DNA from: Comamonadaceae bacterium CG12_big_fil_rev_8_21_14_0_65_59_15
GTDB lineage: Bacteria; Pseudomonadota; Gammaproteobacteria; Burkholderiales; Burkholderiaceae_C
Assembly: GCA_002786915.1 (NCBI GenBank)
Contig: PCUV01000057.1
Location: forward strand, 120,076-184,075
Reading direction: 5' to 3'
DNA length: 64,000 nucleotides
Each line of letters starts with the position of its first letter. Position 1 is the stretch's first letter. The notes beneath the pieces were generated by a model. That model was not told where the DNA came from. It was given only the letters and a program-made list of their open reading frames with translations, and made no database searches. The translations under genes were made by a program, and so were the position numbers. Of this stretch, positions 1-64,000 are shown piece after piece.

Positions 1-117
1 TCGTTCCGATACCTCTGTGGCTGCGTACTAGATAAGCGGGAAAACTCTATATATAAAAGGTCTAAAGCTATTTAAAACAGAGCGTTTCGGCGACCAGCCG
101 GGTGCGACAATGGCGTC
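1..117. other. Left edge without a recognisable gene
   Basis: AT-richer sequence before the TauE/SafE gene, including a run of AT-steps near 49-57 (CTATATATAAAA) that may hold its promoter. No gene is supported here; open frames are short and on the opposite strand. Confidence 0.4.
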
Positions 118-876
118 ATGGAACTGATTATTTTGTCGCTGGCCAGTCTGTTTGCCGGCTTTGTGGATGCCATCGTGGGCGGCGGTGGCCTGATTTTGAT
201 CCCGGCCCTGTTTGCTACTTTCCCTGCGGCGCATCCGGCCACGCTGTTTGGCACCAACAAGGGCGCGTCCATCTGGGGTACCGGTTTTGCCACCTGGCGC
301 TACAGCCGCCAGGTGCAGATGCGCTGGTCGGCATTGTTACCGGCGGCGCTGGCCGGCCTGGCGGGGTCACTGGGTGGCGCCTGGCTGGTGACGCTGGTGT
401 CGCCCGACTTTTTGCGCAGGGTGCTGCCTTTTGTGCTGCTGCTGGTACTGTTTTACACGCTGGCCAAAAAGGAGCTGGGGCGCACCCACGTCCCGCGCTA
501 CGCTGGTGCGCCCGAGCAATGGATCGCCGTTGGTATTGGCCTGGTCATCGGGTTTTACGATGGTTTTTTCGGGCCGGGCACGGGCAGCTTTCTGGTGTTC
601 TTGTTTGTGCGCGTGCTGGGCTATGACTTTCTGAGCGCGTCAGCTGCGGCAAAACTTGTCAACACCGCAACGAACGGCGCGGCGCTGTTGCTGTTCATTG
701 CCAAAGGGCATATCTGGTGGCACTTTGTGTTGGCCATGGCCGTCGCCAATGTGCTCGGCAGTCTGCTGGGTACGCGCCTGGCGCTCAAGCACGGCACCGG
801 CTTTGTACGTGTCATGTTCATGCTGGTGGTGAGCGCACTGATCGTTAAAACCGGCTGGGACGCGTTTGTGCGTTAG
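118..876 (+). CDS. TauE/SafE family membrane exporter (TSUP)
   Basis: A 252-residue, very hydrophobic protein with about seven to eight membrane segments. It carries the family's two half-repeats: an N-terminal GFVDAIVGGGGLILIPAL stretch and a matching IGFYDGFFGPGTGSFLVF stretch near residue 150. TauE/SafE (DUF81) proteins export or import small sulfur anions or organic acids across the inner membrane; the substrate cannot be read from this sequence. The ATG at 118 is the first start that leaves the N-terminal repeat whole. It converges with mrdA (20-base gap). Family confident, substrate unknown. Confidence 0.88.
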   Translation: MELIILSLASLFAGFVDAIVGGGGLILIPALFATFPAAHPATLFGTNKGASIWGTGFATWRYSRQVQMRWSALLPAALAGLAGSLGGAWLVTLVSPDFLRRVLPFVLLLVLFYTLAKKELGRTHVPRYAGAPEQWIAVGIGLVIGFYDGFFGPGTGSFLVFLFVRVLGYDFLSASAAAKLVNTATNGAALLLFIAKGHIWWHFVLAMAVANVLGSLLGTRLALKHGTGFVRVMFMLVVSALIVKTGWDAFVR

Positions 877-896
877 GGTTTTAACGCAGCAAAGGG

Positions 897-2900
897 TTAC
901 GGTGGTGTGACTGCCGACGCCGATGACGTCGGAGCAACGCTCGCGCTGACGTTGACACGGGCCGGTGGCCAGGCCATGTCACTGGCCTGGCGGGGTTTGC
1001 CAATGGGTGCGCTGCTCTGACCTTTTTGCGTAGCCACCAGGTCTTCTTCGCTGGGGTACTGGCCCAGCAGCCAGTAATCAAAAGCACGCCGTGCAATGGG
1101 TGCGGCAGACGCCGAGCCAAAACCCGCATTTTCAACAATCACCGCGATGGCTATGCGCGGGTCTTCGGCGGGCGCAAAAGCGATGTAAAGCGCGTGGTCG
1201 CGCTTGCGCTCTTCGGTGCGCACTGCGCTGTATTTTTCGTTCTTGCCCAGCGATACCGCCTGCGCCGTACCGGTCTTGCCGCCACTCAGGTAGCCAGCAG
1301 CTGCGAACACCCGTGCCGAGGTGCCGCTTTGCGTGACACCCACCATGGCGTTGCGCACGATCTCAACGTGTTCCGGCTTCAGGCCCAGGTTCCGCGCCGT
1401 CGGCACGGGCACCTGTGCGCGCACACCGCTGCGTGAGTCTTGTATTGCCGTCACCAGGTGCGGGGTGAACTGCACGCCTGCGTTGGCCAACGTGGCCATT
1501 GCCTGCGCCAGTTGCAGCATGGTAAAACTGTTGTAGCCTTGGCCAATACCGAGCGAGATGGTTTCACCGGCGTACCACTTTTGTTGCTCGGGGCGCTTGA
1601 AGTAACTGCGCTTCCAGGCCTGGCTGGGTAGCACACCCCGCACCTCGCCCTGAATGTCAATGCCAGTAATCTGACCAAAACCCAGCGGCGCCATGAAGTC
1701 GTGCATGGCATCCACGCCTAGGTCGTTGGCCAGCGAATAAAAGTAGGCATTGCTTGATTCAACGATGGCGCGGTGCATGTCCATGGGGCCACCGCGCTCG
1801 TTTTCTGGGCTACCAAAACGGTGCCCGCCAAACATGTAAAAGCCGGGGTCGTTGATGATAGTGTGTGGGTCGCGTTTGCCCAGGCTCAGCGCGGCCAACG
1901 CCATGAATGGCTTGTAGGTGGAGCCCGCCGGGTAGGTACCGCGCAGTGCCCGGTTGAGCAGCGGCTTGTCCGGTGACTCGTTAAGTTGTTGCCAGTTGTC
2001 ATGGTCGATGCCCTCGACAAACAAATTGGGATCAAACGTTGGCTTGCTGACAAACGCCAGCACTTCGCCATTTTTTGGGTTGATCGCCACCAGCGCCCCC
2101 CGGCGCTGGTCAAACAGGTCTTCCACCAGCTTTTGCAGCTTGATGTCGATCGACAACTGCACTGTGTCGCCCGGCGTGGGTGGTTGGCTTGACAGGCGCC
2201 GCGTGGCGTGCCCGCCAGCCGATGTTTCCACCGCGTCGATGCCGGTGATGCCGTGCAGATGCGTCTCGTAACTCTGTTCAACACCCAGTTTGCCGATAGC
2301 GTCGGTACCGCGGTAATTGGCCGCGTCGTCCGACGCATCGATCACTTCTTTTTCAGCGCTGTTGATGCGCCCGATATAGCCAATCAAGTGGCTTGCCAGA
2401 TCGCCATAAGGGTAATTGCGAAACAGGCGCGCCTTGATTTCGACGCCTGGAAAGCGGAACCGCTGCGCGGCAAAGCGGGCCACTTCAGCGTCCGTCAAAC
2501 GGTTGCGAATGGGAAGTGACTCAAAATTTTTTGCCTCCTCGCGTAATTTTTTGAAGCGCCGCCGGTCGCGTGGACCAATCTCCACCACGGTGGCCAGTTC
2601 GTCGATGGTCTGTTCGACGTTGACCATTTTTGAAGGTGTCAGCTCCAACGTGTAGGCAGAGTAATTGGTTGCCAACACGATGCCGTTGCGGTCCAGAATC
2701 AAGCCGCGGTTGGGCACGATCGGAACGATGGCGGTGCGATTGCTCTCGGCCTGCGCTTGCAGGTCGTCGTGGCGCAGCACTTGTAGGTAAAACAGACGCG
2801 CAGCCAGCAGGCCAAAGCACACCAGCACCGCCACGCTGGCCACCAGCACGCGCATGCGAAAACGGGCCAGCTCTGCCTGGACGTTACGGAAGATGGTCAT
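897..2900 (-). CDS. mrdA: Peptidoglycan D,D-transpeptidase, penicillin-binding protein 2
   Basis: A 667-residue class B penicillin-binding protein of the elongasome, which crosslinks peptidoglycan during side-wall growth. One N-terminal membrane anchor (about residues 17-40) precedes the PBP dimerisation domain and the transpeptidase domain. The three active-site motifs are present: STYK with the acylated Ser327, SSN at 382-384, and KTG at 542-544. It is the last gene of a minus-strand mreB-mreC-mreD-mrdA series; its start is 1 base from the mreD stop. rodA, the usual next gene, is absent: the following gene is a convergent TauE/SafE exporter. The proline/serine-rich tail after about residue 620 looks like a low-complexity extension. 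Confidence 0.96.
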   Translation of the reverse strand: MTIFRNVQAELARFRMRVLVASVAVLVCFGLLAARLFYLQVLRHDDLQAQAESNRTAIVPIVPNRGLILDRNGIVLATNYSAYTLELTPSKMVNVEQTIDELATVVEIGPRDRRRFKKLREEAKNFESLPIRNRLTDAEVARFAAQRFRFPGVEIKARLFRNYPYGDLASHLIGYIGRINSAEKEVIDASDDAANYRGTDAIGKLGVEQSYETHLHGITGIDAVETSAGGHATRRLSSQPPTPGDTVQLSIDIKLQKLVEDLFDQRRGALVAINPKNGEVLAFVSKPTFDPNLFVEGIDHDNWQQLNESPDKPLLNRALRGTYPAGSTYKPFMALAALSLGKRDPHTIINDPGFYMFGGHRFGSPENERGGPMDMHRAIVESSNAYFYSLANDLGVDAMHDFMAPLGFGQITGIDIQGEVRGVLPSQAWKRSYFKRPEQQKWYAGETISLGIGQGYNSFTMLQLAQAMATLANAGVQFTPHLVTAIQDSRSGVRAQVPVPTARNLGLKPEHVEIVRNAMVGVTQSGTSARVFAAAGYLSGGKTGTAQAVSLGKNEKYSAVRTEERKRDHALYIAFAPAEDPRIAIAVIVENAGFGSASAAPIARRAFDYWLLGQYPSEEDLVATQKGQSSAPIGKPRQASDMAWPPARVNVSASVAPTSSASAVTPP

Positions 2901-2901
2901 G

Positions 2902-3432
2902 TCACAGCGGACGCGTGGCGTCAGGGTCGGGTGCCTGGCGCTGCGGCAACAGCAGCAGCACGCTGACCACGGGCCACAACAGGGTTTCCAGCAACGGTGC
3001 TACTAGCATCGACCAACCCGGTGGCGCATCGCCAGCGGTTAGCCGCAGCAGCAGCGCCAGCAGGTGCGCCACGACAAACAGCCCCAGCACCTGCGCCATC
3101 TGGCCGAACATGTTGAACCACAGCAGGCGCCGGTGAATACCTACCGCCAAGAAGCACAGCGCAGTGTAGGCGAGCGCATGCTGGCCCAGCAGCGCGCCCT
3201 GGTGCACATCGACCAGCAGGCCGAGCACAAACCCGGTGCCAATACCTACGCGCAGCGGCTGGTGCACGGCCCAGAACACCAGCACTACGGCCATCACGTC
3301 GGGGAGCCAGGCCGCGTTGCCCCACAGTACCATGTTTTGCACCATGGCCAGCGCCAGCGCGGCGATCAGGCTGGACCAGATGAACACCGGGCGTACCGGA
3401 AGCAACAATTCCTTGCCACGCGGCATGATCAT
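2902..3432 (-). CDS. mreD: Rod shape-determining protein MreD
   Basis: A 176-residue integral membrane protein with five to six hydrophobic segments, the normal size for MreD. It links MreB filaments to the wall-synthesis complex in the inner membrane. The start at 3432 was chosen because its ATG overlaps the mreC stop as ATGA, implying translational coupling; the frame stays open upstream to 3558, but that part only mirrors mreC. Assignment rests on size, hydrophobicity (for example a LPVRPVFIWSSLIAALALAM segment) and position between mreC and mrdA. Confidence 0.92.
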   Translation of the reverse strand: MIMPRGKELLLPVRPVFIWSSLIAALALAMVQNMVLWGNAAWLPDVMAVVLVFWAVHQPLRVGIGTGFVLGLLVDVHQGALLGQHALAYTALCFLAVGIHRRLLWFNMFGQMAQVLGLFVVAHLLALLLRLTAGDAPPGWSMLVAPLLETLLWPVVSVLLLLPQRQAPDPDATRPL

Positions 3433-4337
3433 GGACGGGCTCCTTTGCCTTGCCCCGGCCCGATGGGCGGGGCAAGGATGTTTTGCGGGAGCTGCACGGC
3501 CGGGGTTCTGAGCACCAGCACATGCAAAGTGCCGTTCAGATGGGCCACCGGGGTACAACGGATGCGGGCAAAGCTGGCGTCGGTCTGACGGTCCACCAGG
3601 CTGACACGCGCCACCTGCAAGCCCGGCGGATAGACGCCGTCAATGCCGCTGGTGGTCAACACATCGCCCAATTGCACGTCAACGTGGGCACCCAGAAAGC
3701 GCAGCTCCAGTGCAGTGCCGTTGCCAAACGCCAGCGCCCGTACGCCCGAGCGCGTGTTGAGCACCGGGATGACTTGCTGGCGATTGGTGAGCAGGGTGAC
3801 TTCACTCACCAAGGGATAGACCCGTGTGACCTGCCCCAGCACGCCCCATTCGTCCAGCACGGGCGAACCCGCTTGCACTGCGGAGAGTGCGCCTTTGTCG
3901 ATCATGACCTTGTGGCTAAACGGATCGGCCGCGTCGTACAACACCTGCGCGGCCAGCGCGGGCGCGTTCACGCGTGCCCGCAACTCCAGCAGCTGGCGCA
4001 GGCGCGCGTTTTCCAGCGTGAGTTGCTCGACCTGCTGGGCGCGCTGCGACTGCAGACCCAACTGATACTGCGCAGCAGCGGCGTCAGCCTGCGAGGCCTG
4101 TAATGACTGAAAGTAGCGCGCACCGCCGTCCAGCCAAACGAATGGGCGCAACACCGTCCATTGCAGCGGGTACAGCGCCGTGGCCAGCCCGGCACGCAGC
4201 GGCTGTAGCATGTGGAAGCGGCTGTCAGCCACCATCAGCAGCAGCGACAGCACTCCGAAAAAAATCAGCTTGGACAGGGCCGATGGCCCCTGCCTGAAAA
4301 AAGGCGGTGGCGCGCTGTCCAGCGTACCCAGCGGCAT
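3429..4337 (-). CDS. mreC: Rod shape-determining protein MreC
   Basis: A 302-residue bitopic periplasmic scaffold of the elongasome. It has a short cytoplasmic N terminus, one membrane helix (about residues 20-40), a coiled-coil stretch (about 65-115, rich in Gln, Leu and Arg) and the two beta-barrel domains typical of MreC (for example the VMIDKGALSAVQAGSPV region). It lies 15 bases after mreB and overlaps mreD by 4 bases. The C terminus after about 275 is proline-rich and may vary between species. Confidence 0.95.
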   Translation of the reverse strand: MPLGTLDSAPPPFFRQGPSALSKLIFFGVLSLLLMVADSRFHMLQPLRAGLATALYPLQWTVLRPFVWLDGGARYFQSLQASQADAAAAQYQLGLQSQRAQQVEQLTLENARLRQLLELRARVNAPALAAQVLYDAADPFSHKVMIDKGALSAVQAGSPVLDEWGVLGQVTRVYPLVSEVTLLTNRQQVIPVLNTRSGVRALAFGNGTALELRFLGAHVDVQLGDVLTTSGIDGVYPPGLQVARVSLVDRQTDASFARIRCTPVAHLNGTLHVLVLRTPAVQLPQNILAPPIGPGQGKGARP

Positions 4338-4352
4338 CGCCGACCCCGACTT

Positions 4353-5588
<1,236 letters not shown>

Positions 5589-5597
5589 TCAAAAATC

Positions 5598-5897
5598 ATG
5601 TCACTGACCTCTGTCGATATTGACCGGCTGGCGCGTCTGGCCCGGATCGGTTTGGCGCCTGATGAGCGCGCGCGCCTGTGCATACAACTGAACAACTTCT
5701 TTGGCGTCGTCGAGCAGATGCGTGCCGTGGATACTGCGGGTATCGTCCCACTGGCGCACCCCACAGACGTGCTGCAAGAAGTGGCGCTGCGCCTGCGCCA
5801 CGACGTCGCCAGCGAACCGAACCAGCGCCAGGCCAACCAGCGCAGCGCACCGGCGGTGGAGGCTGGTTTGTTCCTGGTGCCCAAGGTGATTGAATAG
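5598..5897 (+). CDS. gatC: Asp-tRNA(Asn)/Glu-tRNA(Gln) amidotransferase subunit C
   Basis: A 99-residue small subunit of GatCAB, which converts misacylated Glu-tRNA(Gln) or Asp-tRNA(Asn) to the amidated forms. The sequence [19 protein letters not shown] and the later LRHDVA segment are typical of GatC, which wraps around GatA and stabilises it. It is the first gene of gatC-gatA-gatB, with gatA beginning 10 bases downstream. Confidence 0.94.
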
Positions 5898-5907
5898 GGG
5901 CTGTAGC

Positions 5908-7380
5908 ATGACCCAAAACTCCCAAGAATTACATGATCTGAGCCTGACTGAGCTGGCCGCTGCCCTGCGCACGCGCCGAGTGTCGAGCGTGGAAGTGGCG
6001 ACGTATTTTTTGCAACGCGCCAAGGCGTACGCGCATCTGGGCGCTTTTCTGGATGTTCAGCCCGATGTGACGCTGGCGCAAGCTCGCGCCGCCGATGCGC
6101 GGCTGACATCGGGCCATTCAGGCCCACTGGAAGGTGTACCCCTGGCGCACAAGGACATCTTTGTCACGAAAGACTTTGTTACCACCGCAGGCTCCAAAAT
6201 GCTGGAGGGTTACCGCTCGCCGTTTGACGCCACGGTGGTCGCGCGGCTGGCGCAGGCTGGTGCGGTGACGCTGGGTAAGCTCAACTGCGATGAATTTGCC
6301 ATGGGCTCGGCCAACGAAAACTCGGCCTACGGCCCGGTGAAAAACCCGTGGGATACCACGCGCACCCCCGGTGGTTCGTCGGGCGGCAGCGCAGCGGCGG
6401 TAGCAGCGCGGCTGGCACCTGCAGCCACGGGGACCGACACCGGCGGTTCCATTCGCCAGCCGTCGTCCTTTTGCGGCGTGACCGGCATCAAACCCACCTA
6501 TGGGCGCGCGTCGCGCTACGGCATGGTGGCGTTTGCCTCCAGCCTGGACCAGGCCGGCGTGCTGGCGCGCAGCGCCCAAGACTGCGCTTTGCTGTTGTCC
6601 GCCATGTGCGGCCCCGACCCGGAGCGCGACTCGACCTCGCTGGACGTGCCCGCAGAAGATTTTTCCCTGAAACTCAACGACTCGCTTGAAGGCTTGCGTA
6701 TCGGCATGCCGACCGAGTTTTTTGGCATCGGTGTGGCCGACGACGTGCGTGTGGCCATTGACGCAGCGCTCAAACACTACGAGGCACTGGGTGCGAAGCT
6801 GGTGCCGATCAGCCTGCCGCGTACCGAGCTCTCCATTCCGGTCTATTACATCATTGCCCCGGCCGAGGCATCAAGCAATCTGAGCCGTTTTGACGGTGTC
6901 AAGTTTGGCCACCGAGCACGCGACTACACCGACCTGAACGACATGTACGAGCGCACCCGTGCTGAAGGCTTTGGCGACGAGGTCAAGCGCCGCATCATGA
7001 TCGGTACCTATGTGCTCAGCCACGGCTATTACGACGCTTACTACCTGCAAGCGCAAAAAATCCGGCGCATGATTGCGGACGACTTTCAGCAAGCGTTCAA
7101 GCAATGCGACGTGATCGCCGGGCCGGTGGCGCCTACCGTGGCCTGGGCGCTGGGGGGGCACGGCAACGACCCGCTGGCCGACTATCTGGCCGACATCTTC
7201 ACCCTGCCCGCTTCGCTGGCCGGTCTGCCGGGCATGAGCGTGCCGGTGGGTTTTGGCGCGTGCCATATGCCGGTGGGTCTGCAGCTCATTGGCAACCATT
7301 TGACCGAGGCGCGTCTGCTCAACGTGGCGCACCGCTACCAGCAGGTGACCGACTGGCATACCGCCCGGCCGGCGGTTTGA
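5908..7380 (+). CDS. gatA: Asp-tRNA(Asn)/Glu-tRNA(Gln) amidotransferase subunit A
   Basis: A 490-residue amidase-signature glutaminase that releases ammonia for transamidation. The Ser-cisSer-Lys triad is visible: Lys in LAHKDIF, then two serines in the [15 protein letters not shown] and [14 protein letters not shown] motifs. I chose the ATG at 5908, where conserved GatA sequence begins ([13 protein letters not shown]), over an upstream in-frame start at 5890 that would overlap gatC. Confidence 0.96.
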
Positions 7381-7398
7381 GCGCAAGGATTTCCAAAG

Positions 7399-8874
7399 AT
7401 GAACACCGCTGTCAACACCACCCCTGCCAACGCACCGCTGGTGCAGGGCTATGAAGTCGTGATCGGGTTTGAGACCCACGCCCAGCTTTCCACGCAATCC
7501 AAAATTTTCAGTCGCGCGCCCACCGCCTTTGGTGCCGAGCCCAATACGCAGGCCTGCGCGGTCGATCTGGCACTGCCGGGCACGCTGCCGGTGATGAACG
7601 TGGGCGCGGTCGAGCGTGCCATTGAATTGGGACTGGCGCTGGGCAGCACCATTGCGCCGCGTAGCATTTTTGCGCGCAAGAATTACTTTTACCCCGACCT
7701 GCCCAAGGGCTACCAGATCAGCCAGTTCGAGATTCCGGTGGTACAGGGCGGCGCGGTTGAGTTTTACCTGGGCACCGAGAAAAAGACCGTGCGCCTGGTG
7801 CGTGCGCACTTGGAAGAAGACGCAGGCAAAAGCCTGCACGAAGACTTTATTGGCCAGACCGGCATCGACCTCAACCGCGCCGGCACGCCGCTGCTGGAGA
7901 TCGTGACCGAGCCCGACATGCGCTCTAGCGCCGAGGCGGTGGCGTATGCCAAAGAGCTGCACAAGATCGTGACCTGGATCGGCATTTGCGACGGCAACAT
8001 GCAAGAGGGCAGCTTCCGCTGCGACGCCAACGTGTCGGTGCGCAAGCCAGGGGCCGAGCTGGGCACCCGGCGTGAGATCAAGAACCTCAACAGCTTCAAG
8101 TTCATGCAGCAGGCGATCGACTTTGAGATTCGCTGGCAGATTGAAGAACTGGAAGACGGCCGTGCCATCCAGCAAGCCACGGTGCTGTTTGACCCCGATA
8201 CCGGCGAAACACGGGCCATGCGCAGCAAGGAAGACGCGGCCGACTACCGCTACTTTCCAGACCCCGACCTGCCGCCGTTGGTGATTGATCCGGCGTGGGT
8301 GGAGCGCGTGCGCGGCGCCATGACGGAGCTGCCACGCGTGATGGCGGCACGCTTCATCACCACTTACGGTTTATCAGAATATGACGCTGCTGCCCTGACA
8401 CAGAGCCGGGAAGTAGCTAGCTATTTTGAAGCGGCAGCGAAGGCATGCGGGCAACCCAAACTGGTCGGCAACTGGATCATGGGCGAGATCTCACGGCGTC
8501 TGAATGCGGCCGAATCCGACATCAGCACCTGCCCGGTCACACCGGCGCAACTGGCTCAGCTGGTGGCGCGCATCCACGACGGCACGGTGTCGAACAATGC
8601 CGCACGGCAAGTGATGGACGTGCTGTGGGACGACCCGCAGGCGCAGGTGGATGAGGTGATCGAGGCCAAAGGCCTCAAGCAGATGAACGACACCGGCGCG
8701 CTGGAAAAAATTGTCGAGACCGTGATTGCTTCCAACCCGAAAAATGTGGCGGAATTCCGCGCCGGCAACGCCAAGGCGCTGAACGCGCTGGTCGGGCAGA
8801 TCATGAAAGCCAGCGCGGGCAAGGCCAACCCGCAACAAGCCGGTGAGTTGCTGCGCAGCAAGCTGGCAGTCTGA
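7399..8874 (+). CDS. gatB: Asp-tRNA(Asn)/Glu-tRNA(Gln) amidotransferase subunit B
   Basis: A 491-residue kinase/transamidase subunit that activates the misacylated tRNA with ATP and receives ammonia from GatA. It has the hallmark N terminus [20 protein letters not shown], the [13 protein letters not shown] motif and the C-terminal YqeY-like helical domain. It starts 18 bases after gatA. A 9-bp inverted repeat lies just past its stop. Confidence 0.97.
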
Positions 8875-8875
8875 A

Positions 8876-8909
8876 ACGGCTGCGGTTCAAAGTGAGGCGG
8901 CGCAGCCGT
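8876..8909. repeat. Inverted repeat immediately downstream of gatB
   Basis: ACGGCTGCG at 8876-8884 is repeated inverted as CGCAGCCGT at 8901-8909, separated by 16 bases. It starts 1 base after the gatB stop codon and could end the gatCAB transcript or protect its 3' end. No T-run follows, so it is not a classical intrinsic terminator. Confidence 0.45.
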
Positions 8910-8926
8910 GATGATGCTAGCTGAAT

Positions 8927-8943
8927 TGGGGTCAGAGTCCAAA
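8927..8943. repeat. GGGGTCAGAGTCC-like element between gatB and pyrE
   Basis: The 17-base stretch AATTGGGGTCAGAGTCC spans about 8925-8941. It resembles a short motif that recurs near repeat-associated transposases in Burkholderiales. Only one copy is found in this window, so this is a weak recognition. Confidence 0.25.
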
Positions 8944-8989
8944 AACCGCTAGCCGCCACGAGGTGTGGCCCCCCGGTTGGCTGATAGCG

Positions 8990-9694
8990 TCAGGCCACGC
9001 CGTAACGCTGCCGGTATGCCAGCACTTGCGGGTAGGCCTGCGCCAGCGCGGCCGCGTCGGTTTGCTGCAAGTAACGCAACAAATCGTCCAGCGTAGCCAC
9101 CGCAGCCACTTGCAACCCCAACTGCTGCTGCACGTATTGCACCGCACTGTGGTCAACATCGTGGCCGTTCTCTGTGGCTTTTTCTTGCCGATCCAGCGCA
9201 ATCACGATGGCGTGCGCACGCGCCTGGGTGGCGTTGATCAGCGCGATCGATTCGCGCACGGCGGTGCCGGCCGACATCACGTCGTCAACGATCAGCACGC
9301 GCCCCTGCAGGGGTGCGCCCACCAGCGTGCCCCCTTCGCCATGGTCCTTGGCCTCCTTGCGGTTGTAGGCAAAGGGCACGTTGCGGCCCAGGTGCGCCAG
9401 CTCCACCGCCAACGCCGCCGCCAGTGGAATGCCTTTGTAAGCGGGGCCAAAAATCATGTCGAATTCGACGCCGCTGGCCAGCACACGCTGCGCATAGAAT
9501 CGCGCCAGTTTGCCCAGCTTGGCGCCGTCGTCAAACAGGCCTGCGTTAAAAAAATACGGGCTCAGTCGACCGGCCTTGGTCTTGAATTCACCAAAGCGCA
9601 GCACACCGCTGGCCAGCGCAAAAGCGACAAACTCCTGCGCCAGCGCGTTTTGGTCGGGCCCGGCGTGAGCTGAAGTTTCGATACCCTCTGACAT
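8990..9694 (-). CDS. pyrE: Orotate phosphoribosyltransferase
   Basis: A 234-residue enzyme of de novo pyrimidine synthesis that joins orotate and PRPP to give OMP. The PRPP-binding signature RVLIVDDVMSAGTAVRESI is clear, and the IFGPAYKGIPLA segment matches the family. The ATG at 9694 (MSEGIETS) is preceded by GGTTCTCC on its own strand and is preferred to an in-frame start at 9715, which would overlap the divergent xthA start. The start codons of the two genes are only 11 bases apart. Confidence 0.95.
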   Translation of the reverse strand: MSEGIETSAHAGPDQNALAQEFVAFALASGVLRFGEFKTKAGRLSPYFFNAGLFDDGAKLGKLARFYAQRVLASGVEFDMIFGPAYKGIPLAAALAVELAHLGRNVPFAYNRKEAKDHGEGGTLVGAPLQGRVLIVDDVMSAGTAVRESIALINATQARAHAIVIALDRQEKATENGHDVDHSAVQYVQQQLGLQVAAVATLDDLLRYLQQTDAAALAQAYPQVLAYRQRYGVA

Positions 9695-9705
9695 GGAGAA
9701 CCCCT

Positions 9706-10500
9706 GTGTTGACACTGACCAGCCTGAACCTCAACGGCATCCGTTCGGCCACCAACAAAGGGCTGGAGGCCTGGCTTGCCGCGTTGCAGCCGGATTGTAT
9801 TTGCGTGCAGGAGCTCAAGGCACAGGCTAGCGACATGGCGGGCCGCTTTGACACCCTGGCGGGTTTGCCGGGGTATTTTCATTTTGCCGAGAAAAAGGGT
9901 TATTCGGGCGTGGGTATCTACAGCCGTCTGCAACCCAGCGACGTGGTCACGGGCCTGGGTGATGCTGAATTTGACGCCGAGGGGCGTTATGTTGAGTTGC
10001 GGTTTGACACACCAGGGCAACGGCGCTCGGTCATCAGTTGCTATTTTCCCAGCGGCTCCTCGGGTCCGGAGCGGCAGCAAGCCAAGTACCGCTTTCTGGA
10101 CCTGATCTACCCCCATCTGCAAGCGCTCAAAGCCCAGCGTGACTTCATTTTGTGCGGCGACGTCAACATTGCGCATCAGGAGATCGACCTGAAAAACTGG
10201 AAGGGTAACCAGAAAAACTCAGGCTTTCTGCCCGAGGAGCGCGCTTGGATGACGCGGCTGCTCACCGAAGGCGCTCTGGTGGACGTGTATCGACAACTGC
10301 ACCCAACGGCAACGGACCAGGCTTACACCTGGTGGAGCAACCGCGGGCAGGCCTACGCCAAGAATGTGGGCTGGCGGCTGGACTACCACCTGGCCACACC
10401 TGCATGGGCTGCACAGGCGCTCAAGGTTGACATTTACAAGGTGCAAAAGTTCTCGGATCATGCGCCGGTTACGGTGCAGTACCAGGCCTTCGTGCTGTAG
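9706..10500 (+). CDS. xthA: Exodeoxyribonuclease III
   Basis: A 264-residue EEP-fold AP endonuclease/3'-exonuclease acting in base-excision repair. Metal-binding and catalytic motifs are visible: the N-terminal [15 protein letters not shown] with the metal-ligand Glu, the CGDVNIAH Asp/Asn pair, and a C-terminal SDHAPV containing the catalytic His. The start is a GTG at 9706, with GGAG about 8 bases upstream; a TTG follows directly. pyrE diverges with an 11-base gap, so the xthA promoter must lie inside pyrE. Confidence 0.94.
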
Positions 10501-10601
10501 TCATCTGCTATAGCGTCATCCCTTGCGCTCCGTCAATTTCGCGCAATCTGCTCCTCCTAGAATGCCAAGGGTTTCTACTAACTTTCAGATTGGGATTGAT
10601 C

Positions 10602-11348
10602 ATGAGCGCACGTTTATCGAATAAGGTTTCCATCATCACTGGTTCGGCGCAGGGTATTGGCCTGGCGACCGCCCTGAAATTCGCCCAAGAGGGCGCCATC
10701 GTCATCGTGTGTGACGTCAAGCAAGACGGCGTAGACGCGGCCGTGGCGCAATGCCGCGCCCTGGGTGCCACGGCCGAGGGTTTTGTCATGGACGTGACGC
10801 AACGTGCCATGATCGATGCCGTGGTGGCACAGGTGAAGGCCAAGTTTGGCCGCATCGACGTGCTGGTCAACAACGCTGGCATCACGCAAGACGCACGGCT
10901 GCAGAAAATGACGGCCGAGCAGTTTGACCGCGTCATCGACGTGAACCTGCGCGGTGTTTTCAATTGTAGTCAGGCGGTGGCCAACGACATGGTCGCGCAA
11001 GGCAGTGGCGTGATTCTGAACGCTAGCTCGGTGGTGGGTTTGTACGGCAACTTTGGCCAGACCAACTACGCCGCCACCAAGTTTGGCGTGATCGGTTTCA
11101 CCAAAACCTGGAGCCGCGAGCTCGGCCCCAAGGGCGTGCGCACCAACGCGGTGGCGCCGGGCTTTATCACCACCCCCATGGTGGCGGCCATGCCGCCCGA
11201 AGTGCTGGCCAAGATGGGCGAAAAGGTCGCTCTGCGCCGCTTGGGCAAGCCCGAAGAAATTGCCAACGTGTATGCCTTTTTGGCCAGCGACGAAGCCAGC
11301 TACATCAACGGCGAAGTGCTCGAAGTGTCGGGCGGCATCTCGCTGTAA
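10602..11348 (+). CDS. SDR-family 3-oxoacyl-[acyl-carrier-protein] reductase-like protein
   Basis: A 248-residue classical short-chain dehydrogenase. It has the NAD(P)-binding GSAQGIG motif, NNAG, and the catalytic Ser with Tyr-x-x-x-Lys ([20 protein letters not shown]). Length and C terminus ([11 protein letters not shown]) fit FabG-type beta-ketoacyl-ACP reductases. It stands alone rather than in a fatty-acid operon, so it may act on another 3-oxoacyl or hydroxyacyl substrate. The ATG at 10602 follows a TTG-initiated in-frame extension that I rejected. A strong hairpin follows the stop. Confidence 0.85.
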
Positions 11349-11364
11349 ATTTTCCTTGGAATCT

Positions 11365-11475
11365 GCCGTGCGGTGTCACTTTGAAACCGCACGGCGGCAG
11401 GCTTTGGCGGCCTCCTCATGCGGGGGTACCCAAAAACGAAGTTTCGGCGCAGCCAAATCGTCGGCCGCCAAAGCC
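11365..11475. repeat. Two nested-style inverted repeats downstream of the SDR gene
   Basis: GCCGTGCGGT (11365-11374) pairs with ACCGCACGGC (11386-11395) across an 11-base loop. Directly after it, GGCTTTGGCGGCC (11400-11412) pairs perfectly with GGCCGCCAAAGCC (11463-11475) across 50 bases. The first is placed like a transcription terminator, without a T-run. The second is a 13-bp perfect arm that an ordinary terminator does not need. It may be a small mobile repeat or a structured RNA. No gene is seen in 11349-11531. Confidence 0.6.
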
Positions 11476-11531
11476 AGCCACCGCGCTGGACGGTGTCACC
11501 TCACAAAGTGGCCTCGACTTGATTCAGCAAC

Positions 11532-11933
11532 TCAGACGGCGCGCTCGGCGTAGCGGTTAAAGCGCCAGGCGCTGGCCTCTTGGGTGATGCGCCGCCACAC
11601 CAGGCGTTTTTCTGCCGGGGTCATGGCCGTCCAGTGCTGCACCTCGGCAAAGCTGCGCCCGCAGCCCTTGCACTGCGCGTCACCCTGGCTGGTGGAACAG
11701 ATGGCAATGCAGGGCGTGTCGGGCGTGGTGGCGTACCAGGCCAGCCAGGCGTCCATGGCCACTGCGCTCAGCGCGGATTCGTCGATACGAGTTTGCCGAC
11801 GCAGCGCCAGCACGGCATACACCTCGGCCAGCGCACTCAAGGGCGCTGACAGCACGCCGTTGACATTGGCTTGTGGCTGTCCGCGCCAGTGGTTGATGGC
11901 GGCTTCCAGGTCGGCGATGTGAATGGTGGCCAT
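11532..11933 (-). CDS. DUF3717 and DUF1289 domain protein
   Basis: A 133-residue protein. The N-terminal half (MATIHIADLEAAINHWR) matches DUF3717, found mainly in Burkholderiales. The C-terminal half contains the four-Cys DUF1289 pattern (PCIAICSTSQGDAQCKGCGR), a small Fe-S-like or zinc-like motif usually seen in short stand-alone proteins. Function is not established. The ATG at 11933 is chosen because the DUF3717 domain begins there; further upstream the frame is non-homologous. Transcribed away from terC. Confidence 0.8.
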   Translation of the reverse strand: MATIHIADLEAAINHWRGQPQANVNGVLSAPLSALAEVYAVLALRRQTRIDESALSAVAMDAWLAWYATTPDTPCIAICSTSQGDAQCKGCGRSFAEVQHWTAMTPAEKRLVWRRITQEASAWRFNRYAERAV

Positions 11934-12057
11934 GGGGCCCGCATGGTAGCCGGGTCGGTGTGTTTCCACACAGCTTCGGGGAATTGTCCGCTTGTGATGC
12001 AATGCGCCCCTCAGACAGCCCATGTGGACCGCCAAATTTGATGTAACTGATTGATTT

Positions 12058-12792
12058 ATGGAATTATTTTCTGCACCCTGGTGGTCGGCGCTGCTGGCCA
12101 TTGTGTTGATTGATCTGGTGCTGGCGGGTGACAACGCCATCGTGATTGCGCTGGCCGCGCGCAATTTGCCAGCGCACCTCAAAACCCGCGCCATTGTTTG
12201 GGGTACGGTCGGCGCCATTGGCGTACGTTCGGTCATGACCATTGGGGTGGTCTGGCTGCTCAAAATCCCCGGGTTGATGCTGCTGGGTGGCCTGGGGCTG
12301 GTCTGGGTGGCTTACAAATTGTTGGCAGACGACGACGGGGGTGAGCACAGTGGCCCCAGCGCCAGCACGTTTTGGGGGGCCATGAAGACCATCATTGTGG
12401 CCGACGCGCTGATGGGGGTGGACAATGTGCTGGGCGTTGCTGGTGCTGCACACGGTGCGATAGATTTGGTGGTGATTGGTTTACTGATCAGCGTGCCGAT
12501 TGTGGTGTTTGGCAGCTCGGTGGTGCTGAAATTGGTGGAGCGCTTCCCGATCATTATTCAGGCCGGTGCGGCCGTGCTGGCGTTTACCGCAGCCAAGATG
12601 ATCGTGAGCGAACCGTTTTTGGCCGGGGTCTTTGGCGCGGCCAGGGCCACTGATGCGCAGCCCACATCAGAACAAACGGTGGCGCGCTGGGGTGTTTACG
12701 TGCTGGTGGTGCTGGGTGTGCTGGCCGCAGGCTGGTGGCGCAAGCGCCAGCTGGCCGCCAACCAGACAGACACCCACAGCGTCAGCCCATGA
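12058..12792 (+). CDS. TerC/YkoY-family membrane protein
   Basis: A 244-residue integral membrane protein with seven or more helices and the family signature LVLAGDNAIVIALAARNLP, plus a second DALMGVDNVLGVAG motif with conserved acidic residues. TerC relatives are linked to manganese efflux (MeeF/YkoY group) or tellurite resistance. No riboswitch of the yybP-ykoY type was recognised in the short upstream region, so metal control is not shown. It is followed 27 bases later by a small membrane protein gene. Confidence 0.88.
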   Translation: MELFSAPWWSALLAIVLIDLVLAGDNAIVIALAARNLPAHLKTRAIVWGTVGAIGVRSVMTIGVVWLLKIPGLMLLGGLGLVWVAYKLLADDDGGEHSGPSASTFWGAMKTIIVADALMGVDNVLGVAGAAHGAIDLVVIGLLISVPIVVFGSSVVLKLVERFPIIIQAGAAVLAFTAAKMIVSEPFLAGVFGAARATDAQPTSEQTVARWGVYVLVVLGVLAAGWWRKRQLAANQTDTHSVSP

Positions 12793-12819
12793 TCCCAGAA
12801 TGATGCGACACTGCCGGGT

Positions 12820-13170
12820 ATGAAACTGATCGTCAAATGGCTGCTCAGCGCGGCCGCCCTGTTGTGTGTGGCCTACCTGTACCCGGGTGTGGTGGTGGCC
12901 AGCTTTGGGTCGGCCATGGTGGCGGCTTTTGTGATCGGCCTGTTCAACCTGGTGCTGCGCCCGCTGCTGGTGCTGCTGACCCTGCCGGTGACGGTGGTCA
13001 CGCTGGGGCTGTTTCTGTTTGTCATCAACGCGCTGATGTTCTGGTCTGCCGCCGGCGTGCTCAGCGGCTTTTACGTGCGAGACTTTACGGCTGCGCTGTT
13101 GGGGTCGCTGATCTACTCGGTGTTTGGGCTGGTGATTGATTCAGCGAGCGAGCGTCTGTTCCCGCGCTAA
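12820..13170 (+). CDS. Phage-holin-4-like small membrane protein (YvlD-type)
   Basis: A 116-residue protein with four membrane segments, matching the DUF/Phage_holin_4_2 family (VVLTLPVTVVTLGLFLFVIN region). These are chromosomal membrane proteins, not evidence of a prophage. Its last 30 bases overlap the end of the convergent M48 protease gene. Confidence 0.82.
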   Translation: MKLIVKWLLSAAALLCVAYLYPGVVVASFGSAMVAAFVIGLFNLVLRPLLVLLTLPVTVVTLGLFLFVINALMFWSAAGVLSGFYVRDFTAALLGSLIYSVFGLVIDSASERLFPR

Positions 13171-14742
13171 CACATCTATTTTCCGCACGCGCGCGTCGAT
13201 GATCTGTGCGTCGATCAGGTCGGCAGACGAGTGCGTCCCGCCATTGGCCTTGATGCGGTCTTGCGCCGCCTTCAGTCGGTCCAGCGCGCCGGTGTAGTCC
13301 AGACGTGCGGCCTGCGCTTCGGCTTCAGCGCGCAACGCGCGCAGCGACTGGCCTTGCGCCGCATACAAGCTGGCCAGCCACTGCCATGCCAGCGCGTCTT
13401 GCGGTTGCGCCACCAGCCAGGTTTGCAGGCGCTGCGCAGCGGCGTCGAGGGCGTCGCTCTGGTTGGTGTGGTGCGCGGCCTGCGCTTGCAGCAGCAGCTC
13501 GGGTCTGCGCCATTGGGTCGCTGGTGTGGTGGTGGCCGCAGCGCACAAAGTGTCGGCCAGCGCGCGTACTTGCGGGCGGCTGCGGTCGCGCGCAGTCAGG
13601 TCAATCTCGGCGGCCAGCCAGCGCACCGGCGCAGCCGCATCCGGCTGCTGCGTCACCAAGGCTTGCAAGTGGCTCAGGTGACTGCGCGCATTGGCTACGT
13701 TGCGCAGGCGCAGGGCCGCCAGCGCTGCGCCGTACCAAGCGGCGGCTTGTTGCGCTGCGGGGCGCGAGGTCAGCGCGCTGTCTTGCACCTGATCCTGCCA
13801 GCTACGCAGCGCGTCGGCCCCGGAGTTGGACAACACCTTGGCGCGGGTAGCCATCATGGCGTGCAGCACGGTAGGCTCTGGCATTGCCGGGCGTGGCGCA
13901 CCCAGCGGCAAGCGCGACTGCATGTCGGCAATGCGCTCGGTAGTTAGCGGGTGGCTGCGCAGATAGGGATAGGCACCGCTGTCGTTCAGGCGCGCGGCTT
14001 GCTGCAATTTGTCGAACATGGTGACAAAGCCCTGCGCCTCGAAACCGGCTTGCGTCATCACACCAAAACCGATGCGGTCGGCTTCGCGCTCCATGTCGCG
14101 CGAAAAGTTCAACTGGCTTTGGGCTGACAGCGCCTGCCCACCGACGATCAGCGCGTTGCCGGCCTCAGGGCTCTTGCTGGCAGCCAAAGCACCCAAGATC
14201 ATGGCGCCAATGACCCACGGGGTTTGCTGCGCGTCCTTGGCAATCAGGCGCGAGATGTGGCGTTGCGTGACGTGGCTGAGCTCGTGGCCCAGCACCGAAG
14301 CCAGTTCGTCGCGGTTGCTCACGACCGCCAACAGCCCCAGATGTACGCCCAGATAGCCCCCTGGCAGCGCGAATGCGTTCACGCTACGGTCACGCCCGAG
14401 CAAGATTTGCCAAGCAAAACGCTCGTCGAGCTCGCCAGACAAATCGCCGCGCGCACGCGCCGCAGCCAGCAACGGCTGCCAGACGCCCTGCACGTAATCG
14501 GCCAGCACCGGGTCGTCCAGGTAATCGGGGTCGCGGTACAGCTCACGCGCAATGCGGTCGCCCAGGCGGCGCTCGTCGCCACTGGCCATGGCGCTGCCGT
14601 CGCCCAGCAGCGGTAGACCGCCTTTTTGGGGGGGCAGCGGCGGACTCACCTGCGCACCCAGTCCGACTGGTGTGGTCAACAGCAGTCCTAAAAAAAAAGC
14701 TGCCAGCGCTTTATGGATAAGGGCTAGAGGCACATTTTGCAT
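13141..14742 (-). CDS. M48-family periplasmic metalloprotease with TPR domain (BepA-like)
   Basis: A 533-residue protein. A signal peptide (about 30 residues, ending near VGLGAQ) is followed by an M48 peptidase domain with the zinc motif HELSH and the third ligand in EADRIGF, then a TPR-rich C-terminal half. This is the layout of BepA/YfgC, which assists LptD/BAM assembly and degrades misfolded outer-membrane proteins in the periplasm. The ATG at 14742 gives the signal peptide; the upstream open frame mirrors moaC. It overlaps the convergent holin-like gene by 30 bases. Confidence 0.9.
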
Positions 14743-14875
14743 ATATTTTTTGGTAGGCACTTGGAAAAGGACCGTCGGTGTGGCTGCTGGGCGCTGGCAA
14801 GTCCTTATGATGCCATCTGCGCGTAAAGGTTCGGTAAACGCCTTTGCACCCTCCCGTTGGAACAAGACAAACGCT

Positions 14876-15367
14876 ATGAGCACACTCACCCATTTTGACG
14901 CACAAGGCCAGGCCCACATGGTGGATGTGGCCGCCAAGGCCGCCACGCACCGCATTGGCATTGCCGGTGGGCGCATTGAGATGCAACCCGCCACGCTGGC
15001 GATCATTGAGTCCGGCAGCGCCAAAAAAGGCGACGTGCTGGGCATTGCGCGCGTGGCCGGCATCATGGCGGCCAAGAAAACCAGCGACTTGATCCCGCTG
15101 TGCCACCCCTTGGCGCTCACCCGTGTTGCTATTGACTTTGAACTGATTCACGCAGACGCAACAAGAGCTAGCGCCGTATTTTGCACAGCAACGGTAGAGA
15201 CGGTTGGCACCACCGGTGTCGAGATGGAAGCACTCACCGCCGTGCAGGTGGCGCTGCTGACCATCTACGACATGTGCAAGGCGGTGGACCGCGGCATGGT
15301 CATCACCGATTGCAAACTGCTGGAAAAACACGGCGGCAAGTCGGGCAGCTTTGTGGCGGCGCGCTGA
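14876..15367 (+). CDS. moaC: Cyclic pyranopterin monophosphate synthase
   Basis: A 163-residue enzyme that forms cyclic pyranopterin monophosphate in molybdenum cofactor synthesis. Conserved stretches are [18 protein letters not shown] near the start, the LIPLCHPL motif and the C-terminal [17 protein letters not shown]. It starts at the ATG at 14876, 133 bases from the divergent protease start. No other moa gene is in the window. Confidence 0.96.
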
Positions 15368-15456
15368 AAAGCCCGGCGTCACACCAGGCCCCGACCCGGG
15401 AGCGATGCACTAGAAGTGATGGATTGCGGGTTGAGGCCCGAAGCCATTTTTGTGCT

Positions 15457-17100
15457 TCATCGCGCGGGCTGACGCTGGGCCCATGCTACATATTCTTTGG
15501 GGAACGCGGCTTGATAGCGCGCGGCGTAAAACGCCACCTCATCCTCGCGGCCCAGCAGCCGGGCGCTGTCCAGCAGCAGTTCCACCACGCGCGCTTCGGG
15601 TGAAAAGTGCAGTATGTCTTTGGCCAATTTTTTGATGTAAGTGGCGTTGCCGACCTCAAGCTCGGTGGTGGTCAGCTCGGCAAAACGCACCGGGGCCTGG
15701 TACAGCCAGACACCTTTGATCTGCTCCAGCGTGCGCACGCGGTACGCTGGTGCGCGCTGATCAGGCTCCAGGTAAATCTGGCTGGCAATGCGGTATTGGC
15801 TGGCGGCAAAACCGCAGACTACGATGATCATCATAGCTACCAGCCCATATAAACAGGGGGCTAGAAGCCCATCAAGTTTGATGTTTTGGGTCAGCGTGGC
15901 GTCGCCCTGGCGCGGCACCCAGGCCAGCAGCCACACACTGAGCAGGGCAGCCGCCTGAAACGGCCCGTACCACAGCGGGTACTCGAGCAGGCTGTGCAGC
16001 CCAATCACCGCCAGAATGATCCATGCGAGTTGCCGCGTGCGTTGGCGCTCGGCCCACGGGCGTGTGCGCCATACCAGCCACAGCGCACCGCCACACGCCA
16101 GCAGCGCCAGCGGCACACCCAGTTCTACGGCGAGTTGTAGCGGCAGGTTGTGCGCGTTGTCCAGAATGTCGCAAAAGCGCGTGCTCGGATAGAGCGTGAT
16201 GAAGTGCGCGTAGTCCAGCTCGCCCCAGCCCCAACCCAGCCAGGGTTTTTGCGTGATCAGGTGGAGCACGTTGCTCCACAGCGTGAGGCGGCTGGCGCAA
16301 GCAGGGTCACCTTCGCGCAGACGTGCCAGTGCGCCGTTGTGCCACGGGTCCAGCCCGGCCAGTAGCGGCAGCGCCACCTGTGCCAGCGCATACGCCACCA
16401 GCGCTGCCAGCAACGTCAACTGCACGCGTTGCTTTTGCGCGGCAGACACCGTGCTGCCGCGCCACCACCACAGCACCAGCACCAAGGTCAACAGCAATTG
16501 CATCAGCCCCGTGCGCGAGCCAGACGCTGCGTTGCCCGCACCCACTAGCACCGCCAACGCGGGTGCCAACAGCTTGGTGTGGCGTTGCAGAGAGTCGGTA
16601 CAGCCGAAAAACCGCGCCTGCCAGCGAGCGTCTGGCGCCAGAGTGGCCGGTTTGCGGTCCGACAGCGGTGTGGCCGCGAGCCACAGCGCGGCCGCCAGCC
16701 CAATACCCAGCAACGTGGCAAACTGGTTGCGCTGACGCAGGTTGCCAAAAGCCGCACCCACGTCGGGGTGGTTTAGCCACACACCCGCCCAGGCGGTGGC
16801 ACCAAAGTACTGTAGCAGCCCAATGACGGCGCTCAAGCCAGCAGCCGCACCCCAGCCCAGCGCCAGCGCACGCACCATGGCTGCGTGTTGCCCGCGCTGG
16901 CGATCCAGGGCAAACGTCAGCAGCACGCCCGCGTTGCAGAACCAGGCAAACAGCAGCGGCATCTCTTGCGCCAGCGGCCCCGGTGAAAACGGGTTGAGCC
17001 AGGGCAAGCCGATCAAAACAAACACAACAACGGGCATAACGGAGTAACAGCCAGGCATATGCCAAAAAATAAAACGAGTGATGGTAGCCGCGTTGTGCAT
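15457..17100 (-). CDS. PglL/Wzy-type O-oligosaccharyltransferase or O-antigen ligase
   Basis: A protein of about 547 residues with ten or more membrane segments and a large periplasmic loop holding a conserved His/Tyr-rich patch (NAHNLPLQLAVELGVP). The family transfers lipid-linked glycans to pilin or other proteins (PglL) or to lipid A core (WaaL). The EYPLWYGPFQAAALL motif and soluble C-terminal domain suggest the pilin-ligase (PglL) subgroup. The start is uncertain: ATGs at 17154, 17100 and 17058 are in frame. I use 17100 because earlier starts run into the neighbouring toxin-antitoxin operator. Confidence 0.82.
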   Translation of the reverse strand: MHNAATITRFIFWHMPGCYSVMPVVVFVLIGLPWLNPFSPGPLAQEMPLLFAWFCNAGVLLTFALDRQRGQHAAMVRALALGWGAAAGLSAVIGLLQYFGATAWAGVWLNHPDVGAAFGNLRQRNQFATLLGIGLAAALWLAATPLSDRKPATLAPDARWQARFFGCTDSLQRHTKLLAPALAVLVGAGNAASGSRTGLMQLLLTLVLVLWWWRGSTVSAAQKQRVQLTLLAALVAYALAQVALPLLAGLDPWHNGALARLREGDPACASRLTLWSNVLHLITQKPWLGWGWGELDYAHFITLYPSTRFCDILDNAHNLPLQLAVELGVPLALLACGGALWLVWRTRPWAERQRTRQLAWIILAVIGLHSLLEYPLWYGPFQAAALLSVWLLAWVPRQGDATLTQNIKLDGLLAPCLYGLVAMMIIVVCGFAASQYRIASQIYLEPDQRAPAYRVRTLEQIKGVWLYQAPVRFAELTTTELEVGNATYIKKLAKDILHFSPEARVVELLLDSARLLGREDEVAFYAARYQAAFPKEYVAWAQRQPAR

Positions 17101-17131
17101 GGGATGGGCTACTCCGACAAATAACGGTTGA

Positions 17132-17158
17132 ATTGATGCGTTAACATCACGCATCAAT
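17132..17158. promoter_or_regulatory. Inverted-repeat operator upstream of the vapBC-type pair
   Basis: ATTGATGCGT (17132-17141) and ACGCATCAAT (17149-17158) form a perfect 10-bp inverted repeat with a 7-base spacer, 12 bases before the antitoxin start codon. Ribbon-helix-helix antitoxins typically repress their own promoter at such sites. The site also lies 32 bases upstream of the divergent ligase start, so it could affect both. Confidence 0.65.
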
Positions 17159-17169
17159 CAGGAGTCATA

Positions 17170-17439
17170 ATGCGAACCACACTAGACATTTCCGATGACA
17201 TTTTGTTTGCAGCCAAGGAACTTGCGCAACGCGAGAAAAAATCCCTTGGTCAAGTCATCAGCGAGCTGGCTCGTCGTGCTTTTGCGGCACCTGCCACGCC
17301 CTATCCACCCGCCAGCCCAGCCGCTGTGCCGCAAGTGTCTGAACGTCTGGCCGCTTACGGCATCCGCCCGCTGCCCAAGCGCGGCGGCATCGTGACCAAT
17401 GAACTGATCGACCGCCTGCGTGACGCAGAGGGCATCTGA
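17170..17439 (+). CDS. Ribbon-helix-helix antitoxin (VapB-like)
   Basis: An 89-residue protein. The first 45 residues form a ribbon-helix-helix fold (MRTTLDISDDILFAAKELAQ), followed by a proline-rich linker and a C-terminal toxin-neutralising tail. GGAG lies directly upstream of the ATG. It overlaps the toxin gene as TGATG, implying coupled translation, and an inverted repeat just upstream would allow autoregulation. Confidence 0.85.
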   Translation: MRTTLDISDDILFAAKELAQREKKSLGQVISELARRAFAAPATPYPPASPAAVPQVSERLAAYGIRPLPKRGGIVTNELIDRLRDAEGI

Positions 17440-17867
17440 TGCGCGCGCTGCTGGATGTGAATGTGCTCATTGCGTTGCACGACGCAGACCATGTGCACCA
17501 CAACCGCGCTGGTGAATGGTTTGAAGCGCACAGCCAGACCGGTTGGGCCAGCACACCGTTGACGCAAAACGGCTGCCTGCGCATCATGGGTCAAGCGGGC
17601 TACAGCAACCCGCAGCCCCTCAGCCAACTGGTGCAAATGCTACAACGCTCGACTGCTGCACCCTTGCATGTGCTGTGGCCAGACGACATCAGCCTGCTCG
17701 ATAGTCAGCTATTCCGGCACACGCACATGCACAGCGCCAAACAACTCACAGACCTGTATTTGTTAGGCCTGGCCGTCAAGCACCACGGTCGTTTTGTCAC
17801 CTTTGATCAGCGCGTTCCTTTGAACGCGGTGCATGGTGCAAAACCAGGCCACTTGGTCGTCCTCTGA
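17439..17867 (+). CDS. PIN-domain ribonuclease toxin (VapC-like)
   Basis: A 142-residue PIN nuclease. The first catalytic Asp is in LLDVNVLIALHD, the central acidic/Asn positions follow in the usual spacing, and the last Asp is in RFVTFDQRV near the C terminus. VapC toxins cleave tRNA or rRNA when released from antitoxin. All key acidic residues appear present, so this copy looks functional, unlike the decayed PIN gene near 49700. Confidence 0.86.
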   Translation: MRALLDVNVLIALHDADHVHHNRAGEWFEAHSQTGWASTPLTQNGCLRIMGQAGYSNPQPLSQLVQMLQRSTAAPLHVLWPDDISLLDSQLFRHTHMHSAKQLTDLYLLGLAVKHHGRFVTFDQRVPLNAVHGAKPGHLVVL

Positions 17868-17934
17868 AGTGGCTCCATGAACGCCATCGGCGTGCGCAAT
17901 GCGCCGACGCGCCTTGCGGCGCTAGCTGAATAAA

Positions 17935-18717
17935 TCAAGCAGTCATCAAGTTCCCGTCCCCCCACTTGAGCGCATGAAAATCAAACCCCGCCTCGATCGT
18001 GGGCTTGACCACTTGAAAGTACGGTGACACGTCAAAGTCACGCGGGGCAAAAAGGCTGTGGTGACGCACGATCAAGATCTCTTTGACACACGCCGGGCAA
18101 TCGGGGCGGTCGTCGTTTTGAATCGCGGTGATGGGCAGAATCGGGTAGTGAATGGACTGAAACGCCTGCGCAATCAGCGTCGAGCAAATGGCCCGGGTCG
18201 GGTCGCCACTGCCCAGCGCCAGCAGCTTGCGCCGAAAGCGTTGCGGCACCGGTGGCGCGGGCAACAGATAGCGTGCCAGGTCAAGCACATTGCGCAGATC
18301 ATATTCACTACCGATACGCGCAATGGCAAAGGCCGTTACCTGCGCGCATTCGGCTGCGCTCAAACCTACCGGACGACAGATGCGGGAGTGCAACCCGGCA
18401 AATTCGCTGATGCCCACGCCGCGCACGCCCTGCACTGTATCGGCTTCGATAAAACAGTGGTCTGACGCTGCGGGCACCTTGCCGGCACCGACCAACGCGT
18501 CGCCCACGTACAGCGCCGCGTGCGACCAGGTGGACTGTGTCAGGTACTTGATGGCGCTGCTGATGCGGCTGTGCCCTTCCACCAGCAGCACATCACCGAG
18601 GCGCAGCGTGGCCAGCAGGCGCGCGGGCGGGGTAGCGGGCACGGCAGAATGGACATGAACCTCTTTGGCCAGAAAGCGGGCCAACTGCCTGCCGAGCCAG
18701 GTTAACGGCGTGTTCAT
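17935..18717 (-). CDS. Permuted papain-like amidase (YaeF/YiiX, C92-type)
   Basis: A 260-residue protein of the circularly permuted NlpC/P60 class. The catalytic His is in TWSHAALYVGD, preceded by the typical LRLGDVLLVEG strand, and the catalytic Cys is in the late CSTLIAQAF motif. Members hydrolyse amide or ester bonds in cell-wall or lipid substrates; the substrate here is unknown. No clear signal peptide is seen. It lies 36 bases downstream of the bufferin-type cluster in the same direction and might be co-transcribed. Confidence 0.8.
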   Translation of the reverse strand: MNTPLTWLGRQLARFLAKEVHVHSAVPATPPARLLATLRLGDVLLVEGHSRISSAIKYLTQSTWSHAALYVGDALVGAGKVPAASDHCFIEADTVQGVRGVGISEFAGLHSRICRPVGLSAAECAQVTAFAIARIGSEYDLRNVLDLARYLLPAPPVPQRFRRKLLALGSGDPTRAICSTLIAQAFQSIHYPILPITAIQNDDRPDCPACVKEILIVRHHSLFAPRDFDVSPYFQVVKPTIEAGFDFHALKWGDGNLMTA

Positions 18718-18753
18718 GGCGCAAACCTTGGCATGGCCGTGATGCCGCTGCGC

Positions 18754-19281
18754 TCAAGCGCAGCGTTTGGCAATCCAGTGGTCAACAGACACCTTGCCCG
18801 GACCGTGTACCAGCAACAGCAGCAGCACGGCGGCCCAGGTGCCATGTGTGGGGTAGGCGTCGGGATAAACAAAGAGCTGAATCGTCAGCGTCATGCCCAG
18901 CAGCGCCAGCGCTGAAAAACGGGTGGCAAAGCCCAGCAACAGCAACACCGGGAAGGTGTGCTCGGCGGTTGCCGCTAGAGTGGCTGCCAGCTCGGGCGGT
19001 AGTAGCGGCAGGTGGTATTCGTCGCGGAACAAATCCACAACCGAGTCCGACAGGTGCGGCCAGCCCAGCACAAACTCACCGTTGACCAGGTCGATGGCAA
19101 AGCCCTGCACCTTGGTTTGGCCGGACTTCCAGAATACGGCAGAAATCGAAAAACGTGCCACCAGCGCCACCAGCGTATGCGGGACACGTGTAAACAACTC
19201 GATCAGCGCGTGAATCAGAGCCGCAAACGCACCCTCTTGGGCGGCGGCAATGCCAGACAGGCGATCAGTGTGCGGGGTCAT
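18754..19281 (-). CDS. DoxX-family membrane protein of the bufferin/Hvf cluster
   Basis: A 175-residue membrane protein with four helices. The FWKSGQTKVQGFAIDLVNG segment is the typical DoxX opening after TM1, and the TFPVLLLLGFATRFSALALL segment is a later helix. In bufferin (BufD) and Haemophilus Hvf clusters a DoxX protein is encoded beside the DUF692 enzyme and its partner. It overlaps the upstream DUF2063 gene by 17 bases. An 8-bp inverted repeat (18747-18764) sits over its stop codon. Confidence 0.85.
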   Translation of the reverse strand: MTPHTDRLSGIAAAQEGAFAALIHALIELFTRVPHTLVALVARFSISAVFWKSGQTKVQGFAIDLVNGEFVLGWPHLSDSVVDLFRDEYHLPLLPPELAATLAATAEHTFPVLLLLGFATRFSALALLGMTLTIQLFVYPDAYPTHGTWAAVLLLLLVHGPGKVSVDHWIAKRCA

Positions 19282-20056
19282 GGTGGGTGTCTCCGGTGGG
19301 GCCTATCAAAAGCTGCCAACGCAACAGCGTGGCCAAGGCGGCGGTGAGGTCAAACGTGGCGTCGTGCGCAGCGGCATCGTCGGCGGCCTGTAGCAGGGTG
19401 GCACCGCTTTGCAGTGCACCATAAAAGAGCGCAGCGCCATCATCGATGGCCTGCACCTGAACCGACAGGCCGTTTCTGAACACGCAGGCGCTTTGCGGCA
19501 CGTCTGCGTTCCATTCGGCTTGTTCATCGGTTGCCTGGTGTGCGCTCCAGATATCGACAATGGCGTAGGGCGCACGCACGATGTGCATGCTGGGGTGCAA
19601 GATCCCATGCAATGATTCGAGTTGTTGCGGATCAGCCCGCAAGGCTTGCAAACGCTCTGCTGGCATCGCCACAGCATCGGCCGCGTGGTAAGCGTGCACA
19701 TAAGCCATTTCCAGCCGCGCCACGTCGGCCAGATAGGGCACCGATGCCGCTGGGGGAAAACTGGCAACGAAATCAGCAAAGCCCCGGCCATAAAACGCCA
19801 TCACACGCGATTGCGGCGGCTGTGCCTGGGCAAACAAGCGCGCCATGGCGCGAAAAAAATCCTCACCCACCAGTTGCTGCACCACCGGATAGGTGTCGGC
19901 CAGCGCGTCGATCAGCGACACGGTGACGTTATTGCGATAGACCGCGTAGCGCAGCGCCGGGTCAGACTGGTTCCAGGTGGTCAGACCCGCCGGGCAAGGC
20001 AGCTCGGGGTTCAGCAGCGGCAGGGCAAATCCGGTCTGGCTATTCATGCTGGTCAT
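19265..20056 (-). CDS. DUF2063 partner protein of the MNIO enzyme (BufC/HvfC-like)
   Basis: A 263-residue protein with an N-terminal DUF2063 helical domain ([20 protein letters not shown]). In known clusters this subunit binds the precursor's signal or leader region and presents it to the DUF692 enzyme. Its ATG at 20056 overlaps the DUF692 stop (ATGA), and its end overlaps the DoxX gene. Overlaps through three genes suggest fixed stoichiometry. Confidence 0.88.
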
Positions 20057-21042
20057 GCCGCCACCTCAGGGTTGGTGGCCGGATGGTCGGCCCACGCCTG
20101 CCGCGTTGCGCGCTCGGCGGCTGCGACAGTTGTATCTGCACGCCGCACGGGACTGGATGGTGACTGGCGCAGCAGCGCGTCGGCCAAGTGGGCTTCGGCC
20201 AGCAGCACCGGCCAGGCGGGAATGTCGTTGTCGCGCTCCAGCAATGTGGGTTGCGCACCGGTCAAGGCCAGCGTGAAGGCGTACAAGTCCCACACCGCTT
20301 GTGCCACCGGCGCGCCGTGGCTGTCGATCAGCAAGGCGTCACCGTTGCCATCGACCTGCTCGGCAAAACCGGCCAGGTGAATCTCGCCCACCGCGTGCAG
20401 CGGCAGCGCGCGGATGGTGGCGTGCGCGTCGCGGTGGTGGTTGATGCAGCTCACATGCACGTTGTTTACATCCAGCAGCAAGCCGCAACCGGTGCGGCGC
20501 AGCACCTCGGTGATGAAACCACCCTCGTCCCAGGTGGAAGCAGCAAACTCGACGTAGGTGGCCGGGTTTTCCAGCAACATGCGCCGCTGCAGGTGCGTTT
20601 GCACCTGGTCAATGTGGTCGCACACGCGCTGCAAGGTGGCGGTGTTGTAGGGCAGGGGCAGCAAGTCGTTCAGAAACGCCGCACCGTGCGTGGACCACGC
20701 CAGGTGTTCTGAGAAAGATTGCGGCTGGTATTTGTCGAGTAGGCGCTGCAGGGCATTCAGGTGATCCACATCGAGCGCTGCGTCGGCCCCGATGGACAAG
20801 CCCACGCCGTGAATCGACAGCGGGTAACGTTCGCGGATGCGGCTCAGGTAATGGTGAAACGGGCCGCCCGCCACCAGGTAATTCTCGGCGTGGACTTCAA
20901 AGAATCCGATGTCGGGCTGGGTCGCCAGGATGGCTTGAAAATGCTCGGGCTTAAGCCCCACCCCGGCCCGTGCGGGCAGGGTGGGTGGCACGGATGGGAC
21001 AGCACCCGGGGCATGCGCTGGCAAGGGTGTGTGTTGCGACAT
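20053..21042 (-). CDS. DUF692 multinuclear iron-dependent oxidase (BufB/HvfB/MbnB-like)
   Basis: A 329-residue TIM-barrel iron enzyme. Metal-binding residues fit the family: [38 protein letters not shown] and GEIHLAGF, providing His, Glu, Asp and Asn ligands. MNIO enzymes convert Cys residues of a precursor into oxazolone/thioamide or related copper-binding groups. It sits 33 bases downstream of a DUF2282 precursor gene, as in bufferin operons. Family is certain; the exact modification is inferred. Confidence 0.93.
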
Positions 21043-21075
21043 GCCGGGTGCTCCAGGCTCAGGTTCAGGGCGCTT

Positions 21076-21399
21076 TCAGGCCTTGACTTCCTTGAACTCT
21101 TTGAGCTGACCATGGCCGGTGGGCGAGGTCTTGGACACGGTCTTTTCGCACGTGCCCTTGGGTACCATCGACCAGGCGTTGCCTTGATAGTCCCTCTTGG
21201 ACGTGCCCGCGCAGGTGGTGCCGGCGCCGGCCTTGCAGTCGTTTTTGCCTTTGAGTGCGACGCCAAAGCATTTTTCAGACTCGGCGGCCTGCGCAGCCAT
21301 GGGGGCGGCGGCAATGCCCAGAGCGGCACTCATGGCCAGGGCCAGGCCAGCGGCTGTGGCGGTACGGCGGGTCACAGGGGTATGGGATGCGGTTGTCAT
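21076..21399 (-). CDS. DUF2282 precursor peptide (bufferin/HvfA-type RiPP)
   Basis: A 107-residue precursor. A Sec signal peptide with a twin-Arg-containing n-region ends near AQAAES, and the mature part has four cysteines ([26 protein letters not shown]), the DUF2282 pattern. In bufferins these cysteines are modified by the DUF692 enzyme to bind copper in the periplasm, and the genuine signal peptide is part of recognition. It is the first gene of the A-B-C-DoxX operon. Confidence 0.88.
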
Positions 21400-21472
21400 G
21401 AGGATGTCCTTTAACGCTTGAATGGTGAATAAAAAAGTGACAGTTTCCAGGCAAATGCCGCAGGTTGTTGCA

Positions 21473-21499
21473 CTGCTGCTGGTTTGGTCGCAGCAGCAG
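21473..21499 (-). promoter_or_regulatory. Possible hairpin in the leader of the bufferin-type operon
   Basis: CTGCTGCTG (21473-21481) and CAGCAGCAG (21491-21499) can pair around a 9-base loop, 74 bases before the DUF2282 start. It could be a 5'-UTR structure if transcription begins further upstream. Triplet repeats make chance pairing likely, so confidence is low. Confidence 0.3.
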
Positions 21500-21557
21500 C
21501 GGGTTTATTACAGCATCTCGATGGGAAATCTGCTTGCAGCTAAAAAAGTAACTGTTG

Positions 21558-21594
21558 ACACTTGATCAAGAAGGGTAATCTCAAGTTCAAGTGT
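21558..21594. promoter_or_regulatory. Inverted repeat and promoter-like boxes between the bufferin cluster and the CAP gene
   Basis: ACACTTGA (21558-21565) is repeated inverted as TCAAGTGT (21587-21594), with an inner CTTGATCAAG palindrome at 21561-21570. The left arm overlaps TTGACA (21555-21560), followed after 15 bases by TAATCT (21576-21581), a plausible though short-spaced sigma-70 promoter for the rightward gene. The rest of 21400-21687 holds no gene. Confidence 0.4.
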
Positions 21595-21687
21595 AAAAAC
21601 TCGTAACACTTTCCGGCGTGACAGACCGGGGCCTTCTGATGGCGCTATGCTCGCGCATCACCTCACCCTACTGATTGGCCGCGCGAC

Positions 21688-22752
21688 ATGAACTTTTCTC
21701 AACGCTTGCGGATGCTCTTGTTCAGTGTGGCGCTGGTTTTGACCGCGTGCGGAGGCGGCGGGGGCGATGAAATGACCGCAGGGGCCACGCCGACAGGTGC
21801 AAGCGCCACCCAAATTGCGTCCAAGGCTGTAACCCTTCCCGTCAGTACCTATAGCCCGGCGTCGGCGGAATTGGGGGCTTGGACGGTATTGCAGACGGCG
21901 CGTGCATTGTGCGGTTTTGGTGCGTTGCGGCAAGTTGCCCGGCTTGACGCGGCCGCGCTGGCGCACGCGCGTTACCTCACCAGCGAATCCGTGGCCAATG
22001 CGTCGTCTGGACTGAGCCATCTTGAAACCAATACCGGCAACCCCAGCTACACCGGCTACGAGCCCTGGGATCGCACGCAACACCAAGGTTATGGCACCCA
22101 GGTGGCTGAAATTCTGGAGGGAACCACCTGGAACTATGACGTTGCCAACCCTCCGGTTTTTCCTTCAATGCTGGAACGTGGGGCGCAATCGATGCTCAAT
22201 TTGCTGACCACGGTGTATCACCTACAGGGGGCCATGTACGAAGGTGCTGATGTGGGCATGGGGGCTGACCTGCAAACCCTGGTTCAAGGCACTTCAAAAC
22301 GCGAGGAATACCGTTTTGGCTCGCTCAACGGGTACCAGACGCAACGCATCAAACTGGGCCAAGGACAGCTTGCCACCTACCCCTGCCAGGACAGCATCAA
22401 TGTACCGCCCGCATTTGCGCCAGCGTATGAAACACCCAACCCGTTTCCCGCCATAACCAGTGCACAGCAGACTGTTGGCCCACCAATTTACCTCAAGGCC
22501 GATGCCGGGCAAGTGCTGACCCTGACCGACAGCGTGGTCAGCAGCAACGGTGTCGCGGTAGCCACCACTTGGCTCACCCGCGCGAACGATCCAGCGCGCA
22601 TCGCGCCGTTCCAACCTTACATCGGCATCAATGAAGTTTTTGTGGTGCCAAGCGCTGCGTTGCGCGCCAACACCTCGTACCAGGTCAAGCTGGTGGGTTA
22701 TTTGGACGGTATTCCTTTTAACCAAACGTTCACCATGTCCACCGGGCAGTGA
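21688..22752 (+). CDS. CAP/SCP-domain lipoprotein
   Basis: A 354-residue predicted lipoprotein. The signal sequence ends in a lipobox (LVLTACGGGG), and the mature part starts with a flexible Gly/Thr/Ala stretch. Residues about 65-200 resemble a CAP (SCP/PR1) domain: LDAAALAHARYLTSE followed by LSHLETNT and a later GYGTQVAEIL. CAP domains in bacteria are secreted proteins of mostly unknown role. The C-terminal third has no family I recognise and may be a beta-rich domain. Confidence 0.72.
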   Translation: MNFSQRLRMLLFSVALVLTACGGGGGDEMTAGATPTGASATQIASKAVTLPVSTYSPASAELGAWTVLQTARALCGFGALRQVARLDAAALAHARYLTSESVANASSGLSHLETNTGNPSYTGYEPWDRTQHQGYGTQVAEILEGTTWNYDVANPPVFPSMLERGAQSMLNLLTTVYHLQGAMYEGADVGMGADLQTLVQGTSKREEYRFGSLNGYQTQRIKLGQGQLATYPCQDSINVPPAFAPAYETPNPFPAITSAQQTVGPPIYLKADAGQVLTLTDSVVSSNGVAVATTWLTRANDPARIAPFQPYIGINEVFVVPSAALRANTSYQVKLVGYLDGIPFNQTFTMSTGQ

Positions 22753-22798
22753 GCCCTGATTCTGTAGGTTGTGCGCAACAGACTGTTTGTAGCTGCGC

Positions 22799-24046
22799 TC
22801 ACTCCGTCATGCCAAACCGCCGCCGCAAGTGGATGCCCAGCCAGGTTCCGGGCAAGGCAGCCGCCAGCCACAGCCAGCCATGCAGGCTGCCTGAAGCCAC
22901 GCCCGACACAAAAGCGCCAATGTTGCAACCATAGGCGATGCGCGAGCCATAGCCCAGCAGCAAGCCGCCCAGCACCGCCGCCAGCAGAGAGCGCCACGGA
23001 AAGTTCCACGCAGGCGCAAAACGCCCGGCTAGCGTGGCGGCCAAACCGGCACCGAGCATGATCCCCAGGTCCATCAAGGACGTGGTGTCCTGCAACACGC
23101 CACCGGCCAGCGCTCCGCTTTGAAAGTCGCCTTGCCAAAAGCCACTGCTGGCAGCCTGCCAACCCAGCGCCTGCGCCGCCTTGGCTCCCCACAGGGTAAA
23201 GCCCCAGGTAATCGACCAGGGGTGACCTGCGGTGACCAAGGTAGCCAGGTTGCCCAGCGCCAGCACCACCGCTGCGGCCATGACAGGCCACGGGCCACGC
23301 AGCCAGGCGCGCCAATTGGGTAACACCGGTCGATTCAAACTTGATGGACGATCTGACGCGGCAACCGGCGCAGCTACCGGTCGTGCCCAGACGCGCAGCA
23401 AGCCGGCCAGCACGGCCAGCGCCGTCAGTTGCAGTCCCAACGCAGTTTTCCAGCCCAGCACGTCCGCCAGCACCACGGCCTCGTGCGACGGCAGCGCTTG
23501 CCACCAGCCCATGTGCAAACTGGCCCAGAACGACCCCGCGCACGCCGCCAGCAGCACCACCACCATGCGCAGGCTGCCCCCGCCTGCGGTGTACAGCGTG
23601 CCAGAGCCGCAGCCCCCGGCCACCTGCATGCCCACACCAAACAAAAATGCTCCCACCGCCACTGAGACGCTCACCGGTGCCCAGGCCCCGCCCACGCTTT
23701 GTCCCCACAGCTCGCCTTGTGCCAACAGCGGTGCAAACAGTGTGGTGGTCAAGGCCAGCAACAGCAATTGCGCCTGCACGCCGCGCATGTCACGCGCCAC
23801 GATCATGCGTCGGTAGGCACTGGCAAATCCAAACGAGGCGTGGTACAGCGCCAGGCCCAGCACCAAGCCGATCGCCCACAGCAGCACTGGCCGCCAGCCG
23901 TCGGCGCTGCGCTGCAGCGCCACACCTGCCAGCACCAGCAGTCCCAATGTCAACGGTAGCGTCTGGATGCGGCTGGTGGGGCTATGGCTTGCGGTGACTT
24001 GAGGCAATGCAACGGCTGGCAACGTTAGCTCATGGCTGGGTGGCAT
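22799..24046 (-). CDS. YeeE/YedE-family sulfur-compound transporter
   Basis: A protein of about 415 residues with two YeeE/YedE repeats. Each repeat has the key Cys motif: GGCGSGTLYTAGGG in the first half and YGCNIGAFVSG in the second. The family includes TsuA (thiosulfate uptake), where the cysteines pass the substrate through the membrane. The start at 24046 overlaps the DUF302 stop by 17 bases (an in-frame ATG at 24064 is also possible). It is the last gene of the NPCAAK-cytochrome operon. Confidence 0.87.
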   Translation of the reverse strand: MPPSHELTLPAVALPQVTASHSPTSRIQTLPLTLGLLVLAGVALQRSADGWRPVLLWAIGLVLGLALYHASFGFASAYRRMIVARDMRGVQAQLLLLALTTTLFAPLLAQGELWGQSVGGAWAPVSVSVAVGAFLFGVGMQVAGGCGSGTLYTAGGGSLRMVVVLLAACAGSFWASLHMGWWQALPSHEAVVLADVLGWKTALGLQLTALAVLAGLLRVWARPVAAPVAASDRPSSLNRPVLPNWRAWLRGPWPVMAAAVVLALGNLATLVTAGHPWSITWGFTLWGAKAAQALGWQAASSGFWQGDFQSGALAGGVLQDTTSLMDLGIMLGAGLAATLAGRFAPAWNFPWRSLLAAVLGGLLLGYGSRIAYGCNIGAFVSGVASGSLHGWLWLAAALPGTWLGIHLRRRFGMTE

Positions 24047-24527
24047 CGTGCGCGATCCGTTCAAACACCGGGTCCAGTTCAGCGGCCATGGCGTTCAAGG
24101 TAGCTGAGGCATAGGGTGCAAACACGGCGCTGGGCGTGCGGTAGGTCAGGCTGGCCGTACCGTCGGCGTTTTCGGTCACGTAAAACCGGATCGGCGCTTC
24201 GATGCCCGCAGGCACGCTGGCTTGCAACATGCGTACCGCGTAGTCGTTGCGAAACACCATCAGCACCGCGTTGCCGGGTATCTTGATGCCGCGCCCGGCC
24301 GCACCGGCACTGGCGCTGGCTGTAGCCACCAACCCCATTTTGTGTTGTTTTACGGTGGCCTCCAGCCGAGACACCAGGGTACTGAAGCTGTGCGTGCTGG
24401 GCAAGGTGTGGGTGCCCGGTAGCGCATGGGTTGGGTTGGGCGGTGTTTGCGCCCAGACGCCTTGGGTCAGCGGCAGTGTCAGCGCCAACAGGGCGGCACG
24501 CAGCCAGTTGGATCGTGTGAGGTTCAT
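24030..24527 (-). CDS. Periplasmic DUF302 protein
   Basis: A 165-residue protein with a signal peptide ending near GVWAQ and a single DUF302 domain (HSFSTLVSRLEATVKQHKMG ... VMVFRNDYAV-like strand ... PIRFYVTENADG). DUF302 proteins are often encoded next to sulfur or cytochrome genes; biochemistry is poorly known. It follows the unassigned 248-residue gene by 17 bases and overlaps the transporter gene. Confidence 0.82.
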   Translation of the reverse strand: MNLTRSNWLRAALLALTLPLTQGVWAQTPPNPTHALPGTHTLPSTHSFSTLVSRLEATVKQHKMGLVATASASAGAAGRGIKIPGNAVLMVFRNDYAVRMLQASVPAGIEAPIRFYVTENADGTASLTYRTPSAVFAPYASATLNAMAAELDPVFERIAHDATQP

Positions 24528-24544
24528 GATAAAAGTCCTTGTAT

Positions 24545-25291
24545 TCAGTGCTGGGGTATCTGCTGGGTCAACAGGGCTTGCACTTGGCTAACTTGGTCGT
24601 CCACTGAGATGCTGACCCAACTGGTCACATCCAGCGCGCGGTCTTCAAATACATCAACGCCCGGGTGTTGCACCGCCCATTGCGCCACCGCCGCGTCGCG
24701 CTGCAACAGCAATTGACGCATTTGCGGACGAAACAGCACAAATAGGGCGCTGATCCAGCGGTTCACCGGCCACGACGGCGCAGCGTGGTCAATGTTGAAC
24801 CGCGCCAGCAATTGCGTCACGTCACAGGCGGCGTACCAGGCCTCATTTGTCACCCAGCGGTTGGTGGTGAACAGGCCGATCGGAAAGCCATACGCATCCA
24901 TCGAGATGGCTATCAAATGTGATAGCGCATCGCGCCCTTTCGGCCAGGGCTCAGAGGCATTTTGATGCTCAATCGGTTGCATGCTATCGGGCATGCCAGG
25001 CGGTCGAATAAAGGTGTGAAAGTGCCCGTGTTCGCCGTCCAACCCACGGTGCGCGTGGTAGTAATACTGCGACTGCGTGTCGCGGTCAAACACGTCGTCG
25101 TTGGGGTAGTGGTTGAGCTCGATGAAATCACCCTGCCCACGCAACACTTCACCAACGATGTTCAGGCCACCCTTGGTCAGCACGCGGTAGCACTCGGTGA
25201 TCTGCTGGCCAGCGGCTTGCATGGCCAGCAGCTCTGCTGTGGGCAGACCTTGCAAGAGCGGCGAGGCTGGCGCGGGCACCGTAACGCTCAC
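24545..25291 (-). CDS. Unassigned cytoplasmic protein with a His-rich HAHR/EHGHFH motif
   Basis: A 248-residue protein without signal peptide. Its most striking feature is a central His-rich stretch, YYYHAHRGLDGEHGHFHTF, which could bind a metal. It may belong to DUF6969, but I cannot confirm that here. I chose the GTG at 25291 because it overlaps the cytochrome gene's stop as GTGA; an ATG at 25324 would overlap by 37 bases. The tight coupling suggests it acts on, or matures, the repeat protein encoded just upstream. Confidence 0.7.
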   Translation of the reverse strand: MSVTVPAPASPLLQGLPTAELLAMQAAGQQITECYRVLTKGGLNIVGEVLRGQGDFIELNHYPNDDVFDRDTQSQYYYHAHRGLDGEHGHFHTFIRPPGMPDSMQPIEHQNASEPWPKGRDALSHLIAISMDAYGFPIGLFTTNRWVTNEAWYAACDVTQLLARFNIDHAAPSWPVNRWISALFVLFRPQMRQLLLQRDAAVAQWAVQHPGVDVFEDRALDVTSWVSISVDDQVSQVQALLTQQIPQH

Positions 25292-26073
25292 ATCTTGGCG
25301 GCGCAGGGGTTCTTGGCGGCGCAAGGGTTTTTAGCAGCGCAGGGATTTTTGTTCATCTTGGCGCTGCACGGGTTCTTGGCCGAGCACGGATTTTTTGCCG
25401 CGCAGGGGTTTGCGGCTGCACCGGCTTTGGGCTTGTAGGTTTTCTGCACGCTGGCGGTGTAGGCGGTCAAGGCGGCCAGTTCGCGTGAATCCCACGCCAA
25501 GGGCTTGGTGGCCATCGGCACGACCAGGCAAAACTGCACCATTTCGTCGAGCTCGATTTTTTTCAGACCACCGCGGTCGTCGGCCATTTGCACAAAGTGC
25601 GGATACGGCTGGGCAAAGGTGTTCATGTAGGCATTGCCATTGAAGTGGCAAGAGTTGCACGACAGTCCGTTGCTGCTGAGCTTGGTGTCAGAAAAAAGTT
25701 TTTTACCCATGGCGATCAGTTCGGCCGAGTTGCCTTTGGCCAAGTGTGTGCCCGCTGGGCGTGTGACCAGTTTTGGGTCCACCTTGCCACTGGCAGCGCA
25801 CGGGTTTTTGGCAGAGCAAGGGTTTTTGGCGGCACACGGATTCTTTGCGGCGCAGGGGTTCTTGGCGGCACAAGGGTTCTTCAGCATTTTGGGCGCGCAA
25901 GGGCTCTTGGCAGCGCACGGATTCTTGGCCGAACACGGATTCATTTTGCGTGGTGCGCAGGGGTTACGCGGTGCGCATGGGCTTTGGGCAAAAGCGGCGG
26001 GGGCGCCAAATGCCATGCCGAAGATGGAAGCCAGAATGGCCGAACGGATGGCCGAAGGTTGTTGTTTCATCAA
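25288..26073 (-). CDS. SoxA-like c-type cytochrome flanked by NPCAAK Cys repeats
   Basis: A 261-residue exported protein (signal peptide about 1-29, ending AAFAQ). Residues 31-94 hold ten hexapeptide-type units of the form [NS]-P-C-[AS]-[AP]-[KR], and residues 222-260 hold six more. Between them (about 105-215) is a single heme domain with CNSCH (Cys139, Cys142, His143), a later VQFC (Cys182) and the ELAALTAYTASVQ helix typical of SoxA/thiosulfate-oxidising cytochromes. There are 19 cysteines in all. The repeats resemble small Cys-rich low-complexity proteins thought to bind metal, but a cytochrome with them at both ends is unusual. First gene of a four-gene operon. Confidence 0.85.
   Translation of the reverse strand: MMKQQPSAIRSAILASIFGMAFGAPAAFAQSPCAPRNPCAPRKMNPCSAKNPCAAKSPCAPKMLKNPCAAKNPCAAKNPCAAKNPCSAKNPCAASGKVDPKLVTRPAGTHLAKGNSAELIAMGKKLFSDTKLSSNGLSCNSCHFNGNAYMNTFAQPYPHFVQMADDRGGLKKIELDEMVQFCLVVPMATKPLAWDSRELAALTAYTASVQKTYKPKAGAAANPCAAKNPCSAKNPCSAKMNKNPCAAKNPCAAKNPCAAKM
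25294..25410 (-). repeat. C-terminal NPCAAK-coding repeat block
   Basis: DNA coding for residues 222-260 of the cytochrome: six NPC[AS]AK units, 18 bp each, interrupted once by a three-residue MNK insert. Codons differ between units, so the repeat is conserved at protein level more than at DNA level. Confidence 0.85.
25792..25983 (-). repeat. N-terminal NPCAAK-coding repeat block
   Basis: DNA coding for residues 31-94: ten Pro-Cys units, mostly 18 bp apart, with two short inserts (KM-like and MLK). Units start as SPCAPR/NPCAPR and become regular NPCAAK. Confidence 0.85.
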
Positions 26074-26124
26074 AGTCTCCTGAGGTGGACAAAATCAGCG
26101 GACACAATCTGTCCGTGCTGCTTA

Positions 26125-26150
26125 GACGGGGTGGGCCCGGCGTTTCTTAC
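26125..26150 (-). promoter_or_regulatory. ECF-sigma-like promoter for the NPCAAK-cytochrome operon
   Basis: On the minus strand GTAAGAA (26150-26144) is followed after 15 bases by CGTC (26128-26125), 52 bases before the start codon. The layout fits extracytoplasmic-function sigma promoters (AAC/AAG-type -35 and CGTC -10). A matching pair with the same spacing occurs before the DUF427 gene. Inferred from the repeated pattern; no sigma gene is in the window. Confidence 0.45.
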
Positions 26151-26200
26151 ACCCAACCACCAGCATTTGGCAGAAATGCACCAGCGGGTGCACATCAGGC

Positions 26201-26452
26201 CTACAGCAAGGCGTCGAGTTTTCCTGATCTGTCGAGCGCGTTCAGGTCGTCAAAGCCGCCCACATGCAGGGCACCGATATAAATTTGGGGTACGGTGCGG
26301 CGCCCGGTTCGCGCCATCATGGCTTCCCACAAGCCTGGTGCAGCATCCACACGAATCTTGTTGAATTGGGTGATGCCTTTGCGAGCCAGCAAGCGCTCGG
26401 CGCTTTGGCAGTAGCCACAGCCTTGCGAGCTGTACATGGTGATTTCAGCCAT
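26201..26452 (-). CDS. Glutaredoxin (GrxC type)
   Basis: An 83-residue dithiol glutaredoxin with the active site SSQGCGYCQSAERLL and the cis-Pro motif RTVPQIYIG plus HVGGFDDL, which contacts glutathione. It reduces disulfides or glutathionylated proteins in the cytoplasm. It lies upstream of the NPCAAK-cytochrome operon in the same direction, but a promoter-like motif lies between, so it may be a separate unit. Length is normal for the family. Confidence 0.92.
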   Translation of the reverse strand: MAEITMYSSQGCGYCQSAERLLARKGITQFNKIRVDAAPGLWEAMMARTGRRTVPQIYIGALHVGGFDDLNALDRSGKLDALL

Positions 26453-26555
26453 GGTGTTCTCCTGTTGCAGTTTGGAGCTGCTACTTTACAGGTGGTAATG
26501 AGACGAAAAGTGTTTCAACGTATCATCGACCATACTTTTCGTATCAAACGACACC

Positions 26556-27383
26556 ATGGACAGGCTGACCACGCTGCTTTCGCATTTTTCCCTGCACGCG
26601 GGTGTGTTCTACACCGGCAACATCTGCGGCATTCACGACTTTGCGCCAGACAGCTTGCGTGGTCATATCCATCTGATCCGGCGTGGCCCGGTGCAGGTGG
26701 TGGGCGTGAAGCCAGTGGTGTTTGACATCACCGAACCCACGCTGTTGTTTCTGCCGCGACCCGACACACATCGGCTGGTGGCGGACGACCGCGCCGGGGC
26801 CGATGTGGTTTGCGCCACGGTGCAGTTTGGCGGTGGTGGCCGTAACCCGATGACCGATTCGCTACCGGATGTGGTGCTGATTGAACTGGCGCACTTGCAA
26901 GGCGTAGAAGCCTTGCTCGGCTTGATGTTTGATGAGGCTTTTGCGCAGCACGACGGTCGTCAGGCGGTGCTGGACCGTTTGTGTGAGGTGCTGATGATCC
27001 GGCTGTTGCGCCATTGCATTGACCAGGGTCTGACGCAAGGCGGCACCTTGGCCGGGCTGGCTGATACGCGGCTGGCCAAGGCCATTAGCGCCATTCACGA
27101 AGACCCCGCAGCAGCGCGCGACCTGTCTGCCATGGCCGCTTTGGCGGGCATGTCACGCGCGCGTTTTGCGGTGCGTTTTCGGGAGGTTACCGGTGTGACT
27201 CCGGCCGATTACCTGGCCTCGTGGCGCATCATGACGGCGCAAGGCCTGCTAAAAAAAGGCCGCCCGCTCAAACATGTGGCAGACGACGTGGGCTATGGCA
27301 GCGCCAGCGCACTGACGCGCGCGTTTGTGCGCAAGCTGGGGTGTTCCCCCAGCGATTGGCTCAAGGGCATGGGGACGGTATGA
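26556..27383 (+). CDS. AraC-family transcriptional regulator with cupin_6 domain
   Basis: A 275-residue regulator. The N-terminal ligand/oligomer domain is of the cupin_6 kind (FYTGNICGIHDF start), and the C-terminal HTH_18 double helix-turn-helix spans about 185-270 (LAGMSRARFAVRFREVTGVT, then the GYGSASALTRAFVRKLG second recognition region). Its stop overlaps the start of the DMT exporter gene as ATGA, so it probably regulates that exporter. It diverges from glutaredoxin. Confidence 0.9.
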   Translation: MDRLTTLLSHFSLHAGVFYTGNICGIHDFAPDSLRGHIHLIRRGPVQVVGVKPVVFDITEPTLLFLPRPDTHRLVADDRAGADVVCATVQFGGGGRNPMTDSLPDVVLIELAHLQGVEALLGLMFDEAFAQHDGRQAVLDRLCEVLMIRLLRHCIDQGLTQGGTLAGLADTRLAKAISAIHEDPAAARDLSAMAALAGMSRARFAVRFREVTGVTPADYLASWRIMTAQGLLKKGRPLKHVADDVGYGSASALTRAFVRKLGCSPSDWLKGMGTV

Positions 27384-28234
27384 ACGCGCTGACCCTGGTG
27401 ACGATGCTGTGTTTTGCCGGCAACTCGGTGCTGTGCCGGCTTGCGCTGCACCAGACCCAGCTGGATGCCGCCAGTTTCACGTCGGTGCGCTTGATCGCCG
27501 GGGCATTGGTACTGGTTTCGCTGGTGTACGGTCGGCAGCGGTTTGCTGACAAGGGTGTCAACCGCCACGCAGGTGTGGGTGGCAACTGGGGGTCGGCGTT
27601 GGCCTTGTTTGTTTACGCCAGCGCGTTATCGTTTTCTTATGCCGACATGACCACCGGCATGGGGGCGTTGCTGCTGTTTGGCGCGGTGCAGGCCAGCATG
27701 ATTCTGACCGGCTTGTGGCGTGGCGAGCGGCTCAATGCGTGGCAAACCGTGGGGCTGGTGATGGCACTGGCTGGCGTTGCGGCCATCCTGGCGCCGGGGC
27801 TGGACTCGCCCCCACTGTTGAGCGCATTGTTCATGCTGACCTCCGGAGTGGCCTGGGGGGTGTATTCGCTGCGCGGGCGCGGGGTGGCTGACGCCACAGG
27901 GGATACGGCCGGAAACTTTTTGCGGGCCACGCCCATGGCGTTGCTGTTGAGCGCTGTATCCCTGGGGCAGCTACAAGCCGATGCGCAGGGGCTGCTGTAC
28001 GCGGTGTTGTCGGGAGCGGTCACATCGGGCTTGGGTTATGCCATGTGGTACGCGGTGTTGCCACAACTTACCCGAACACGCGCCGCCGCTGTTCAGCTCA
28101 GTGTGCCAGTGTTGGCTGCGCTGGCGGGTGCGCTGTTCGTCAGTGAGCCCGTTACCTTGAGCCTGCTGCTGATGTCCATCGCGGTGCTGGGCGGCATTGC
28201 GTTGGTGGTTTACGGCCGGCGTAGCCCGGTGTAG
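27380..28234 (+). CDS. DMT-superfamily (EamA) exporter
   Basis: A 284-residue permease with ten membrane helices in two EamA repeats. Such carriers export amino acids or other metabolites; substrate not predictable. The ATG at 27380 overlaps the AraC regulator's stop, indicating a bicistronic unit. Confidence 0.87.
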   Translation: MNALTLVTMLCFAGNSVLCRLALHQTQLDAASFTSVRLIAGALVLVSLVYGRQRFADKGVNRHAGVGGNWGSALALFVYASALSFSYADMTTGMGALLLFGAVQASMILTGLWRGERLNAWQTVGLVMALAGVAAILAPGLDSPPLLSALFMLTSGVAWGVYSLRGRGVADATGDTAGNFLRATPMALLLSAVSLGQLQADAQGLLYAVLSGAVTSGLGYAMWYAVLPQLTRTRAAAVQLSVPVLAALAGALFVSEPVTLSLLLMSIAVLGGIALVVYGRRSPV

Positions 28235-28415
28235 CCGCAAAGTTTGCACGCAAGCCTGGTTGTTCACGCAGCTCTTGGCTGAAGTGGGCGCAGACGGTGT
28301 GATCGGCGCTGTTGGGCCGCTTCGCGGTTGTAAGCAATTCAACCGGGCAACGACCAAACAAACCAATGAATCAGTTTGGTTCTGTCACAGGCAGATGCAC
28401 ACCCGAGTTTTCCAC

Positions 28416-28904
28416 ATGTCAGCAAACGCCACCGAAGACACCGGTTTCAAACTTTACAAATTGCTCAACGGCACCCTCATCGTGTTGGCCATGCTGACGG
28501 TGCTGGAAGGGGCGGCGTTGACCGAGTGGACCGCCATGGCCACCATTTTCATCACCCTGGCAGCCAACGCCGTGGCCGAGGCTTTTGCACGTGGACTGGC
28601 AGATGAGATCAGCTTCAAACAGCGCATGACCCTGATGCAGGGGCTGCTGCAGTTGCGCCGTTCATTTACCGTGGTGTTGCCAGCCGTGGTACCCGCACTG
28701 GCTTTTGCTGCCGTCTCGCTGGGCTGGTTACCACTGGGCACGGCGTTTGCTGGTGCCTGCTGGGTTTTGGTGCTGAGCTTGTTCGCTGCGGGTTATACCG
28801 CCTGCGCGGTCAACGGGGCGCGGTTCTGGCGCGGCATGCTGTACGGTCTGGTGATCAGCTCGTTTGGTCTGGCCATTGTGGCGCTGCGGTTGATCACGCC
28901 CTGA
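28416..28904 (+). CDS. Hypothetical integral membrane protein
   Basis: A 162-residue protein with about four membrane helices separated by short basic loops (SFKQRMTLMQ). I recognise no family. In-frame ATGs at 28395 and 28416 are both possible; the later one is used. It stands alone between the DMT exporter and the 3-hydroxybutyrate dehydrogenase, and nothing in the 180 bases on either side suggests a partner. Confidence 0.6.
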   Translation: MSANATEDTGFKLYKLLNGTLIVLAMLTVLEGAALTEWTAMATIFITLAANAVAEAFARGLADEISFKQRMTLMQGLLQLRRSFTVVLPAVVPALAFAAVSLGWLPLGTAFAGACWVLVLSLFAAGYTACAVNGARFWRGMLYGLVISSFGLAIVALRLITP

Positions 28905-29084
28905 AACCCTACGCACATGAATTGGCCCGGGTGAACGCGAGACGCGCCGCTCAGCTTGCGAGACGCTGAGAGCCGATGCAGACGATCAGGGTGTAAGCAT
29001 TTGCCGTCACGCGCAGACTAAAAAGCTTGAAGCATGGGTCTTGATGGCGCATGTCCATCTCAACCCTCATTCGAGAAAGCGCAT

Positions 29085-29867
29085 ATGCAGACCCAAAAAA
29101 CAGCCCTCATCACCGGCTCCACCAGCGGCATCGGTCTGGGTATTGCCGAATACTTTGCGAAACAAGGTATCAACATCGTCCTCAACGGGATGGGCGATGC
29201 CGCAGAAATTGAGGCCACCCGCGCCCGGCTGGCGGCCACCTACCCGGTCAAAGTCGGGTTTTACGGGGCAGACATGGGCCAGGCCGCGGCCATTGAAAAC
29301 ATGTTTGCGTCAATTGATGCCGAGTTTGACGGCGTGGACATTCTGGTCAACAACGCGGGCATCCAGTTTGTGGCACCGGTGGATGAATTTCCAACAGCCA
29401 AGTGGGATGCGATCCTGGCCATCAACCTGACCTCGGCATTTCACACCACGCGCCTGGCCTTGCCGCACATGAAAAAGCAGCAGTGGGGGCGCATCATCCA
29501 GGTGGCCTCGGCGCACGCGCTGGTGGCCTCGCCTTTCAAGTCGGCCTACGTGGCGGCCAAACACGGTATTGCCGGGTTGACCAAAACCGTGGCGCTAGAG
29601 GTGGCAGAACTTGGCATCACGGTCAATGCGGTGTGCCCGGGTTATGTCTGGACACCGCTGGTGGAAAAGCAGATTCCGGAAACCGCCAAGGCACGGGGCA
29701 TCACCGAAGCGCAAGTTATTCAAGACGTGTTGCTCACCGCGCAGCCGACCAAAAAATTCGTCACGGTTGAACAAGTGGCCGCGCTAGCGGGTTTTCTGGC
29801 CAGCGACGCCGCTGCCTCCATCACCGGTGCGGTGATCCCGATCGACGGTGGCTGGACCGCGCACTGA
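29085..29867 (+). CDS. bdhA: D-3-hydroxybutyrate dehydrogenase
   Basis: A 260-residue SDR enzyme that interconverts D-3-hydroxybutyrate and acetoacetate with NAD. Motifs: GSTSGIG nucleotide loop, NNAG, active Ser in VASAHALVASPFKSAYVAAK with the Tyr-x-x-x-Lys, and the substrate-loop region GYVWTPLVEKQIPETAK that is diagnostic of 3-hydroxybutyrate dehydrogenases. The next gene acts on acetoacetate, supporting the assignment. Confidence 0.93.
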   Translation: MQTQKTALITGSTSGIGLGIAEYFAKQGINIVLNGMGDAAEIEATRARLAATYPVKVGFYGADMGQAAAIENMFASIDAEFDGVDILVNNAGIQFVAPVDEFPTAKWDAILAINLTSAFHTTRLALPHMKKQQWGRIIQVASAHALVASPFKSAYVAAKHGIAGLTKTVALEVAELGITVNAVCPGYVWTPLVEKQIPETAKARGITEAQVIQDVLLTAQPTKKFVTVEQVAALAGFLASDAAASITGAVIPIDGGWTAH

Positions 29868-29880
29868 CCCGGCCCGCACC

Positions 29881-30675
29881 ATGAAAATGAACGACGTTCT
29901 TCAATTGCCGTCGATGCCTGCGGCATCGCCCTCGTATCCGCGTGGCCCCTACCGCTTTATTGACCGCGAATACCTGATCATCACGTACGAGTCAGACCCG
30001 CAGGCGATTCGCTCTGCCTTGCCCGAACCGCTGGAACCCGATGGCAGCAACACCGTGCTGTATGAATTCATCCGGATGCCCGACTCGGCGGGTTTTGGCA
30101 GCTACACCGAATCTGGCGTGGTGATTCCGGCGCTGTACCAGGGCGAGCACGTCAACTTCACGGCGCAGATGTACCTGGACGACGAGCCGCCGATAGCCGG
30201 CGGACGCGAAATCTGGGGCTTTCCCAAAAAACATGGCCACCCCAAATTGACCGTGGTGCAAGACACGCTCACCGGCACGCTGGACTATGCAGGTGTTCAG
30301 GTGGCCGTGGGCACCATGGGTTACAAACACCAACACCTGCTGTACGACGTGGCGGGGCAAAAGCAATGCTCATCGGCCTCGATCATCGACAAAATGAGTA
30401 AAACCCAAGTCAACCTGAAACTCATTCCCGGGGTGGACGGCCAACTGGCGATTGCGCAACTGGTGGCCTACAACCTGACCGACATCGCCGTGCAGGGTGC
30501 TTGGTCGGGCCCGGCCCGGCTGCATTTGACCGCGCATGTCAATGCGCCAGTGGCCGATTTGCCGGTGCACAAGACAGTTGGTGGTTTGCACTTTATTGTC
30601 AACCTGACGCTGCCCTATGGCCGTGTGTTGTTTGACTACCTTGCCCCATCTACAGCAACCCCATCAGGAGAATAA
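29881..30675 (+). CDS. adc: Acetoacetate decarboxylase
   Basis: A 264-residue enzyme that converts acetoacetate to acetone and CO2 through a Schiff base. The catalytic lysine pair is in GGREIWGFPKKHGHP, and the MGYKHQ and ADLPVHK segments match the family. It lies 13 bases after bdhA. An ATG at 29887 could also serve as start. Confidence 0.93.
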   Translation: MKMNDVLQLPSMPAASPSYPRGPYRFIDREYLIITYESDPQAIRSALPEPLEPDGSNTVLYEFIRMPDSAGFGSYTESGVVIPALYQGEHVNFTAQMYLDDEPPIAGGREIWGFPKKHGHPKLTVVQDTLTGTLDYAGVQVAVGTMGYKHQHLLYDVAGQKQCSSASIIDKMSKTQVNLKLIPGVDGQLAIAQLVAYNLTDIAVQGAWSGPARLHLTAHVNAPVADLPVHKTVGGLHFIVNLTLPYGRVLFDYLAPSTATPSGE

Positions 30676-30678
30676 GCC

Positions 30679-31785
30679 ATGCCCAAGCCACAAACAACAG
30701 CGTGTGAACCGCCCAGCCGCGTGGTGCTGGTCATGCAAGGCGGCGGTGCACTGGGGGCTTTTCAAGCCGGCGTCTATGAGGCCATGCACAGCGCAGGCAT
30801 CGAACCCGACTGGGTGGTGGGTACGTCCATCGGAGCCATCAACGCTGCCTTGATTGCAGGCAACAAACCAGAGCACCGACTGGATTGTTTGCGTGAATTC
30901 TGGGACATGGTTTCCAGCGCCAGCACTTCATCGTCGCTATGGAACACCTTTGGCATGCTCAACCTGGTGCACAACATGGTGACCGTTACCAACGGTGTAC
31001 CTGGTTTTTTCAAACCCAACCCAAGTGCGCTCATGGGCACACACCTGCCGGTGGGTGTTACGCAAGCGAGCTTTTACAGCACCGAACCGTTGCGCAACAC
31101 GCTCTGTGAGTTGGCCAACTTCAATCGCATCAACGCGCATGCCACCCGCTTGACGCTGGGCGCGGTGAACGCCCGCAGCGGCCAGATGCGCTACTTTGAC
31201 AGCCGCGACACCGCGCTCACCATCGACCATGTGATGGCCTCGGGCGCGCTGCCACCGGCTTTCCCGGCCGTGATGATCGACGGTGAGCCGTATTGGGACG
31301 GTGGCATTTATTCCAACACGCCCCTGGAAGTGGTGATGGACGACAACCCACGCCAGGACTCGGTGATCTTTGCCGCCCAGTTGTGGCAACAAGAGGGTGC
31401 CGTGCCAGAGACTATTGCCCAGGTCAGCAGTCGGCTCAAAGACATTCAGTACGCCAGCCGGGCCGAGAGCCATGCGGCGCGGCAGCAGCAAATTCACCAC
31501 CTGCGCCACATCGTGCGCCAGCTCGGGGGGCTGTTGCCGCCAGCCGTACGCGCCAAACCTGAGGCCAAAGCGTTGCTGGGTTGGGGCTGCGGCACTGTGA
31601 TGCATCTGCTGCCCATGCAGGCACCGGCGCTCAGCGGTGAAGACCACACCAAAGACATCGACTTCACGCCAGCGGGTATTCGCGCACGCTGGAGGGCCGG
31701 GGTGGAATTTGCCCAGCGGCGTATCGATGCAGCCCCGTGGAACGATCCCTTTGATCCGATGCTGGGCATTGTGGTGCACAAATAG
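30679..31785 (+). CDS. Patatin-like phospholipase (DUF3734)
   Basis: A 368-residue patatin-fold hydrolase with DUF3734 in its C-terminal half. The oxyanion motif GGGALGAFQAG, nucleophile elbow GTSIGA and catalytic Asp in DGGIYSNTP are all present. It begins 3 bases after the acetoacetate decarboxylase stop. The bdhA-adc-patatin grouping recurs in Burkholderiales and may link the enzyme to polyhydroxybutyrate granules, although direct evidence is missing. Confidence 0.9.
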   Translation: MPKPQTTACEPPSRVVLVMQGGGALGAFQAGVYEAMHSAGIEPDWVVGTSIGAINAALIAGNKPEHRLDCLREFWDMVSSASTSSSLWNTFGMLNLVHNMVTVTNGVPGFFKPNPSALMGTHLPVGVTQASFYSTEPLRNTLCELANFNRINAHATRLTLGAVNARSGQMRYFDSRDTALTIDHVMASGALPPAFPAVMIDGEPYWDGGIYSNTPLEVVMDDNPRQDSVIFAAQLWQQEGAVPETIAQVSSRLKDIQYASRAESHAARQQQIHHLRHIVRQLGGLLPPAVRAKPEAKALLGWGCGTVMHLLPMQAPALSGEDHTKDIDFTPAGIRARWRAGVEFAQRRIDAAPWNDPFDPMLGIVVHK

Positions 31786-31807
31786 ACGAGCCGTGCAGGT
31801 GGACACC

Positions 31808-32773
31808 ATGCTCAACCGGACGCTGTGCAGCCTGTCACATCGGTGCTGCGCGTTGTTGCTTGTGTTGTTGGCAAGCGCGACTGCGTCTGCGCAGGTGCTT
31901 AACGGGTTTGACTTGCGGCAGTCACTGGTGCCGGCAGATCAGATTTTTCCGGGCGGGCCGGCCAAGGACGGCATACCAGCCATTGATCGGCCGCAATTTG
32001 TTGCTGCGGCAAAGGCCGATTTTTTACAGTCGGATGATCAAGTCCTTGGTTTGCAAGTGCAAGATGTGGCGCGCGCCTACCCACTGCGTATTCTGAATTG
32101 GCACGAGGTGGTCAACGACCAGTTGGGGCCAGATCCGGTGGTTATCACCTACTGCCCGTTGTGCGGCACCGGTGCGGTGTTTGATCGGCGCGTGGGCGTC
32201 AAGGTACTCAGCTTTGGCGTGTCGGGCCTGCTCTACAACAACGACGTGCTGCTGTACGACCGGCAGACCAACTCACTGTGGTCGCAATTGATGGGGCAGG
32301 CCATCAGCGGGCCCATGAAAGGGCGGCGTTTGCGTTACCTGCCCGTGACCCATACCCGCTGGGACGATTGGCACCAGGCACACGCAGCCACCCAGGTGCT
32401 GACGACCGACACGGGTGCGCAGCGATCGTACGACCGGAATCCGTATGCAGGCTACGACACCAGCAACGATGTGATGTTTCCGTTGCGCTTCAGGTCGGCA
32501 GGCTTGCATCCCAAAGAGCGTGTGCTGGCCGTGGTCATGGGTACGCAGGCCAAGGCTTATCCATTTGTCGAACTTGCCAAAACCAATGGCGTACTGAACG
32601 ACCACTTTGCCGACAGGCGGTGGACGATCCGCTTTGACCCGCGTGCCGGCCGGGCGACACTGCACGATGAACATGGCGTACAAGCCCCTGCCGTGGTAGG
32701 GTACTGGTTCGCGTGGTACGCGTTCCATCCCGAGACAGCCGTGTTCCGGGCCGAAGCGAAAGGTCGACCGTGA
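31808..32773 (+). CDS. DUF3179 secreted protein
   Basis: A 321-residue protein with a signal peptide ending near ATASAQ and a DUF3179 domain. Features include NWHEVVND, a CPLCGTGAVFDR motif (Cys-x-x-Cys) and a repeat-like C-terminal strand set. Function unknown; the CPLC pair could be redox-active or bind a metal. It follows the patatin gene by 22 bases. Confidence 0.85.
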   Translation: MLNRTLCSLSHRCCALLLVLLASATASAQVLNGFDLRQSLVPADQIFPGGPAKDGIPAIDRPQFVAAAKADFLQSDDQVLGLQVQDVARAYPLRILNWHEVVNDQLGPDPVVITYCPLCGTGAVFDRRVGVKVLSFGVSGLLYNNDVLLYDRQTNSLWSQLMGQAISGPMKGRRLRYLPVTHTRWDDWHQAHAATQVLTTDTGAQRSYDRNPYAGYDTSNDVMFPLRFRSAGLHPKERVLAVVMGTQAKAYPFVELAKTNGVLNDHFADRRWTIRFDPRAGRATLHDEHGVQAPAVVGYWFAWYAFHPETAVFRAEAKGRP

Positions 32774-32810
32774 AGGTGGGTCTGATGTACCAGTTGGTGA
32801 GCTTTAACTG

Positions 32811-34901
32811 ATGGTCAACTCGATGTCGATTCGTACCCGCCTGATCCTGGCTTTTGCTGTCTTGCTGGCGCTGCTGTTTGCCGTGGCAGCCGTATCATTG
32901 CAGCGGTTGGAGGTTCTGACGGCCACCACGCAGGACATTGTCAACTTCCAGGCACGTCGTGCGCAGCTGGCACAACGCATCAACCAGCACGCGCAGGCCG
33001 AAGCCATCATATTGCTCAACCTGTTGCAGACCAGTGGGCGTGAAGAACGCGTCAAACTCTACGCTGCGCTGGATGAAGAAATAGCGGCTTCGGGCAAAGC
33101 CGTCAGCGACCTGGACATGACCATGCTCAGTGCCGAAGTGCAAGGCGAAATCGACCACATCAGTGATTTGCGCCAGCGCTACGGCGTGCTGCTGCAAGAA
33201 ACGGTTGAGCTGATTGAAATCGAAGGCACACCCAAAGCGCGAGCTTATTTTGAAGACCGCACGCACAAGGTGTTGCGTACGCTGCTGTTTGATACCCAGG
33301 CGTTGGAAGATCAGCTGCAGCAGATGATGCAGTCTGAGCTGGAGCAGCTCAAACTGGCCGCTGACCAGGCGCGGCAACGGGTCATCTGGCTAGCGTTCGC
33401 CGCGCTGGTGATCGGCGTTTGGTTGGCCTGGTTCATAGCGCGCGGCATTGTGGTTCCGGTGCGCTCGGCCGTGTCTTTGGCACGCGGCATTGCGGCGGGT
33501 CACTACGACCTGGACGTGCCGCAGGGCCAGCGCGGTGAAATTGGGGCGCTGCTGCGCGCGCTACGCACCATGCGCGACAGCATTGCCAGCCGGGAAGCAA
33601 AAATACTGCGCCTGGCGTATGTCGATCCACTGACAGATTTGCCCAACCGCACGCGCTTCACGGAGCTGTTTGACGAACGGCCCGCGCAGCAAAACGGTGC
33701 GTTGGTGCTGCTTGACATCAACCGCTTTGCCGCCATCAACAATGCGCTAGGGCACGCGGTGGGAGACCAGCTGCTGTGCCAGATTGCCAGGCGCATCCAG
33801 CAGGCGCTGGGTGCGTCTGATCTGGTGGCACACTTTTGGGCCGACCAATACGCCTTGCTGCTACCCGATGCCGACCGGGTGCACGCCGCGGCGCAGGTGC
33901 AGCACATCATCGACACGCTGCGTGCGCCGATCATGCTCGAAGGCCAGCGGCTGGATATTGAAGTCAGTGCTGGCGTGGCCTTGTACCACCCTGGCAGTGC
34001 CCGTCTGCACGACTTGCTGCGCTGTGCCAGCCAGGCGCTGACCCTGGCCAAGCGACACCACGACCCAATGGCCTTTGTGGCTGATATGCAGGGTGATGTA
34101 CCTCCGGCACAACTGTCCTTGATTGGTGAAATGCGTGAGGCACTGGCGCAGGGTGAGTTTGTCATTTACTACCAGCCCAAACTGAACCTGGCGCAACACC
34201 AGATCACCGCCGCCGAGGCGCTGATTCGCTGGCGGCATCCGCTCAAGAGCATGATCCCGCCGATGCAGTTCATTCCGTTTGCCGAGCAAACCGGTTTTAT
34301 CCGCGAGATCACACCCTGGGTGGTGCGCCAGGTCATTGCCGATGCCGCCCAGTGGCAACGCCGCGGCTTGTCGGTGGTGGCATCGGCCAACCTGTCCACC
34401 CTTGATCTGCTGAGCCATGCGCTGGTGCAAGACATTCAGCAGTGCGCCACGCAAGCCGGTTTGCTGCCTGCGCAACTGTGCCTTGAAATTACCGAAAGCG
34501 CCTTGATGGATCAGCCCGAGCTGGCACTGCAACACCTGCACGAGTTGTCGGTGTTCGGTTTCAAGCTGTCGATTGACGACTACGGCACCGGCCAGTCGTC
34601 GCTGGCTTACGTCAAGACCCTGCCGGTCAACGAGCTCAAGATCGATCGCGCTTTTGTGACTGGTGTGGATCACACCCCCAAGAACGCGGCCATCGTTCGC
34701 TCCACCCTGTTGCTGTGCCGCGAACTGGGGCTGTCGGTGGTGGCCGAAGGCGCTGAAACGGCTGAAGAACTGGCCTGGCTCACCGCCAACCAATGCGACC
34801 TGGTGCAAGGCTACGTGGTGGCCAAACCGATGCCGCTGAATGAATTTTTAACCTGGGTTGAGAAATACAACAACCCTGATACTTGCGGGACAGATCTTTA
34901 G
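32811..34901 (+). CDS. Membrane c-di-GMP phosphodiesterase with degenerate GGDEF and EAL domains
   Basis: A 696-residue inner-membrane signalling protein. It has TM1 (about 9-32), a periplasmic four-helix sensor, TM2 (about 195-215), a HAMP domain, GGDEF and EAL. The GGDEF active motif is replaced by FWADQY, so cyclase activity is unlikely. The EAL domain keeps EALIRW, EITES, DDYGTG, ELKIDR and EGAE, so hydrolysis of c-di-GMP is likely. The last residues and the TAG stop fall inside the first copy of a 42-bp repeat, showing the C terminus has been rewritten by it. Confidence 0.9.
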   Translation: MVNSMSIRTRLILAFAVLLALLFAVAAVSLQRLEVLTATTQDIVNFQARRAQLAQRINQHAQAEAIILLNLLQTSGREERVKLYAALDEEIAASGKAVSDLDMTMLSAEVQGEIDHISDLRQRYGVLLQETVELIEIEGTPKARAYFEDRTHKVLRTLLFDTQALEDQLQQMMQSELEQLKLAADQARQRVIWLAFAALVIGVWLAWFIARGIVVPVRSAVSLARGIAAGHYDLDVPQGQRGEIGALLRALRTMRDSIASREAKILRLAYVDPLTDLPNRTRFTELFDERPAQQNGALVLLDINRFAAINNALGHAVGDQLLCQIARRIQQALGASDLVAHFWADQYALLLPDADRVHAAAQVQHIIDTLRAPIMLEGQRLDIEVSAGVALYHPGSARLHDLLRCASQALTLAKRHHDPMAFVADMQGDVPPAQLSLIGEMREALAQGEFVIYYQPKLNLAQHQITAAEALIRWRHPLKSMIPPMQFIPFAEQTGFIREITPWVVRQVIADAAQWQRRGLSVVASANLSTLDLLSHALVQDIQQCATQAGLLPAQLCLEITESALMDQPELALQHLHELSVFGFKLSIDDYGTGQSSLAYVKTLPVNELKIDRAFVTGVDHTPKNAAIVRSTLLLCRELGLSVVAEGAETAEELAWLTANQCDLVQGYVVAKPMPLNEFLTWVEKYNNPDTCGTDL

Positions 34902-35001
34902 CTCTGTCCTCAACTGACTAAACCTTGCGGGACAGATCTTTAGCTCTGTCCTCAACTGATTAAACCTTGCGGGACAGATCTTTAGCTCTGTCCTCAACTG
35001 A
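34882..35001. repeat. Three tandem 42-bp hairpin repeats
   Basis: A 36-bp unit beginning CTTGCGGGACAGATC starts at 34882, 34924 and 34966 and is separated by near-identical 6-bp linkers (CTAAAC, TTAAAC). Each unit contains GGACAGA and TCTGTCC around an 8-base loop. The first copy contributes the stop codon of the phosphodiesterase gene, and the third ends 11 bases before glutathione reductase. This looks like a REP/BIME-like intergenic element that may modulate mRNA between the two genes. Confidence 0.85.
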
Positions 35002-35012
35002 CCGGAAAAATC

Positions 35013-36401
35013 ATGGCCACACCTTTCGACTGTCAACTGTTTGTCATCGGCGGCGGCTCCGGCGGTGTGCGCGCCGCGCGCATCGCGGCCAACCTGGGCG
35101 CGCGGGTCATCATTGCGGAAAACTTTCGCTACGGCGGCACCTGCGTCATACGCGGTTGTGTGCCCAAGAAGTTGCTGGTGTACGCCTCACACTACGCACA
35201 AGAATTTGCCGACGCTGCCGGCTTTGGCTGGAGCGTGCCACCAGCCACCTTCTCGTGGCCCAAGCTGATCGCGGCCAAGGACGCAGAAATCAGCAAACTC
35301 AGCGCCATGTACGAAAAAAATCTGCTGAACTCGGGCGTGCAGGTGCTGCAAGGCGCGGCGCGCGTGGTGGATGCGCATACCGTCGAGGTGAATGGCCAGC
35401 CATGGCGCGCCGAGCACATTCTGGTAGCCACCGGCGGCACGCCGTTTTTGCCTGCGCTGCCAGGCATCGAACACGCTATAACCTCCAACGAGGTGTTCAA
35501 CCTGCCCACGCAGCCCAAGCGGGTGCTGATTGTGGGTGGCGGCTACATTGCGGTGGAGTTTGCCGGCATCTTCCATGGGCTGGGCAGTGCGGTCACGCTG
35601 GCTTATCGGGGTGAGCAGATTCTGCGTGGCTTTGACGATGATTTGCGCGCCCACCTGCACGATGAGATGGCGCAAAAAGGCGTGCGCATTCTGTTGCATA
35701 CCGACGTCACCGGGATCGAAAAGCAAAGCGATGGCAGCTTGCAAGTGGGCTTGCGCATTGGCAGCGATGGTGCGCCAACCCAGGCTGGTTTTGACGCTGT
35801 CCTGTACGCCACCGGGCGCGTGCCCCAAACCACTGACCTTGGTCTGGCCGAGGCTGGCGTTGCGCTGGACAAGACCGGCGGTGTCATCGTCGATGCCTAC
35901 GGCCACAGCAACGTGCCCAGCATTCACGCCGTGGGCGATGTGACCAACCGCATTGCGCTCACTCCGGTAGCAATCCGCGAAGGCGCTGCCCTGGCGCAGA
36001 CGCTGTTTGGCACCGCCCCCACCGCTGCCGACCTGACCACCGTGCCTTCTGCGGTGTTCAGCCAGCCGCAGATTGGCACCGTGGGCCTGACTGAAGAAGA
36101 GGCGCTGCAGCAGGTGGCGCAGATTGACATTTACCGCGCCAACTTTCGCGCGCTGGGTCGCGGCCTGGCCGGTGGTAAAGAGCGCACGCTGGTCAAGCTG
36201 ATTGTGGACAGCGCCAGCCAGCGCGTGCTGGGCGCGCACATGGTGGGCGACGACGCAGCCGAGATCATCCAGAGTCTGGCGGTGGCCATCCGCATGGGTG
36301 CCACCAAAGCCGACTTCGACGCCACCGTGGCGCTGCATCCCACCTCGGCCGAAGAGTTTGTTACGCTGAAAGAAAAAACCACCCGAACCCGCCAGGTGTG
36401 A
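35013..36401 (+). CDS. gor: Glutathione-disulfide reductase
   Basis: A 462-residue FAD enzyme that reduces GSSG with NADPH. The N-terminal FAD motif (GGGSGGVRAARIAANLGA), the redox pair in GGTCVIRGCVPKKLLVY, the central NAD(P)-binding GGGYIAVEFAG and the C-terminal catalytic His in HPTSAEEFV are present. It follows the hairpin repeats and precedes the ergothioneine genes, making a local thiol-redox group. Confidence 0.95.
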   Translation: MATPFDCQLFVIGGGSGGVRAARIAANLGARVIIAENFRYGGTCVIRGCVPKKLLVYASHYAQEFADAAGFGWSVPPATFSWPKLIAAKDAEISKLSAMYEKNLLNSGVQVLQGAARVVDAHTVEVNGQPWRAEHILVATGGTPFLPALPGIEHAITSNEVFNLPTQPKRVLIVGGGYIAVEFAGIFHGLGSAVTLAYRGEQILRGFDDDLRAHLHDEMAQKGVRILLHTDVTGIEKQSDGSLQVGLRIGSDGAPTQAGFDAVLYATGRVPQTTDLGLAEAGVALDKTGGVIVDAYGHSNVPSIHAVGDVTNRIALTPVAIREGAALAQTLFGTAPTAADLTTVPSAVFSQPQIGTVGLTEEEALQQVAQIDIYRANFRALGRGLAGGKERTLVKLIVDSASQRVLGAHMVGDDAAEIIQSLAVAIRMGATKADFDATVALHPTSAEEFVTLKEKTTRTRQV

Positions 36402-36408
36402 ACGCTGC

Positions 36409-37320
36409 ATGAACCCACAGACAGAGATCATTGATGGCTTGACGCAAACAGCGGCCAGCATTTCACCCAAGTACTTTTACGACGCAGCGGGCTCGGCGCT
36501 GTTTGAGCAGATCACCCGGTTGCCAGCGTATTACCCGACGCGCGTCGAGCGACAGATCATGACCATGCATGGCGCGGACATCGCGCAACGCATCGGCACG
36601 GGTGGCACGGTCATCGAGCCCGGTGCTGGCAACTGCGAAAAGGCCCGCGCGCTGTGCGAGCTGGTTCGGCCCGAACGCTTTGTGGCGCTGGACATCTCTG
36701 AAGACTTTTTGCATCAGGCTGTGGCCGGTCTGCGTGCGGCCTTGCCAGGCGTTCGCGTCAGTGCCGTGGTGGCCGACTTGACGCATGCCTTCGTGCTCCC
36801 CGGGGATGTGCCCATGCCTCGGCGGCTGGTGTTTTACCCTGGCTCGTCCATTGGCAATTTTGATCCGCTCCATGCACTGGCCTTGCTTACCCGCTTGCGT
36901 GCGTTGCTCGACACCGACGGCGCCTTGCTGATTGGCGTGGATATGGTCAAGGACGAGGCCGCACTCAACGCTGCCTATGACGATGACCAGGGGGTCACGG
37001 CTGCTTTTAACCGCAATGTGCTGAACCACGTCAACCGGCTCATCGGCAGCAACTTTGACACGGCGCAGTGGAAACACCGTGCTTTTTTTAACGCCACCGC
37101 GTCGCGCATTGAAATGCACCTGGAGGCTTGCGCCGACATACGGGTGCAGTGGACGGGTGGTGAGCGCCACTTTGTGCGTGGCGAGCGCATCCATACCGAA
37201 AACAGCTACAAATACCGGGCAGACGATTTTGTTGCACTGCTGCGTCGGGCCGGGCTGACGCAAACGCAGGTCTGGACTAATCCCGCCAACTGGTTTGCCA
37301 TGATGCTGGCCCGGCCGTGA
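36409..37320 (+). CDS. egtD: L-histidine N-alpha-methyltransferase
   Basis: A 303-residue SAM-dependent enzyme that trimethylates histidine to hercynine, the first step of ergothioneine synthesis. The VIEPGAGNCEKAR motif binds SAM, and FYPGSSIGNFDP and the C-terminal IHTENSYKY motif are characteristic. It lies 7 bases after gor and is followed directly by egtB. Confidence 0.95.
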   Translation: MNPQTEIIDGLTQTAASISPKYFYDAAGSALFEQITRLPAYYPTRVERQIMTMHGADIAQRIGTGGTVIEPGAGNCEKARALCELVRPERFVALDISEDFLHQAVAGLRAALPGVRVSAVVADLTHAFVLPGDVPMPRRLVFYPGSSIGNFDPLHALALLTRLRALLDTDGALLIGVDMVKDEAALNAAYDDDQGVTAAFNRNVLNHVNRLIGSNFDTAQWKHRAFFNATASRIEMHLEACADIRVQWTGGERHFVRGERIHTENSYKYRADDFVALLRRAGLTQTQVWTNPANWFAMMLARP

Positions 37321-37343
37321 AGCATGCTCTGGAGTTTGCCAAG

Positions 37344-38531
37344 ATGAATCCTGCGTCATTGCTTTCAAGCTATCAAGCGGTGCGTCAGCACACGCTGGCA
37401 CTGGCTGCCCCGTTAAGTGCCGAAGACTGCTGCGTGCAGTCCATGCCCGATGCCAGCCCGGTCAAATGGCATCTGGCGCACACCACCTGGTTTTTTGAGA
37501 CCTTTGTGCTGGAGCGTTGGGAGCCACACTTCACACCCTTTGATGCGAGCTTTCGGGTGCTGTTCAACTCGTACTACAACGCGGTTGGCGACAAGCACCC
37601 ACGGCCCCAACGCGGCATGCTCACACGCCCGGGGCTGAGCGAAGTGCTAGCCTACCGCGCGCAGGTCGATCAGCGCCTGCAAGCGTTGTGGCCAGCGCAA
37701 TCGGCCAACGCCGAACTGCGCCAACTGATCACGCTGGGCCTGCAGCATGAGCAGCAACACCAGGAGCTGCTGCTGACCGACGTGCTGCATTTGTTGTCGC
37801 GCAACCCCCTGTTTCCCGCTTACAGCACGTCCGTGTCTGTGGTCGAGCCAGCACAGGCGTTGCGCTGGCAAGCGTTTGAAGGCGGCCTGGTGGCCATCGG
37901 CCACAGCGGAGACGGTTTTTGTTTTGACAACGAAACACCGCGGCACCAGGTTTTTCTGCCGCCGTATCAACTGGCATCGCGGCTGGTGACCAACGTTGAA
38001 TATGCCGCTTTCATCGCCGCAGGTGGCTACGCTGACCCTGTGTATTGGCTGGCCGAAGGCTGGGACTGGCGTGTGGCGCAGCAACGCCAGCACCCACTGT
38101 ATTGGCAGCGCCAGGGCCATCAGTGGCAGGCATTCACACTGGGCGGCCTGCACCCGCTGGACGCGCAACAGCCAGTGCAGCACGTGTGTTACTTTGAGGC
38201 CGATGCCTATGCGCGCTGGGCCCAGGCGCGCCTGCCCACAGAGGCAGAGTGGGAACATGCGGCCAGCAGCGCCACAGGCCAGCCGCTGCAGCAGCTCTTT
38301 GATGTAGCCTGGCAATGGACTTCATCAAGCTATGCGCCTTACCCCGGCTTTCGCACCGCGCCGGGGGCCGTGGGCGAATACAACGGCAAGTTCATGGTCA
38401 ACCAGTACGTGCTGCGCGGCGGCTCGGTGGCCACACCACCCGGGCACACGCGCGCCACCTACCGCAATTTTTTTGCGGCCAGTGCCTGCTGGCAGTTCAC
38501 CGGCATCCGGCTGGCGCGGGACGCCGCCTGA
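37344..38531 (+). CDS. egtB: Ergothioneine sulfoxide synthase EgtB
   Basis: A protein of about 395 residues with an N-terminal DinB_2 domain and C-terminal FGE-sulfatase domain. Iron ligands: an early His in WHLAHTTWFFE and the HX3HXE motif in QHEQQHQE at about 135-141. It joins hercynine to a thiol (gamma-Glu-Cys or Cys) with oxygen. Start alternatives are GTG 37317, overlapping egtD as GTGA, and ATG 37344, preceded by GGAG; I use the ATG. EgtA, C and E are absent, as in many proteobacteria. Confidence 0.92.
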   Translation: MNPASLLSSYQAVRQHTLALAAPLSAEDCCVQSMPDASPVKWHLAHTTWFFETFVLERWEPHFTPFDASFRVLFNSYYNAVGDKHPRPQRGMLTRPGLSEVLAYRAQVDQRLQALWPAQSANAELRQLITLGLQHEQQHQELLLTDVLHLLSRNPLFPAYSTSVSVVEPAQALRWQAFEGGLVAIGHSGDGFCFDNETPRHQVFLPPYQLASRLVTNVEYAAFIAAGGYADPVYWLAEGWDWRVAQQRQHPLYWQRQGHQWQAFTLGGLHPLDAQQPVQHVCYFEADAYARWAQARLPTEAEWEHAASSATGQPLQQLFDVAWQWTSSSYAPYPGFRTAPGAVGEYNGKFMVNQYVLRGGSVATPPGHTRATYRNFFAASACWQFTGIRLARDAA

Positions 38532-38546
38532 AAGTGCGCTAACCCA

Positions 38547-38843
38547 TCAAGCCTCAGGTACTTCCACCACCTGTACGCCACGCCAAAACGCCACATGGTT
38601 GGCAATGTTGGCCGCCGCCGTTTTCGGCGCGGGGTAGAACCAGGCCGCGTCCATGTTGGTTTGACCGTCCACTACCACGTGGTAGTAGCTGGCCACGCCT
38701 TTCCAGGGGCAGGTGCTGTGCGTGGCGCTGGGTTGAAAATACTGCATGTTCAAACTGCCCGCCGGAAAGTAGCGGTTACCTTCGACGGTTTCAAAGATGC
38801 TGGTTTGGGCAATCACGGTGTTGTGCCAAATGGCTTGGATCAT
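38547..38843 (-). CDS. DUF427 protein
   Basis: A 98-residue protein with the single-domain DUF427 fold: VEGNRYFPAGSLNMQYF, then CPWKGVASYYHV with a conserved Cys-Pro-Trp and the DAAWFYPAP segment. Function unknown. The ATG at 38843 begins conserved sequence; an earlier in-frame extension was rejected. It is convergent with egtB and preceded by an ECF-like promoter motif. Confidence 0.87.
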   Translation of the reverse strand: MIQAIWHNTVIAQTSIFETVEGNRYFPAGSLNMQYFQPSATHSTCPWKGVASYYHVVVDGQTNMDAAWFYPAPKTAAANIANHVAFWRGVQVVEVPEA

Positions 38844-38881
38844 GGGGGGTCTCCGGTGGGTGGTTGAACGTTTTTGTGTCA

Positions 38882-38907
38882 GTCGTGTCGGTGGCAAGAT
38901 TTCTTAC
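38882..38907 (-). promoter_or_regulatory. ECF-sigma-like promoter upstream of the DUF427 gene
   Basis: On the minus strand GTAAGAA (38907-38901) and CGAC (38885-38882) are separated by 15 bases and end 39 bases before the start codon. Spacing and -35 box match the motif before the NPCAAK-cytochrome operon. This suggests both belong to one ECF regulon. Confidence 0.4.
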
Positions 38908-38940
38908 GAACCAGACAGTTTGACACTGCGCCGGGCCACT

Positions 38941-38965
38941 GTAAGAATTTTTGTGGGCGCACGAC
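38941..38965 (+). promoter_or_regulatory. Second GTAAGAA box facing mtnP
   Basis: GTAAGAA (38941-38947) is followed after 14 bases by CGAC (38962-38965) on the plus strand, 82 bases before mtnP. It forms an inverted pair with the box before DUF427, so the region may be divergent ECF promoters or a dyad. Spacing is one base shorter than in the other two. Confidence 0.3.
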
Positions 38966-39046
38966 AAAACAAGGCGAGCGTCAGGCCGGGTGTCTGGTGA
39001 CTCGTCACATCATTGACTGACATTGGCTCGGTAAAGGCTTTTATTC

Positions 39047-39925
39047 ATGAATCAATCGCTGGTTGGCATCATCGGTGGCAGTGGTCTGTACCAGATGGAC
39101 GCCCTGCAAGATGCGCAGGAACAGGTGGTGTGCACACCTTTCGGGGACCCGTCCGATGCGCTGGTGACCGGGCGCGTGCACGACGTGCCGGTGGTCTTTT
39201 TGGCCCGCCATGGCCGTGGTCACCGCCTGTTGCCCAGCGAGGTACCGTACCGCGCCAACGTGTACGCCATGAAGCAACTGGGTGTGCGCTACCTGTTGTC
39301 GGTGTCGGCGGTGGGCACGTTGCGCGAAAGCATCAAGCCGCTCGACATGGTGCTGCCAGACCAGTTCATAGACCTTACCAAACGGCGCGACAGCAGTTTT
39401 TTTGGCAACGGGGCGGTCGCCCATGTGTCGATGGCGCAGCCGGTGTGCCCGCTGGTGGCCGACGCGCTGGCGCGAGCTGTGCGCAGTGTACTGGCCAAGC
39501 AAGCTGACGGTAGCAGCGTGGTGCTGCACCCCAGCGGCACCTATGTCTGCATGGAAGGTCCGCAATTTTCCAGCAAGGCCGAATCGGGCTGGTACCGCAG
39601 CATGGGTGCCGATGTGATTGGCATGACCAACATGCCCGAGGCCAAGCTGGCACGCGAGGCGCAAATGGCCTACGCCACACTGGCGATGGTGACCGACTAC
39701 GACTGCTGGCACCCCGTCGAGGCGCATGTCACCGCCAACATGGCGCTGGCCAACTTGCTCAAGAACGCCGCCCGTGCGCAGCAGATTCTGGTACAAGCCA
39801 TTGCCCTGCTGGGCACTGAGCGCCCTGCCAGTGCAGCGCACACCGCGCTGGCCAACGCGCTGGTCACCCAGCCCGACGCCATGGCCCCTGAGGTGCGCGA
39901 GCGCCTGGCCGCGCTATTGGCCTGA
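39047..39925 (+). CDS. mtnP: S-methyl-5'-thioadenosine phosphorylase
   Basis: A 292-residue purine-nucleoside-phosphorylase-fold enzyme that splits MTA into adenine and 5-methylthioribose-1-phosphate. Motifs: IIGGSGLYQM, RHGRGHRLLPSEVPYRANV phosphate/substrate region, SVSAVGTL and EGPQFSSKAES. It stands directly before the arsenosugar genes. Because ArsS makes an arsenic analogue of MTA, this enzyme could remove its adenine, although ordinary MTA salvage is also possible. Confidence 0.93.
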   Translation: MNQSLVGIIGGSGLYQMDALQDAQEQVVCTPFGDPSDALVTGRVHDVPVVFLARHGRGHRLLPSEVPYRANVYAMKQLGVRYLLSVSAVGTLRESIKPLDMVLPDQFIDLTKRRDSSFFGNGAVAHVSMAQPVCPLVADALARAVRSVLAKQADGSSVVLHPSGTYVCMEGPQFSSKAESGWYRSMGADVIGMTNMPEAKLAREAQMAYATLAMVTDYDCWHPVEAHVTANMALANLLKNAARAQQILVQAIALLGTERPASAAHTALANALVTQPDAMAPEVRERLAALLA

Positions 39926-39949
39926 CTCCCTTACACCCGAACCAACTTT

Positions 39950-40912
39950 ATGCACGACACCCTGCCCCGGCTACAAAAGATCAGCTTCCCGCGCCTACAG
40001 CGCACACGCCTGGACACGCTACAAGTGAACCTGGGCTACAAGTGCAACCAAAGCTGTTTGCATTGCCACGTCAACGCCGGGCCAAACCGTACCGAGATGA
40101 TGGACGCAGACACCTTGGCGCTGATACCGCAGGTGCTGGCGGCGCGCCAGATCGGCACGCTCGACCTGACCGGTGGCGCGCCCGAGTTGCACACCGGTTT
40201 TCGCGTCCTGGTGCGCACGGCGCGCAGTGCGGGTGTGCGCGTGCTGGACCGCTGCAACCTGACCATTCTTTCTGAGCCCGGGCAAGAGGGGCTGGCCGAG
40301 TTTCTGGCCACGCAAGGGGTTGAAGTCGTGGCCTCGCTGCCCTGCTATTTGGCCGCCAATGTGGACCGGCAGCGCGGCGACGGCGTGTTTGACCGCAGCA
40401 TCGCCGGTTTGCAGCAACTCAATGCGCTGGGTTATGGCCAGGCGGATTCCGGGCTGGTGTTGAATCTGGTCTATAACCCGCAAGGGGCGTCGTTGCCGTC
40501 CGACCAGCAAACGCTGCAGGCCGATTACAAACGCGAGCTGTTCCAGCATTTCGGCATTGTTTTCAACGAATTGTTTGCCCTGACCAACATGCCGATCCAG
40601 CGCTTTGGCTCCACGCTGGTGTCCAAAGGCACGTTTGACAGCTACATGGATTTGCTCCAGGCCAGTTTCCAGGCACACAACCTGCCCCATGTGATGTGCC
40701 GCAACACGGTCAGCGTCGATTGGCAGGGCTGGCTTTCGGACTGCGACTTCAACCAGCAGCTTGGTCTGCCGCTGGGCACCAGCGGGCTCAAGCGCCACCT
40801 GCGTGACCTGCTGCATGTCGATCTGGATGAGCATCCCATTCGCGTGGCCGGCCACTGCTACGGTTGCACGGCCGGGCAGGGCAGCAGTTGCGGTGGCGCG
40901 CTGGAATCATGA
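39950..40912 (+). CDS. arsS: Arsenosugar biosynthesis radical SAM protein
   Basis: A 320-residue radical SAM enzyme with the [4Fe-4S] motif CNQSCLHC and a C-terminal DUF3641 domain holding further cysteines (for example GHCYGCTAGQGSSCGG). ArsS attaches the 5'-deoxyadenosyl group to dimethylarsenite, giving 5'-deoxy-5'-dimethylarsinoyl-adenosine, the first committed step to arsenosugars. It begins 25 bases after mtnP and is followed 7 bases later by a glycosyltransferase gene. Confidence 0.93.
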   Translation: MHDTLPRLQKISFPRLQRTRLDTLQVNLGYKCNQSCLHCHVNAGPNRTEMMDADTLALIPQVLAARQIGTLDLTGGAPELHTGFRVLVRTARSAGVRVLDRCNLTILSEPGQEGLAEFLATQGVEVVASLPCYLAANVDRQRGDGVFDRSIAGLQQLNALGYGQADSGLVLNLVYNPQGASLPSDQQTLQADYKRELFQHFGIVFNELFALTNMPIQRFGSTLVSKGTFDSYMDLLQASFQAHNLPHVMCRNTVSVDWQGWLSDCDFNQQLGLPLGTSGLKRHLRDLLHVDLDEHPIRVAGHCYGCTAGQGSSCGGALES

Positions 40913-40919
40913 CGGCACC

Positions 40920-41603
40920 ATGACTCAGTTGCACATCAGCGTTGTCATTCCCGTGCTGAACGAAGCAGCAGGCATCGACGCAGCCTTGCAGGCGCTGCGC
41001 CCGTTGCAGACACGCGGCACGCAGATTGTGGTGGTCGATGGCGGCAGCAGCGACGACACGCTCTCGCGTGTGCGTGCACATGCGGTGCAGGTGCTGGCCG
41101 CGCCACGTGGGCGGGCGCTGCAAATGAATGCGGGCGCAAAGCAGGCCAGCGGTGACGTGCTGCTGTTTTTGCACGCCGACACTTGCCTGCCCGCCGATGC
41201 CGACAGCTTGATCACACAGGCACTCGCCAGTGGCGCTGCGGTTTGGGGCCGGTTTGATGTGCGTATTGCGGGTCGGTCTCGCTGGTTGCGCGTGATCGCG
41301 GCGTTGATGAATGCGCGCTCGCGCTGGACGGGTATCGCCACCGGTGACCAGGCCATGTTCATGACACGAGCGGCATTTGAGGCCACCGGCGGCTTTGCCT
41401 GCCAGCCCTTGATGGAAGACATTGAGCTGTCAGTGCGTTTGCGCCAACTGTCGCGCCCGGCCTGCCTGCGCGCCCAGGTCGTCACCTCGGGGCGGCGCTG
41501 GGAAACACGCGGCGTGTGGCGCACCATGGGGTTGATGTGGTGGCTGCGTCTGGCCTACTGGTGCGGTGCCGCACCGCAGCGGCTGGCGCAGCGCTATCGG
41601 TGA
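40920..41603 (+). CDS. Arsenosugar-cluster GT2 glycosyltransferase (TIGR04283 type)
   Basis: A 227-residue family-2 glycosyltransferase with SVVIPVLNEAAGIDAAL and the DGGSSDDT motif, a DADTC metal-binding-like element and a C-terminal WETRGVWRTMGLMWWLR stretch typical of this subfamily. The family is defined by its association with ArsS; the exact sugar acceptor is not established. The ATG at 40920 was chosen since earlier frame mirrors arsS. Confidence 0.88.
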   Translation: MTQLHISVVIPVLNEAAGIDAALQALRPLQTRGTQIVVVDGGSSDDTLSRVRAHAVQVLAAPRGRALQMNAGAKQASGDVLLFLHADTCLPADADSLITQALASGAAVWGRFDVRIAGRSRWLRVIAALMNARSRWTGIATGDQAMFMTRAAFEATGGFACQPLMEDIELSVRLRQLSRPACLRAQVVTSGRRWETRGVWRTMGLMWWLRLAYWCGAAPQRLAQRYR

Positions 41604-41608
41604 CGACC

Positions 41609-42283
41609 ATGATCCCACCCCGGCTCGTTATTTTTGCCAAAGCCGCGCAAGCGGGTGCGGTCAAGACCCGGCTAATGCCGGCGCTGGGTGCCCAGGGCGC
41701 TTGCCTGCTGGCGCGCCAGATGCTGGCCCACACCCTACAGCAGGCGCGCGCAGCACAGCTGGGCGCGGTTGAGTTGTGCATGAGTCCGGCACCCGACGAC
41801 CTGGCCTGGCGTGACCTGGCGCTACCCGCTGACGTGGTACGCAGCGCGCAGGGCGAAGGCGACCTGGGCGCGCGCATGGCGCGCGCCGTAGCGCGTGTCA
41901 CCACGCAGCAACGCCAACCGGTGCTGCTGATCGGCACCGACTGCCCCGGCCTGAGCACCGCACGACTGAGGCAGGCGGCGCTTGCGTTGGAACGCCATGA
42001 TGCCGTGCTGGTGCCGGCCAGCGACGGTGGCTACGTCTTGCTGGGCCTGAAGGCGCCGTGCCCGGAAATTTTCAGGCAGATGCCCTGGAGTACCGCCGCC
42101 GTGGCCACGCTGACACTACAGCGCCTGGCCGCGCTGCATCTGCGCGTGTGGCAGGGGCAGCCGCTGCATGACATTGACGAACCGGCCGATCTGGTGCATC
42201 TGCCAGCGGCTTTCCAGGTAGCCAATTTGCACAAGAACAAGCAATCTACAGCCCCTACCAATACAACGCAAGCTACTGTTTAA
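41609..42283 (+). CDS. Arsenosugar-cluster glycosyltransferase (TIGR04282 type)
   Basis: A protein of about 224 residues of the CofC/MobA-like nucleotidyl/glycosyltransferase fold: LVIFAKAAQAGAVKTRL near the N terminus and the GTDCPGL and PASDGGYVLLGL motifs. TIGR04282 proteins neighbour ArsS clusters. Start may be ATG 41609 or a GTG at 41600 that overlaps the previous stop (GTGA). Confidence 0.87.
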   Translation: MIPPRLVIFAKAAQAGAVKTRLMPALGAQGACLLARQMLAHTLQQARAAQLGAVELCMSPAPDDLAWRDLALPADVVRSAQGEGDLGARMARAVARVTTQQRQPVLLIGTDCPGLSTARLRQAALALERHDAVLVPASDGGYVLLGLKAPCPEIFRQMPWSTAAVATLTLQRLAALHLRVWQGQPLHDIDEPADLVHLPAAFQVANLHKNKQSTAPTNTTQATV

Positions 42284-42315
42284 GCCATAGCATTTCATCA
42301 ACCGGAGGCCGCTTC

Positions 42316-43386
42316 ATGAACACCCCAACCAGCACTCACCACCTTGTACAGGACTACTACGGTCAACAGCTTCAGGGCACGGCCGACCTGAAAACCAGCG
42401 CTTGCTGCGATGCCAGCGCCGTGCCCGGCTGGCTCAAGCCGCTGCTGGCGCGTGTGCACCCCGAGGTGCTGTCGCGCTACTACGGCTGTGGCCTGGTCTG
42501 CCCACCGTTGCTCGACGGTTGCCGCGTGCTTGATCTGGGCTGCGGCTCGGGGCGTGATGTCTATGCCCTGGCACAACTGGTCGGCCCGACCGGTGAGGTG
42601 GTCGGCGTGGATATGACCGACGAGCAGTTGGCGGTGGCGCGCGCGCACCAGGCGCACCACAGCGAGGTCTTTGGTTACAGCAACACCCGGTTTCTGCATG
42701 GCTACATCGAGCGCCTGGATGAATTGGGGCTGGAGGCCGACAGCTTCGACGTGATCGTGTCCAACTGCGTTGTCAACCTCTCGCCCGACAAAGACGCGGT
42801 GCTGGCCGGTGTGCAGCGCCTGCTGAAAGCCGGTGGCGAGTTTTATTTCTCGGACGTGTATGCCGACCGCCGTGTACCTGCGGCGGTGCGCAACGACCCG
42901 GTTTTGTATGGCGAGTGTCTCGGTGGCGCGCTTTACTGGAACGACTTTATCGGGTTGGCCCGGCGCCACGGCTTTGCCGACCCGCGCCTGCTGGAAGACC
43001 GTCCGCTGGAGGTGACCGACCCCAAGCTCGCCGCGCGCACCGGCCGCCTGCGCTTTTTCTCGGCCACCTACCGCCTGTTCAAACTGGCGGCGCTGGAGAC
43101 GGCCTGCGAAGACTACGGCCAGGCTGTGATTTACCAGGGCAGCATCGCTGACCAGCCGAACCGCTTTGTGCTCGATAAACACCACGACATGCAAACCGGC
43201 AAAGTGTTTGCGGTTTGCGGCAACACCTGGCATATGCTGCACGACACGCGCTTTGCACCCCACTTCAGTTTCATTGGCAACTTCGACACCCACTTCGGCA
43301 CTTTCGACGGCTGCGGCGGCGGCCTGCCGTTTGGCGCGGGTTCCGCAAACAGCTCCGGCGTCTGCGGACTGGCGGCTTGCTGCTGA
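42316..43386 (+). CDS. arsM: Arsenite S-adenosylmethionine methyltransferase
   Basis: A 356-residue methyltransferase. The SAM motif VLDLGCGSGRDVY and VGVDMTDEQL are clear. Cysteines that bind As(III) are present: paired Cys in TSACCDAS, the Cys in SNCVVNLS and late cysteines before the C-terminal AACC. ArsM methylates arsenite to mono-, di- and trimethyl forms; here its dimethyl product can feed ArsS. It follows the TIGR04282 gene by 32 bases. Confidence 0.92.
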   Translation: MNTPTSTHHLVQDYYGQQLQGTADLKTSACCDASAVPGWLKPLLARVHPEVLSRYYGCGLVCPPLLDGCRVLDLGCGSGRDVYALAQLVGPTGEVVGVDMTDEQLAVARAHQAHHSEVFGYSNTRFLHGYIERLDELGLEADSFDVIVSNCVVNLSPDKDAVLAGVQRLLKAGGEFYFSDVYADRRVPAAVRNDPVLYGECLGGALYWNDFIGLARRHGFADPRLLEDRPLEVTDPKLAARTGRLRFFSATYRLFKLAALETACEDYGQAVIYQGSIADQPNRFVLDKHHDMQTGKVFAVCGNTWHMLHDTRFAPHFSFIGNFDTHFGTFDGCGGGLPFGAGSANSSGVCGLAACC

Positions 43387-43439
43387 GTCGTCACAAGCTG
43401 CGGCCTGTGTCACCCGTATCAAACCACGCTGGTAGCTTC

Positions 43440-44261
43440 ATGCGCGCCCTTCTACCCATCATTCGCATCGCGAGCGCGTCGGTTTTGCTGCTGTTTTGGC
43501 AAATGTCCCACGCGGCCACCGACCGGCTGGTCATCACCGGGTCGAGCACCATTGCGCCACTGGCCGCCGAGATGGCCAAGCGCTTCGAACAACAAAACCC
43601 CGGCGTGCGCGTTGATGTGCAAAGTGGTGGCTCGTCGCGCGGCATAGCCGATGCACGCAGCGGTCTGGCCGATATCGGCATGGCTTCACGTGGGCTCAAA
43701 GACAGCGAAAAAGACTTGACGCCGCACACCATCGCGATGGACGGCGTGGGCATCATCCTGCACAAAACCAATGCAATCAGCGTGCTGTCGGATGAGCACA
43801 TCAAGGCGATTTACCGGGGCCAGATCAAAAACTGGAAAGAAGTCGGTGGCCAGGACTTGGCGATCACCGTGGTCAACAAGGCCGAAGGCCGCTCCACGCT
43901 GGAGTTGTTCCTGCATTACACCGGGCTGAAAAACAGCGAGATCAAGGCGCAGATGGTGATCGGCGACAACCAGCAAGGTATCAAAAGCGTGGCGGCCAAC
44001 CCGGGTGCCATCGGCTACGTGTCTATCGGCACCGCAGAGTACGAGGAAAACCATGGCACCGCGATCAAACTGATCTCCTTGCACGGCGTTGCCGCCACGG
44101 TGGCCAACGTGAAAAACGGCGCATTTCCGCTGTCGCGCCCGCTCAATCTGGTCACCAAAGGCGCACCCGTGGGTCTGGCCAAGCGCTTTGTGGACTTCGC
44201 TTTGTCCAAAGCCGTGGATGATCTGGTTGAGGCGCAGTTTTTTGTCCCATTGACCCACTGA
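43440..44261 (+). CDS. PstS-like periplasmic phosphate-binding protein
   Basis: A 273-residue ABC substrate-binding protein with a signal peptide ending near SHAATD. The anion-binding loop GSSTIAPLAAEM and the GGSSRGI element match PstS-like proteins. It opens a pstSCAB-like operon placed straight after arsM. It could bind phosphate or distinguish phosphate from arsenate; the sequence alone cannot decide. Confidence 0.85.
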   Translation: MRALLPIIRIASASVLLLFWQMSHAATDRLVITGSSTIAPLAAEMAKRFEQQNPGVRVDVQSGGSSRGIADARSGLADIGMASRGLKDSEKDLTPHTIAMDGVGIILHKTNAISVLSDEHIKAIYRGQIKNWKEVGGQDLAITVVNKAEGRSTLELFLHYTGLKNSEIKAQMVIGDNQQGIKSVAANPGAIGYVSIGTAEYEENHGTAIKLISLHGVAATVANVKNGAFPLSRPLNLVTKGAPVGLAKRFVDFALSKAVDDLVEAQFFVPLTH

Positions 44262-45131
44262 GTGTTGCGGAAATTGAATAATTTCCGTGTCACTGACCGC
44301 TGGCTCGCCCCCGCGCTGGGAGTCGCAGCAGCAGGCTCCGGGCTGATCCTGCTGCTGGTGCTGGCGTTTCTGCTGCGCGAGGCGGCGCCGCTGTGGGGCA
44401 GTCACGCTGTCTTGGGGTTTGTTCTTGATGCCAGCTGGTATCCACTGGAAGGCCAGTTTGGCATGTTGCCCATGGTGGCGGCATCGCTGGCGGCAGCATT
44501 GGGCGCGCTGCTGCTGGCGGCACCGCTTGGCATCATCAGCGCGATTTTTCTGAATTTTTTGGCGCCGCCTGCTGTCGCCCGCAGCTACCGCATGATGGTT
44601 GCGCTGCTGGCGGGCATTCCGTCGGTGGTGTTCGGGCTGTGGGGGTTGACGGTGCTGGTGCCTTTGATTGCGCGCTGGCAGCCACCTGGCGCCAGCCTGC
44701 TGGCTGCCATGATGATTCTGGCGCTGATGATTCTGCCCACCGTGACCCTGACCAGCGCGTCAGCCATTGCGGCAGTGCCGCAAAATTTGCAGCAGGGCGC
44801 GGCCGCATTGGGTTTGACCCGCCAGGGCATGATCTTGCGCGTGGTGCTGCCCGCTGCCCGGGGTGGCATCACCAACGGCATTCTGTTGTCCGGGGCACGC
44901 GCACTGGGTGAAACCATGGCGGTGCTGATGGTTGCCGGCAATGTGGTGCAGTACCCGCTAGGACTGTTGCAGCCGGTGCGCGTGCTCACCGCCAACATTG
45001 CGCTGGAAATGGCGTATGCCACCGACGCGCACCGCGCCGCTCTGTTTGCCAGCGGGTTGTTGCTCACGCTGGTGGTCATGTTGCTGGCCTGGCTGGCGAT
45101 CCGTGCCAACCGCCAGGTGTCGTATGTCTGA
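44262..45131 (+). CDS. pstC: Phosphate ABC transporter permease PstC-like
   Basis: A 289-residue permease with six membrane helices and the EAA-like cytoplasmic loop (AAALGLTRQGMILRVVLPAA). Starts with GTG at 44262, directly after the upstream stop, and overlaps pstA by 8 bases. It is the first of the two membrane subunits of the transporter. Confidence 0.87.
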   Translation: MLRKLNNFRVTDRWLAPALGVAAAGSGLILLLVLAFLLREAAPLWGSHAVLGFVLDASWYPLEGQFGMLPMVAASLAAALGALLLAAPLGIISAIFLNFLAPPAVARSYRMMVALLAGIPSVVFGLWGLTVLVPLIARWQPPGASLLAAMMILALMILPTVTLTSASAIAAVPQNLQQGAAALGLTRQGMILRVVLPAARGGITNGILLSGARALGETMAVLMVAGNVVQYPLGLLQPVRVLTANIALEMAYATDAHRAALFASGLLLTLVVMLLAWLAIRANRQVSYV

Positions 45132-45957
45132 GCGCGTTTTCACCAGCGCCATCTGGCTCGGTGCGGGCGTCGTGACCGCGTTTTTTTTGTGGCTGTTGGG
45201 TGACCTGGTGTGGCAAGGTGCCGCCCACCTTTCGGTGTCGTTTCTGCTCTCTGACACGCTTGATTCCGGCCGCTCCGGCGGCATTGCGGCCATCCTTCTG
45301 TCCACCCTGCTGATTCTGGCGGTGGCGCTCTTGGCCGCCATTCCCCTCGGGCTGATGAGCGCCGTGTGGTTGACCGAATACACCCGGCGTGACAACGCAT
45401 GGGGCGACGCAGTACGCATGAGCCTGGATGTGTTGGCGGGCGTACCGTCGATCGTTTTCGGCTTGTTTGGCAATGCTTTTTTCAGTGTTTATCTGGGGCT
45501 GGGCTTTTCCATTGTTTCCGGCGGCCTCACCCTGGCCTGCATGATTTTGCCAATCTTCATCCGTACCAGCGAGGCCGGTTTGTCGGCGGTCAGCGACGAC
45601 TGGCGGCGCAACGCGGCGGCGCTGGGCATGTCGCGCGCCAGCGTGTTGTGGCATGTGTTGTTGCCCACGGCAGCACCGGCCATAGCCGCAGGCCTCATGC
45701 TGGGCGTTGGCCGCGCCACGGCCGAAACCGCAGCGCTGATTTTCACCAGCGGCTATGTGGACCGCATGCCAACGTCGTTGCTGGATTCGGGCCGGGCGCT
45801 GGCCGTGCACATCTACGACCTCAGCATGAACGTGACCGGTGGTGACCAAGCGGCCTATGCGTCGGCATTGGTGCTGATTATTCTGATCGTTTTCATCAAC
45901 ACGGGCGCATGGGCGCTGTCTGAGCGCTGGCTTGCCAGGAAAGTGACTTTTTCATGA
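45124..45957 (+). CDS. pstA: Phosphate ABC transporter permease PstA-like
   Basis: A 277-residue permease with six helices and the coupling loop AAALGMSRASVLWHVLLPTA, parallel to the loop in PstC. The ATG at 45124 overlaps pstC, and its stop overlaps pstB as ATGA. The family's SGYVDRMPTS region near the C terminus is present. Confidence 0.87.
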   Translation: MSERVFTSAIWLGAGVVTAFFLWLLGDLVWQGAAHLSVSFLLSDTLDSGRSGGIAAILLSTLLILAVALLAAIPLGLMSAVWLTEYTRRDNAWGDAVRMSLDVLAGVPSIVFGLFGNAFFSVYLGLGFSIVSGGLTLACMILPIFIRTSEAGLSAVSDDWRRNAAALGMSRASVLWHVLLPTAAPAIAAGLMLGVGRATAETAALIFTSGYVDRMPTSLLDSGRALAVHIYDLSMNVTGGDQAAYASALVLIILIVFINTGAWALSERWLARKVTFS

Positions 45958-46796
45958 CTGTCAAAACCCCCACCTCGTGTCGTCCCTATACCCTCGGAGG
46001 GGTTACATCCGGCCCGCCCTGCTGCGAGCCGGTGCCGCATGTGCGCATTGCCGACCTCTCGGTGGCTTATGGGGGCAACACCGTGCTCGACGGCGTGTCG
46101 CTGGACATTTACAAGGGCTGCATCACGGCCTTGATTGGCCCCTCAGGCTGCGGCAAGACCAGTTTTCTGTCGGCCCTGAACCGCCTGACCGACCTGATAC
46201 CGGGTGCCACCGTCAAGGGCAAAGTGGATATCGCTGGCCTGGACGTGCTGCACCCGCAGACCGACCTGCTGGCTTTGCGCAGACGCGTGGGCATGATTTT
46301 TCAGAAGCCCAACCCGTTTCCGCTGTCCATTCGGCGCAACCTGGAACTGCCCTTGCGCGAGCATGGCACGCGCAACCGCGCCCTGCTGGCCGACAAGATT
46401 GAAGCCGTGTTGAAAGAGGTCGGGCTGTGGGATGAAGTCAGTGACCGCCTGGACAGCCCGGCGCTGGCGCTATCAGGTGGGCAGCAGCAGCGCTTGTGCA
46501 TTGCCCGCGCGCTGGTGCTGGAACCCGAAGTGCTTTTGATGGACGAGCCTTGCAGCGCGCTGGACCCGATTTCGTCGCGCGTGGTGGAGGAGCTGATTGA
46601 ACGCTTGCGCGGCCGCCTCACGGTGGTGATCGTGACCCACAATCTGGCGCAAGCCCGGCGCATCGCCAACTACGCTGCCTTTTTCTGGATGACCGAGCGC
46701 GTCGGCAAGTTGGTTGAATTTGGTCAGTGCATCGAGCTGTTCGATGCGCCCCAGAGTGTGCTGACCCAAGCCTATGTTTCGGGCGCAGCAGGGTAA
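45954..46796 (+). CDS. pstB: Phosphate ABC transporter ATPase PstB-like
   Basis: A 280-residue ATPase with Walker A (GPSGCGKTSFLSALNR), the ABC signature LSGGQQQRLCIARAL, and Walker B VLLMDEPCSALDPIS. The extended N terminus (first 30 residues) is unusual for PstB and contains a Cys pair (GPPCCEP). It ends the operon; no phoU follows. Confidence 0.92.
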   Translation: MTVKTPTSCRPYTLGGVTSGPPCCEPVPHVRIADLSVAYGGNTVLDGVSLDIYKGCITALIGPSGCGKTSFLSALNRLTDLIPGATVKGKVDIAGLDVLHPQTDLLALRRRVGMIFQKPNPFPLSIRRNLELPLREHGTRNRALLADKIEAVLKEVGLWDEVSDRLDSPALALSGGQQQRLCIARALVLEPEVLLMDEPCSALDPISSRVVEELIERLRGRLTVVIVTHNLAQARRIANYAAFFWMTERVGKLVEFGQCIELFDAPQSVLTQAYVSGAAG

Positions 46797-46833
46797 AGAA
46801 GACTTTGCGGTGTCGGACTGAAGGCGTGTTTGA

Positions 46834-47272
46834 TCAGGCTGAGGCATCTGCGCCTGCGTCACCATGCAACGCCGCGATCAAGGGGCAAGCCACGTTACCG
46901 GTGGTGCAGCTGCATTGCACCACCAAGCCGGTCAGCGCCGACGCCATGCGCTTGAGGTCGGCCAATTTCTGCTGCACCAGCGCCAGTTTGCGTTCTGCCA
47001 GCGCGCGCGGCATCGCACTGCGTGCCGTCTTGCAGCCGCAGCAATTCGGCAATTTCATCCAGACTGAAGCCCAATTGCTGCGCCGATTTCACGAACTTGA
47101 TCCGCGCCACATCATCGCCGCCATAGCGACGAATGCTTCCCAACGGCTTGTTCGGCTGCGCCAGCAAGCCCTTGCGCTGGTAGAAGCGGATGGTCTCCAC
47201 ATTAACCCCGGCGGCTTGAGCAAACACACCAATGGTGAGACTGTCTTTGGGGCTCTCAAACCTATTTTTCAT
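46834..47272 (-). pseudogene. merR: Frameshifted MerR mercury regulator
   Basis: The N-terminal part ([20 protein letters not shown], then the helix-turn-helix) reads to about 47010. The C-terminal part ([19 protein letters not shown], the Cys-containing VVQCSCTT and NVACPLI) continues in another frame to 46834. Loss of one GC pair from a GCGCGCGC run at 47001-47008 explains the break, and restoring it gives 146 residues, the normal MerR length, with its three Hg-ligand cysteines. It may be a true pseudogene, a slippage variant or a sequencing error. Confidence 0.82.
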
Positions 47273-47279
47273 AAAGCGC

Positions 47280-47310
47280 TTGACTCTGTACTTGACTACG
47301 GACTTATCTT
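47280..47310 (+). promoter_or_regulatory. mer operator-promoter
   Basis: TTGACT (-35, 47280-47285) and TATCTT (-10, 47305-47310) are 19 bases apart, with a dyad-like CTGTAC...CTACGG between them. The overlong spacer is the hallmark of MerR-controlled promoters, and the order resembles the Tn501-type mer promoter. It lies between merR and merC. Confidence 0.8.
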
Positions 47311-47350
47311 ACGCTGTCTGCACCTCAAATCCACTTCACAGGAGACCCGC

Positions 47351-47773
47351 ATGACCGCCATCAACCGCATCGCCGACAAAGCCGGCACCTTGGGCAGCAT
47401 CGTCTCGGCCTTTGGCTGCGCCGCCTGCTTTCCCGCCATCGCCAGCATCGGCGCGGCGTTGGGGCTGGGCTTTTTGCAAGAATTTGAAGGCCTGTTCATC
47501 AGCCGACTGACGCCGCTGTTCGCAGCCATTGCCCTGGTGGCGAACGCGCTGGGTTACTTGAGTCATCGGCAATGGCAGCGCAGCGTGCTGGGCATGGTTG
47601 GGCCCACGCTGGTGTTGGGGGCCTTGGGTTGGCTGGGCGGCGACGGTTGGCCGGTTGGGCTGCTGTATGCCGGGTTGGGCCTGATGCTGGCGGTGTCGGT
47701 GTGGGACTTGGTCTGGCCCGGCCACCGCCGTTGCGGCCCGGACGGCTGCGAACTGCCCGCCCGCCAGGCTTGA
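47351..47773 (+). CDS. merC: Mercury transporter MerC
   Basis: A 140-residue four-helix membrane protein. The Cys pair in FGCAACFPAIASIGAALGLG is the mercury-binding site of MerC, and a second Cys set (RRCGPDGCELP) lies at the C terminus. It brings Hg(II) to the cytoplasm for reduction. GGAG precedes the ATG at 47351. No MerT or MerP is seen. Confidence 0.92.
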   Translation: MTAINRIADKAGTLGSIVSAFGCAACFPAIASIGAALGLGFLQEFEGLFISRLTPLFAAIALVANALGYLSHRQWQRSVLGMVGPTLVLGALGWLGGDGWPVGLLYAGLGLMLAVSVWDLVWPGHRRCGPDGCELPARQA

Positions 47774-49258
<1,485 letters not shown>

Positions 49259-49326
49259 ATTTGCAATGCGACGTCTCCATGCCGGGACAGATTCAGCATC
49301 CACAGACGGCGGAGTTTGATAGTCAC

Positions 49327-49349
49327 AATGTACAAATAATATGTACATT
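49327..49349. promoter_or_regulatory. Perfect palindromic operator before the Phd-type antitoxin
   Basis: AATGTACA (49327-49334) and TGTACATT (49342-49349) are a perfect 8-bp inverted repeat with a 7-base AT spacer, ending 4 bases before the antitoxin ATG at 49354. Phd/YefM antitoxins bind such sites to repress their own operon. Confidence 0.6.
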
Positions 49350-49353
49350 AAAG

Positions 49354-49653
49354 ATGAACATGGCTATTTCTGTCGCTCAATCCCGTCAGCAACTGTCCGC
49401 CCTGATCGCGGCGGCACAACATCAACCCCAGGTGATTACCAACCGCAACACGCCGGTGGCGGTGTTGGTGTCGGCCGACTACTTTGCCCGTAGTGAAGCG
49501 GCGGTGAAGCCTGCAACCGAGGGTTTTTACAGCCAGTTGCTGCCATTGCGTGAAGCCATTGCGCCGCAAGACGACATTGGCCTGACCGGGCCAGAGCAGG
49601 CACCTCGGGCAGCGGCTTGGCAGCGCACCAACGCCTTTACCGATTCAGTATGA
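49354..49653 (+). CDS. Phd/YefM-type antitoxin
   Basis: A protein of about 99 residues with an N-terminal Phd/YefM DNA-binding domain (MAISVAQSRQQLSALIAAA, then NRNTPVAVLVSADYF) and a disordered C-terminal neutralising tail. It overlaps the following PIN toxin gene as ATGA. An ATG at 49360 is an alternative start. It seems intact, although its toxin is not. Confidence 0.8.
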   Translation: MNMAISVAQSRQQLSALIAAAQHQPQVITNRNTPVAVLVSADYFARSEAAVKPATEGFYSQLLPLREAIAPQDDIGLTGPEQAPRAAAWQRTNAFTDSV

Positions 49654-50062
49654 GCGGCGAACCCATGCATGCACCGATCATGCTGGCCGCCACAAACGTG
49701 GTCAGTGAATTCGTCAAAAAGTCACCCGATGCGCAGGTCATGCGCCGGTTGTAATCGGCGCAAAGCCTGGCTATTTCTGCCGTCACGCTGGAAGAAGCGC
49801 ACTTCGAGCTTACAGCCCAATGCCCGTAACTGCGGTTTTTAGGTTCAATGCAATGGTGCAGCGCATGCACACGGTCTATCCCATCACAGCCGCCATTGCG
49901 CAGCGCGGCGGCGCATTGCGGGGGCAATTTCAAGCCCAGGGTATCGTGCGCAGCGCGCCCGATATGCTGATTGCCGCGACCGCCATCGAGCACCAACTGG
50001 TACTGGCCACGCGCAACGCGCGGGATTTTCTGGGCTGCGGCGTGCAAGTGATCAACCCGTTT
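49650..50062 (+). pseudogene. Decayed FitB/VapC-like PIN toxin
   Basis: Starting at the ATG at 49650, 34 residues resemble a PIN N terminus, then TAA at 49752-49754 interrupts it. The same frame continues (SLAISAVTLEEAHFEL) to another stop near 49829, and the rest (TAAIAQRGGALR ... APDMLIAATAIEHQLVLATRN) reads in another frame to about 50062. The first catalytic Asp position reads Ala (LAATNVVSE for the usual LLDTNVVSE). So at least one nonsense change, one frameshift and one active-site loss are present. Confidence 0.78.
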
Positions 50063-50271
50063 AGCTTGGCTAATGTATGTGCCTGGGCGGATTCGGTGCC
50101 GAAGCTGCGCGATTTGAATCGGGAATCTCCAAGACGAGCAAACAAACATTCGAGACGATCGGTGCTATCGGTCGATGCGTCTGTTCTTACCATCCACGGA
50201 CACGCTGAAGGGTTGCCACGGAGCCGCTGTGGTCTGCCAGTTTCAGCGTGAAAGCTCAGGAGAATTCCGCC

Positions 50272-50841
50272 ATGTCTGCTACCCCCCTCGTTCATCAACT
50301 CAAGCCCATCAACCACGCAACAGCCCAAGGCAAGTCCAAAGAAATTCTGGACCTCGCGCTCAAACAAGTCGGCTTCATTCCCAACATGTACGCCAACATG
50401 GCCAATGCGCCCGGCGTGCTCAGCACCTATCTGCACGGCTACGGTTTGTTTCGTGGCGAATCGGGCTTGAAACCGGCCGAACAAGAGGTGGTGTTTCTGG
50501 CCGTCAGCCAGGTCAACGGCTGCAAATACTGTACCGCAGCGCACAGCATGATTGCCGAAAAAATGTCGGGTGTGCCCGCCGACGTGCTGAAAGCCATCCG
50601 TGCGCAAACCGCCATTCCCGATGCCAAACTGGCCACGCTGTACGCCACCACCGTGGCCATGGTCAAAAGCCACGGCCAGCCCAGCCCCGACATGGTGAAA
50701 GCGTTTCTGGATGCGGGCTACAAAGAGACCGACCTGATGTACATTGTGCTGGCCATTGCCGTCAAAACCCTCAGCAACTTCAGCAACCACCTGTTTGCCA
50801 CCCCGGTGGACGAGCGTTTTGCTGCTTACAAGGTCGAGTGA
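50272..50841 (+). CDS. Carboxymuconolactone decarboxylase-family protein (AhpD-like)
   Basis: A 189-residue protein with the AhpD/CMD active site VNGCKYCTAAHSM (Cys-x-x-Cys with His). This fold acts in alkylhydroperoxide reduction or lactone decarboxylation; here a peroxidase-type role is more likely because both cysteines are kept. An AGGAG ribosome-binding site precedes the ATG at 50272. Confidence 0.85.
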   Translation: MSATPLVHQLKPINHATAQGKSKEILDLALKQVGFIPNMYANMANAPGVLSTYLHGYGLFRGESGLKPAEQEVVFLAVSQVNGCKYCTAAHSMIAEKMSGVPADVLKAIRAQTAIPDAKLATLYATTVAMVKSHGQPSPDMVKAFLDAGYKETDLMYIVLAIAVKTLSNFSNHLFATPVDERFAAYKVE

Positions 50842-50976
50842 TCGCTATTGGCTGCACACCTGTCAAGGTGGCAGCCGGTTCAGCCCGCGTGTAAGAACCA
50901 CCGCGCTCGGCACGACTATCCGTGCACAGGGCAATGCAGGGTTGCCGTCAATAAATCGGATAAAAATCGGCAACTT

Positions 50977-53127
50977 ATGAAAAAAGCACTGGTTCTGGGT
51001 TTGGCAGCGCTGCTGGCCATGGCCTTTTTTGCACTGGATTTTCATCACGTGCTGACACTGCCGGGCTTGCAAGCCAGCCTGGGGCAGTTTCAAGTGCAGC
51101 GTGCAGCCTCACCCTGGGGTGTCGGTTTGGCTTTTTTTGCGGCCTATGTGCTGGCCACAGCCTTGTCTGTGCCGGGAGCGGTGATCCTGACCCTTGCCGC
51201 AGGTGCGCTATTTGGCTTGACCCTGGGCACGGTCATCGTGTCGTTTGCCTCCAGTATCGGAGCCACGCTGGCTTTTTTGGCCTCGCGCTATGTGCTGCGT
51301 GACGCGGTGCAACGCCGCTTTGGTTCGCGCCTGAAAGCCATCAACGAAGGCATGGCCAAAGACGGGGCGCTGTATTTGTTCACCTTGCGGCTGGTGCCGA
51401 TCTTTCCCTTTTTTCTGGTGAACTTGCTCATGGGCCTGACGCCGATTCGCACCCTGCGCTACTACGGGGTCAGCCAACTGGGCATGTTGGCCGCCACCTT
51501 GGTGTATGTGAACGCGGGCACGCAACTGGGGCAGATCAGCAGCCTGGCAGGCATTGTCTCGCCCGGGTTGTTGCTTTCATTTGCACTGCTCGGTATCTTC
51601 CCTTTGATGGCAAAGAAAATCATGACCATCCTGCAACGCCGACGCATCTACGCCAAGTGGCCAAAGCCCAAAAATTTTGACCGTAATCTGATCGTCATCG
51701 GCGCTGGGGCAGCGGGTTTGGTCAGCTCTTACATCGCGGCAGCGGTCAAGGCCAAGGTGACGCTGGTGGAGGCACACAAAATGGGCGGCGACTGCCTGAA
51801 CTTCGGCTGCGTGCCGAGCAAGGCACTGATCAAATCTTCGCGCATCGCCAGCCAGATGCGCCACGCCCAAAACTATGGCTTGAGCGCCACGCAGCCCCAG
51901 TTCAGCTTTCGGCAAGTGATGGCGCGCGTGCATGAGGTGATTCGCACCGTAGCGCCGCACGACAGCGTGGAGCGCTACACCGCACTGGGGGTGGAAGTGC
52001 TACAAGGCTACGCCAGGATCATCGATCCCTGGACGGTGGAGATCACCCTCAACCAGGGCGGCACCCAGCGCCTGACCACGCGCTCCATCATCATTGCTGC
52101 GGGTGCCAGCCCGCTGATACCCGCACTGCCGGGGCTGGATGATGTGGGCTACGTCACCAGCGACACGCTGTGGGACGAATTTGCCAAGCTCGATGCACCA
52201 CCCAAGCGGCTGGTGGTGCTGGGCGGCGGCCCGATTGGCTGCGAGCTGGCGCAAAGCTTTGCCCGCCTGGGCTCGCAGGTGTTTCAGGTGGAACGCGGCC
52301 AACGCATCATGAGCCGCGAAGATGTAGAGGTGTCTGAGCTGGCGCGCCAGGCGTTTGAGCGCGACGGTATTGAGGTGCTCACCGGCCACAACGCGCTGCG
52401 CTGCGAACGCGAGGGTGCGCGCAAGTTCATCGTGGTGGCGCACCAAGGCGTGGAAAAGCGCATTGAGTTTGATGCCCTGTTGTGCGCGGTGGGGCGCGTG
52501 GCGCGGCTGCAGGGCTACGGTTTGGAAACATTGGGCATTGAGACGCAACGCACGGTCACTGTCAACGACTACCTGGAAACCCTGTACCCCAACATTTTTG
52601 CCGCGGGTGATGTGGCCGGCCCGTACCAATTTACCCACGCGGCTGGTCACATGGCCTGGTACGCTGCGGTCAACGCCCTGTTTGGCCACTTCAAAAAATT
52701 CAAGGTCGATTATTCGGTCATGCCCTGGGCCACCTTTATCGAGCCCGAGGTGGCGCGCGTTGGTCTGAACGAACAGGACGCCAAAGCAACGGGCGTCGCC
52801 TATGAGGTGACCCGTTTTGAGATGGACGAACTCGACCGCGCTATTGCCGACAGCAGCACGCAAGGGTTTATCAAGGTGCTGACGGTGCCGGGCAAAGACC
52901 GCATTCTGGGCGTGACGATTGTGGGTGAACACGCGGGCGACCTGCTGGCTGAATACGTGCTGGCCATGAAGCACGGGCTGGGCCTGAACAAGATTCTGGG
53001 CACCATCCATACCTACCCGACGCTGGCCGAGGCCAACAAATACGCCGCTGGCAACTGGAAGCGCGCGCACGCGCCGCAGCGGTTACTGGGCTGGCTTGGG
53101 CGTTATCACGCCTGGCGGCGCGGGTAG
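50977..53127 (+). CDS. TVP38/VTT membrane domain fused to FAD pyridine-nucleotide disulfide oxidoreductase
   Basis: A 716-residue fusion. Residues about 1-225 form a VTT/DedA-like membrane domain (LATALSVPGAVILTLAAGAL; VPIFPFFLVNLLMGL). Residues about 235-716 form a dihydrolipoamide-dehydrogenase/MerA-like flavoprotein with GAGAAGL, the redox pair in GGDCLNFGCVPSK, and the C-terminal dimer domain with HTYPTLAEANKYAA. The substrate is unknown. Lies downstream of merA and an AhpD-like protein. Convergent with, and overlapping by 45 bases, the GspC-like gene. Confidence 0.9.
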   Translation: MKKALVLGLAALLAMAFFALDFHHVLTLPGLQASLGQFQVQRAASPWGVGLAFFAAYVLATALSVPGAVILTLAAGALFGLTLGTVIVSFASSIGATLAFLASRYVLRDAVQRRFGSRLKAINEGMAKDGALYLFTLRLVPIFPFFLVNLLMGLTPIRTLRYYGVSQLGMLAATLVYVNAGTQLGQISSLAGIVSPGLLLSFALLGIFPLMAKKIMTILQRRRIYAKWPKPKNFDRNLIVIGAGAAGLVSSYIAAAVKAKVTLVEAHKMGGDCLNFGCVPSKALIKSSRIASQMRHAQNYGLSATQPQFSFRQVMARVHEVIRTVAPHDSVERYTALGVEVLQGYARIIDPWTVEITLNQGGTQRLTTRSIIIAAGASPLIPALPGLDDVGYVTSDTLWDEFAKLDAPPKRLVVLGGGPIGCELAQSFARLGSQVFQVERGQRIMSREDVEVSELARQAFERDGIEVLTGHNALRCEREGARKFIVVAHQGVEKRIEFDALLCAVGRVARLQGYGLETLGIETQRTVTVNDYLETLYPNIFAAGDVAGPYQFTHAAGHMAWYAAVNALFGHFKKFKVDYSVMPWATFIEPEVARVGLNEQDAKATGVAYEVTRFEMDELDRAIADSSTQGFIKVLTVPGKDRILGVTIVGEHAGDLLAEYVLAMKHGLGLNKILGTIHTYPTLAEANKYAAGNWKRAHAPQRLLGWLGRYHAWRRG

Positions 53128-53574
53128 CTCCAGCGTAATGGACGCCGCTGATTGTCCTTTGGGGCCGAGTGTGACGCTGTGCGCCAGCACTGACAGCAGC
53201 GTCAAATCATCTGCTACTTGTTGCCCCACGCGGTAGGGTTTGGCCGGTGCGCCATCCACCGCAATCAGGGCGCTGCCCGATGCGCCCGGGTGCCCGTGCT
53301 GACTTTGCGCAATGACGCCCCACAGTTTGAAGCGTGACGACACATTGGCGAGGACGCCAGGTGGCTGCGACGTTCCTTGCGGCGTGGCACCCAACAGGGA
53401 GGCCACCTTGGTAGCATCTGTGGTAACAAGCGCGGCATCCAGCGCCAGCGCCCTGGGCGGGTGCGAAGGCTGGGGCCACTGGAGCACCCAGAAACCAACA
53501 CTGGCCGCAGCAAAAGCGGCTAGGAAAAAAGTTGCGCTACGGGTTTGCCAAAGCTTGGGCATGGGATCGGACAT
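53083..53574 (-). CDS. GspC-like type II secretion protein
   Basis: A 163-residue bitopic protein with one N-terminal membrane helix (about 15-32) and a periplasmic HR-like domain (VSSRFKLWGVIAQS, ALIAVDGAPAKPYRVGQQV). It resembles the GspC/PulC homology region but lacks a PDZ domain. No other secretion gene is nearby, so this may be an orphan copy. Overlaps the preceding fusion gene at its 3' end. Confidence 0.7.
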   Translation of the reverse strand: MSDPMPKLWQTRSATFFLAAFAAASVGFWVLQWPQPSHPPRALALDAALVTTDATKVASLLGATPQGTSQPPGVLANVSSRFKLWGVIAQSQHGHPGASGSALIAVDGAPAKPYRVGQQVADDLTLLSVLAHSVTLGPKGQSAASITLELPAPPGVITPKPAQ

Positions 53575-53646
53575 GGCCGCATTATCTTTGATCGGCCAGC
53601 GAGTTCACTCTGCCTGAAAATTGCGGCACACTTTGGGCTTCTTCCA

Positions 53647-54723
53647 ATGGATCGACTTATGGCAATGAAAAACAGTTCCAGTCAAAGCAATAGTTCCAAT
53701 CGTTCCAGGTCGGCTCCAACGCACCCAGTGGTGACGCTGGAGATGGTGGCCCGGATGGCGGGCGTATCACCCAGTACCGTGTCGCGCATTCTCAACGGCA
53801 CGGCGGTGGTCAGCGCCATCAAAAAAGCGGCGGTTGAGGCGGCCATCGCGCAGCTTGGTTTTGTGCCGAACCCGGTGGCGCGCGGTTTGGCCGGTGGGCG
53901 AACTTTCAGCATTGGTGTGATCACGCAAGCCATTGACAGCCCGTTTTATGGCATGGCCCTGAGCGGCATCGAGCACGAATTGGATCGGGTGGGCTACAGC
54001 GCGCTCTATGTCAGTGGTGAATGGAACGCCAAGGAAGAGGCCAAGTGCATTGACGTTCTGCGCTCAAGGCGCGTGGATGGCATTATTGTTCTGACCGGGC
54101 GTCTGACGGACAAAGCGCTTAAAGACTGTGCCAAGACCATGCCTTTGGTGGTCACCGGTCGGACACTGAAAGCACCTGGCCTGTACTCCTTGAACTTTGA
54201 CAATTTTGAAGGCGGACGGCTCGCCACTCAGCATCTGATCGACCTCGGACACCGGCGCATTGTTTTCATCAACGGTGTGGTGCATCACGCCGACGCCAGC
54301 GAGCGCCTGCGCGGCTACCGGGCGGCGCTGGAATCTGCCGGGCTTGCGTATGACCCAGACCTGGTTGTCCCAGGGGATTTTCGTGAAGCAGGCGGCCTCA
54401 ACGCGGTGAATCAGTTGTTGGATCGTCAGATTACTTTTTCAGCCATATTTGCCGCCAATGACCAAATGGCGTTTGGCGCTGCGCTGGGGCTTTATCGCCA
54501 TGGTTTGCGCGTGCCCGATGACGTGTCGCTGGTTGGTTTCGACGACCTGCCCGTGTCCATGTACGCGCTACCTCCTTTGACCAGCGTACATGAGTCGGCT
54601 GACGAGCTGGGTGGCCTGGCAGCACACTCAATGCTTCAGATTCTTGATGGGGAGACGCCAACAGGCCAGGTTCCTGCGCCCTTTTTGATGGTGCGCGAGT
54701 CAAGCAAGCGACTTGTACGTTAA
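53647..54723 (+). CDS. LacI-family transcriptional regulator of the beta-glucan operon
   Basis: A protein of about 358 residues. The N-terminal helix-turn-helix (VTLEMVARMAGVSPSTVSRIL with the hinge helix following) is followed by the periplasmic-binding-like sugar sensor with the IFAANDQMAFGAALGL and SLVGFDDLPVS motifs. The start could be ATG 53647, 53659 or 53665. An 18-bp palindrome sits 56 bases downstream of its stop, before the glycosidase genes, a natural operator for it. The inducer may be a beta-glucan oligosaccharide or glucose derivative. Confidence 0.93.
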   Translation: MDRLMAMKNSSSQSNSSNRSRSAPTHPVVTLEMVARMAGVSPSTVSRILNGTAVVSAIKKAAVEAAIAQLGFVPNPVARGLAGGRTFSIGVITQAIDSPFYGMALSGIEHELDRVGYSALYVSGEWNAKEEAKCIDVLRSRRVDGIIVLTGRLTDKALKDCAKTMPLVVTGRTLKAPGLYSLNFDNFEGGRLATQHLIDLGHRRIVFINGVVHHADASERLRGYRAALESAGLAYDPDLVVPGDFREAGGLNAVNQLLDRQITFSAIFAANDQMAFGAALGLYRHGLRVPDDVSLVGFDDLPVSMYALPPLTSVHESADELGGLAAHSMLQILDGETPTGQVPAPFLMVRESSKRLVR

Positions 54724-54778
54724 CGCGTTAGTCGGGATTTCCCTAGGTCGTCGGCCGACTTTACGTCGCTAAAATCAT

Positions 54779-54796
54779 TTTGAAAGCGCTTTCAAA
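54779..54796. promoter_or_regulatory. 18-bp palindromic LacI-family operator
   Basis: A perfect 18-bp palindrome, TTTGAAAGCGCTTTCAAA, spans 54779-54796, with the central CG step typical of LacI/GalR sites. It lies 102 bases before the GH1 start. A shorter palindrome (GTCGGCCGAC, 54750-54759) and one over the stop codon (TAACGCGTTA, 54721-54730) also occur in this 175-base gap. Confidence 0.75.
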
Positions 54797-54898
54797 TTAA
54801 AAGTGTTTGTTGTTCTTGCAAGTTTGTCACCTCGATCCGACGGCTTCATTACAGCAAACATCTTGTAACTCGCCACGCCATAACACCGGAGCCGTCAA

Positions 54899-56308
54899 GT
54901 GATCCGCCCTGTCCCTGCTGACTTGACATTGAATTTTCCGCCGGACTTCGTCTGGGGTGTTGCCACGAGTGCTTTTCAGATTGAAGGTGCTGCCGCTGAA
55001 GACGGCAAAGGCCCATCGATCTGGGACGACTTCTGCCGCGTACAAGGTGTCATTGCGGACGCAAGCAATGGCAACATCGCCTGCGATCACTACCACCGCT
55101 GGTCAGATGACCTGGACCTGCTCGCCAGCCTGGGGGTCGGTGCGTATCGTTTTTCCGTGTCGTGGCCGCGCGTGCGCCCGGGCGGAGCCGGTGCCTGGAA
55201 CCCCAAAGGGTTGGACTTCTATGAGCGTCTGGTGGACGGGCTGCTCGAGCGCGGCATCCAACCCTATCTGACGCTGAACCATTGGGATTTGCCCGCCGAG
55301 CTGCAAGCTACAGGTGGCTGGGGCAACCGCGACACGACGCAGCGCTTTGTCGAATACGCCTTGGGTGTCGATACCCGTCTAGGTGACCGGGTGAAAGCCA
55401 TCACCACGCACAACGAACCCTGGGTGATCGCGGTACTGGGTCACAAACGGGGCGTTTTTGCGCCTGGCATCAAAAGCCGTGCCGTGGCGATGCAGGTGGC
55501 GCATCATCTGCTGCTCAGCCATGGCATGGCGCTCAATGCCCTGCGCGCGCAAGGCTGCAAGGCCAAACTGGGGATCGTGCTCAACTTGTCACCGATGCAT
55601 CCCGCTACCACATCGGCGCAGGATCTGGCCAAGACCGAACTGGAAGACGGGTTGCTGCTGCGCTGGTATCTGGATCCGCTCTTCAAGGGGCGTTATCCTA
55701 CCGACGTGCTGGAGCATCTGGGACCTGACGTACCGCTGGTGCAGCACGGTGACATGGCCACGATTGCGACACCGATGGATTTTCTGGGCATCAACTATTA
55801 CTCGCGCTCGGTGGTCAGCGCCACCCGGCCGTGGGATGTGCACCAGAGCGGACGGGAGGTGACCGAGATGGGCTGGGAGGTCTATCCCGAGGGATTGACG
55901 GAATTGCTGTTACGCGTCCATCACGACTACCCGGTGCCCCCTATTTACGTGACCGAAAACGGGGGTGCTTTCAAAGACGAGTGCATCAACGGTCGCGTAC
56001 ATGACCCCCTGCGCACCGACTACATTGCACGGCACATTGCTGCAGTGGCCGAGGCCATCCGCCAGGGCGTGCCGATGGCGGGCTATATGGTCTGGAGTCT
56101 GCTCGACAACTTTGAATGGGCCAGCGGCTATGCCAAGCGCTTTGGCATTGTGCACGTGGACTACGCCACGCAGAGGCGCACGCTCAAGGACAGCGCGCTC
56201 TGGTACAGGACTTTTCTGCATCACCAGTCAGCCCAATCCATGCACAGTGAACCAGCGCCTACCCCGGCGAGCGAAACCGAGTGGAACACGGTCGCACTGG
56301 GTGCGTAA
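54899..56308 (+). CDS. GH1 beta-glucosidase
   Basis: A 469-residue retaining glycosidase of family 1. The acid/base Glu173 lies in THNEPW and the nucleophile Glu352 in YVTENGG; the N-terminal FPPDFVWGVATSAFQIEGAA is canonical. No signal peptide is present, so it hydrolyses small beta-glucosides (probably laminaribiose or cellobiose) in the cytoplasm. The start is GTG at 54899 with GGAG 7 bases upstream. First gene of the LacI-controlled operon. Confidence 0.95.
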   Translation: MIRPVPADLTLNFPPDFVWGVATSAFQIEGAAAEDGKGPSIWDDFCRVQGVIADASNGNIACDHYHRWSDDLDLLASLGVGAYRFSVSWPRVRPGGAGAWNPKGLDFYERLVDGLLERGIQPYLTLNHWDLPAELQATGGWGNRDTTQRFVEYALGVDTRLGDRVKAITTHNEPWVIAVLGHKRGVFAPGIKSRAVAMQVAHHLLLSHGMALNALRAQGCKAKLGIVLNLSPMHPATTSAQDLAKTELEDGLLLRWYLDPLFKGRYPTDVLEHLGPDVPLVQHGDMATIATPMDFLGINYYSRSVVSATRPWDVHQSGREVTEMGWEVYPEGLTELLLRVHHDYPVPPIYVTENGGAFKDECINGRVHDPLRTDYIARHIAAVAEAIRQGVPMAGYMVWSLLDNFEWASGYAKRFGIVHVDYATQRRTLKDSALWYRTFLHHQSAQSMHSEPAPTPASETEWNTVALGA

Positions 56309-56338
56309 GCACAGGTCAGCTGCATCAAGGAGTGAACA

Positions 56339-57274
56339 ATGATGAATCAAAAACTGCCAAAAGCCCCTGGAAAAGCAAAGTGGAGACTGGTCTGGAGCGA
56401 TGAGTTTGACGGTGACCACGTCGATACCACCAAATGGGACTTCGACATTGGCAACGGTTTTTTTGACTACAAGAGTCACACCTGGATTGAAGGCTGGGGC
56501 AATGAAGAGCTTCAGTACTACACCCGCGAGCCGGAGAACGTGTCCGTCAAGGACAGTTTATTGACCATTCGCGCAGTCAAGGAATCGCTGCACGGTTGTG
56601 GCTACACCTCGGCGCGGCTCAGAACCCGCAAGCGCGACGGCACACCGCTGTTTGCCAAGCTGTACGGCAAGTTTGAATTTCGCGCCAAGGTACCGTGGGG
56701 CAAAGGCATGTGGCCGGCGTTGTGGCTGTTGCCGTTGGATGACAAGTATGGTGGCTGGGCAGCATCGGGCGAGATCGATGTGATGGAGATCGTCGGGGAA
56801 AAACCGCACCAGACGCTGGGCACGATCCATTTTGGCTCCACGTTTCCCGAGCGTGAGCTTGTGACCCACGTGTATGACATTCCCAACGGCAGCACCGTGG
56901 CCGACTGGCACGTCTATACGGTTGAATGGGAGCCTGGCGAGATTCGCTGGTTGCTCGACGGTGTGCTGTGGGCCACGCAAAACTTCTGGTGGTCGTGCAG
57001 TCAAAAAAACGCCGATGGTGCCGGGCTGGTTGCCAAAAGCCCGGCCGACGTGAACCCCTGGCCGGCACCTTTTGATCAACCGTTCTACCTCATCATGAAC
57101 GTGGCGGTCGGTGGCAACTTCCCGGGGCACCCCAATGCCGAAACCCACTTTCCAGCCGAAATGGTGGTGGACTATGTGCGTGTTTACGACAAGGTGGGTG
57201 GCTACGGCACGGGCAAGCCGATCGGCCAAGGCAAGTTGCCCTTTCAGAAAAAAGCAAAGTCCCAAAAAGCATAG
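56339..57274 (+). CDS. GH16 beta-glucanase without signal peptide
   Basis: A 311-residue family-16 enzyme. The catalytic motif GEIDVMEIVGE holds nucleophile Glu145, Asp147 and acid/base Glu150, and WKVVWSDEF-like opening strands (WRLVWSDEFDGD) are present. The Met-containing motif (ExDxxE with a bulge) is typical of laminarinases acting on beta-1,3-glucan. No signal peptide is evident, unusual for this family, which is normally secreted. It starts 30 bases after GH1. Confidence 0.92.
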   Translation: MMNQKLPKAPGKAKWRLVWSDEFDGDHVDTTKWDFDIGNGFFDYKSHTWIEGWGNEELQYYTREPENVSVKDSLLTIRAVKESLHGCGYTSARLRTRKRDGTPLFAKLYGKFEFRAKVPWGKGMWPALWLLPLDDKYGGWAASGEIDVMEIVGEKPHQTLGTIHFGSTFPERELVTHVYDIPNGSTVADWHVYTVEWEPGEIRWLLDGVLWATQNFWWSCSQKNADGAGLVAKSPADVNPWPAPFDQPFYLIMNVAVGGNFPGHPNAETHFPAEMVVDYVRVYDKVGGYGTGKPIGQGKLPFQKKAKSQKA

Positions 57275-57300
57275 GTCTCCACAGCACCGGATCAAACATC

Positions 57301-58269
57301 ATGTCTCAAACCTTTTCTTCTACGGGCGGCTGGCAACAAGCGGCCCACACTGCGGACGCCGCAGCGGGTTTTACCCCCGGGTCCACCTTGCAAGCAGTAC
57401 CAGAGCCCACGCTGAGTGCAGCCGATCAGCAGGCCCTGGAGCTGGCCTTTGCGCACACTCTGGCGCAGGGGGTGCATGGTCTGTGTTTCAGCCCCTATTT
57501 GGACGGCCAGTCTCCAGGCTCGCAAGTTACCGCGGAGCAAATCAGGGGCCGCTTGCGGGTGATGGCACCCCATGCGCGTTGGGTGCGCAGCTTTTCCTGC
57601 ACCGACGGCAACGAGTTGATCCCGCAGGTGGCGCGCGAGTTTGGCCTGAAGACGCTCGTCGGTGCCTGGTTGGGTACGGATGCCGAGATCAATGAGCGTG
57701 AAATCGAAGGGGTCATTGCCGTGGCGCGTGCTGGACACGCGGATATCGTCGCCGTTGGCAACGAAGTCCTGCTGCGTGAGGACCTGAGCGAAGACGTGTT
57801 GCTCTCATTCATAGAGCGCGTCAAACAGGAATTGCCTGGGGTTCAGGTGGGTTATGTGGATGCTTATTACCTGTTTGAAAAGCATCCACGTGTGAGCGCC
57901 GCGTGTGATGTGCTGCTGACCAATTGCTACCCGTTTTGGGAAGGTTGCCCGCGCCATCAGGCGCTGGACTACATGCAGACCATGGTGCGCCGCGTGCAGG
58001 CGGTGGCGCATGGCAAGCCGGTCATCATCAGTGAAACCGGCTGGCCGGATCGGGGCTCGGCGTTTCACGGTTCGGTGCCCTCGCGCGCCGGTGCCATGCG
58101 CTATTTTGTGGATACGGTCCAGTGGGCAAAGATGGCAGACGTGCCGATGTTCTACTTTGCCGCTTTTGATGAGGCCTGGAAGGTGGGCGCTGAGGGTGAT
58201 GTCGGTGCCTATTGGGGTCTTTGGGACAAAGACGGCCAGCCCAAATTTGCCCAGGAGTACAAGTCTTGA
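57301..58269 (+). CDS. GH17 beta-1,3-glucanase-like enzyme
   Basis: A 322-residue family-17 TIM-barrel. Acid/base Glu155 is in VAVGNEVLLRE and nucleophile Glu245 is in ISETGWP. It acts on beta-1,3-glucan by hydrolysis or transglycosylation. No signal peptide. It is a clear paralogue of the C-terminal domain of the transporter fusion downstream: shared features include the NCYPFWEG and YWGLWDKDG/QWGLWDKDG segments. Confidence 0.9.
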   Translation: MSQTFSSTGGWQQAAHTADAAAGFTPGSTLQAVPEPTLSAADQQALELAFAHTLAQGVHGLCFSPYLDGQSPGSQVTAEQIRGRLRVMAPHARWVRSFSCTDGNELIPQVAREFGLKTLVGAWLGTDAEINEREIEGVIAVARAGHADIVAVGNEVLLREDLSEDVLLSFIERVKQELPGVQVGYVDAYYLFEKHPRVSAACDVLLTNCYPFWEGCPRHQALDYMQTMVRRVQAVAHGKPVIISETGWPDRGSAFHGSVPSRAGAMRYFVDTVQWAKMADVPMFYFAAFDEAWKVGAEGDVGAYWGLWDKDGQPKFAQEYKS

Positions 58270-59213
58270 CAACGCGCGTTCTTCAGCATCTCCAACCCGG
58301 CAAGGCGATTTGTTACTCGGGTTATCGACGCGGCCAAAGCCCCGACACGCAGGTCTTCCCGTCTGTTGATGAAATTCGCGAAGACCTGCACATTTTGCAA
58401 AAAAACTGGCGCTACCTTCGGCTGTACGACTGCACTTTGCACGCGCAGCGGGTGCTACAGGTGATTGCCGAGGAACAGCTTGATTTTCAGGTCATGCTGG
58501 GGGCCTACCTGGGCCCTGAAATGAATAACTTTGGCTGTCCCTGGGGCGGTATGTACAGCGAAGAACATCTTGAAAAAAGCAAGCAGGCCAACGCCGACGA
58601 GATGGCGCGCCTGATCAGTCTGGCCAACCAGTATCCGGACATTGTTTTCAGTGTGGCGGTTGGCAACGAAGCCACGGTGGATTGGACCGACCACTTTGTG
58701 CCGGTCAGCCACATGATCGACTATGTACGTCATGTCAAACAGCATGTCAGGCAGCCAGTAACCTTCTGCGACAACTATGTGCCGTGGCAGCACAAGCTAC
58801 GCGACCTGGTAGCCGAGGTAGATTTCATCTCGCTGCATACCTATCCGGTGTGGGAATACAAGCACATTCACGAGGCGCTGGATTACACCCGTGACAACGT
58901 GGACAGCGTGGCACGCCTGTACCCCGGCAAACCCATTGTGATCACCGAGGCCGGCTGGGCCACGCACTCGAACGGGCGCGGTATTCAGCCGCACAACACC
59001 TCTGAAGAATTGCAAGCCATGTACTACCAGGACCTGATGACCTGGTCGCACCAGAGCGGCTTGATGGTTTTTGTTTTTGAAGCCTTTGACGAACCCTGGA
59101 AGGGCTCCCCTGATCCACTGGAACCCGAAAAGCACTGGGGCTTGTTTACGGTGGACCGGCAGCCCAAGCTTGTCATGCAATCTCTTTACGCCAACCAAGA
59201 AAGCGTCGTATGA
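58266..59213 (+). CDS. Second GH17-like glycosidase
   Basis: A 315-residue protein with GH17 fold. Acid/base Glu135 is in AVGNEATVDW and nucleophile Glu228 in VITEAGW. It differs from the other two GH17 domains in its insertion with a WGGMYSEEHL segment. The likely start is TTG at 58266, overlapping the previous stop (TTGA). No signal peptide is seen. Its end overlaps the following fusion gene by 4 bases. Confidence 0.85.
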   Translation: MTTRVLQHLQPGKAICYSGYRRGQSPDTQVFPSVDEIREDLHILQKNWRYLRLYDCTLHAQRVLQVIAEEQLDFQVMLGAYLGPEMNNFGCPWGGMYSEEHLEKSKQANADEMARLISLANQYPDIVFSVAVGNEATVDWTDHFVPVSHMIDYVRHVKQHVRQPVTFCDNYVPWQHKLRDLVAEVDFISLHTYPVWEYKHIHEALDYTRDNVDSVARLYPGKPIVITEAGWATHSNGRGIQPHNTSEELQAMYYQDLMTWSHQSGLMVFVFEAFDEPWKGSPDPLEPEKHWGLFTVDRQPKLVMQSLYANQESVV

Positions 59214-61564
59214 ACACATCCGCTACCCACATTCCCCACAAGGTTTCGTTCGGGCATAAGGTTGCTTTCGGGCTCGGTATGCTCGCCAACCAGATGTTTC
59301 CTGCGGCCTTGGGTATCTTCATGGTGGTGCTGGTGCAAGACATGGGCTTCCCCGGCTGGATGTGGGGCGTGCTGTTTTTTCTGCCGCGTGTTTTTGATTC
59401 CGTGACCGACCCGATCATGGGCTTCATCTCGGACAACACGCGCTCGACTTGGGGCAGGCGCAAGCAGTATGTGTTCATCGGTGCCATTGTCATGGGCATC
59501 GCTTTTGTGGCTATGTGGCAGCTCTACCGGGAAGACGGGATCCCCTACAACTTCGTTTACTTTTTGTGTTGGTCGATTGTGTTCTACGCGGGCCTGACGT
59601 TGTTCAGCATCCCCTACGTGGCCATGGGCTACGAGATGAGCGACGATTTTCATGAGCGCACCAGCATCATGGCTGTAGCGCAGTGGATTGGTCAGTGGGC
59701 CTGGGTGATCGCGCCCTGGTTCTGGGTGGTGATGTACGACCCCAGCTGGTTCAAGAATGCCGACACCGCCACGCGCACACTGTCCATCTGGGTGGGGGTG
59801 CCGTGCATGCTGCTGGCCATGGTGCCGGCGCTGTTCCTGCCCAGCCGCTCGACGAAGGACGACACCCACCTTGTGCCCTTGACTTGGGCCAACTTTGGCG
59901 GCGGCATGCGGGAAATTCTTAACGGCTTCAAGGATGCCTTCAGCTCAGAGCCGTTTCGCAAGCTGTGCTATGCCACCTTCCTGATCTTTAACGCCTTCAA
60001 CACGGTGGCGGCGTTTTCCTTCTTCATCGTTGTCTATCACCTGTTCGGGGGTAATGCGCCTGCAGCCGGTATCTGGCCGACGCTGTTTGGCAGCGTGGGC
60101 GCGCTCGTCACCACGTTTGCCGTAATACCCACCGTGGCCTGGATGTCCAAGAAGATGGGCAAGAAAAACGCCTTCATGCTGTCGCAAGGCATCTCCCTCA
60201 TTGGCTATGTGCTGCTGTGGTTCCTGATGGTGCCTGGCAAGCCTTACATGTTCATGTTCGCGCTGCCGTTCTTCAGCTTTGGCATTGGCGGCCTGTTCAC
60301 GCTGATGATGTCGATGACCGCCGACGTATGTGACCTGGACGAGCTGGCCACCGGCAAGCGACGTGAAGGTATCTTCGGTGCCATTTACTGGTGGATGGTG
60401 AAATTTGGTTTTGCCATCGCCGGGCTGCTCAGCGGCGCCATCATGTCGCTGGTGGCGTTCACCCCAGGGGCCGCTACACAGCCTGCGGGTGCAGTGGATG
60501 GCCTGCGGCTGTTTTATTCCGGTGTGCCCATCTTCGGTACGTTGCTGGCCATGTGGATCATGCGCAACTACGATCTCGACGAAAAGCGTGCGACTGAAGT
60601 GCACGCTGAACTCGAGCGGCGCAAAAATCGCGCGGCCCAAGCATCCTCGCAAGGCTCGGGTGTGCGGCACTGGCTGCAGGACCATGGCCAGAACCTGCCC
60701 ACCATGGACAACTCACCGCTTGCAGACAAGAGTCCGAAGGAGATCAGTGCGCTTTACGTAGAGCAGATGCGCGCCGGCATGTACGGGCTGTGCTTCAGCG
60801 CCTATGCCGAAGGACAGGGGGCGGGCGACCAATTGCTGGCCTCCAGCGTCGATCGTCGCATCGATCTGATCGCACCCCATATACGCTGGCTGCGTTCCTT
60901 TGCCTGTACCGAGGGGCACGAGGCCATTCCACGGTTGGCGCGCACCAAGGGGCTGAAAACCATGGTGGGCGCATGGATCAGTCGTGATCGGGAACGCAAT
61001 GAGCGCGAGATCCAGGCGCTCATCAAGCTCGGCCAGGAAGGCATGGTTGACATCGCGGTCGTGGGCAACGAGGTGCTGCTGCGCGATGAGCTGCCAGAAG
61101 CCGAACTGCTGGTTTGCCTGCAACGGGTCCGTGCCGCATTGCCACCAGAAGTGCGGGTGGGTTGTGTCGACGCCTATTACCAGTTCATGGAACGCCCTGC
61201 TCTGACGGCGGCTTGCGATGTTCTGTTGCCCAATTGCTATCCGTTCTGGGAGGGCGCAGACATTGCCGTGGCCGCGCAGTACCTGCGGCGCATGGTTGGT
61301 CTGGTCAAGGCCGCTGGCGGTGAAAAACCTGTCATCGTGGCCGAGACCGGTTGGCCCGGTAGTGGCGAGCCCGTCGATGCCTCCGTGCCCTCAGCCGAGA
61401 ACGCGATGCGCTACTTCGTTGAAGTGCAGCAATGGGCACGCAGCGAAGGCATCAAGCTCTTTTACTTCTCATCTTTTGACGAACCCTGGAAGTTGCAGCA
61501 GGAGGGGGTGGTGGGCACGCAATGGGGACTATGGGACAAAGACGGCAAGCCCAAGTATTGTTGA
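59210..61564 (+). CDS. GPH/MFS sugar transporter fused to a GH17 glucanase domain
   Basis: A 784-residue protein. Residues 1-452 form a 12-helix glycoside-pentoside-hexuronide:cation symporter (N-terminal KVSFGHKVAFGLGMLANQMF, later DPIMGFISDNTRSTWGRRKQ). A charged linker (about 453-515) leads to a complete GH17 domain (516-784) with acid/base Glu621 in VVGNEVLLRDE and nucleophile Glu712 in VAETGWPGSGEP. The single open frame has no internal stop and no ribosome-binding site before the in-frame ATG at 60704, so both halves are probably one protein. The hydrolase would face the cytoplasm and could process sugars as they enter. Confidence 0.9.
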   Translation: MNTSATHIPHKVSFGHKVAFGLGMLANQMFPAALGIFMVVLVQDMGFPGWMWGVLFFLPRVFDSVTDPIMGFISDNTRSTWGRRKQYVFIGAIVMGIAFVAMWQLYREDGIPYNFVYFLCWSIVFYAGLTLFSIPYVAMGYEMSDDFHERTSIMAVAQWIGQWAWVIAPWFWVVMYDPSWFKNADTATRTLSIWVGVPCMLLAMVPALFLPSRSTKDDTHLVPLTWANFGGGMREILNGFKDAFSSEPFRKLCYATFLIFNAFNTVAAFSFFIVVYHLFGGNAPAAGIWPTLFGSVGALVTTFAVIPTVAWMSKKMGKKNAFMLSQGISLIGYVLLWFLMVPGKPYMFMFALPFFSFGIGGLFTLMMSMTADVCDLDELATGKRREGIFGAIYWWMVKFGFAIAGLLSGAIMSLVAFTPGAATQPAGAVDGLRLFYSGVPIFGTLLAMWIMRNYDLDEKRATEVHAELERRKNRAAQASSQGSGVRHWLQDHGQNLPTMDNSPLADKSPKEISALYVEQMRAGMYGLCFSAYAEGQGAGDQLLASSVDRRIDLIAPHIRWLRSFACTEGHEAIPRLARTKGLKTMVGAWISRDRERNEREIQALIKLGQEGMVDIAVVGNEVLLRDELPEAELLVCLQRVRAALPPEVRVGCVDAYYQFMERPALTAACDVLLPNCYPFWEGADIAVAAQYLRRMVGLVKAAGGEKPVIVAETGWPGSGEPVDASVPSAENAMRYFVEVQQWARSEGIKLFYFSSFDEPWKLQQEGVVGTQWGLWDKDGKPKYC

Positions 61565-61580
61565 GCTGACGCACTTTCGC

Positions 61581-64000
61581 ATGAAGACTCACACCCCGCC
61601 CGCTGCCGACGGCTTTCATTTGGCCGAATTCAACGCGCAACGTCCGTTTGCCAGTTTTTTGCCAGGCATTGCGGGCGCTGACGGCAAACCAATGTGGGTG
61701 TTCTACACCAACCGGGGTCAATGTATTTCAAGCTTTGGGGTGCGCGACAAAAACGGCGCCATGCTGGAGTTTTACCCGGCCAACAAGGCTTATGCACTGA
61801 CATCCCTGTTAGGCTTTCGCACTTTTATCCATCTCAACGATGCCAAGCACACGGTGTACGAGCCGTTCCAGATTGGCCAAGCGCCAGACATCACGCAGCG
61901 GCTGATTGTGCGTCCGCACGAGATCGAGATTGAAGAGGTCAACCCGCAGTTGGGCTTGCGTGTGCGTGTGGTCTATTTCACCTTGCCGCAAGAGAACCTG
62001 CCCGCACTGGTGCGCAGCGTAACGGTGGAAAACATCGGTAGCACGTTGCTGCAAGCGCAGGTGCTGGATGGTCTGCCGCAGATTGTGCCCTTTGGCCTGC
62101 AAGAAAGCCCGCTCAAGAGCATGTCACGCACCATGGAGGCGTTTGCAGAGATCCGCCATGTGACAGAGCATCTGCCGTTTTTCAAGCTCAAGGTAGAGCC
62201 TTCCGACAAGCCTGAGGTGACGTGGATTGAAGGCGGCTTCTTTGCCTTCACCCTGTACCAGGGGCAGTCTGCTGCGGTGGTGGTGGACCCGGAGCTGGTA
62301 TTTGGAACAGACACCAGTTTGCGTTTGCCGCTGGCGTTCATGGCGCAAGCGGACATCAATGCTTACCAATCACGCCGTGACACTCTGACCGGATCGGCCT
62401 TTGCGCAACTGGTGTTGACGCTGGCACCTGGCGAATGTTCAACCTGGGGATCCTATTTTGGCCAGGTTGACGCATGGGAAACGGCGCGCACCTTTCGTGA
62501 GCGCGTGGCCGCCATCCCCGGCTACACCGCAGGTCGTCGGCAGGCCAACGCCCAGCTCATTCAAGGCATCTGCGAGCGCTTTGATTTATTGGCCGGGCCA
62601 CCCTTGCTGGGTCCCTACACACAGCAGGCTTTTCTGGACAACACCCTGCGGGGCGGGCATCCCGTGGTTGTTCCCGGTGCAACGGGTGCCCGGGTGTTTC
62701 ACACCTTTACCCGCAAGCATGGTGACATGGAGCGCGACTACAACGCCTTTGAGCTGGCTCCCACCTACTGGTCGCAGGGCAACGGTAATTTTCGCGATGT
62801 CAACCAAAACAGGCGCTCTGAGAACTTCACCTACGCTGATGTTGGATCCAGCAACATCGAAACGTTTTTCAACCTGATTCAGTTGGACGGCAACAACCCG
62901 CTGGTGATCCAGTCCGAAAAATTTTGCCTTTCGGTGCAGTCGCTAGAGCAACTGGCCAGCCAATGGCACCTGGCACAAACAGACAAGTGGCGGCGCAAAT
63001 TGGGGACGCCGTTTGGACCTGGTCAATTGATGGAGTCACTGGTCAAGGCCTACGGTACGCCCGAGACCTCTCAGCGTTGGTTTGATTTGATCATCGGCGT
63101 GTCCGACAAGGTGCAAGACGCCAGCCATGGCGAAGGCTATTGGGTGGATCACTGGATCTACAACCTGGACCTGCTCGACAGTTATGTCGCCCTGTATCCA
63201 GACCAAACCGATGCCCTGCTGTTCGGGCAGCGGCGCTACACCTTTTATGACAATGACCATGTCGTCAAGCCACGTTCAAAGAAGTATGTTTTGCGTGCTG
63301 ACGGATCCATCCGGCAACTGCATGCCGTGCAGAAGGATGCCGAAAAGGCCGAGTTGATTGCCTCTCGAACCGAATCCCCCCGGTTGATGCGCGACCAGCA
63401 TGGAGCAGGCGATATTTACCGCAGCACGTTGTTTGAAAAGCTGGTGTGTCTGGTGGTCGTCAAAGCCACTCTGTTGGACCCGTTTGGCATTGGCCTGGAG
63501 ATGGAAGCGGAAAAGCCTGGTTGGTGCGACGCGCTCAACGGTTTGCCCGGGCTGTTCGGGTCTTCCACGCACGAGGCGTTTGCCTTGCAAAGAGCTTTGG
63601 GTTATGTACGCACTCGCCTCCAGGCGAACCATCGTGCGCAGCCGATCGAGCTGCCAGACGAAGTGGCCGACCTGATCCGGTCAGTCACACGCGCCTTGAA
63701 GGCTTCCGATGCGCACGATTTCTTTGCCACCTGGGAGCAACTGGCCAGCGCACGCGAAGCTTTCCGGCACAGCACCCGCCTGGGCATCGCGGGTGCGACG
63801 CAGGAGTTTGCAGTTGACGCGCTCTTGGATTTTGTGGCTGCTGTACAGGCGACCCTGACGCGGGGCCTGGCCAAGGCGCGCAACGCGCAGGGTCTGCCGA
63901 TCAGCTACTACATCCATGAGGTTGTCCAACATGAGGTACTGGCACCTGAGCCCGCTGAGCATGGCGACAAAAATGAAGTGCCCGCAACCTATGTGCGCGC
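61581..64000 (+). CDS. Cellobiose-phosphorylase-like GH94/GH149/GH161-type enzyme (truncated at the window edge)
   Basis: At least 806 residues, open to the last base. It has the beta-sandwich plus (alpha/alpha)6 layout of clan GH-Q phosphorylases: an N-terminal ISSFGVRDKNGAMLEFYPAN-type domain, NGNFRDVNQNRR and a catalytic-acid region KPGWCDALNGLPGLFG. Such enzymes split beta-glucosidic bonds with phosphate to give glucose-1-phosphate. Context suggests beta-1,3-glucan (GH161 or GH149) rather than cellobiose. It begins 16 bases after the fusion gene and lacks a signal peptide. Confidence 0.75.
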   Translation, partial: MKTHTPPAADGFHLAEFNAQRPFASFLPGIAGADGKPMWVFYTNRGQCISSFGVRDKNGAMLEFYPANKAYALTSLLGFRTFIHLNDAKHTVYEPFQIGQAPDITQRLIVRPHEIEIEEVNPQLGLRVRVVYFTLPQENLPALVRSVTVENIGSTLLQAQVLDGLPQIVPFGLQESPLKSMSRTMEAFAEIRHVTEHLPFFKLKVEPSDKPEVTWIEGGFFAFTLYQGQSAAVVVDPELVFGTDTSLRLPLAFMAQADINAYQSRRDTLTGSAFAQLVLTLAPGECSTWGSYFGQVDAWETARTFRERVAAIPGYTAGRRQANAQLIQGICERFDLLAGPPLLGPYTQQAFLDNTLRGGHPVVVPGATGARVFHTFTRKHGDMERDYNAFELAPTYWSQGNGNFRDVNQNRRSENFTYADVGSSNIETFFNLIQLDGNNPLVIQSEKFCLSVQSLEQLASQWHLAQTDKWRRKLGTPFGPGQLMESLVKAYGTPETSQRWFDLIIGVSDKVQDASHGEGYWVDHWIYNLDLLDSYVALYPDQTDALLFGQRRYTFYDNDHVVKPRSKKYVLRADGSIRQLHAVQKDAEKAELIASRTESPRLMRDQHGAGDIYRSTLFEKLVCLVVVKATLLDPFGIGLEMEAEKPGWCDALNGLPGLFGSSTHEAFALQRALGYVRTRLQANHRAQPIELPDEVADLIRSVTRALKASDAHDFFATWEQLASAREAFRHSTRLGIAGATQEFAVDALLDFVAAVQATLTRGLAKARNAQGLPISYYIHEVVQHEVLAPEPAEHGDKNEVPATYVR

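Follow-up and report, generated by a model that had tools for sequence, protein, structure and literature searches.

A cytochrome c with cysteine-repeat arms and its neighbor DUF6969, a family paired with cysteine-repeat genes

Introduction

Why does a cytochrome c carry rows of cysteines on both sides of its heme, and what does the protein encoded directly behind it contribute? The question is raised by one locus on the minus strand of the window, by which we mean the whole 64-kb stretch of DNA that was analyzed. We examined the protein and its relatives, the genes that recur around them and the distribution of the neighboring family, DUF6969. More striking than the armed cytochrome itself is that DUF6969 is linked to cysteine-repeat proteins at large.

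A SoxA-type heme domain lies between two cysteine-rich arms

The cytochrome gene and its parts are arranged as follows.

25288..26070, minus strand: NPC-armed cytochrome c of 260 aa (ATG at 26070, stop at 25288-25290; PF21342 at E 5e-9)
25984..26070, minus strand: likely Sec signal peptide, residues 1-29 (MKQQPSAIRSAILASIFGMAFGAPAAFAQ), as read from the sequence
25789..25983, minus strand: N arm, residues 30-94, with 10 PC units (pLDDT <50 over residues 18-88)
25426..25788, minus strand: heme domain, residues 95-215 (model mostly confident; TsdA and SoxA folds matched)
25645..25659, minus strand: CNSCH heme attachment site, residues 138-142 (C138, C141 and H142 invariant in 27 aligned proteins)
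25528..25530, minus strand: Cys181, predicted heme ligand, corresponding by alignment to the SoxA/TsdA cysteine (invariant in 27 of 27)
25291..25410, minus strand: C arm, residues 221-260, with 6 PC units (pLDDT <50 over residues 220-260)

The open reading frame was listed from a TTG at 26073; the ATG at 26070 is the more likely start. An earlier note on this DNA had counted 16 cysteine units, and the sequence of 25288-26070 indeed holds 16 units of the form PC[AS][AP][KRS], 10 before and 6 after CNSCH. CNSCH and the second motif named there, VQFC (residues 178-181 from the ATG), both lie in the heme domain. The regular spacing of six residues claimed for the units applies to 11 of the 14 steps within arms; one further step is 8 and two are 9 residues long. 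In the AlphaFold2 model, the heme domain is mostly confident and both arms stay below a pLDDT of 50.

The eight exact NPCAAK units are written in eight different DNA spellings, and every one of the 96 pairwise differences between them falls on a third codon position. DNA slippage or a recent repeat expansion was therefore rejected as the source of the arms. The codon-position differences, together with our rule for detecting cysteine repeats, which flags the cytochrome frame alone over the entire 64-kb window, also rule out chance or a frame artefact.

The description of the heme domain as SoxA-like was borne out by the Pfam family SoxA-TsdA_cyt-c (PF21342; 36.5 bits, cut-off 27) and by matches to the folds of TsdA and SoxA. 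A Pfam match to CCP_MauG covers the first part of the same region. Cys181 aligns with the cysteine following CXXCH in the catalytic halves of two SoxA proteins, and the N-terminal half of one of these two has a cysteine in the same column; a TsdA alignment sought with the stretch downstream of CXXCH gave noise only. From the aligned sequences, we infer that Cys181 ligates the heme together with His142.

According to PMC4423706, TsdA forms an S-thiosulfonate on its cysteine heme ligand, an arginine and a serine flanking this cysteine bind thiosulfate, and SoxAX is proposed to hand the S-thiosulfonate to a thiol of SoxYZ. In the armed cytochrome, the positions of the arginine (four before the cysteine) and the serine (four after it) are occupied by Met177 and Pro185, and thiosulfate itself may therefore not be its substrate. 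The protein was also rejected as a true SoxA of the Sox pathway, as its score with the SoxA equivalog model TIGR04484 lies far under the cut-off (33 bits versus 110, profile positions 6-91 of 212). It is the sole match to this model in the genome. The best match to structure 1h31 (VIA-align) spans chain residues 54-141 in the non-catalytic half of SoxA, the catalytic domain being residues 177-282 (PMC4423706). With SoxA and TsdA (SoxAX, thiosulfate dehydrogenase), the armed cytochrome thus has in common the fold of the heme domain, CXXCH and a cysteine at the aligned position of the heme ligand. It differs from them in having one CXXCH, no second domain, none of the TsdA Arg/Ser pair and 16 arm cysteines.

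The armed design is widespread and the arms recur on other proteins

A protein search in which only residues 94-216 were scored returned 216 heme-region matches. In each of the 120 listed, one or more PC units lie outside the core that holds the heme: on both sides in 102, only before it in 11 and only after it in 7. The repeats are thus not the variable junk of one strain, an outcome that the earlier note had named as fatal to its reading. Relatives, where named, are mostly called "hypothetical protein", "cytochrome c peroxidase" or "cytochrome c". When genomes were scanned with two peptides of the heme domain, 123 relatives emerged, from which the best 80 were kept by similarity to the armed query; these come from beta-, gamma- and alphaproteobacteria and from records named Rokubacteria and Methylomirabilota. 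The two-armed design is present in many bacteria. The earlier note is to be corrected for the cytochrome, which belongs to a widespread family (216 heme-region, 123 genome-contig matches), and is supported for its neighbor, a DUF for which no paper was found in open-access PMC.

To look at the arms by themselves, we took as query the NPC segment of L151, a P460-like protein with arms (its P460-like end reaches 22.3 bits, cut-off 27, PF16694), and obtained 145 matches, 120 of them listed. Because this was a low-complexity search, 16 of the 120 were inspected, and they contain 11-33 PC units each. Among the matches listed, NPC-like segments occur in proteins with a SoxA-type domain, cytochrome P460, P460 plus LysM, peptidoglycan-binding, YHS and DUF6789 domains; the P460, peptidoglycan-binding, YHS and DUF6789 domains were confirmed. 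P0242 and other database proteins bear the same NPC segments together with a P460 domain (PF16694), that is, with a heme protein of another family than the armed cytochrome, and the arms are therefore modular. P0258 and P0262 are DUF6789 membrane proteins in which an NPC-repeat segment lies between hydrophobic stretches.

Genes around the armed cytochrome point to sulfur and thiol redox

The following genes surround the cytochrome.

26201..26452, minus strand: glutaredoxin 3, upstream neighbor (domain and family scans)
24545..25291, minus strand: DUF6969 protein (PF22308, E 9.6e-84; pLDDT 94), whose likely start, a GTG, overlaps the stop of the cytochrome
24030..24527, minus strand: DUF302 protein, recurrent neighbor (33 of the best 80 of 123 cytochrome loci)
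22799..24064, minus strand: YeeE/YedE-type sulfur transporter (PF04143), recurrent neighbor (34 of the best 80 of 123)
19265-21399, minus strand: bufferin operon of BufA1 (DUF2282), BufB (MNIO) and a DUF2063 protein resembling BufC/HvfC; it shares the strand of the armed cytochrome and lies ~4 kb from it

The protein behind the cytochrome, previously described as His-rich and translationally coupled, can now be named DUF6969. Its gene probably starts at a GTG that lets the two frames overlap by 4 nt at the cytochrome stop (25288-25291, GTGA), which makes the coupling plausible.

We counted neighbors in the best 80 of the 123 loci. DUF6969 is found in 58 of the 80 loci, always on the strand of an NPC gene (58 of 58) and at most 300 nt away in 50; in 11 of the 22 remaining cases it is encoded elsewhere in the genome. 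In 44 of the loci, a small heme-less NPC protein is encoded. A few representative queries, run also against 20 control regions from other genomes, showed that genes for ECF sigma factors (37), tetraheme cytochromes (24), DUF3179 proteins (23), glutathione reductase (20), CcdA (17) and thioredoxin-like proteins (17) recur as well, each with 0 of 20 in the controls; with these few queries, no tetraheme gene was found in 56 of the 80. The neighbors of the cytochrome point to sulfur and thiol redox. A DUF3179 protein is also encoded in the window, at 31637-32773 on the plus strand.

DUF6969 is paired with genes for cysteine-repeat proteins

In a Pfam scan up to E 0.1, the DUF6969 protein matches PF22308 alone, and an assignment to the MNIO family (PF05114) was rejected, as no such match appeared by sequence. 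The protein has 4997 matches at E 1e-3. Six of its histidines, H61, H79, H81, H90, H92 and H125, are near-invariant in a count that includes remote members and leaves out eight frames with fewer than 150 profile positions. No signal peptide is apparent by eye. No solved relative was convincing by sequence (one match, E 0.55) or by fold, which does not prove a new fold.

Among the 398 genomes of a phylum sample, 20 encode DUF6969, including the window's own, and the other 19 supplied 20 regions that we read. A cysteine-repeat gene is found in 17 of these 20, 13 by automated scan and 4 by eye. Within 2.5 kb of DUF6969, the fixed rule had flagged 14, one of which (L160) is an antisense artefact. 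In 20 control regions, each 15 kb long and drawn from these genomes, it flags nothing, the check by eye having covered the DUF6969 regions only. The four additions that the rule had missed (L162, L163, L165 and L169) are cysteine-repeat frames with an apparent signal sequence, the repeats being CCAAEGC in L162, GCAACAAGC in L163 and shorter in the other two. In L152, L153 and L155, the repeat gene lies on the opposite strand at a distance of at least 1 kb, and in L150 and L160 no cysteine-repeat partner was seen in the region read. L157 begins at a contig edge, and the armed cytochrome of its genome lies at another contig edge. In a genus sample, a second DUF6969 copy adjoins KCGACKAKCG or KCAAKCAPKC proteins.

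Common to the partners of DUF6969 are closely spaced cysteines; the repeat motif varies. No NCBIfam family over its cut-off was found for ten DUF6969-linked repeat proteins. Those in L162 and L163 are small, apparently exported and consist largely of CCAAEG or GCAACAAGC repeats beside DUF6969.

In the cytoplasm, DUF6969 is likely to bind a metal and to act on cysteine repeats, either modifying or protecting them. There is also a real possibility, which we would not yet call probable, that it represents a new class of cysteine-repeat maturases, namely six-histidine metalloenzymes of an unseen fold that act in the cytoplasm, where they modify NPC, KCGAC and other cysteine repeats of proteins yet to be exported. 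Their RiPP-like products would include cytochromes whose modified arms carry sulfur or metal beside the heme.

Cysteine arms and DUF6969 also occur apart from each other

An armed SoxA-type cytochrome was found in only four of the 20 phylum-sample DUF6969 regions (L154, L156, L158 and L159). YeeE-like genes occur in 4 of 20, rhodanese genes in 4 of 20 (controls 1 of 20), and DUF302, CcdA and tetraheme genes in 0 of 20. Sulfur-type genes being rarer here, the sulfur context follows the cytochrome, not DUF6969.

Conversely, armed-type cytochromes were detected at E 1e-10 or better in 51 of the 398 genomes, and 30 of their loci were read. All six from DUF6969 genomes are armed. The 24 from genomes without a DUF6969 match comprise 21 armed loci, two with cysteine-less acidic arms and one short, interrupted frame (G233) whose arm cannot be judged; a repeated DUF6969 search in 20 of these 24 genomes gave nothing over the family cut-off. 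On these 21 of 24, we rejected the idea that NPC repeats cannot do without DUF6969. One family, f78, accounts for 19 of the 21. A tetraheme cytochrome gene is present in 9 of 10 f78 regions, and no MNIO gene was found in five f78 genomes tested. Arms can thus exist without DUF6969 or MNIO, and they may therefore work unmodified.

The two cytochromes without arm cysteines (G283, locus L221; G531, locus L222) are of the same type, have acidic arms of EGEAEA type and come without DUF6969. G217, from the genus of G283, and G519, from the family of G531, have cysteine arms together with DUF6969. That cysteine arms track DUF6969 in these pairs is suggestive, and the cases are too few to prove it.

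Possible roles of the arms

As a tentative reading, we propose that the cytochrome is a periplasmic sulfur or thiol oxidase that charges and discharges its own carrier thiols on the arms, with the adjacent DUF6969 preparing the arm cysteines before export. The thiols would be modified or protected by DUF6969 in the cytoplasm, and the apparent signal sequence would then take the protein to the periplasm. There, the heme ligated by His142 and Cys181 would remove electrons, and sulfur (sulfane, thiosulfonate or disulfide) would pass to the arm cysteines, a transfer modelled on SoxAX and its separate carrier SoxYZ. In an enzyme of SoxA/TsdA type whose flexible tails bear 16 thiols, the carrier would be attached. 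A tetraheme cytochrome, where present, could take the electrons away, the small NPC proteins could act as free carriers, and YeeE could move sulfur inward. Against this reading speak the missing Arg/Ser pair, the placement of the 1h31 and TIGR04484 matches, the N-terminal cysteine of one SoxA in the column of Cys181, the 56 of the best 80 of 123 loci in which no tetraheme gene was found, the separate occurrence of arms and DUF6969, and the nearby bufferin operon, which would fit copper.

The main rival is copper buffering, because a bufferin operon lies ~4 kb from the cytochrome on the same strand. The arms would then be thiolate ligands for soft metals, chiefly Cu(I), and the heme would maintain the redox state that metal or thiols require, as in a bufferin-like buffer placed on a cytochrome. 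The cysteines, mostly six residues apart in disordered-looking arms, would suit this role, and NPC units also occur on a YHS-domain protein. Chimaeras of Buf1 with cytochrome c and of MerC with bufferin have been published, and Buf1 clusters contain sigma-factor genes (PMC12452194). BufB, an MNIO protein (378 bits, NCBIfam cut-off 310), is the one MNIO found in the window's genome, and a Pfam scan up to E 0.1 finds no DUF2282 (Buf1) domain on the cytochrome. Like bufferins and the Buf_EGKCG proteins or oxazolins, which are MNIO-modified RiPPs, the armed system consists of secreted cysteine-rich proteins beside a dedicated partner gene, and a few of those proteins are fused to cytochromes (PMC12452194). 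It differs from them in its repeats, NPC or KCGAC instead of DUF2282 or EGKCG, and in its partner, DUF6969 instead of MNIO plus DUF2063. A bufferin maturase, however, is near just 7 of the best 80 of 123 armed loci (controls 1 of 20), and most of the recurrent neighbors identified belong to sulfur, thiol or regulatory functions, copper genes not having been queried as such. We consider copper buffering rather unlikely.

It is less probable still that the arms are a sacrificial store of thiols against oxidants (hypochlorite, peroxide or disulfide stress), re-reduced by a CcdA/thioredoxin-type system, with the heme as sensor or sink. The ECF sigma factor, glutathione reductase, CcdA and thioredoxin-like genes (37, 20, 17 and 17 of the best 80 of 123 loci, each 0 of 20 in controls) and the glutaredoxin upstream in the window would fit such a store, but glutaredoxin is no more frequent at cytochrome loci (10 of the best 80 of 123) than in control regions (2 of 20), and the conserved SoxA-type cysteine and YeeE are left unexplained. 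The NPC-like segments in the LysM and peptidoglycan-binding proteins P0242, P0251 and P0257 would agree with a scaffold, in which intermolecular disulfides of the arms fix redox enzymes to each other or to the cell wall and no sulfur or metal chemistry takes place; this explanation leaves DUF6969, YeeE and the SoxA-type domain unaccounted for, and we regard it as very improbable.

Cysteine-rich domains fused to cytochromes are already known from bufferins (PMC12452194). As far as the open-access PMC literature tells, the NPC arms are new, as are their occurrence on several types of domain and the pairing with DUF6969. Within open-access PMC, we found no paper on NPC arms or DUF6969, none on NPC-repeat cysteine-rich periplasmic or P460 proteins and none joining three or more of DUF3179, DUF302, DUF3379, an ECF sigma factor and glutathione reductase; among the papers listed there, mostly on DUF692/MNIO or RiPP mining, no title or beginning of an abstract names such arms. 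Through its steady pairing with cysteine-repeat proteins, DUF6969 gains a testable substrate, of which the armed cytochrome should be a colored and easily followed example. If the arms carry sulfur, a Sox-like reaction would unite carrier and enzyme in one chain; if they carry metal, the protein would be a heme-coupled metallophore.

Two further arrangements were seen. In L116, L119 and L120, an arm-less relative of the cytochrome, a separate KCAAKCAPKC gene, DUF6969, a thioredoxin-like gene and CcdA occur together; here the components of the fusion are encoded one by one. In L166-L169, small NPC genes and a remote DUF6969 are accompanied by genes for a YeeE-type transporter and rhodanese, in two of them also by a Crp-type regulator.
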